Source: Hylemonella gracilis (GTDB lineage: Bacteria > Pseudomonadota > Gammaproteobacteria > Burkholderiales > Burkholderiaceae_C). Taken from it: a DNA stretch of 32,186 bases. Numbering within the stretch: the first letter of the stretch is position 1; each line of letters starts with the position of its first letter. The position numbers and the translations under genes are program-made. Under the pieces are notes generated by a model, which was not told the origin of the DNA, did no database searches, and was given only the letters and a program-made list of their open reading frames with translations. Shown piece after piece: positions 1-32,186 of the stretch. The DNA is taken from assembly GCA_945862195.1 (NCBI GenBank), contig CAMAXR010000008.1:1-32186 (forward strand), in the 5' to 3' direction.

Positions 1-55
1 AGGCGGGGCAACCCTGGTAATGGATGATGCGTTTTTGAACATAGGTTTCCTTGCA

Positions 56-80
56 AGATGGGTGAAGGGGTTCACCATCT
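56..80. repeat. Imperfect hairpin downstream of the minus-strand copper-locus genes
   Basis: The first 123 bases hold no gene that I can support. They contain a stem with a GGTGAA/TTCACC core and four more base pairs outside it, after one bulged G, closed by a GGGG loop. It lies about 45 bases beyond the stop of the thioredoxin-like gene. It could act as a weak transcription end for that operon, but no T-run follows on either strand, so I do not call it a terminator. Confidence 0.25.
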
Positions 81-123
81 TCACTAGGCACCTGAAAAAC
101 TTATTGATCTAACGCAAAGAGGC

Positions 124-618
124 TCAACTCAACCACTTTTTGAACGCCATTTGTGAAGGCGGCCCAATGAATCGTTGCAAGTGACCATTTTGGTCAATCA
201 GAACAACATAAGGGGTCACGTTGGGCCAATTCGGATCCACGCTTTCACGTATCGCGGGTTCATAACCATCAAATGCGTACATCAAGCTCAAGCCTTTGAA
301 GTGGTTGGCATGACGAAGGGCTTGCTTGCCCGAAACGTCCATCATGACCGCAGCCAATGGTATTTTTTTACCTGTCCGGGCAACTTCAGCTTGAATTTTA
401 GAAAATGCATCTGGGCATGTACTGCAATAGGAAGTCGTAAAGAGATAGGCGGCAGGTCTGGGGCCCGTCTGCAAAAGCATCTTCCACGTGTTTTCGTCAA
501 AAACCTGCACATTCAATTTGCTTTGCGGCGGGTGAACATGTTGTGCATAAGTGGACTGGAACCACAGCGCCCCTAGCGTTAGCGTCAGACCTACCCAGTG
601 CTTAAAAGCGAATTTCAT
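124..618 (-). CDS. Secreted thioredoxin-like protein with CxxC active site
   Basis: This 164-residue protein is probably periplasmic. An N-terminal signal peptide (about residues 1-25, ending STYA) precedes a mature start of QHVH. A thioredoxin fold is indicated by TTSYCSTCP with redox-type cysteines C65 and C68, and by VTPYVVLID, which supplies the usual cis-proline. Small proteins of this type often reduce or metallate partner proteins in the periplasm. The gene is last in a minus-strand run behind a beta-propeller protein and a TonB-dependent receptor, and its start overlaps the preceding gene by 17 bases, implying translational coupling. The mature N-terminus matches that of the neighbouring propeller protein, which hints at shared metal handling. 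The fold call is solid. The exact role (disulfide reductase, copper transfer or other) is inferred only from context. Confidence 0.8.
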   Translation of the reverse strand: MKFAFKHWVGLTLTLGALWFQSTYAQHVHPPQSKLNVQVFDENTWKMLLQTGPRPAAYLFTTSYCSTCPDAFSKIQAEVARTGKKIPLAAVMMDVSGKQALRHANHFKGLSLMYAFDGYEPAIRESVDPNWPNVTPYVVLIDQNGHLQRFIGPPSQMAFKKWLS

Positions 619-1837
619 GAATTTGAGCCCCTTCTGTATTGCGCCAAACCACTACCATGCGTTGGCCGTTTGCCACCAATCTAGGGTGGTCGTTGTAACC
701 TCTTAACTTACCTAATACCCGCATTGAAAAAGACTTTCCGCCGTCTCTGGAAATCCAAGCCATTAATGAGGTTTCTTGGTTTTGGTAACTCCGCCAAACA
801 ATAGCCACGTCTTGACCAATTGAGGCAACGTCTGCATGTTCGGCCTTGGGGTCAGGCAGCTCCCTCACAGTTGAAAGAATGGGTTTTCCAATCGAATCCA
901 AGCGCCCATAACGAACATTTGAAACGTCTGTGGCTCTTTCTTGACGCAAACCAAACCAAACCACATGGAAATTGTCTCCGCTGTCAACTTTGGCCAGCGC
1001 AAGACCTGGCCCATGATGTGGGCAAGCATTGATTTGCCATTCATCAAAGGTGGATCTTTGTATCTGATTGGGTACCCTGCTTGCAAGGTTTGCGAATGCA
1101 TGGTCACGCGTACTTTCGCCAAAAACATGTCGCCACATAGCCCGCAACTTACCGTCAGAACCTTGTGCCAGGGAGATTCGACAACATTCACATGAATGGT
1201 CTGCCACCTTGGTATCTGGACCAAAGGTTGCACCGCCATCTTTTGAGATCACTTGGTAAACAGCCGCACCTACGTAGGCTTTACCAGCGGTATGCAAGTC
1301 TCGTTTGTCTATCCAAACCACATGCAAATCACCGTAGGCATCAAACGCAATGGATTCAAAACGATGAGTGATGATTTGCCTGTCATGGTGCACGGTAAAA
1401 GGCACCGAAAAGCTGGCGCCCCCATCCGTACTCCGCACCATACGGATCCAGCCTGTATAAGGTTTCTCCAAAGGCCTTGTGTAACTGATGACCACTTGAC
1501 CATTTGGACCAAATGCAATTTTGGGTCTGTTTTCGCCATCCGCAGAAATGGCGTCGCCCTGCGTATCAAGTTTGCGCGGCGCGGACCAGGTGGACAAATC
1601 TGTACTTTGGGCAACAAACAGGTTCGACTGGGCATCCAGACCCACCATCCAAAGAGAGCCATCAGGCGCAAAGCTTGCGCCCGTGGCAAGCTGTGGGCGG
1701 GCGGGGCGCTGAAGTCCCCCGCCAGATACGGGTTTTTCATGCACATGTTGTGCCATGAGGCACGTGGCTTCCACCAGCATCAAAAAAGAACAGATCAGCA
1801 ATTTACATCGGCTCATGTCCGCCCCACTTTTAAACAT
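602..1837 (-). CDS. Secreted BNR/Asp-box beta-propeller protein (sialidase-like fold)
   Basis: This 411-residue protein has an N-terminal signal peptide ending near LMA, followed by QHVHEKP. Repeated Asp-box motifs (STDGGASF, SKDGGATF, SRDGGKSF) mark a sialidase-type six-bladed beta-propeller. Automatic annotation would say exo-alpha-sialidase, but I see no reason to expect sialic-acid chemistry. A cysteine cluster, HSCECCR, in the middle of the chain is a possible metal or redox site. The gene follows the TonB receptor by three bases and overlaps the thioredoxin-like gene downstream, so the three are probably co-transcribed. The start is uncertain: the longest frame starts at 1837, but an internal ATG at 1816 (MSRCKLL) gives a more typical signal peptide. 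Fold confidence is good and function is unknown, probably an accessory protein of the copper/TonB locus. Confidence 0.75.
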   Translation of the reverse strand: MFKSGADMSRCKLLICSFLMLVEATCLMAQHVHEKPVSGGGLQRPARPQLATGASFAPDGSLWMVGLDAQSNLFVAQSTDLSTWSAPRKLDTQGDAISADGENRPKIAFGPNGQVVISYTRPLEKPYTGWIRMVRSTDGGASFSVPFTVHHDRQIITHRFESIAFDAYGDLHVVWIDKRDLHTAGKAYVGAAVYQVISKDGGATFGPDTKVADHSCECCRISLAQGSDGKLRAMWRHVFGESTRDHAFANLASRVPNQIQRSTFDEWQINACPHHGPGLALAKVDSGDNFHVVWFGLRQERATDVSNVRYGRLDSIGKPILSTVRELPDPKAEHADVASIGQDVAIVWRSYQNQETSLMAWISRDGGKSFSMRVLGKLRGYNDHPRLVANGQRMVVVWRNTEGAQIHEIRF

Positions 1838-1840
1838 CTT

Positions 1841-3985
1841 TTATTTCCAAACCACATCCACACCTGCATACAAGCTCAACGGCAAGGCCGGTGAATAAAC
1901 AGGCGTATTAGAAGACACTGACGCACTGTCGGCATAGCGTTTGTCGGTCAAATTCATCACCCGCACGAACCCTTGAACGTCTTTAGAAAGGTCTTGGCTG
2001 AATCTCAAGTTAAAAATGTCATGCCCAGGGTATTTTCCGTAAGTGGCTGAGTTGGAGTCCTCAAGCCAATACTCACCCAAGCTGATCCACTCAAGCTGGG
2101 CCATGGTGCCGTTTTTAGGCTTCCATGTGAGCCGTGTGTTGCCGATAAACCTTGGTGCCGTGGCCATTTCGTTACCTGAGTAGGTGGCGTTTGTACTGCC
2201 CGAAACCACCCAATCGACATATTTGTGTACCGCATAGGCCATTGCAGTGTCCACCCGCCACTGACGGTTAAAGGCTTTGCCCAAGGCCAATTCAATACCG
2301 GAGTGTTCAGTTTGACCCGCATTGACCGTGGTGTTCACGTTGGTTGTAAGGTCTTTTTGACTTACCAAATCATCACGCTTGACCAATTGGTACATCGCCA
2401 CGTCATAGGCCCACCCATTGCTCATGCCTCGCCATCCAAACTCCAGTTGTTGCGCCTTGATGGGTTTAAGAGCCAAGGCGAGCTGTGCTTTGGTCAAAGC
2501 AGTGCTAGATGATGTGACCGAACCTGCACGAAACAGTTGGCTTTCTGAGGGTGCCCTGAACCCATAATTGAATGAGGAATACAAGGTGTCAGTTGAGTTC
2601 AAAGCATAAGTGGCCGCCAGCTTGGGACTCAAACTGGTGTAGTTCATGTTGGCAGACTGAACTTGTCCGTAATATCGTGTGGACATTTGGGTGGTTGCTG
2701 ACGCGTTGTTGGTCATGTCGAAAGTCATGCTGTCAAAACGTGCTCCTGCCGTTAAACGAAATTTGTCCGCTGGAGTCCACTCCCCTTGTGCGTAAGGAGA
2801 AATGCTTTGGTAGATCACGTTGTAGTCGTAAATTTTGGCCCCTGTTGCGTAACTCTTATATGAAGTTGCTCCGCTGGTGGTAGTGGTTGTGGTCAACGAC
2901 AAGCCGTTTTCAGACCTTCTCCCTGGGCTACGGTCTATGTCAAGCCCCACTATCAGCCGTGGCTTGTAAGGACCTTCGTAGTCTTTTCTCCATTTGGCCA
3001 TCACACCCAAAGAAAACACATTGGTGACTTCATTGCGCGGGTCACTTGATAGGTTGTAAGAACCGTTCAAATCCATATAGTTGCTGCGCAAGTAAGGGGT
3101 GATACTCAGCAAGGTGTTATCGGTCTCCTTTTCATATTGAGTAGACAGACGCAGCGCCTCTACCTTTCGCCAAGCCACAGAGAAGTAGTTGTATGTGGGG
3201 TTATTGATGTAGTCCTGATAGCGCAGAGCTGAATTGGCCCCCGTTTGTTGGTCAATTTTGGTGTAGCCCAAAATGGTTTTAATCAAAGCCCCTTGACCCA
3301 GATCTTTGTCTTGCCTGAAGTTCACACTTTGGCGGTCATAAGCAGTTTTATCTCTCCAGCCATCTGTGTGGGTCAAATTGGCGCCGATCCTGACAGCTCC
3401 GTTAGCCACACCAGTGGTCCCGTCTAACAAAACGCGTCTCCAGCCAAAAGTTCCAGCCTCGCCCGTTAAAGATACGCTTGGGGTTGAGAACGGCACTCTT
3501 GACAAGATATTCACAATACCTGCGATGGCATCCGAACCGTACAAAGCAGGGCCTGGGCCTTTGAGCACTTCAATACCCCCTGCTTGAGGAATGTTGGTTT
3601 CGTAAAGAGCGTTGTGGTTAAAGAACCCTGTGGCACGCGTCGGAACACCGTCTTCCAAAAACAAATAAACAGGGTTGGTATTGAAGGGTTGCCGTATGGC
3701 GGTGGAGTGACCTTCCCCATTGGTAACGGCAACTGCAGCCCCGGGCACTTGGCTGATGATCTGTTGAGGGTGCATAGGACCCGTGGTGCGAATGGCACTT
3801 TCAGTGATGATGCCTACAGAGGCGGAGGACTGCATCAGCTGTGTTTGCTCTCGGCTGCCCGTCACTGTCACAGCATCTAGAAAAGACGGCTCCTTGTCCG
3901 AGGGTGGCGAGATGTTTTGCGCCCATAGTGGAAAAACGAAAGGGGCGGCCAATGACATGGCCCTAATAAGTTTGGTGGTTTGCAT
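1841..3985 (-). CDS. TonB-dependent outer-membrane receptor
   Basis: The protein has 714 residues, normal for the family. In order it shows a signal peptide (about 1-22, ending PLWA), a TonB-box-like stretch (DAVTVTGS), a plug domain with the conserved VYLFLEDGVPTR and GGIEVLKGPGPALYGSDAIAG motifs, and a long beta-barrel with alternating aromatic strands and a final LYAGVDVVWK. Such receptors take up metal chelates, cobalamin or other ligands across the outer membrane using TonB energy. The partners (DUF2946-like protein, secreted propeller, thioredoxin-like protein and a divergent PCuAC copper chaperone) point to copper or a copper chelate, but the barrel itself does not prove the ligand. 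The last residue is Lys rather than the usual terminal aromatic, a small oddity. Upstream, GTGAG serves as a modest ribosome-binding site. Confidence 0.9.
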   Translation of the reverse strand: MQTTKLIRAMSLAAPFVFPLWAQNISPPSDKEPSFLDAVTVTGSREQTQLMQSSASVGIITESAIRTTGPMHPQQIISQVPGAAVAVTNGEGHSTAIRQPFNTNPVYLFLEDGVPTRATGFFNHNALYETNIPQAGGIEVLKGPGPALYGSDAIAGIVNILSRVPFSTPSVSLTGEAGTFGWRRVLLDGTTGVANGAVRIGANLTHTDGWRDKTAYDRQSVNFRQDKDLGQGALIKTILGYTKIDQQTGANSALRYQDYINNPTYNYFSVAWRKVEALRLSTQYEKETDNTLLSITPYLRSNYMDLNGSYNLSSDPRNEVTNVFSLGVMAKWRKDYEGPYKPRLIVGLDIDRSPGRRSENGLSLTTTTTTSGATSYKSYATGAKIYDYNVIYQSISPYAQGEWTPADKFRLTAGARFDSMTFDMTNNASATTQMSTRYYGQVQSANMNYTSLSPKLAATYALNSTDTLYSSFNYGFRAPSESQLFRAGSVTSSSTALTKAQLALALKPIKAQQLEFGWRGMSNGWAYDVAMYQLVKRDDLVSQKDLTTNVNTTVNAGQTEHSGIELALGKAFNRQWRVDTAMAYAVHKYVDWVVSGSTNATYSGNEMATAPRFIGNTRLTWKPKNGTMAQLEWISLGEYWLEDSNSATYGKYPGHDIFNLRFSQDLSKDVQGFVRVMNLTDKRYADSASVSSNTPVYSPALPLSLYAGVDVVWK

Positions 3986-4059
3986 ATGCGCTCACAAAAA
4001 AATCCAAGAAAAGAATCGCCCACCCCCAAAGGCATGGCGATTAAATGGCTTTGAAGTTT

Positions 4060-4416
4060 TTAGGAGAACGCAGGGGGGCCGCGTGGCGGCAGGGGAGATA
4101 AAGTCCAACCTGCAATGGTTGCAGAGGGAATGCTTTTGAGGGCGTATGCCAACGGGCTGGGTGGCTCAGCTTTGAAAGCCAACTCACATGGCGGCGCGCT
4201 TGGTGTGGTGCACAGTGGGCAATCGAGTTTTTGGACTGTGGATTTACCGTCCGCATCGTCGCCGGTCTGAACCAGCTTCATCACCCCAGCGCCGGAACAC
4301 ACCAAATCCATAGATTGCGGTTTGAAAATAGGCGAAGCCACCGCAATGCCCACGCTCAGCACAAACCACACCAGCCACAAGCGGGGTAAAAGTTTTATGC
4401 TGCGAAGTTTGTGCAT
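4060..4416 (-). CDS. DUF2946-like small membrane/secreted protein
   Basis: This 118-residue protein has one hydrophobic N-terminal segment (about 11-28, LWLVWFVLSVGIAVA), probably a signal peptide or anchor. A central KLDCPLCTTP matches the DCP-x-C signature I associate with DUF2946. That family is often found beside TonB-dependent copper receptors and other copper genes, so the protein is probably an envelope copper-binding or accessory factor. The C-terminal third is proline-rich (PLPPRGPPAFS). It is the first gene of the minus-strand run, lies 74 bases upstream of the TonB receptor start, and diverges from the PCuAC gene. The longest frame is used as start. The family call rests on the CPLC motif and context, with no alignment run. 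Confidence 0.7.
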   Translation of the reverse strand: MHKLRSIKLLPRLWLVWFVLSVGIAVASPIFKPQSMDLVCSGAGVMKLVQTGDDADGKSTVQKLDCPLCTTPSAPPCELAFKAEPPSPLAYALKSIPSATIAGWTLSPLPPRGPPAFS

Positions 4417-4420
4417 GGAG

Positions 4421-4483
4421 TCAATTATCCAAGATTAAGGGGTTGGCATCCCTTACCATTTCAATTACCTGTGTCAATTACCT
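4421..4483. promoter_or_regulatory. Three-copy TCAATTA motif in the divergent copper-locus control region
   Basis: Between the DUF2946-like gene and the PCuAC gene (4417-4529) a 10-base motif recurs: TCAATTATCC at 4421-4430, then TCAATTACCT at 4461-4470 and again at 4474-4483. The last two copies are identical and 13 bases apart. The placement between two divergent copper-related genes suggests operator sites for a common regulator, but the regulator is unknown and is not encoded in this window. No clear -35/-10 pair could be assigned to either gene. Confidence 0.4.
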
Positions 4484-4529
4484 TTGTGATAGCCCCAAGT
4501 TTTCTTCAACCTACTATTTGAATTTCAAC

Positions 4530-5063
4530 ATGACCACACCCAAATCACATGCCCTCAAAACCTACTGTTTCAGTCTGGTAGCGCTCACCACTTTGGCCCT
4601 TACAGCCTTCAGCCACGCCCAAACCACCAACATCGATGTCAAAGACGCATGGGTGCGCACCAGTGTTCAGGGGCAAAAAGCCACGGGTGCTTTTATGAAC
4701 ATCACCGCCAAAGACGACGCCAAGCTCGTGGGCGCGTCTTCTCCCGTCGCGGGCCTGGGTGAGGTTCACGAGATGAAGATGGAAGGCGACGTGATGAAAA
4801 TGCGCGCCATACCCGCCCTAGACCTGCCCGCAGGCAAAACCGTGGCGCTCAAACCCGGCGGTTTTCATGTGATGCTGATGGACCTGAAAACCCCACTCAA
4901 AAAAGACAGCACCATTCCGCTCACCTTGCGGTTTAAAGATGCCCAGGGCAAAGAGTCCACCCTAAACTTGCAGGTGAATGTGAGCACTCAGGCCCCTGGC
5001 GCCTCTTCTTCAGGTAGCATGCCCGGCCATATGCAAAATGCCCCCATGGGACATAAACATTAA
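4530..5063 (+). CDS. Periplasmic copper chaperone of the PCuAC family
   Basis: From the ATG at 4530 the protein has 177 residues. A signal peptide ends at about SHAQ. The mature domain carries an exact H-x10-M-x21-H-x-M copper(I) site, running from EVHEM through MRAIP to GFHVML, the hallmark of PCuAC. The tail (MPGHMQNAPMGHKH) is rich in Met and His and could bind further copper. PCuAC proteins deliver Cu(I) to the CuA or CuB site of cytochrome oxidase or to Sco-type partners in the periplasm. The ORF track begins at a TTG at 4443, but the ATG gives a proper signal peptide, so I use it. No strong Shine-Dalgarno sequence precedes it. The gene diverges from the DUF2946-TonB operon and lies 26 bases before the FAH-family gene, with which it may or may not be co-transcribed. 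Confidence 0.92.
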   Translation: MTTPKSHALKTYCFSLVALTTLALTAFSHAQTTNIDVKDAWVRTSVQGQKATGAFMNITAKDDAKLVGASSPVAGLGEVHEMKMEGDVMKMRAIPALDLPAGKTVALKPGGFHVMLMDLKTPLKKDSTIPLTLRFKDAQGKESTLNLQVNVSTQAPGASSSGSMPGHMQNAPMGHKH

Positions 5064-5089
5064 ATTTGATTTTTTGATCTGGAGACCTC

Positions 5090-5971
5090 ATGAAAATTGC
5101 ACGCGTTGAAGCCGCCGGCCAAATTTCCCCCGCTTTGGTGGACGAAGCCCAACAAAAAGTGGCCCTGCTAGGCGGCTACTTGGCGGATCACCCCAACCCA
5201 GTGCTGCAGGTCATCCAGCACGGCATTACCGAGGCCCAACTGCTCGAGCAAGTGCGCGGCCATGCAGCCATGTCTGAGGTGAAGTTTTTGTCGCCCCTGT
5301 CGGCCTTTTTGCGCAACCCTTTTGCGGTGGGAAAAAACTACCATGAGCATGCGGTGGAGTTTGACAAAAGCGGCTTTAACGCCACTTCGGGCGCGGCATC
5401 GGCCATTCCCACCCACCCGCAAATTTTCACCAAAGCCACCACCACCCTCAATGGACCTACCGACCCCATTCGCTTCAACCCCAAGCACACCCAGTCTGTA
5501 GATTACGAGGGCGAAATTGGTGTGGTCATCGGCACCACCTGCCGCAACGTGAGCAAAGCCGACGCCATGAAACAGGTATGGGGATTTGTGGCCCTGAACG
5601 ACGTGACCGCCCGCGACCTCCAAAAAAACCATGCTCAGTGGTTTTTGGGTAAATCGCTTGACGGCTTTTGCCCGCTTGGCCCTTGGATCACCACCTCCGA
5701 CGAAGCCCCCACTGATATGCACATGCAAGTGTGGGTCAATGGCGAACAACGCCAAAAAGCTCATATTTCGCAGCTGATTTTTGATGTGCCTACCCTCATT
5801 GAAACCATGACCGCAGCCATGACGCTGCTGCCGGGCGACATCATTGCCACCGGCACCTCGGTGGGCGTGGGCGTGGGCTTTAACCCACCCAAGTTTTTGC
5901 GCCATGGCGACGTGGTTCGTGTGGCCATTTCGGGCTTGGGCGAGCTCCAAAACCCCATTGAGGAAATTTAA
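5090..5971 (+). CDS. Fumarylacetoacetate hydrolase (FAH) family protein
   Basis: This 293-residue protein fits the usual size of the bacterial FAH family. Characteristic stretches appear in order: VGKNYHEHAVEF, a metal-binding region VDYEGEIGVVIG, FVALNDVTARDLQ, FLGKSLDGFCPLGPWI and LLPGDIIATGTSVGVG. Members are Mg/Mn-dependent and cleave or isomerise oxo-acids such as acylpyruvates or 2-hydroxyhepta-2,4-diene-1,7-dioate in aromatic breakdown. The substrate cannot be fixed from sequence. At 293 residues it is longer than the fumarylpyruvate hydrolases I recall, so it is not an obvious gentisate-pathway NagK partner. GGAG about 6 bases upstream serves as ribosome-binding site. The stop lies one base before the next ATG, giving a tight operon with two Bug proteins and a ModA-like protein. 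Confidence 0.88.
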   Translation: MKIARVEAAGQISPALVDEAQQKVALLGGYLADHPNPVLQVIQHGITEAQLLEQVRGHAAMSEVKFLSPLSAFLRNPFAVGKNYHEHAVEFDKSGFNATSGAASAIPTHPQIFTKATTTLNGPTDPIRFNPKHTQSVDYEGEIGVVIGTTCRNVSKADAMKQVWGFVALNDVTARDLQKNHAQWFLGKSLDGFCPLGPWITTSDEAPTDMHMQVWVNGEQRQKAHISQLIFDVPTLIETMTAAMTLLPGDIIATGTSVGVGVGFNPPKFLRHGDVVRVAISGLGELQNPIEEI

Positions 5972-5972
5972 G

Positions 5973-6971
5973 ATGACAAACCGTACCCTATTCCAAGCTG
6001 CGCTTTATGGTGCGGCCGTATTGGTGGGCGCCTTAAGCCCATGGCTGGCCACCCCCGCGCTGGCCGAAGACGATTACCCTGCACGCGCCATCACCATGGT
6101 GGTGCCGTTTCCGCCTGGTGGCGTAGCCGACACCGTGGGCCGCCCTGTGGCCGAAGCCATGGGTCGCGCCCTGAAGCAAACCCTGGTGGTGGAAAACAAA
6201 GGCGGCGCCGGTGGCGGCATTGGCATGGCGCAAGTGGCCAAAGCCCGTGGCGACGGCTACAACGTGCTGATGTCGCTTTCCTCGATTGTGGTGCTGCCCG
6301 AGGCCGACAAAGTGCTCAAGCGCTCGCCCTTGTTCACACTGGACCAGCTCAAGCCCATTGCCCGCTTTACCGCCGACCCCACCGCCTTGGTGGTGCGTGC
6401 CGACAGCCCTTGGAAAACCTACGCCGACTTCATTGCCTTGGCCAAAGCACGGCCCGGGGCCGTGACCTTTGGCTCCAGCGGCAACTACGGCACCATGCAT
6501 GTGCCTATGGAACAGCTCAAGGCCGCCACCGGCACTTACATGCTGCACGTGCCCTACACCGGTGCGGGTCCAGCTGTGTTGGCCCTGCTGGCCGGTCAAA
6601 TTGACGCCGTGGCCACCGGCCCTTCTAGCGTGATGCAACACGTGCGTGCTGGCAAGCTGCGCATCTTGGCGCACTGGGGCGATGCACGCTTGGCCGCCAT
6701 TCCTGAAGTGCCCAGTTTTAAAGAGCTGGGCGTGCCGATTCAGTATTCGCAATGGTCGGGCCTGTTTGTACCGGCTTCCACCCCTGAACCTGTGGTGGCC
6801 AAGCTGCGCCAAGCCGCACGAGCCGCAGCTCAAGACGAGCGTGCCCGCAACGCCTTGGTGGCTGCAGGCACCAGCTTTCAGTACCTGGACGCTCCAGAAT
6901 TTGAACGCTTTGTGCAAACCGATGCCCGCCAAATGATCGGCTTGGTGCAGCGCATTGGTCGTCTTGAATAA
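5973..6971 (+). CDS. Bug/TctC-type tripartite tricarboxylate transporter binding protein 1
   Basis: Starting at the ATG at 5973, one base after the FAH stop, the protein has 332 residues. A Sec signal peptide (to about TPALA) leads into YPARAITMVVPFPPGGVADTVGRP, the typical Bug N-terminal beta-strand and ligand loop. KGGAGGGIGMAQVAKARGDGY and the later HVPYTGAGPAVLALLAGQID are also family hallmarks. Bug proteins trap a carboxylate ligand in the periplasm. The membrane partners TctA and TctB are absent here, as in many Burkholderiales Bug loci. The ORF track start (5844) runs back into the FAH gene and is rejected. Position right behind the FAH gene suggests that the ligand is a substrate or precursor for that enzyme, but the ligand is unknown. 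Confidence 0.93.
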   Translation: MTNRTLFQAALYGAAVLVGALSPWLATPALAEDDYPARAITMVVPFPPGGVADTVGRPVAEAMGRALKQTLVVENKGGAGGGIGMAQVAKARGDGYNVLMSLSSIVVLPEADKVLKRSPLFTLDQLKPIARFTADPTALVVRADSPWKTYADFIALAKARPGAVTFGSSGNYGTMHVPMEQLKAATGTYMLHVPYTGAGPAVLALLAGQIDAVATGPSSVMQHVRAGKLRILAHWGDARLAAIPEVPSFKELGVPIQYSQWSGLFVPASTPEPVVAKLRQAARAAAQDERARNALVAAGTSFQYLDAPEFERFVQTDARQMIGLVQRIGRLE

Positions 6972-7021
6972 CGCAATTTCATACCACCAGCACCTTATAA
7001 CGACACCCAAGGAGACAACCC

Positions 7022-8056
7022 ATGAAAACGCTTCAACTGCTTAAAACCAACTTTATACAAACTGGCTTGCTGTGCGCCAGTACCCTGTTGCTCAGTGGCG
7101 TGCTGCATACCGCCGCAGCTCAAACCGCAGCCAGCGCCCCTCAAGCCGGCGCGGCCCAAGGCTACCCCAACCGTCCGGTCAAAATTGTGGTGCCCTTTGC
7201 GGCCAGCGGCCCGGCCGACATTTATGCCCGCTTTATTGCCCAGCGTTTGGGCGACGAACTCAAGCAAACCTTTGTGGTGGAAAACAAGCCCGGTGCGGGC
7301 TCCATCATTGGCACCGACTTTGCCGCCAAATCGCCCGCCGATGGCTACACGCTGTTGATGATGTCCAACACCCAAACCATCAACGAGTCGCTCACGCCCA
7401 ACAAGCCCTTTGCCCTCATGCGCGACTTTGTGGCGGTGTCGCCCATCAATTCTTCAGACTTGATGTTGGTGGTGCACCCCTCTGTGCCGGCCAAAACCGT
7501 GGGCGAGCTGATTGCCTTGGCCAAAACCAAACCCGGAAAAATCAACTACGCTTCTTCCGGTAACGGCACGCCCTACCACATGGCAGGCGAGTTGTTTAAA
7601 TACTTGGCTGGTGTGGACATGACGCACATTCCCTACAAAGGCAGTGCTGCCGCCCGCACCGACGTGGTGGGCGGTCAGGTAGACGTGATGATTGACGCCG
7701 TGACCACCATGACCGAGTTTTCGCGCGATGGCCGCGTGCGTGGTTTGGCCACCACAGGTCGCAAGCGCTCCACGGTCATGCCCGACATGCCCACCGTGGC
7801 CGAGGCCGGTTTGCCCAAGTACGAAATGAGCATTTGGCTGGGCATCATGGCCCCCAAAGGCACCCCCGCCCCCATCGTGGCACGCCTGAATGAAGAAATT
7901 CGCAAAATTTTGAGCCGCCCCGAAGTGCGTGACGCTTGGGCCAAGCAAGGCGCGTTTCCCATGATCATGTCCACCAACGAGTTCACCCAGTTTTTGGATG
8001 CCGACATTGCCCAGTGGGCCACCGTGGTGAAAGTGTCTGGCGCCAAGCCCGACTGA
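7022..8056 (+). CDS. Bug/TctC-type binding protein 2
   Basis: The protein has 344 residues with a long signal peptide (to about TAAAQ) and an Ala-rich linker before YPNRPVKIVVPFAASGPADIYAR. Family features include KPGAGSIIGTDFAAKSPADGY, HIPYKGSAAARTDVVGGQVD and GLPKYEMSIWLGIMAPKGTP. AAGGAGAC eight bases upstream is a strong ribosome-binding site. It follows the first Bug gene by 50 bases and overlaps the next gene by one base (TGATG). It is clearly different in sequence from its upstream neighbour, so the pair looks like two specificities rather than a recent tandem duplication. The ligand is unknown, and presence in the same operon as the FAH-family enzyme suggests a carboxylic acid. Confidence 0.93.
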   Translation: MKTLQLLKTNFIQTGLLCASTLLLSGVLHTAAAQTAASAPQAGAAQGYPNRPVKIVVPFAASGPADIYARFIAQRLGDELKQTFVVENKPGAGSIIGTDFAAKSPADGYTLLMMSNTQTINESLTPNKPFALMRDFVAVSPINSSDLMLVVHPSVPAKTVGELIALAKTKPGKINYASSGNGTPYHMAGELFKYLAGVDMTHIPYKGSAAARTDVVGGQVDVMIDAVTTMTEFSRDGRVRGLATTGRKRSTVMPDMPTVAEAGLPKYEMSIWLGIMAPKGTPAPIVARLNEEIRKILSRPEVRDAWAKQGAFPMIMSTNEFTQFLDADIAQWATVVKVSGAKPD

Positions 8057-8751
8057 TGCAACTGCACCTTTTGAGCGGCGGCGCGGCAGCCGCAGTGGTT
8101 CGGGCGGTTCAGCCCGCCTTTGAGGCAGACACCGGCTGCCAAATTGTGGGCACCTACAGCGCTGTGGGCGATATGCGCGACCAACTGCTGGCCGGCCAAC
8201 CCTGCGACCTCATCATCCTGACCCGAACCCTGGTGGATGCGCTGGTGGCCTCGGGCCATGTGGTGGCGGGCAGCACCCGCTCTTTGGGCTTGGTCAAAAC
8301 GGGCATTGCCGTCAAAAGCGGCACGCCGTTTCCGCCCATTTCCACACGACAAGACGTGTTGGCCTTGCTTTCTAAGGCGCGCGGCATTTATTTTCCTGAC
8401 GCAGCCAAAGCCACGGCGGGCATTCACTTTATAAAGGTGCTGCAAGCCCTGGGGCTGGACCAGACCCAGCGCGGCGCGCTGCGCCAGTACCCCAACGGGG
8501 CCACCGCCATGCGCGAAATGGCCGCCAACCCCGAGCCCGATTTGGTGGGCTGCACCCAGGCTACCGAAATCAACTACACCCCCGGGGTGGACTACGTAGG
8601 CAACCTGCCGCCCGAGTTTGAATTGGCCACCGACTACACGTTGGGCGTGTGCACCCAATCTGCCCGACCCCAGTTGGCGCATTTGCTGGCAGACTGGCTG
8701 ACGGGCGAGCCCACACAAGCCGTGCGCCGCCAAGGCGGTTTTGAGTTTTAA
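8056..8751 (+). CDS. ModA-like type 2 substrate-binding domain protein lacking a signal peptide
   Basis: From the ATG at 8056, which overlaps the preceding TGA, this is a 231-residue protein. It begins at once with MQLHLLSGGAAAAVVRAVQP, the first strand and helix of a molybdate-binding-type (ModA/PBP type 2) domain. Further matches are TYSAVGDMRDQL, DLIILTRTLVDALVASG, IYFPDAAKATAGIHFIKVL and ELATDYTLGVCT. Unlike periplasmic ModA it has no hydrophobic leader, and the upstream in-frame extension (to 7936) offers none either. It may therefore act in the cytoplasm as a ligand sensor, or be exported in some other way. No ABC membrane or ATPase genes are near. It is probably translationally coupled to the Bug gene before it. 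The family call is reasonable. Ligand and location are unknown. Confidence 0.82.
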   Translation: MQLHLLSGGAAAAVVRAVQPAFEADTGCQIVGTYSAVGDMRDQLLAGQPCDLIILTRTLVDALVASGHVVAGSTRSLGLVKTGIAVKSGTPFPPISTRQDVLALLSKARGIYFPDAAKATAGIHFIKVLQALGLDQTQRGALRQYPNGATAMREMAANPEPDLVGCTQATEINYTPGVDYVGNLPPEFELATDYTLGVCTQSARPQLAHLLADWLTGEPTQAVRRQGGFEF

Positions 8752-8788
8752 GCACGCACACCCCTAGTCCTTTACTGGAGCATGCCTG

Positions 8789-9523
8789 ATGGCCACACAA
8801 GACAATTCGGGTTTTGACCCCACTGGTTTCGCCAAATTTGTGCCGGGTTTTGACTTTTTGCAAAGCCTGAGCAAAGGGGCATCGGCCTCTATGCCGCAAG
8901 GCATGCAGTCCGCCTTCAACCAGTGGGTGGCCCCCACCATGGACCCTGAGGTTATAGAAAAGCGCCTTGAAGAACTGCGCACCGTGCTGTTTTGGCTGGA
9001 GCAAAACACCACCGCGCTCAAAGCTACCATTCAAGCGCTCGAAGTGCAAAAAATGACCCTCAGCGCGCTGCGCACCATGAACGTCGATGCACCCGACTGG
9101 TCGGCCATGTTCAAGGCCAAATCTGAAGTTCAACCCGACACTCAACCTGAAGTTGCACCTGAACCAGAGCTAAAACCAGAGCTAAAACCTGAACCTAAGC
9201 CTGAACCCAAGCCCAAAGCTTCGGCTCAGCCAGCAGCAGACCCTATGCAGATGTGGGGCGCCTTGACCCAGCAGTTTCAAAACATTGCCAACCAAGCCCT
9301 GCAAGACGTGTCCAACAAAGCGGCGCCTTTTCAAGCCCCTTTTCAGACGAGGCCTCAGCCCCCCGCTGCAGCGAAAGAGGCTGCATCAAATTCCGCCAAT
9401 CCCCGGCACACTGAACCCAAGTCAGCCAAGTCCAAGCCGGGCGCAACAAAGACTTCCCCCGCGTCCAAAGCCACCTCTGCCGCTCGAAAAGGCTTCACGC
9501 CTGCCAAGCGGCCCCGCGGCTGA
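8789..9523 (+). CDS. phaM: PhaM-type polyhydroxyalkanoate granule regulatory protein
   Basis: The protein has 244 residues. The N-terminal half shows the PhaM signature: FAKFVPGFDFLQSLSKG, then APTMDPEVIEKRLEELRTVLFWLEQN and an amphipathic helix ending ALRTMNVD. A middle segment is a Pro/Glu/Lys repeat (ELKPELKPEPKPEPKPK). The C-terminus is Lys/Ala/Pro-rich and basic (KATSAARKGFTPAKRPRG), resembling the DNA-binding tail of PhaM. In Cupriavidus necator PhaM binds PHA synthase PhaC and the nucleoid and controls granule number and segregation. The gene lies 37 bases behind the ModA-like gene and 12 bases before the FIST-domain gene. No PHA synthase is in the window. Family identity is good, and the exact activity is inferred from homologues. 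Confidence 0.85.
   Translation: MATQDNSGFDPTGFAKFVPGFDFLQSLSKGASASMPQGMQSAFNQWVAPTMDPEVIEKRLEELRTVLFWLEQNTTALKATIQALEVQKMTLSALRTMNVDAPDWSAMFKAKSEVQPDTQPEVAPEPELKPELKPEPKPEPKPKASAQPAADPMQMWGALTQQFQNIANQALQDVSNKAAPFQAPFQTRPQPPAAAKEAASNSANPRHTEPKSAKSKPGATKTSPASKATSAARKGFTPAKRPRG
9164..9187 (+). repeat. 12-bp tandem duplication inside the PhaM linker
   Basis: The 12-base unit CCAGAGCTAAAA occurs twice in tandem and sits in a longer degenerate run of Pro-Glu/Pro-Lys codons. It encodes part of the flexible linker between the PhaC-binding half and the basic tail. Such repeats change length easily, so linker length probably varies between strains. Confidence 0.7.
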
Positions 9524-9535
9524 GGCCTGGCATCC

Positions 9536-10816
9536 ATGATGCATTTGTTCGCGCATGCGCATGCCACGCATCCCCAGTGGCTTATGGCCGCGGGTTTGGT
9601 GCTGGCGCAATTGCGCGCGCAGTTGCAGCTGCCGGGATATGTACGCCACCCCACGCTGGCTTTGCTCTACATCACCGATGCTTATGCCGATGTGGCCCAA
9701 GACATCCTGAACCACCTGAGCGCCGAGCTGCCGCAAATTACCGACTGGTCAGGTACCGTAGGCGTGGGCATTGCCGCCAACAATGTGGAGTACTTTGACG
9801 AGCCCGCCATGGCTGTGATGTTGTGTGACCTGCCTGCCGACCAGTACCGCGTGTTTTCTGGGGTGGCGCCGCTGTCTCCAAGGTTTGAGGCGCACACCGC
9901 CTTGGTGCATGCCGATGGCCACACCCCCGACTTGGCCGATCTGATTGACGAAATGGCGGGCCGCACCGCTACCGGTTATTTGTTTGGGGGGCTGGCCTCC
10001 AGCCGCACCCAACACCTGCAGTTTTCGGTGGGAGGCGACGGCTATATGCGAGGGCAGGGTAAATCTACCGGCGTGTTTCAAGGTGGGCTCAGCGGTGTGG
10101 CGTTTGGGCCTGAGGTGAGGGTGATTTCTCGCGTCACGCAGGGCTGCTTGCCCTTGGGTAAAGCCCGCGAAATCACCGATGCCGATCGCAATGTGGTGTA
10201 CCGGCTCGACGGGCAACCCGCCCTAGAGGTGCTGCTGGGAGACCTGAAAGTGTCTTTGGAGCGCCCTCAAGAAGCCTTAAATGCTGTGCGCTCTACTTTG
10301 GTGGGCCTGATGTGGCCCGACGACGCGGGGCTTATTACCGACCAGCCTGCGCCCATTTCGCGCACGGGAAACTTTGGAGCCGATGTGCTGGTGCGGCACA
10401 TCGTGGGGCTGGATGGCGAGCGCCAGGGCATTGCTTTGGCCGAACACGTGCAAAACGGCATGCAACTGGCTTTTTGCCAGCGCGACACAAAAGCCGCGCG
10501 CGCCGACTTGGTGCGCATTTGCGCTGAAATTCGCGAAGAGCTGGAGCCTGAAACTATGCCCATGGAAACCGCCTTGGCGCTGGGCTCGCACGCGGCAGAC
10601 GCCGCGCCGCATTTGGCACGCCGCATTGCCGGTGCGGTGTATGTGAGTTGCGCGGGTCGGGGCGGACCCCACTTTGGCGCCACAAGTGCAGAAATGCAAG
10701 TGGTGCGGCAAGCCATGGGCGATGTGCCTCTGGTGGGCTTTTTTGCCGGTGGCGAAATTGCGCGTCACCACCTCTATGGCTATACCGGCGTGCTCACGGT
10801 GTTCACCACCGACTGA
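9536..10816 (+). CDS. FIST-domain sensor protein (FIST_N plus FIST_C)
   Basis: The protein has 426 residues and no signal peptide. Residues from about 25 to 220 look like FIST_N: HPTLALLYITDAYADVAQDILNHL, TVGVGIAANNVEYFDEPAMAVMLCDLP and ATGYLFGGLASSRTQHLQF. The C-terminal part fits FIST_C, with GAVYVSCAGRGG and a late VPLVGFFAGGEIARHHLYGYTGVLTVF. FIST proteins are thought to sense small molecules, possibly amino acids, and are usually linked to signal-transduction partners. Here it stands alone, 12 bases after phaM and 7 bases before the LplT-like transporter gene, so it may share their transcript. There are two adjacent ATG codons at 9536 and 9539. Ligand and output are unknown. Confidence 0.85.
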   Translation: MMHLFAHAHATHPQWLMAAGLVLAQLRAQLQLPGYVRHPTLALLYITDAYADVAQDILNHLSAELPQITDWSGTVGVGIAANNVEYFDEPAMAVMLCDLPADQYRVFSGVAPLSPRFEAHTALVHADGHTPDLADLIDEMAGRTATGYLFGGLASSRTQHLQFSVGGDGYMRGQGKSTGVFQGGLSGVAFGPEVRVISRVTQGCLPLGKAREITDADRNVVYRLDGQPALEVLLGDLKVSLERPQEALNAVRSTLVGLMWPDDAGLITDQPAPISRTGNFGADVLVRHIVGLDGERQGIALAEHVQNGMQLAFCQRDTKAARADLVRICAEIREELEPETMPMETALALGSHAADAAPHLARRIAGAVYVSCAGRGGPHFGATSAEMQVVRQAMGDVPLVGFFAGGEIARHHLYGYTGVLTVFTTD

Positions 10817-10823
10817 AGCGACC

Positions 10824-12167
10824 ATGTCGACCGCGCCCGCTGGGTCAACGCCTTTAGGCTTGTTGCGACAAACCGGATTTGGAGCCTTTTTCTGGACCCA
10901 GTTTTCAGGGGCCGCCAACGACAACTTGTTCAAATTTGCCCTGACGGTGCTGGTGACTTACCAGCTTCAGGTGGCTTGGCTGCCCGCCGGTTTGGCAGGC
11001 TTGGCGATTGGCGGCCTGTTCATCTTGCCTTATGTGCTCTTTTCTGCCGCCTGCGGGCAGTGGTGCGACCGCACCGATATGGCGCTGATGATGCGCCGCG
11101 TGAAAAACTTAGAAATCGCCATCATGCTGTTGGCTGCTGCAGGCTTTTTATTTGAGCAAGTGGGCGTGCTGTTGCTGTGCATTTTTTTAATGGGCACCCA
11201 CTCCACCCTGTTCGGCCCGGTCAAATACGCATACCTACCCCGTGCGCTGGGCCCCGCGCAACTGGTCAGCGGCAATGGCTGGGTGGAAATGGGCACGTTT
11301 GTGGCCATTTTGCTTGGCAATATGGTCGGCGGCCTGCTTATGACGCTGCCCCACGGCGCTTTGTGGGCGGCTTTGGCTTGTGTGCTGGTGGCCTTGCTGG
11401 GCCGTTGGGCGGCAGGCAAGGTGCCCGACACTCCAGCAGCAGACCCGCACCTGCACATCAACTGGAACCTATTCAGCGAGACATGGCGCAACCTGCAAGC
11501 CGCGCGCACCGAACGCGAGGTTTGGGGCGCGCTGCTGCTGATCAGTTGGATGTGGTGCTTTGGGGCGGTGATGCTCAGCCAAATTCCCAGCTACACCAAA
11601 GAGGTGCTGCACGGCTCGGAAGCGGTGGCGTCTTTGTTGATGGTGGTGTTTTCAGTAGGCATAGGCGCGGGCTCTTTGCTGTGCGATCGGCTGGGCCGCG
11701 CCACGGCCGAACACGGCATAGAGCTGGGCTTGGTGACTTTGGGCGCTCTGGGCATGGGCGTGTTTGTGCTGGATTTGTATGCAGCCAGCAGCGGATTAGC
11801 TGACGCACATGCGGCTTTAGGCCCTTGGGCGCAGACCCGCATCTTGGTGGATTTGAGCTTGCTAAGTTTGAGCGCGGGGCTGTTTAGCGTGCCGCTTTAT
11901 GCTTATGTGCAGCAGCGTAGCCCCCACACACACCGTGCACGGGTGATGGCGGCCAACAATATTCTGAATGCGCTGTTTATGGTGGCCAGCGCTCTGGTAA
12001 CGGGCGCACTGCTCACATGGGGCGTCAGCATTTCGGGCATTTGGCTTTGGTTGGGCGTGGCTCATGGGCTGGTATGTGCCGTATTGCTGGCCCGAATGCC
12101 GCAACTGCCAAGGCGGTTTTGGATCATGCTGCAGCAATGGGTCAAGGCCAAAGGGAAAGCCCATTAA
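10824..12167 (+). CDS. MFS transporter resembling the lysophospholipid transporter LplT
   Basis: From the ATG at 10824 the product is 447 residues with about twelve hydrophobic segments. The start is LLRQTGFGAFFWTQFSGAANDNLFKFALTVLVTY, and the FxxxFWTQFxGAxNDN region is typical of LplT-like MFS proteins. LMGTHSTLFGPVKYAYLPR is another family match. LplT flips lysophospholipids inward across the inner membrane for reacylation. Its usual partner Aas is not in this window, so the substrate remains open. The ORF track start at 10674 overlaps the FIST gene and is rejected. The gene follows the FIST gene by 7 bases and precedes the HD-GYP regulator by 15 bases, so all may be co-transcribed. Confidence 0.83.
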   Translation: MSTAPAGSTPLGLLRQTGFGAFFWTQFSGAANDNLFKFALTVLVTYQLQVAWLPAGLAGLAIGGLFILPYVLFSAACGQWCDRTDMALMMRRVKNLEIAIMLLAAAGFLFEQVGVLLLCIFLMGTHSTLFGPVKYAYLPRALGPAQLVSGNGWVEMGTFVAILLGNMVGGLLMTLPHGALWAALACVLVALLGRWAAGKVPDTPAADPHLHINWNLFSETWRNLQAARTEREVWGALLLISWMWCFGAVMLSQIPSYTKEVLHGSEAVASLLMVVFSVGIGAGSLLCDRLGRATAEHGIELGLVTLGALGMGVFVLDLYAASSGLADAHAALGPWAQTRILVDLSLLSLSAGLFSVPLYAYVQQRSPHTHRARVMAANNILNALFMVASALVTGALLTWGVSISGIWLWLGVAHGLVCAVLLARMPQLPRRFWIMLQQWVKAKGKAH

Positions 12168-12182
12168 TTGATCTAAGCTACC

Positions 12183-13235
12183 ATGACCACTATGTCCAAG
12201 CTCAAAGTGGTCGTGGTTGACGACCAGCAACCCAACCTGACCCTGCTGCGCTTCCAGTTGGCCGAATTGGGGCTGGAACTTGAAGTCAGCGAGTTTTTAA
12301 GCCCCCAAAAGGCGCTGAGCTACTGCCTTGCTGAGGTGCCCGATCTCATCATGTTGGATTACATGATGCCCGGCATGGACGGGCTGGAGTTTTTAAAGCA
12401 GTTTCACCAAGAGCCCCAAAGCATCAACACCCCCGTGTTGATGATCACCGCCAACCACCAAGTGGAAGTGCGCCACCAAGCCTTGCAACTGGGCGCCACC
12501 GACTTTCTCACGCAGCCCTACGACTTGTTGGAGCTCAAGGCCCGAGTGCACAACATGCTGCGGTTTCGGGCGCACTACAAATCACTGGAGCAGCACGCCG
12601 AGTGGCTGAGGGCCGAAATTCAAAGGGCCGAGCAAACCAGCACCTTGCGCGAGCGCGAAACCATAGTGCGGCTGTCTAGAGCGGCAGAATTTAGAGACCC
12701 CGAAACCGGCGGCCATATTCAGCGCATGGCGCACTACTCGTGGCTGATTGCCAAGCGCATGGACCTAAGCCCGCAAGACCAACAACTGATTTTGGAGTCC
12801 GCCCCCATGCACGACGTGGGCAAGGTGGGCATACCCGATCACATCTTGCTCAAGCCCGGCAAATTGCTGCCTGAGGAATTTGAAATCATGAAGGGCCATG
12901 CCGAAAAGGGTTACCAAATTTTGGCGGGTAGCAATTCGCCCCTGCTGCAAAAAGGCGCCGAAATTGCCCGCTCACACCATGAAAAGTTTGATGGCAGCGG
13001 TTACCCCCAAGGCTTAAAGGGCACTGACATTCCGCTGTCGGGCCGCATCGTGGCCGTGGCCGACGTATTTGACGCACTTACCTCCGAGCGCCCGTACAAA
13101 GCCGCTTGGTCGGTGGAAGACTCGGTGGCTTACCTCACAGACCAAAAAGGTCGCCATTTTGACCCGCAATGTGTAGACGCCTTTTTGAACCACTTTGAAG
13201 AAGTCTTGGACATCAAGTCCAAGTTTTTAGATTGA
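12183..13235 (+). CDS. Response regulator with C-terminal HD-GYP phosphodiesterase domain
   Basis: The protein has 350 residues. Residues 1-125 form a receiver domain: acidic pair D13/D14 in VVVVDDQQPN, phosphoacceptor D59 in LIMLDYMMPGMDG, and T89 in LMITANH. The conserved Lys of the usual FLTKP motif is Gln here (FLTQP, Q111), which is unusual. A coiled-coil-like linker (about 140-165) leads to an HD-GYP domain with HDVGKVGIPD and DGSGYPQGLKG, the metal and signature motifs expected of cyclic-di-GMP phosphodiesterases. No histidine kinase gene is adjacent. Two ATGs are possible, at 12183 and 12192. The domain architecture is clear, while phosphorylation-dependent control is doubtful because of Q111. 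Confidence 0.92.
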   Translation: MTTMSKLKVVVVDDQQPNLTLLRFQLAELGLELEVSEFLSPQKALSYCLAEVPDLIMLDYMMPGMDGLEFLKQFHQEPQSINTPVLMITANHQVEVRHQALQLGATDFLTQPYDLLELKARVHNMLRFRAHYKSLEQHAEWLRAEIQRAEQTSTLRERETIVRLSRAAEFRDPETGGHIQRMAHYSWLIAKRMDLSPQDQQLILESAPMHDVGKVGIPDHILLKPGKLLPEEFEIMKGHAEKGYQILAGSNSPLLQKGAEIARSHHEKFDGSGYPQGLKGTDIPLSGRIVAVADVFDALTSERPYKAAWSVEDSVAYLTDQKGRHFDPQCVDAFLNHFEEVLDIKSKFLD

Positions 13236-13246
13236 CTTTTCTGCAC

Positions 13247-13293
13247 TTCATTTAAAACCTGTAGACTTGTACTATATTTAAGACAAGTTAGGA
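13247..13293 (+). promoter_or_regulatory. Candidate promoter/operator of the yefM-yoeB module
   Basis: An inverted repeat ACTTGT (13265-13270) and ACAAGT (13283-13288), separated by 12 bases, lies just upstream of the antitoxin. It overlaps a possible -10 box TACTAT (13270-13275), with TTCATT (13247-13252) 17 bases before it. AGGA at 13290-13293 is a good ribosome-binding site for the ATG at 13301. The arrangement suits negative autoregulation by the antitoxin-toxin complex, as known for YefM-YoeB. Confidence 0.45.
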
Positions 13294-13300
13294 CTTCAAA

Positions 13301-13558
13301 ATGAGGGTGATCAGTTTTTCAGAAGCCAGGAATCAATTCAAACAAGTCATTGACCAAGTGGTCGAAGATTGTGATGTTGCAGTAATTTGCAGACGAGACG
13401 CAGAAGATGCAGTTCTGATGTCGCTGGACACCTACAACAGCATGATGGAGACCTTTCATTTGGTCAAAACACCGGCCAATTTGAAGCACCTCGAAAAATC
13501 CTTAGCGCAGTACCGCAAGGGACAAACCAAAACCAAGGATTTGGTGGATGCACCGTAG
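13301..13558 (+). CDS. yefM: YefM/Phd-family antitoxin
   Basis: This 85-residue protein has the YefM/Phd N-terminal DNA-binding and dimerisation fold. Signature stretches are MRVISFSEARNQFKQVIDQVVED, VAVICRRDAEDAVLMSLDTYNSMMET and a C-terminal toxin-binding tail. It neutralises the YoeB-type mRNA interferase encoded next and represses the shared promoter. The two genes overlap by 11 bases, as in typical YefM-YoeB operons. The module is inserted between the HD-GYP gene and the convergent tgt gene. Confidence 0.93.
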   Translation: MRVISFSEARNQFKQVIDQVVEDCDVAVICRRDAEDAVLMSLDTYNSMMETFHLVKTPANLKHLEKSLAQYRKGQTKTKDLVDAP

Positions 13559-13811
13559 GCTGACCTGGACGCATGCGGCTTGGTCAGATTACCTTTACTG
13601 GCAAGGTCAAGACAAAAAAACACTCAAGCGCATCCATTTGTTGATTCAAGATGCCATGCGAAACCCTAATACAAGCATTGGCAAGCCCGAAGCACTGCGA
13701 GAAAACCTGTCGGGGTTATGGTCTAGGCGAATTGATGATGAGCATCGCTTGGTATATGCCATTGAACCAGACCAGTTGGTCATCATTGCGTGCCGCTACC
13801 ACTATGAATAG
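13548..13811 (+). CDS. yoeB: YoeB-family ribosome-dependent mRNA interferase toxin
   Basis: The 87-residue protein aligns by eye over its full length with E. coli YoeB: WSDYLYWQGQDKKTLKRIHLLI, IGKPEALRENLSGLWSRRI, DEHRLVYAIE and the ending ACRYHYE. The catalytic set (Glu of GKPE, Arg of HRLVYA, and C-terminal His-Tyr) is intact, so the toxin is expected to be active. It carries one extra C-terminal Glu after the Tyr at which E. coli YoeB ends. YoeB binds the ribosomal A site and cleaves translated mRNA. The gene stops 6 bases before the stop of convergent tgt. Confidence 0.95.
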   Translation: MHRRLTWTHAAWSDYLYWQGQDKKTLKRIHLLIQDAMRNPNTSIGKPEALRENLSGLWSRRIDDEHRLVYAIEPDQLVIIACRYHYE

Positions 13812-13817
13812 AACCAC

Positions 13818-15096
<1,279 letters not shown>

Positions 15097-15166
15097 CGTA
15101 ACCGCATTAAGCCTATGGGGCAAACCCTGAAAGGTCGCCCCCCTTCAATTGGCGAAAATAGAGCCC

Positions 15167-16426
15167 ATGAATTCCAACAACAGCCCCCTGAACTGGAGCG
15201 GCGACAGCACCCACCACATTCCCTTTGGCGTCTATACCGACCCTAACCGCCACAAGCTGGAGCTGGAACGGTTTTTTTACAACCAGCACTGGTGTTATGT
15301 GGGCTTGGAGGCCGAAATTCCCAACCCTAGGGACTACAAGCGCAGCAGCATTGGTGAACGCTCGGTCATCATGGCGCGCGCAGACGATGGCGCCGTGCAT
15401 GTGCTGGAAAACGTGTGCGCGCACCGTGGCATGCAGTTTTGCCGCGAACGCCACGGCCACCGCAAAGAGTTTGTGTGTCCTTACCACCAGTGGAGCTACA
15501 CCCTGCAAGGCGACCTGCAGGGTGTGCCCCTGCGCCGCGGGGTCCGGCAAGAGGGCAAGGTGTTGGGCGGCATGCCTGCCGACTTTGACCCAAAGCAGCA
15601 TGGCCTGAACCGCTTGAAGGTGGCCACCCGGGGCGGCGTGGTGTTTGCGTCTTTTGACCACAACGTTGAGTCTTTAGAAGACTTTATGGGCCCCACCATC
15701 TTGAAGTACTTTGACCGGCTGTTTAATGGCCGAAAGCTCACCTTGCTGGGTTACAACCGCCAGCGCATTCCGGGCAACTGGAAGCTCATGCAAGAAAACA
15801 TCAAAGACCCCTACCACCCTGGGCTGCTGCACACTTGGTTTGTCACCTTTGGGCTTTGGCGGGCCGACAACCAAAGCGAACTGCGCATGGACGCGCACCA
15901 CCGCCATGCCGCCATGATTTCCACCCGAGGCAACGCCATGAAAGCAGGCGATGTGGCGCAGGTGAGCAGCTTTAAACAAAGCATGCAACTGGAAGACCCT
16001 AGGTTTTTAGACATCGTGCCTGAAGCCTGGTGGCAGATGGAAGACAAAATGCCCACAGCGGTGATGACCACGCTGTTTCCCAGCGTCATCTTGCAGCAGC
16101 AGGTCAACAGCGTGTCCACCCGCTTGATTCAGCCCGACGGCCACGGCGCTTTTGAATTTGTGTGGACCCATTTCGGCTTTGAAGACGACACCCCCGACAT
16201 GACCCAACGCCGCCTGCGCCAAGCCAACCTGTTTGGGCCAGCGGGTTTTGTCTCGGCCGACGACGGCGAGGTGATTGAGTTTTCGCAGCAGGGTTTTGAA
16301 CAACACCCCGCAGGCTACGCGGTGGCCGAGCTGGGCGGGCGTGATGTGGGCGAAACCGAGCATATGGTGACCGAAACGCTCATTAGGGGCATGTACGCCT
16401 ATTGGCGCAAGGTCATGGAGGCCTGA
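15167..16426 (+). CDS. Rieske ring-hydroxylating oxygenase alpha subunit, salicylate 5-hydroxylase (NagG)-like
   Basis: From the ATG at 15167 the protein has 419 residues. The Rieske [2Fe-2S] domain is intact (C84, H86, C104, H107; CAHRGMQFC and CPYHQW). The catalytic domain has the mononuclear-iron motif [13 protein letters not shown]. Long stretches such as [34 protein letters not shown] and [11 protein letters not shown] match what I recall of NagG, the large subunit of salicylate 5-hydroxylase, and related anthranilate dioxygenases. The expected role is hydroxylation of an aromatic acid, with salicylate to gentisate the best guess. The TTG-initiated longer frame at 15149 is less likely. 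Beta-subunit and ferredoxin genes follow directly. A reductase and gentisate-pathway genes are not in the window. Confidence 0.9.
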
Positions 16427-16431
16427 TACCC

Positions 16432-16914
16432 ATGCAACCCTCCCCCTCACCTCAAGACTATTGGGAATTGGTGCAACTGCATGCCCAGTACGCAGCAGCT
16501 GTGGACTCGGGCAACTGGGACTTGTGGCCCGAGTTTTTTACCGACGACGCGGTCTACAAATTGCAGCCCCGCGAAAACTTCGACCGCGGGCTGCCTTTGG
16601 CCACCTTGTCTTTTGAAAGCAAAGCCATGCTGCGCGACCGCGTGTTTGGCATCAAAGAAACCTTGTTTCACGACCCTTACTACCAGCGCCATGTGGTGGG
16701 CGCCCCCATCATTCACCGCGTGGACGAACATGGCATAGCGTGCGAAGCCCATTACGCGGTGTTTCGCACCAAGCTAGACGGACCGAGCACCGTTTTTAAT
16801 GTGGGGCGCTACCTAGACACCGTAGTGCGCACCCCGCAGGGACTTAAATTAGCCCAACGTGTGTGCGTGTTTGACAGCGAAATGGTGCCCAACTCCATCA
16901 TTTACCCGATTTGA
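16432..16914 (+). CDS. Rieske ring-hydroxylating oxygenase beta subunit, NagH-like
   Basis: The ATG at 16432 gives 160 residues, usual for the small subunit of these oxygenases. The NTF2-like fold is suggested by [42 protein letters not shown] and by [11 protein letters not shown] and [12 protein letters not shown]. The beta subunit stabilises the alpha-beta hexamer and has no metal site. It starts 5 bases after the alpha stop and ends 26 bases before the ferredoxin ATG, forming one operon. The combination matches the order of salicylate 5-hydroxylase components. Confidence 0.9.
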
Positions 16915-16940
16915 TTTACCCCATCTACCCAAGGAACTTC

Positions 16941-17261
16941 ATGAGCAGCGATAGCAACTGGACCGATGTGGCCGCCTTAGCCGATGTGTTTGAAGGCGCT
17001 GCCATTGCGGTGACCCCCCAGGGCCAAGACATTGCCCTCTACAACGTGGAGGGGGCCATTTACGCCACCCAAAACGTGTGCTCGCACGGCAATGCCAATT
17101 TGTGCGATGGTTACTTAGAGGGCTTTGAAATTGAATGCCCGTTTCACCAAGGCCGCTTTGACGTGCGCACCGGCCAGGCCACCTTGTTGCCTTGCACCGA
17201 GCCCGTCAAAATTTGGCCCGTCAAAATTGAGGGTGGGCGGGTGTTTTTGGCTTTGGACTGA
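16941..17261 (+). CDS. Rieske-type ferredoxin of the ring-hydroxylating oxygenase
   Basis: The ATG at 16941 opens a 106-residue protein with a Rieske cluster site: C47, H49, C66 and H69 in VCSHGNANLCDG and CPFHQGRFD. It resembles NagAb-type ferredoxins that pass electrons from an NADH reductase to the oxygenase alpha subunit. AAGGA before the ATG serves as ribosome-binding site. The operon ends here: queA is convergent with only 16 bases between the stop codons. No ferredoxin reductase gene is in this window, so electrons must come from an enzyme encoded elsewhere. Confidence 0.93.
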   Translation: MSSDSNWTDVAALADVFEGAAIAVTPQGQDIALYNVEGAIYATQNVCSHGNANLCDGYLEGFEIECPFHQGRFDVRTGQATLLPCTEPVKIWPVKIEGGRVFLALD

Positions 17262-17277
17262 TGAGTCGCGCCAAGTT

Positions 17278-18321
17278 TTACGGCTTACGTGCCAACAACA
17301 TCGCATCGCCGTAGCTGAAAAAGCGGTACTTCGCCTCTATGGCGTGCTGATAAAGCGCCTTGATGTGCTCGTACCCCGCAAAGGCGCTGACCAGCATCAT
17401 CAAGGTGCTTTTGGGTAGGTGGAAGTTGGTAACAAGCAAGTCCACCACCTGAAACTTAAAACCCGGAGTTATAAAAATACTGGTGTCTCCCGTGGTTTGC
17501 CCGGTTTGCGCCCAAGACTCCAAAGTGCGCGTGGTGGTGGTGCCCACAGACACCACACGCCCCCCGCGCTTGCGTGTGGCTGCTATGGCGTGCTGAGTGG
17601 TCACAGGCAGGTCGTACCACTCGGAATGCATGCGGTGGTCGGCCAAGCGCTCCACCTTCACCGGCGAAAACGTGCCCGCCCCGACATGCAGGGTGACGCT
17701 GGCCATCTGGACGCCGCGATGCTGCAGCGCAGCCAACACGGCTTCATCAAAATGCAGCGCTGCAGTGGGCGCTGCGGCGGCACCTGGCTGGCGGGCAAAT
17801 ACCGTTTGGTAGCGCCGCTCGTCGTCGCCGGATTTGGACTGAATGTAGGGCGGCAGCGGCACATGCCCGTGGCGCTGCATGAGCATCATCGGATCATCGC
17901 TGAATCGCAAGTGAAACAGCTGCCCTTGCGCATCAGGCCAGCGGCCCAGCAAGGTGGCCTTAAAGCCGCCTGCCATGTGCAGCACCGCACCCACTGCGGG
18001 TCGCTTGCTCACCTTAAGGTGCGCGGCCACCTCAAAGTGGGGCAGCGTGCGCTCCACCAACAATTCCAGTGCACCGCCCGTGGCTTTTTCGCCAAATAGG
18101 CGCGCCTTGACCACTCGGGTGTCGTTGAACACCAGCAAATCGCCTCGCTCCAACAAACTGGGCAAGTCGCGAAAAACTCGATCCTGCGGTGGTTCACCCC
18201 GTCCATCCAATAGGCGCGACGCACTGCGCTCGGCAGCAGGGTGCTGGGCAATGCGCTCGGGAGGTAGGTCAAAGTCAAAGTCGGCAAGGTTGAATTCGCG
18301 GGGGGGAATGAGGGATGTCAT
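17278..18321 (-). CDS. queA: S-adenosylmethionine:tRNA ribosyltransferase-isomerase
   Basis: From the ATG at 18321 ([20 protein letters not shown]) the protein has 347 residues, the normal QueA length. The longer track start at 18414 adds 31 residues with no family likeness. Conserved parts are [67 protein letters not shown] and [22 protein letters not shown]. QueA moves the ribosyl part of SAM to preQ1-34 in tRNA, making epoxyqueuosine after TGT has acted. It is transcribed on the minus strand like tgt but is separated from it by the Rieske operon. Upstream it diverges from a crotonase gene with 61 bases between starts. Confidence 0.97.
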
Positions 18322-18382
18322 GGCGATGGTCGGAGTTTCGATACTCGGTGTATGGTTCGACAAGAACAGGAGGCTTTTTGAA

Positions 18383-19174
18383 ATGCTTGAACCTATAGAT
18401 GGACTGACCCCCAAACTTGAGTCTAATGTGCTCTACCTCACCATAGACCGACCCACGGACCTGAACCGTCTGAGCCCCGAGCTGATTGACCATTTGGGAG
18501 TGCTGATGGCGGAGCTGCGTGAACGCAGCGACATCCATGTTGTGGTGATCACAGGTGCTGGAGATGACTATTTTTCAATGGGGCTTTTAAACCCGGCTCT
18601 GCGTGAAAGCATGTCCAAAGAAGACGTGGTGAGACTGGTGCGCAGAGCCAATGCGGTTTTTGATGCGCTTGAAGCGCTGCCTCAAATTGTCATGGCGGCC
18701 ATCAATGGCAAGGTTTTGGCAGGTGCGGTGGAGCTGGCCTTGGCATGCGACCTCAGGTATGCCGCAGAGCACGTGACCTTGCAAATGCCCGAGGCCTCTT
18801 GGGGCGGTTTTCCGGGCGCTGGGGCGCCGGTTCGGCTGCCTGGTCTGGTAGGCAAGGCGCGGGCCTTGGAACTGATTTGCACCGCCAGAACCATCAGCAG
18901 TGCCGAGATGAATCAGTTTGGTATTGTTCAAGGTGTTTATCCGCGAGAGTCATTTCAAGACAGCGTGGCCAAGATGGCACAGACCATTGCCGAAAACGGC
19001 CCGCTGGCGGTGCAAGGCGCCAAACGCATCATGACGACCCGACAAGAGCCCGGCACTCGGGCCGCACGCGAACTTTCAGACGCCCTGCGTCATGCCTTGG
19101 AGTGGAGCCAAGACGTGGACGAAGGCATGGCTGCCCACAAGCAGAGTAGGAAGCCTAAATTTGTGGGTAAGTGA
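18383..19174 (+). CDS. Enoyl-CoA hydratase/isomerase (crotonase) family protein
   Basis: The ATG at 18383, nine bases behind AGGAGG, gives 263 residues. The ORF track start at 17954 lies antisense inside queA and is rejected. Crotonase-fold features are [15 protein letters not shown] (oxyanion-hole region), [23 protein letters not shown] and [25 protein letters not shown]. The two glutamates in the positions used by hydratases (in AVELAL and MPEASWG) are present, so hydratase-type chemistry on a CoA ester is plausible. The usual FSAGAD aspartate is missing (FSMGLLN). It is monocistronic and convergent with a Bug gene 9 bases away. The substrate is unknown. Confidence 0.88.
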
Positions 19175-19183
19175 AGCAGTGAA

Positions 19184-20236
19184 TTACTGCGACACGTTGA
19201 GCTTGGCATCCCGAATGACCTTGCCCCACTTGTCGTGCTCGTTGCGAACCAACACGCCCAGTTCTTCGGGGGTGCTTGCAGACAGTTCCACCGCTTGATC
19301 TGCCAGTTTTTTGATGAGTTCTGGATCTTTTAAGACCTTGGTCATTTCAGCATTCAAGCGGGCAATGACCGCAGGTGGCGTGCCTGCGGCTGCCAGCAGG
19401 CCCATCCAAGCGCCGGAGTCGAGCTGCGGATAACCTGCTTCGGCCATGGTGGGCACACCTGGCAAAGCTGAAGAGCGACGCTTGCCACTGATGGCCAAGG
19501 GTTTGATTTTTCCTGCCTGCACCAAAGGCACACCGGCGCCCGCCGCAAACACTATCAGCTGCACCTGCTCACCCATAAGCGCTGTGAGTGCTGGAGCGCC
19601 ACCTTTAAAGGGAACGTGCAGCATGTCAAAGTTGGCGAGCAGCTTGAGCTGTTCTGCCGCCAAATGTCCCGAGCTACCCGCGCCTACGGATGCGTAAGAA
19701 ACCGTTCCCGGTTTGCTTTTGGCCAGGTTGATAAATGCGGCAATGTCATTGGCTGGGTAGCCTGCGTGGGTGGCAAGCAGCAAGGGGATGCTGCCAATAA
19801 ACGTAATGGGCGCCAAATCTTTAAAGGTGTCGTATCTCAGCTCTGTTTTGTATATATGTGGGTTGACCGCATGCGAGTCAAAGGCTACCAATAGGGTATG
19901 GCCATCTGGTGGGGCTTTGGCCACGTAGTCAGCAGCCAAGGTGCCGCCCGCGCCGCTTCGGTTTTCAATCACCACCGGTTGGCCCAGCAGCTCCGAAAGC
20001 TTGGGGCCAATTTGACGAGCGGTCGCATCCACCACGCCACCGGGCGCAAATGGAACCACCAAGCGAATGGTCTTGCTTGGAAATGTTTGGGCAGCAAGTC
20101 CGCTGGCAAGGGTCAGCGCCGACACTGCAGCCATAAAAGGAATGGCCCACTTTTTTGAAATGAAAGTATTCAAAGTTTTTCTCAGTGATAGATGTAACTG
20201 GTGATGTTCGCCCCAAGGCGATGTAGCGCACATCAT
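19184..20236 (-). CDS. Bug/TctC-type binding protein 3
   Basis: The longest frame is 350 residues. Bug hallmarks are FPSKTIRLVVPFAPGGVVDATARQIG, RSGAGGTLAADYVAKAPPDGH, HVPFKGGAPALTALMGEQVQ and MLHVPF. The N-terminal 21 residues before LNTFISKKWAIPFMAAVSALTLASGLAA do not look like part of a signal peptide. A TTG at 20173 behind GAGAAA would give a cleaner Sec signal and is a good alternative start. The gene diverges from the molybdenum hydroxylase operon across a 227-base gap and converges on the crotonase gene. Its ligand is probably a carboxylic acid linked to this catabolic cluster, though this cannot be shown from sequence. Confidence 0.9.
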   Translation of the reverse strand: MMCATSPWGEHHQLHLSLRKTLNTFISKKWAIPFMAAVSALTLASGLAAQTFPSKTIRLVVPFAPGGVVDATARQIGPKLSELLGQPVVIENRSGAGGTLAADYVAKAPPDGHTLLVAFDSHAVNPHIYKTELRYDTFKDLAPITFIGSIPLLLATHAGYPANDIAAFINLAKSKPGTVSYASVGAGSSGHLAAEQLKLLANFDMLHVPFKGGAPALTALMGEQVQLIVFAAGAGVPLVQAGKIKPLAISGKRRSSALPGVPTMAEAGYPQLDSGAWMGLLAAAGTPPAVIARLNAEMTKVLKDPELIKKLADQAVELSASTPEELGVLVRNEHDKWGKVIRDAKLNVSQ

Positions 20237-20463
20237 GACTTACCCTAGTGCAACGCCTGCGCCCTTGTACACCAAATTTTGGGAACTTAAGCATGATGTT
20301 GGTCAATTGGCTTAGGATGACGGTTCGCCTTAACCAAGTGTTGTGTAATGTGGTTTTGACCATGCCTTGTCATCAATCGATCTTTCAAAAAAACCCATTT
20401 GATCTGAGCTTACCGGCGAAAAGCATATATTTCACAGGTTCATTTTTTTTGGGGTGAGTTTGA
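20237..20463. other. Divergent intergenic region between a Bug gene and the Mo-hydroxylase operon
   Basis: This 227-base gap is AT-richer than the flanking GC-rich genes. It holds a TATATT (20426-20431) suitable as a -10 box for the plus-strand operon, but no convincing -35 at normal spacing. TGGTCAA (20300-20306) and TTGACCA (20356-20362) form a widely spaced 7-base inverted repeat that could be operator half-sites. GGGGTGAG just before 20464 can serve as ribosome-binding site. I see no gene or RNA here. Confidence 0.35.
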
Positions 20464-20931
20464 ATGACCGAGCGGCAAGCCTTGCGAGTCAATGGAGAAG
20501 TTCATGAGTTCAAGGCTCATTCCGGTTCGGCTTTGTTGTATGTTCTTCGAAATGACCTCAAACTCAAAGCTGCAAAGTACGGCTGTGGATTAGGCCAGTG
20601 TGGTGCCTGTAGTGTCTTGATTGACGGTCGAAAAGCTTTGTCATGCGATACGCCAATATGGGCTTGTGAAGGTAAATCCATCACAACACTTGAAGGTTTA
20701 GGTTCAGCAACAAACCTAAGCTTTTTGCAGCAAGCTTTTATGGATGAACAAGCAGCGCAATGCGGCTATTGTGTTCCGGGTATTTTGATGAGTGCGCAAG
20801 CCTTGATCAATCAAAACCCAAAACCAAGCGTGCAAGAGATTTGTTCTGCACTAAATGACAATTTGTGTCGTTGCGGAACCCACATTCGCTTTATTCGCGC
20901 AGTTTTGCGTGCCACTGGCCAACTTTCTTAA
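20464..20931 (+). CDS. [2Fe-2S] subunit of a two-component molybdenum hydroxylase (IorA/NicA type)
   Basis: The 155-residue protein contains two [2Fe-2S] sites. The plant-type ferredoxin site has C41, C46, C49 and C61 in YGCGLGQCGACSVLIDG and LSC. The second site has QCGYCVPG and NLCRCGTH. This is the standard small subunit of xanthine-dehydrogenase-family enzymes such as isoquinoline 1-oxidoreductase and nicotinate dehydrogenase, which pass electrons from the Mo site to an acceptor. It is followed after 11 bases by the large subunit. There is no FAD subunit, consistent with a two-subunit IorAB-like enzyme using a membrane or cytochrome acceptor. Confidence 0.95.
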   Translation: MTERQALRVNGEVHEFKAHSGSALLYVLRNDLKLKAAKYGCGLGQCGACSVLIDGRKALSCDTPIWACEGKSITTLEGLGSATNLSFLQQAFMDEQAAQCGYCVPGILMSAQALINQNPKPSVQEICSALNDNLCRCGTHIRFIRAVLRATGQLS

Positions 20932-20942
20932 GGATTGGGGTT

Positions 20943-23072
20943 GTGAGCACTTCATTACCTAGCCTTCCTCCCACGCTAAGAGCCAACCCTCAGCTTTACC
21001 GTTGGGTCGATTTCAATACTCAAGGATTGGTAAAGATATACCCAGGCAAAGTCGAGATTGGGCAAGGCATTGTTTCAGCAATCGCTCAAATTGCGGCCGA
21101 AGAATTGGATATCGATTTTTCGAGAGTTCACTGCCATCCTGTGGACACCTCTATCAGCCCTAATGAAGGCTCCACATCCGGCAGCAGGTCTATTCAAGAA
21201 GGTGGCGAAGCAATGCGTCAAGCTTGCGCTGAGATCAAATCTCTGTTTATGCACGCAGCGGCCACAAGACTTGGGGTAGCGCCAGAGACACTCCAAGTTC
21301 GGGATGGCCGATTTCAAATATCAGACACTGGTACCAGCTTGACTTACTGGGATTTGGTTCGCGATGTAGATCTCAATCAACATGCAAATGGCAAATCTCG
21401 GCCCAAAGCGCCTGCAACTTTTAAAACAGTAGGCCTTTCATTGCCGCGGTTAGACCTCCTGGCCAAGGTAACAGGAGCAGCTTTTATTCAAGATCTAGAG
21501 CTTCCAGGCATGTTGCATGCCCGCGTCGTTCGCCCACCCTCCTTCAAGGCCAAGTTGTTGCATGTGGATATTGCTGCTATTGAGGCGATCAAGGGCGTAT
21601 CTTCTGTAGTGCAACACGGTGGCTTTTTAGGCGTCATTGCCAACAGAGAAGAGTTGGCCATAGATGCCATGAATGCGCTCAGTAAAGCTTGCGTTTGGGA
21701 GCAGTCGCCCACTTTACCTGCGCCTGAAAAAGTTGTGGAGTTTTTACTTACACAACGAGTTGAGGATGAGTTACTTTGTAATGATGCAGCCCCTTTACCT
21801 GATGGCGACATACATGAGCTCGAAGCGACTTTCTCAAGGCCCTATCTTGCTCACGCTTCTATTGGACCCTCATGTGCCTTAGCTTGGTTTCACGACTCCA
21901 ACCTTGAAATTTGGTCACACAGTCAATCAATTTACGCACTTCGAGATGAAATAGCCAAGTTGCTCCAAATGCCAACTGAACGAGTCGTAGTGCGCCATGC
22001 GGAAGGATCTGGCTGCTATGGACATAACGGCGCAGATGATGTGGCTTTTGATGCAGCCCTGCTTGCTTTGGCTGTTCCTGGTAAACCCGTTAGATTGCAG
22101 TGGACCAGAGAGGATGAGTTTGCTTGGGAACCCTTGGGTCCCGCCATGGTAGTGAAGCTGGCGGGAAAAATTTCCAAAGATGGAGGTGTGTTGAGTTGGC
22201 AGGAAGAAATTTGGGGCAACAGGCACATTGGACGCCCTGGTCGGTTTTCTGGTCCTGGCTTGTTAGCTGCATGGTTTTTTGAGCCCGGCATTGAGCCTCC
22301 ATTACCCGCCGATATGCCTTTGTCTATGGGTGGCGGAAGTCAGCGTAATGCAGTGCCTTACTACGAGTTCCCCGTAAAAAAGGTTGTCAACCACGTGGTA
22401 CAGAGCATGCCTATAAGGGTTTCGGCCTTGAGGGCTTTGGGTGCATACATCAATGTTTTTGCCATTGAAACATTCATGGATGAAATGGCGCATTCACAAA
22501 GCATAGATCCCATCGAAATTCGACTGCGTCACTTAACTGACTTTCGGGCTGTTGAGGTGATCCATGCCGTCGCTCGGATGGCCAACTGGAAAGCTCACGA
22601 GCAAGGGGATGGTGTAAGTGGCAGGGGGTTTGCATTTGCCCGATATAAGAACATTGGCAATTACGCTGCAGTGGTTGCTGAGGTTGCAATTGAAGAGACC
22701 ATTTCTGTAAAGCGCATTTATGCTGCTGTGGACTGTGGCTGCATCATTAATCCAGATGGTGTGTTGAATCAAGTTCAAGGTGGAATTGTCCAAGCTGTCA
22801 GCTGGGCCTTAAAAGAGCAAGTTCAACACGACACCGTGCGCATCACCAGCCGAGATTGGGAAACTTACCCCATACTTAGGTTCAGCGAAGTCCCTGAGGT
22901 TTTCGTGGAGTTCATTAACAGACCTGAAGAAGAGTCTTTAGGTGTGGGCGAAGGCGTTACGGGCATCATTGCTCCTGCAATCGGAAACGCAGTCTTCAAT
23001 GCCATGGGCATACGACTTCGAGATCTGCCCTTTACGCCAGACAGAGTTATTGCAGCCATCAACGAATCTTGA
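20943..23072 (+). CDS. Molybdopterin-binding large subunit of a xanthine-dehydrogenase-family enzyme (IorB-like)
   Basis: The best start is a GTG at 20943 behind AAGGATTGGGG, giving 709 residues. The track start at 20865 lies inside the small-subunit gene. Family features include VDFNTQGLVKIYPGKVEIGQG, PRLDLLAKVTGAAFIQDLELPGMLHARVVRPP, GSGCYGHNGADDVAFDAALLA, RALGAYINVFAIETFMDE, AAVDCGCIINPDGVLNQVQGG and a C-terminal GVGEGVTGIIAPAIGNAVF that supplies the catalytic Glu. The domain order follows the IorB type. Such enzymes hydroxylate N-heterocycles or aldehydes using water, and some relatives hydrate enones. The substrate is not predictable from sequence, and the following beta-diketone-hydrolase-like gene suggests an alicyclic or ring ketone route. 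Confidence 0.93.
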   Translation: MSTSLPSLPPTLRANPQLYRWVDFNTQGLVKIYPGKVEIGQGIVSAIAQIAAEELDIDFSRVHCHPVDTSISPNEGSTSGSRSIQEGGEAMRQACAEIKSLFMHAAATRLGVAPETLQVRDGRFQISDTGTSLTYWDLVRDVDLNQHANGKSRPKAPATFKTVGLSLPRLDLLAKVTGAAFIQDLELPGMLHARVVRPPSFKAKLLHVDIAAIEAIKGVSSVVQHGGFLGVIANREELAIDAMNALSKACVWEQSPTLPAPEKVVEFLLTQRVEDELLCNDAAPLPDGDIHELEATFSRPYLAHASIGPSCALAWFHDSNLEIWSHSQSIYALRDEIAKLLQMPTERVVVRHAEGSGCYGHNGADDVAFDAALLALAVPGKPVRLQWTREDEFAWEPLGPAMVVKLAGKISKDGGVLSWQEEIWGNRHIGRPGRFSGPGLLAAWFFEPGIEPPLPADMPLSMGGGSQRNAVPYYEFPVKKVVNHVVQSMPIRVSALRALGAYINVFAIETFMDEMAHSQSIDPIEIRLRHLTDFRAVEVIHAVARMANWKAHEQGDGVSGRGFAFARYKNIGNYAAVVAEVAIEETISVKRIYAAVDCGCIINPDGVLNQVQGGIVQAVSWALKEQVQHDTVRITSRDWETYPILRFSEVPEVFVEFINRPEEESLGVGEGVTGIIAPAIGNAVFNAMGIRLRDLPFTPDRVIAAINES

Positions 23073-23114
23073 CTATCACCCCACTAGAGATCAACTCACA
23101 CAAGGAGACAAGAA

Positions 23115-23891
23115 ATGACGGTTCTTTCAGACTACTGCGACAAATACTCTTCTGTTCGCATGCGGCGCGAAGAAGGCATCTTGGAAATGCAGTTTCATAC
23201 AGAGGGAGGGCCGTTACGTTGGAGCAAGAGGGCTCATGAAGACCTGGAGTGTGCTTTTTTGGATGCGGGCCGGGATCGTGGCAATGAAGTCATCATTATT
23301 ACGGGCACAGGTAACGAATACTCTGGGCCCGCTGTTCAGCCCAGTGGTCAGGGTGGCCACCACAACCCTCGAAAACCCGTCACGGCAGAGGAGTGGGATC
23401 AACTGTGGTACTGGGAAGGCAAGCACCTTTTAATGAATTTGCTAAATATTGAAGTGCCTGTCATTACAGCAATGAATGGGCCAGCATCGCGTCACGCTGA
23501 AATTCCTCTCTTGAGCGACATTGTGCTGGCTTCAGATACGGCGACTATTCAGGACTCTGCACACTTCAATGGCGGGCTTGTACCCGGCGATGGTGTTCAT
23601 GTGGTGTTCCCTCTTTTAATGGGCACAAACCGTGGAAGGTATTTTTTATTGACTGGGCAAGTATTGAGTGCACGTGAGGCACTTGATTTAGGCTTGGTCA
23701 ATGAGGTTATGCCTCTTGAAAAGCTTTTGCCTAGAGCTTGGGAGTTGGCGCGCCAATTGAAACAAAGACCCCCTCTCTTAAGACGCTACACACGCGTTAT
23801 GCTCACTCAAGACTTAAAGCGCCGAATGCACGACCTGCTGGGCTATGGGCTGGCACTTGAAGGTCTGGCTGCTGTTCAAAAGGTTGACTAA
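23115..23891 (+). CDS. Crotonase-fold beta-diketone hydrolase, 6-oxocamphor hydrolase-like
   Basis: This 258-residue crotonase-fold protein has a strong AAGGAGA ribosome-binding site. It matches by eye what I recall of Rhodococcus 6-oxocamphor hydrolase: [66 protein letters not shown] and [13 protein letters not shown]. The active-site set of that enzyme (W40, H122, H145, D154, E244) corresponds to W36, H127, H150, D159 and E249 here, the last four at a constant +5 offset. That enzyme cleaves a C-C bond of a cyclic beta-diketone by retro-Claisen hydrolysis and needs no CoA. The enoyl-CoA hydratase glutamate pair is not in place. It lies 42 bases behind the Mo-hydroxylase and 22 before a Bug gene, so it is probably in one operon with both. 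The substrate is unknown. Confidence 0.82.
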
Positions 23892-23913
23892 ACACACATT
23901 AAAGGAGATATCT

Positions 23914-24906
23914 ATGCAGTACATACCTAAGTTATCGCGCCGTGAGTTTTCGGTTGCCGCAGGTCTGGCGTTAAGTGGGAGCTTTGCCTTTGGTCAGGCA
24001 TCAAACTTTCCTAACAAGCCCGTTAATTTGGTAGTTCCATTTCCCCCTGGAGGGGCAGTAGACCAGGCGGGTCGCGCCATAGCCCAAGCGCTGTTCAAGG
24101 TTTGGAAGCAACCTGTGGTGATTTCGACCAAGGCTGGAGCTGGTGGTGCGGTTGGCATGTCAACTGTTGCCAATGCGCCTGCTGATGGCTATACGCTACT
24201 AGCCACCCACCCATCAATCATTGCTGTTCCTGAAGCGGAGCGCCTCTTTGGCCGCACACCTGCTGTGGACAGGACCCACTTTACCCCTTTAGCCTTGCTT
24301 GTGGCAGATCCTCTGGTGCTTGTGGTGAAAGCGGATTCACCTTGGAAAACGTATGAGGACTTTGTCGCCGATGCTAAAAGGCGCCCGGACAGTATTGCTT
24401 ACTCATCTTCAGGCGCCTACAGTGCGGTCCATCTTCCTATCGAAATGTTGACCCATGCGGCCTCCATTAAATTGAGGCACATTCCCTATGCAGGCGGCGG
24501 CCCAGCGCTTACTGCCGTTCTCAGCGGAGTGGTTGCTGCCACCGCTGGCGCTCCTGCTGTGTTGGCTCCACAAATTAAGGCCGGCGAGCTTCGTGCACTG
24601 GTCACCACAGGAATAAAGCGCCATAACCTGTTGCCTGAAACTCCTACGGCCATAGAACTCGGCTTTAAGGATGTAGAGTTTTATTTGTGGGTGGGTCTGT
24701 TTGCCTCGGCCAAGACTGAGGAAGCCATGGCACAAGCCATTCGGCGTGATATTGGTCGTGCCGTCCAAGAACCAGAGTTCGTGCAGCTTATGAACAAACT
24801 CGGCGCACCTGTTGACTATCGTGATGGTCCCGCATTTGTATCTTTTTTGAATAACGACGAGGATCGAATCAAAGCGGCCATCAAGAGGATTGGCAAGGTT
24901 GATTGA
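23914..24906 (+). CDS. Bug/TctC-type binding protein 4 with a Tat-like signal
   Basis: The ATG at 23914 follows AAAGGAGAT and opens a 330-residue protein; the track start at 23845 overlaps the hydrolase gene. The leader LSRREFSVAAGLALSGSFAFG contains a twin-arginine-like S-R-R-x-F motif, suggesting Tat export, whereas the other Bug proteins in the window have Sec-type leaders. The mature part has FPNKPVNLVVPFPPGGAVDQAGR, AGAGGAVGMSTVANAPADGY and HIPYAGGGPALTAVLSGVV. The middle (VLVVKADSPWKTYEDFVADAKRRP) resembles Bug protein 1 of the 5.97 kb operon. As last gene behind the Mo-hydroxylase and beta-diketone hydrolase it probably binds the acid linked to that pathway. Confidence 0.92.
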   Translation: MQYIPKLSRREFSVAAGLALSGSFAFGQASNFPNKPVNLVVPFPPGGAVDQAGRAIAQALFKVWKQPVVISTKAGAGGAVGMSTVANAPADGYTLLATHPSIIAVPEAERLFGRTPAVDRTHFTPLALLVADPLVLVVKADSPWKTYEDFVADAKRRPDSIAYSSSGAYSAVHLPIEMLTHAASIKLRHIPYAGGGPALTAVLSGVVAATAGAPAVLAPQIKAGELRALVTTGIKRHNLLPETPTAIELGFKDVEFYLWVGLFASAKTEEAMAQAIRRDIGRAVQEPEFVQLMNKLGAPVDYRDGPAFVSFLNNDEDRIKAAIKRIGKVD

Positions 24907-24912
24907 ATTAGA

Positions 24913-25791
24913 TTAAGCCGCCATTAGGCGCGCTTCGGATGTGTCGTTGATGGTGACGCGCCGCAATTCACGGCGTTCGGAGATGTCATACCTGCGCCCC
25001 CTGTGCAGCGTGCTTCGGTTGTCCCAAATCACCAAATCTCCCACCTGCCATTCGTGCGAATACACAAATGGCTTTTGGGTGGCGTGCTCCAACAAATCCA
25101 GCAAAAACATTCGGCCCTCAGCCGTTGGCCATCCCACGATTTGTCTTGCATGCACGCCCACAAAGAGCACCTTACGACCAGAGCCTGGGTGGGTATCAGA
25201 CAGGGGCCAGACCGCAGGAGGAATGGCCTTTTTTTGGTCGTCTGTGTAGGCATCATCGCCCAAAAGCAATCGGGTGTGCAGCGCAAAATGCTCGGCGTAT
25301 AAATTTTGAATTTCAGCTTGAGTCTGCTCTGGAAGTGCATCGAATGCAGCACGAAGGTCTGCAAACTCCGTACAGCCGCCCCAACTGGGCAGCACCACAG
25401 CGTGCAACATCGAGTAAGCAGCCCGCGGATTCATAAAGGAGCTGTCGCTGTGCCAGAGTTGGTTGGCAAAGTTAGATAGGTTTTTGGGTGAGTCTCTTTG
25501 GGCAACTTGACCTTGAGCATCCACATTAGATATGTCGATCAACCGCTCATCCTCTAGCCGTTCTTTCCTTTTAAAAACGCGCTTGAGCCCAATGTCAAGC
25601 GGGCCAAAAGTTGATGCGAAATCAAGTTGCTGCTGCGCGGTTAAAGGTTGACCTTTCCAAACCAATACAGCGTATTGGTTCATGGCAGCATTGATTTGTT
25701 TTAAATCATGCTCTGCCAAGGGCTGCGTGAGGTCTATGCCGCTGGCCTCAGCGACAAACAAGGGATGAAGAGGTTTGAGTTGTAGGGTCAT
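24913..25791 (-). CDS. TfdA-like Fe(II)/2-oxoglutarate-dependent dioxygenase
   Basis: The protein has 292 residues. The iron ligands H114 and D116 (LWHSDSSF) and H263 (TLHRGRRYD) are present, with R274 for the 2-oxoglutarate carboxylate in RRELRRVTI. These positions are within one residue of those in 2,4-D dioxygenase TfdA of Cupriavidus. Stretches such as LADISNV/LIDISNV, NFANQLWHSDSSF, LLEHATQ and WDNR-LHRGRRYDIS-RRELRR match TfdA closely as I recall it. The TfdA group oxidises aryloxyacetates and, more weakly, cinnamates. No chlorocatechol or phenol genes are in the window. It is the last gene of a minus-strand LysR-Bug-Bug-TfdA run, 16 bases behind a Bug gene. It may act on a natural aryl-oxy or aryl-alkenoic acid. 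Confidence 0.9.
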   Translation of the reverse strand: MTLQLKPLHPLFVAEASGIDLTQPLAEHDLKQINAAMNQYAVLVWKGQPLTAQQQLDFASTFGPLDIGLKRVFKRKERLEDERLIDISNVDAQGQVAQRDSPKNLSNFANQLWHSDSSFMNPRAAYSMLHAVVLPSWGGCTEFADLRAAFDALPEQTQAEIQNLYAEHFALHTRLLLGDDAYTDDQKKAIPPAVWPLSDTHPGSGRKVLFVGVHARQIVGWPTAEGRMFLLDLLEHATQKPFVYSHEWQVGDLVIWDNRSTLHRGRRYDISERRELRRVTINDTSEARLMAA

Positions 25792-25807
25792 GTGGGGCGC
25801 TCAGGTG

Positions 25808-26785
25808 TTATTCGAGTTCGATTTTGGCGTCAGTGATCACACGTTTCCACTTCCTGATCTCTGATTGGATGAAATCGTCAAACTGCTCGGGTCGACTGGC
25901 AATAACCTCCATGCCCAAGTCCTCGATTCGTTTTTTGACTTCTGGGTTGGCCAAAACACGCGCCGTATCTGACTGAATTTTTTGAACGATAGGGCGTGGT
26001 GTGCCACTGGGAATCACAAACCCAACCAAGGCGCTCACGTTAAATCCAGGAATCACTTCTGCAACCGTAGGAAAATTAGGATGTCCAGTGACACGCTGCG
26101 GCCCCATGGTGGCAATCATTTTCATGCGGCCGGACTTGACGTAAGGCAATATGGAAAGAAACGGGTCCACGACCAAATCAATTCTTCCACCCATCAATTC
26201 TGTGTGGGCTTGAGCGCTTCCCTTCATGGGTGCGTGTAAGACTTCAAAGCCTGCTTCACGTTGCATCAGTTCCATGCCCAAATGCGTTGAACCTCCTACC
26301 CCTGGGGTACCGTAGGTCAACTTGCCGGGGTTCTTTTTAGCGTAGGCAATCAGTTCCGGCAGGGTATTGAACGGGGCATCGGGTTTGGCCACCAGTGCCA
26401 ATTGAAGGTTGGCAATATGCGTGACGCCTGACAGGTCTTTGGTAGTGTCATAGGGCAAGCTTTTGCGAAGTGATGGGTTGACTGGAAATGACGAGTTCAC
26501 CATGCCTATCGTGTAGCCATCCGGGTTGGACTTGGCTACAAAGTCTGCGCCTATGGCTGTGCCCGCACCAGGTTTGTAATCAAGCAGTACGGGCTGATTC
26601 CAAGCTTCCTGAAGCTTGATGCCAATGAGCCGCCCCACGGTGTCGGTGGGTCCGCCCGGTGGAAAGGGCACGATCAATTTCACCGCAGCTTTAGGAAAGT
26701 CTTGGGCAGAAGCTGGAAGCAACCCAGCCGGAGCCAAGCAACTTACAACCAAGGCAAGGACGAATGATTTGTAGGGATGTGTCAT
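25808..26785 (-). CDS. Bug/TctC-type binding protein 5
   Basis: The 325-residue protein has a Sec leader ending LLPASAQ, followed by FPKAAVKLIVPFPPGGPTDTVGRLIG. Other family parts are KPGAGTAIGADFVAKSNPDGY, THLGMELMQREAGFEVLHAPMKGSAQAHTELMGGRID and FVIPSGTPRPIVQKIQ. It lies between another Bug gene (24 bases upstream) and the TfdA-like gene (16 bases downstream) on the same strand. The likely role is capture of the carboxylate that feeds the dioxygenase, which is an inference from operon position. No TctA/TctB membrane component is present. Confidence 0.92.
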   Translation of the reverse strand: MTHPYKSFVLALVVSCLAPAGLLPASAQDFPKAAVKLIVPFPPGGPTDTVGRLIGIKLQEAWNQPVLLDYKPGAGTAIGADFVAKSNPDGYTIGMVNSSFPVNPSLRKSLPYDTTKDLSGVTHIANLQLALVAKPDAPFNTLPELIAYAKKNPGKLTYGTPGVGGSTHLGMELMQREAGFEVLHAPMKGSAQAHTELMGGRIDLVVDPFLSILPYVKSGRMKMIATMGPQRVTGHPNFPTVAEVIPGFNVSALVGFVIPSGTPRPIVQKIQSDTARVLANPEVKKRIEDLGMEVIASRPEQFDDFIQSEIRKWKRVITDAKIELE

Positions 26786-26809
26786 GTGTATGGGTAGTTA
26801 AGGGGTTGA

Positions 26810-27793
26810 TCAATCCATCGAAATATTGGCACGTTTACCCAATGCAGAAAACATGTCGATTTCTCGAGCCATTCTGGCCGTGATTTCTGCGGGACCTTCA
26901 AACACTGGCGTGACGCCCTGCGCAACCAATTGCGCCTGCAACTCTGGATCTTTCATGGCTTGCTCAATGAGTACTGCCAACCTGTTGACGATTTGAGGTG
27001 GTGTTTTGGGTGGCATGGAGATTCCCACCCAAGTTGCCAACACTGAACCCGGCTTGTTTTCTGCAAGCGTTGGAACATTGGGCAACTGGGGCGAACGCAC
27101 AGCGCCTGTCACGGCCAAGGCCTTGAGTGATCCAGCCTTGACCTGAGCAACCGTGGAGCTGAGCCCGGGTACCGACAAAGTGACTTGGCCACCCATCAAA
27201 TCCGTCATGGCGGGCCCTGAGCCTCTGTAAGGCACATGCACCCAATCAACGCCAAAGGCTTCCTTGACCAGCTCAGCGCTGAGATGTGAGGCGGAGCCCG
27301 TTCCGGCAGAGGCGTAGTTGAATTTTCCGGGCGCTGCGCGAGAGGCTGCCAGCAGGTCCTGCAAACTGTTGAATGGGGACTTGCCGTTCACCACAATCAC
27401 AAAGGGCAGGACCCCAAAGGTTGCCACATGGCTAAAACCTGCCACTCCGTCAAACATGGGTTTTGCAGTCAGTGCTGCACTCACCGACATAGCACCGTTG
27501 CTCAACAACACGGTATAGCCATCTGCAGCCGCACGCGAAACCTCTGCCGCACCCACCGCACCGCCCGCACCGGCGCGCGTTTCAACCACAAAGCTTTGAC
27601 CAGAAAGAGTGGTCAGTCGGGTTGCCAGCAAGCGGGCAGGCCCGTCAAAGCTACCCCCTGGCGGAAATGGGACCACCAGCTTGACGGTTTTTTCCGGGTA
27701 TTCGGCTGCAGCTGGCAACACCCCATAAGCCAGCAGTGAGGTAACGGCGATTAGCAGCCACCTGCATGACCGTGATGATTTGGTTTTAAACAT
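26810..27793 (-). CDS. Bug/TctC-type binding protein 6
   Basis: The 327-residue protein has a Sec leader to about PAAAE and then YPEKTVKLVVPFPPGGSFDGPARLLA. RAGAGGAVGAAEVSRAAADGY, HVPYRGSGPAMTDLMGGQVTL and WVGISMPPKTPPQIV are family hallmarks. The ribosome-binding site AGGAGA overlaps the TAG stop of the LysR gene just upstream, so the two are probably translated from one message. It differs clearly from the next Bug gene, so the tandem pair may serve two ligands or a ligand and an inducer. Confidence 0.92.
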   Translation of the reverse strand: MFKTKSSRSCRWLLIAVTSLLAYGVLPAAAEYPEKTVKLVVPFPPGGSFDGPARLLATRLTTLSGQSFVVETRAGAGGAVGAAEVSRAAADGYTVLLSNGAMSVSAALTAKPMFDGVAGFSHVATFGVLPFVIVVNGKSPFNSLQDLLAASRAAPGKFNYASAGTGSASHLSAELVKEAFGVDWVHVPYRGSGPAMTDLMGGQVTLSVPGLSSTVAQVKAGSLKALAVTGAVRSPQLPNVPTLAENKPGSVLATWVGISMPPKTPPQIVNRLAVLIEQAMKDPELQAQLVAQGVTPVFEGPAEITARMAREIDMFSALGKRANISMD

Positions 27794-27802
27794 TGATGTC
27801 TC

Positions 27803-28717
27803 CTAAGTTGATGTATGGGCCCAAAATTCTGGCTGAGCGTACTGGTTTTTTAAAAAATCAATCCATAACCTGACCCGCAAGGGCATGTGTTTGCGCTGGG
27901 CAAACACCGCATAAATGCCGTTGGGCGGGGCGGCAAATTCCTCTAAAAGCGACACCAGTTCACCGGACTGTATTTCTTGCTGAACCTCCCAAGTGCTGCG
28001 CCAGGCAATGCCCGCTCCAGCCAGGCACCAGTCTTTAAGTACCTGCCCGTCGCTGCAGTCCATGGGGCCATTGGTTTTGTAGTGCACCACTTGGCCCTGC
28101 ACCTGAAACGCCCAACCGCGGGTTTGAGAGGCGTCGCTGGAGAGGGTCAAACAGGTGAAGCGAGACAACTCCTTCGGGTGTTGGGGTATGCCGTGCTGCG
28201 CCAAAAACTGGGGGGTGGCCACGCACAGCCGCCGGTTGTCTGCCAAACGCACGCTGACTAATGAGGAGTCGGGCAGGTCGCCGACGCGCACGGAGCAGTC
28301 AAAGCCCTCGCGGGCCAAATCCACCACTCGATCGCTCAAGTTGAGCGACACCGTGACCTCGGGGTGGAGTTCGCGAAACTGAGGCACCAAAGGCGCCACA
28401 TGGCGTCGGCCAAATCCGGCCGGGGCGGTAAGCCGCATGTGGCCGCTGGCCTTGACGCCGCCTGCCGACACACTCGCCTCTGAATTGGCCCAATCTGTAA
28501 GTAGGCGCTGACAATCTTCTAAAAATGAGGAGCCCTCGTGGGTCAGGGCCAAGCGCCGTGTGGTGCGAACCAACAGCTTGACGCCCAGACGCTCTTCCAG
28601 CGCATCCAGTCTGCGCCCGATGATGGCGGGGGCCACCCCCTCGACTTGGGCCGCAGCTGTCATGCTGCCATGCTGAATCACCGACACAAAAGTTTCTATT
28701 TGTTTGAATTTGTCCAC
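27803..28717 (-). CDS. LysR-type transcriptional regulator
   Basis: The 304-residue protein has the N-terminal winged helix-turn-helix of LysR regulators (FKQIETFVSVIQHGSMTAAAQ, then IIGRRLDALEERLGVKLLVRTTRRLALTHEG). The C-terminal effector domain contains GHMRLTAPAGFGRRHVAPLVPQF and FDCSVRVGDLPDSSLVSVRL, resembling the large group of CrgA/AaeR-like regulators. It heads the minus-strand run of Bug, Bug and TfdA-like genes and diverges from another Bug gene. It probably controls both sides in response to the substrate acid. The inducer is unknown. Confidence 0.93.
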   Translation of the reverse strand: MDKFKQIETFVSVIQHGSMTAAAQVEGVAPAIIGRRLDALEERLGVKLLVRTTRRLALTHEGSSFLEDCQRLLTDWANSEASVSAGGVKASGHMRLTAPAGFGRRHVAPLVPQFRELHPEVTVSLNLSDRVVDLAREGFDCSVRVGDLPDSSLVSVRLADNRRLCVATPQFLAQHGIPQHPKELSRFTCLTLSSDASQTRGWAFQVQGQVVHYKTNGPMDCSDGQVLKDWCLAGAGIAWRSTWEVQQEIQSGELVSLLEEFAAPPNGIYAVFAQRKHMPLRVRLWIDFLKNQYAQPEFWAHTST

Positions 28718-28766
28718 AACATCAGGAGGTTTATGGGGTGGCGTGGTGGCGTCAACTTGGGGTTTA

Positions 28767-28781
28767 ATATGTTTTACATAT
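28767..28781. promoter_or_regulatory. Candidate LysR-type box (ATATG-N5-CATAT)
   Basis: The sequence ATATGTTTTACATAT in the 110-base gap between the divergent lysR and Bug genes is an interrupted palindrome. It contains the T-N11-A core typical of LysR-type binding sites and lies 47 bases before the Bug ATG and 50 bases before the lysR ATG. It is the best candidate for autoregulation and activation of the divergent gene, but the motif is short. Confidence 0.45.
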
Positions 28782-28827
28782 CAGTTGTACACGAGTTTGC
28801 TTAGTCCACAACCACCAAGGAAGACAT

Positions 28828-29853
28828 ATGAAACCATCCATAGGCTCACCACGCTTTTTTACTTCTGCCACCAAGCGGCTGCTACAGGCCAGCTTGGTGG
28901 CCCTAACCGCCACCGCGGGCTTGATGGCGGGATCTTCGAGTGCCCAAACCTATCCCACCAAACCCATCAATCTGGTGGTGCCTTTTGCCGCCGGAGGGCC
29001 AACCGATGTGGTTGCCCGCACCTTGGCAGCCTCTATGACCAAGGTGCTCGGTCAAAGCGTTGTGGTGGAAAACAAACTGGGCGCTGGCGGCACCATTGCT
29101 GCGTCTTATGTTGCAAAGTCTCAGCCAGACGGTTACACCTTTTTCATTCACCACAATGGAATGGCCACCTCACCCGCGCTTTACCGCAAGCTCAGCTTTA
29201 ACCCCCTCACAGACTTTGAATATGTAGGTCAAGCCGTCGACGTTCCCATGACGCTGATTGCGCGCAAAGACATGCCTGCAAACAACATGGCGGAGCTCAT
29301 CACTTATGTAAAGGCCAACTCCACCAAAATCAACTTGGCCAATGCCGGTCTGGGTGCGGTGTCTCATCTCTGCGGCATGCTGTTGCAACAAGCTTTGGGT
29401 GTGGATCTGACCACAGTCCCTTTCTCTGGCACTGCACCCGCCATGAATGCGCTTTTAGGCGGCCAAGTCGACTTACTTTGCGACCAGACCACCAACACTG
29501 TGCCTCAAATCAAAGCAGGCACCGTCAAATCTTATGGCGTCACCACCAAGCAGCGTATCAAAGCCCTGCCTGACCAGCCCACCCTTAGTGAAGGCGGCCT
29601 CAAAGACTTTGAAGTCGTAGTCTGGCATGGTGTGTATGCACCTAAAGGTACCCCACCAGCCGTCATTGAGAAGTTTGGCGCTGCCTTGCGCGCTGGCATG
29701 AAAGACCCTAACTTTGCAAGCCGCATGGCAGACCTCGGTGCTGAAATGACCCCTGACTCCAAGCAGACCCCCGAAGGCTTGCGTGTTTGGCTGAACTCCG
29801 AAGTCAACAAGTGGGGCCCCATCATCCGCAAAGCGGGTGTTTACGCTGATTGA
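28828..29853 (+). CDS. Bug/TctC-type binding protein 7
   Basis: The 341-residue protein has a Sec leader to about SSSAQ, followed by YPTKPINLVVPFAAGGPTDVVART. Further hallmarks are KLGAGGTIAASYVAKSQPDGY, TTVPFSGTAPAMNALLGGQVDLLCDQTTN and VWHGVYAPKGTPPAVIEKFG. AAGGAAG precedes the ATG. It is transcribed alone on the plus strand, divergent from the LysR gene, and is the most likely direct LysR target. The DQTTN stretch is shared with Bug proteins that I recall as a distinct subgroup, but the ligand is unknown. Confidence 0.93.
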   Translation: MKPSIGSPRFFTSATKRLLQASLVALTATAGLMAGSSSAQTYPTKPINLVVPFAAGGPTDVVARTLAASMTKVLGQSVVVENKLGAGGTIAASYVAKSQPDGYTFFIHHNGMATSPALYRKLSFNPLTDFEYVGQAVDVPMTLIARKDMPANNMAELITYVKANSTKINLANAGLGAVSHLCGMLLQQALGVDLTTVPFSGTAPAMNALLGGQVDLLCDQTTNTVPQIKAGTVKSYGVTTKQRIKALPDQPTLSEGGLKDFEVVVWHGVYAPKGTPPAVIEKFGAALRAGMKDPNFASRMADLGAEMTPDSKQTPEGLRVWLNSEVNKWGPIIRKAGVYAD

Positions 29854-29896
29854 TGGACTCAACAAGGCTTGGGTATGGATTTCCGTGCCCAGCCCC

Positions 29897-29927
29897 TCTC
29901 ATTATTTACAAAAAGTAAATAATGAGA
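29897..29927. repeat. Perfect 13-bp inverted repeat upstream of malate synthase G
   Basis: Arms TCTCATTATTTAC and its exact reverse complement flank a loop of AAAAA, 68 bases before the malate synthase ATG and 44 bases after the preceding Bug stop. The stem is AT-rich and no T-run follows, so it looks more like an operator for a dimeric regulator than an intrinsic terminator, although both remain possible. The remainder of the 141-base gap shows nothing I can name. Confidence 0.6.
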
Positions 29928-29994
29928 TGCTTTAAAAGGCGTTAATGCCTTTCTAAGTATCAAATACAGTTGTGGCATCTCCTAAGGATCTGCC

Positions 29995-32186
29995 ATGACC
30001 AACTCAATTAGCACACCCATAACCACTTGCCAGCGGCTGCAAGTGGCCACCCACCTCTACCGATTCATTGAAGACCAAGTGCTTCCAGGCCTTGGCATTT
30101 CCAGTACGGCCTTTTGGAAGGGGTTTGACGCCCTGGCCCACGACTTAGCCCCAGAAAACGACGCCTTGTTGGCAGAGCGTGACCGCCTGCAAACCGAGCT
30201 GGACGCTTGGCACCAAGCGCACCCAGGCCCTATTCAAAACATGTCGGTCTACCGTGCGTTTTTAGAGCGCATTGGCTACTTGGTGCCCGTGCCAGCTGAA
30301 GTGACGAGCGACACCGCCAATGTGGACGCCGAACTGGCCGTGCAAGCGGGCCCCCAATTGGTGGTGCCCATTTTGAATGCGCGTTACGCCCTTAATGCGG
30401 CCAACGCCCGCTGGGGTTCGCTTTACGACGCGCTTTACGGCACCGATGCACTGCCCGAAACCGCGGGCGCCACCAAAGTGACGGCTGACGGCAAAGGCTA
30501 CAACCCCGCGCGCGGCGCCAAGGTGATTGAATACGCCCGCCATGTGCTGGACCGGGTAGCGCCTTTGGCTCAAGGCTCGCACCTGCACTCTACGGCCTAC
30601 CGTGTGGAGGGCGGGCAACTGGTGGTGGCATTGGCCAAAGGGGGCACGCGCAAATTGCAACAGACGCACCAGTTTGTGGGTTACCAAGGTAGCGCGGCAG
30701 CACCGACTGCCATTTTGTTGCGCCACAACGGCATCCATATCGAAATTCAAATCAACCGCAGCACGCCCATTGGGGCAAGCGACGCCGCTGGCGTGAGCGA
30801 CTTGCTGATTGAGGCGGCTTTGTCCACGATTTTGGACCTTGAAGACTCTGTGGCCGTGGTGGACGCTGAAGACAAAGTATTGGCCTACAGCAACTGGCTG
30901 GGCATCTTAAAAGGTACCCTGACTGAAGTGGTTCAAAAGGGCGCCCAATCGTTTACCCGCCGCCTGAATGCCGACCGCATTTACCGCGGGGCCACCGGAG
31001 AAGAAGTCAAGTTGCATGGCCGCTCCTTGCTGTTTTTGCGCAATGTGGGCCACTTGATGACCAACCCTGCTATCTTGTATGGCAACGGCAAGGAAATTCA
31101 CGAAGGCATCATGGACGCGGTGATCACCACCACCATTGCCTTGTACGACCTCCAGGGCAAAACCGAAGGGGGCATACGCAACTCGCGCACAGGCTCTATC
31201 TATATCGTGAAACCCAAAATGCACGGTCCTGCAGAAGTGGCTTTTGCAAGCAAGCTTTTTGCACGGGTCGAGGCCATGCTGGGCCTGCCGGAAAACACCG
31301 TCAAGCTGGGCATCATGGACGAAGAGCGCCGTACCAGCGTCAACCTTAAGGCTTGTATAGCTGCGGCCAAGAGCCGTGTGGCGTTTATCAATACCGGTTT
31401 TTTAGACCGCACCGGCGACGAAATGCACACCGCCATGCACGCTGGCCCCATGATCCGCAAAGCCGCTATGAAAGGCACTGCCTGGATTGACGCGTACGAA
31501 CACAACAACGTGCTCGTGGGTCTGGCGTGCGGGCTCAAAGGCCGCGCCCAAATTGGCAAAGGCATGTGGGCTATGCCTGACCTGATGGGCGCCATGCTGC
31601 AACAAAAAATCAACCACCCCTTGGCAGGCGCCAACACCGCTTGGGTGCCGTCGCCCACCGCCGCCACCTTGCACGCCTTGCATTACCACCAAGTGGATGT
31701 GAGCGCGATTCAGGATGAACTGGAACTTAGTGTGAAAGCCAAGTCTTTCAAGGCGCGGCAAGAGCAACTGCTCAAGGGCCTGCTAACTATTCCTGTGGCC
31801 ACTCGCCCCAACTGGAGTGCCACCGACATTCAGCAAGAGCTGGACAACAACGTGCAAGGCATTTTGGGCTATGTGGTGCGCTGGATCGATCAGGGCGTGG
31901 GCTGCTCCAAGGTGCCCGACATTCACAACGTGGGCCTGATGGAAGATCGCGCCACCCTTCGAATTTCCAGCCAGCATATTGCCAACTGGTTGCTCCACGG
32001 CATCACCACTGAATCCCAAGTGCGCGCCACGTTTGAGCGCATGGCAGCCGTGGTGGACCAACAAAACGCGGGCGACCCGCTTTACCAACCCATGGCCGGT
32101 CACTTTGACACCTCCATGGCCTACCAAGCCGCCACCGACCTAGTGTTTAAAGGCTTAACCCAACCCAGCGGTTACACCGAGCCGCT
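29995..32186 (+). CDS. glcB: Malate synthase G, truncated by the window edge
   Basis: The frame opens at the ATG at 29995 and is still open at the last base, giving 730 full codons. The ORF track omits it for lack of a stop. Recognisable parts are [66 protein letters not shown] with the catalytic Arg, [31 protein letters not shown] and [15 protein letters not shown] with the catalytic Asp. The final visible residues ([15 protein letters not shown]) are near the end of known proteins, so only a short tail is probably missing. It condenses glyoxylate with acetyl-CoA to malate in glyoxylate or glycolate use. No glc or ace partner is visible. Confidence 0.96.

Follow-up and report, generated by a model that had tools for sequence, protein, structure and literature searches.

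A conserved gene pair for an exported beta-propeller protein and a thioredoxin-like protein beside copper-related genes of Hylemonella gracilis

The DNA analyzed here is a stretch of 32,186 nucleotides from Hylemonella gracilis (contig CAMAXR010000008.1 of assembly GCA_945862195.1), referred to below as the window. Four of its genes follow one another on the minus strand in the order DUF2946 protein, TonB-dependent receptor, exported beta-propeller protein and thioredoxin-like protein, and a PCuAC gene is transcribed divergently from them (Table 1). The DUF2946 gene stands first in the operon, on the strand of the receptor gene and 74 bp before it. Between the receptor gene and the propeller gene that comes after it there is a gap of 3 bp, and the propeller gene runs a few bases into the thioredoxin-like gene that follows. 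The PCuAC motif given in Table 1 was counted by hand on the sequence.

Table 1. Positions of genes and motifs at the window locus
Feature	Position	Strand	Evidence
Thioredoxin-like exported protein, 164 aa	124..618	-	ORF; weak Pfam Thioredoxin_8 match, 13 bits, below cut-off
CSTC (C65-x-x-C68), candidate redox-active motif	415..426	-	CxxC conserved in the thioredoxin-like family
QHVH, residues 26-29 of the thioredoxin-like protein, after predicted cleavage	532..543	-	sequence
Exported beta-propeller protein, 411 aa	602..1837	-	BNR repeat below cut-off; AF2 model; lectin/sialidase fold matches
QHVH, residues 30-33 of the propeller protein, after predicted cleavage	1739..1750	-	sequence
CECC (C216, C218, C219), propeller core	1181..1192	-	each of the three Cys in 90/90
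CPHH (C272, H274, H275), propeller core	1013..1024	-	C272 in 89/90, H274 in 85/90, H275 in 84/90
TonB-dependent outer membrane receptor	1841..3985	-	Pfam PF00593, 129 bits; PF07715, 46 bits
DUF2946 protein, CruR-like copper-responsive leader (CPLC ... RGPP)	4060..4416	-	PF11162, 24.8 bits (cut-off 23.7)
PCuAC copper chaperone, divergently transcribed	4530..5063	+	PF04314, 127.8 bits; H-x10-M-x21-H-x-M motif

An earlier note on this DNA spoke of copper-related neighbours, and these are real, namely the CruR-like DUF2946 leader and the PCuAC gene near the pair. According to PMC9426467, proteins of the CruR family (DUF2946) carry a CXXC and a C-terminal RAPP arrest motif, CruR leaders regulate TonB copper importers, and in Bordetella pertussis CruR controls a TonB receptor gene by copper-dependent termination. 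In the window protein the CXXC is CPLC (residues 66–69) and is followed 42 residues later by RGPP, which differs by one change of Ala to Gly from the RAPP described at about 45 residues. The window resembles the cruR-crtA(bfrG)-crpH operon of B. pertussis (PMC9426467, PMC12914433, PMC13038864) in having a DUF2946 CXXC leader, then a TonB-dependent receptor with a periplasm-facing partner gene, and a link to copper. The two differ in that the window leader has RGPP instead of RAPP and that its receptor is partnered by a propeller together with a thioredoxin-like protein, where B. pertussis has a PepSY_TM protein. Moreover, the window receptor matches CrtA only over the plug region (PDB 9rvq/9rvx, 51 bits, residues 28–232), and orthology with CrtA was rejected; its nearest solved structure is PqqU/YncD, with 78.6 bits along almost the full length. 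The operon type of CruR leader plus TonB receptor is already known, while for the propeller/thioredoxin-like pair no description was found in the literature searched. In the same literature, whose coverage leaves out many subscription journals, neither a propeller nor a sialidase was mentioned for copper operons, and no family model applied in the analysis names the two-gene module.

The pair itself is conserved well beyond the window. In genome samples drawn at four ranks, which overlap one another, a propeller homologue turned up in 18 of 301 genomes (family), 63 of 399 (order), 22 of 369 (class) and 16 of 399 (phylum); a separate scan of genome contigs gave three homologues only. In all but a few loci the thioredoxin-like gene comes immediately 3' of the propeller gene and is read in the same direction. 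Among the order loci listed for the partner gene, L109 and L114 alone are without a thioredoxin-like match, and most loci outside the order also have the gene behind the propeller gene. At one locus (L024:3300-3820) the junction of the two genes looks disrupted: the first part of the thioredoxin domain stands in the propeller frame and recurs in another frame.

The CxxC is present in 76 of 77 thioredoxin-like domains, and none of the thioredoxin family profiles is reached above its cut-off (Thioredoxin_8, 13–18 bits; AhpC-TSA, 19–20 bits). Periplasmic thioredoxins reduce the cysteines of the CuA site ahead of metal insertion, as reported in PMC13038864. With the TlpA/ScoI/PCuAC route to the CuA site of cytochrome oxidase the window shares a CxxC thioredoxin-like protein and a PCuAC protein in one copper neighbourhood; unlike in that route, the CxxC protein adjoins a Cys/His propeller, has no Sco or CoxB neighbour, and attains the cut-off of none of the Pfam thioredoxin families it matches.

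The deeply conserved candidate metal site of the propeller protein lies in its core. The four cysteines of CECC and CPHH are invariant in 57 Burkholderiales propellers, where H158, H237, H246, H274, H275, H291 and H334 occur in 53–57. In the alignment of 90 propellers the cysteines remain invariant or nearly so (Table 1), and the histidines rank as H291 (88), H274 (85), H275 (84), H246 (79), H334 (77), H158 (75) and H237 (68). If the protein binds metal, the site should be sought in this core, and the near-invariant CECC...CPHH is a stronger candidate for it than the N-terminus. The four invariant cysteines could also form two structural disulfides, which is the simplest way for the metal-site idea to fail. 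In many distant propellers of the class and phylum loci L199–L231 the core opens with an additional Cys pair (C...LxCA), which the window protein lacks.

The AF2 model of the propeller protein, built from four sequences, is a beta-propeller (pLDDT 78, pTM 0.80), whose best fold matches in the PDB are among Photorhabdus lectins, sialidases and an ulvan lyase at 9–14% identity. Like the BNR/Asp-box propellers (sialidases of GH33, PLL/PHL lectins), the protein has a predicted propeller fold with Asp-box-like SxDGGxxF repeats; unlike them it contains the invariant CECC and CPHH, and it reaches no family cut-off. To our knowledge neither motif occurs in sialidases of GH33 or in PLL/PHL lectins. A function as sialidase (GH33) was rejected: BNR scored 20.5 bits against a cut-off of 27, and the PDB sialidases appeared only at E 0.02–1 as generic fold matches.

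We read the two genes as a conserved periplasmic copper-handling pair in a copper-acquisition operon, a reading for which, with the mechanism set out further below, confidence and doubt weigh about the same. The main rival, which we consider rather unlikely, makes the propeller an enzyme acting on an imported copper chelate, for instance by Cu(II) reduction or ligand cleavage; its active site would be the Cys/His centre, and its electrons would come from the thioredoxin-like protein. Besides the possible metal ligands the propeller does conserve further polar residues (D177, R179, D180, R236, R244 and D245), glycosidases and a lyase are among its fold relatives, and CrtA-type receptors import chelated copper (PMC12914433); however, the likeness in fold is generic to propellers, none of the homologues has an established activity, and no substrate is established either.

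The N-termini of the two proteins were what had first drawn attention. The earlier note had claimed that both neighbouring secreted proteins would start with Gln-His-Val-His once the signal peptide is removed, and AQHVH does stand behind a plausible signal peptide in each. The thioredoxin-like ORF reads MKFAFKHWVGLTLTLGALWFQSTYA up to the predicted cleavage after T-Y-A and then QHVHPP, and the propeller ORF reads LMLVEATCLMA up to that after L-M-A and then QHVHEK; both positions were placed by eye with the -3/-1 rule instead of a trained signal-peptide predictor. A lipoprotein reading of the signal-peptide Cys of the propeller (VEATC) was rejected, as a lipobox is missing and homologues do not keep the Cys. 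A pattern search of the genome (1.94 Mb, 84% complete), with the hits read in frame, gave 59 codon matches to AQHxH, and a credible signal peptide precedes the motif only in the thioredoxin-like and propeller ORFs; four further sites passing the filter look like non-coding frames. As controls we used 203 signal-peptide-like ORFs from sampled regions of the present genome and of one related genome, of which none has QHxH at +1 and one has QH. The adjacent QHVH pair exceeds chance for arbitrary exported proteins, and such a start is unusual against random ones. The two AQHVH sites are coded with 13 of 15 bases in common (GCACAACATGTGCAT and GCACAACATGTTCAC), a match that the identical peptide alone could explain. 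Gln at the N-terminus tends to turn into cyclic pyroglutamate, and the free amine needed by the proposed QHVH metal site would then be blocked.

For the 90 propellers the tail was taken to begin where the hydrophobic stretch ends. It contains H-x(0,2)-H in 58 of them and only a Met pair in 8 more. A comparable motif is found in 9 of the 203 control ORFs, which gives the family a more than tenfold excess of His pairs; the contrast is approximate, since the controls were taken at a fixed 25 residues and the family tails vary in length. The exact AQHxH is present in only 7 of the 90, with drifting position, and H31 and H33 are conserved in 19 and 15 of them. Across Proteobacteria, His-rich forms such as QHAGH, QEHGHG and QMSHHHH recur. 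For the 56 order-level tails, cut by a simple cleavage rule that misplaces a few sites including that of the window's own propeller, we counted a Q start in 25, a QH start in 12, exact QHxH in 4, any His in 45 and H-x(1,2)-H in 36. One subclade has Met instead of His (ADMPGMPPMG, ADGMPGMAK), which weakly favours copper over zinc for the propeller tail. At loci L106, L109 and L111–L114, MPGM or GMPGMAK takes the place of the His motifs. The model gives residues 21–45 a pLDDT below 50, and the tail is probably disordered. Judged from these tails, a His- or Met-rich start is a habit of the propeller family that does not extend to QHVH at positions 2 and 4; the only coincidence requiring explanation is therefore the QHVH of the thioredoxin-like protein.

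A second rival, which sees the tails as neutral linkers of low complexity and ascribes the common QHVH to coincidence or to local sequence transfer between adjacent genes, has in our view a small share of the probability. It agrees with the strong drift of the tails in length, position and sequence, with their Ala/Pro/Gly-rich surroundings and with the near-identical coding of the two sites, but it does not account well for the excess of His pairs over the control ORFs or for the subclade in which MPGM replaces His, as a copper ligand might.

The copper genes near the pair bear on a third rival, namely that the pair handles another metal or aids the folding of another protein and that its closeness to copper genes has other causes. 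PCuAC is found near the propeller gene in the window and at L023, L030, L031, L032, L035, L037 and L038, and DUF2946 in the window and at L023, L027 and L030; BLAST of the loci found neither near many other propeller genes. Next to the pair there is a TonB receptor in the window, as there is in five of the six other loci scanned with Pfam. This rival gains from the propeller genes that have no PCuAC and DUF2946 beside them and from a window receptor nearer to PqqU than to the known copper receptor CrtA, yet a CruR-like leader heads the window operon and PCuAC recurs in several loci, and we think it quite unlikely. At L023, two DUF2946 homologues (1696-2373 and 3111-3491) flank the PCuAC gene, ahead of a TonB receptor.

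The earlier note had further suggested that a shared QHVH could mark the proteins of one metal-transfer chain, and homologues of both proteins were checked for A-QHxH at the cleavage site. Among 55 non-redundant thioredoxin-like partners the exact form is the window's own only. A His pair in the tail occurs in two of them, the window protein and its closest relative, that of L132 (QPSANTSAHAHHGTNHKAG), which is 64% identical to it in the domain and whose locus has His in the tails of both proteins. In this comparison the pair is absent from the thioredoxin-like tails of L023, L027, L028, L030 and the remaining loci. At L023, whose propeller is 69% identical to that of the window, both proteins lack QHVH: the propeller has QQAAAPAATGMSGHASHG and the thioredoxin-like protein QSGASK. 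With the His pair in only two of 55 partners, the QHVH of the thioredoxin-like protein is, on these tails, a recent lineage-specific gain and no family tag, and it does not mark the pair. The earlier note had named homologues without the histidines as one refuting finding. This applies to the thioredoxin-like protein and to positions 2 and 4, whereas the propeller tail stays generally His-rich. A copper tag common to two proteins of one chain is very unlikely and as a general marker largely refuted, since the two credible cases in adjacent genes of this genome and the relative at L132 stand against the counts for partners and propellers and against L023. The QHVH coincidence is in itself of little importance.

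We return to the copper-handling pair. The analysis shows its synteny, the conservation of its residues, a predicted propeller fold and the tail counts, and from these we infer copper binding, a redox partnership and a direction of transfer. Under copper shortage the operon would be expressed, and the TonB-dependent receptor would bring in copper or a copper chelate. The propeller may then hold the copper by its core centre of C216, C218, C219 and C272 with several near-invariant His, its cysteines being kept reduced by the thioredoxin-like protein, and would deliver it to PCuAC and to oxidase assembly. QHVH at the N-terminus of the propeller would be one example of the variable His- or Met-rich tail, an auxiliary and fast-evolving ligand that may aid copper capture or shuttling. 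In its wider form the proposal is more tentative: a widespread, undescribed periplasmic copper module, in which a propeller with a Cys4/His-rich centre and a disordered antenna of His/Met is served by its own thioredoxin-like reductase, may carry copper from the TonB receptor to the chaperones of oxidase assembly. The movement of copper through the periplasm past the outer-membrane receptor is a poorly known step. The two-gene module, which occurs across Proteobacteria and combines four near-invariant cysteines with a constant thioredoxin-like partner, would be a concrete and easily tested candidate for it.

Elsewhere in the window, seven ORFs within the 32 kb (5844-8056, 19184-20236, 23845-27793 and 28828-29853) resemble, judged by eye, solute-binding proteins of the Bug/TctC type, and two short overlapping ORFs at 13301-13811 resemble, likewise by eye, a toxin-antitoxin pair of the YefM/YoeB type.
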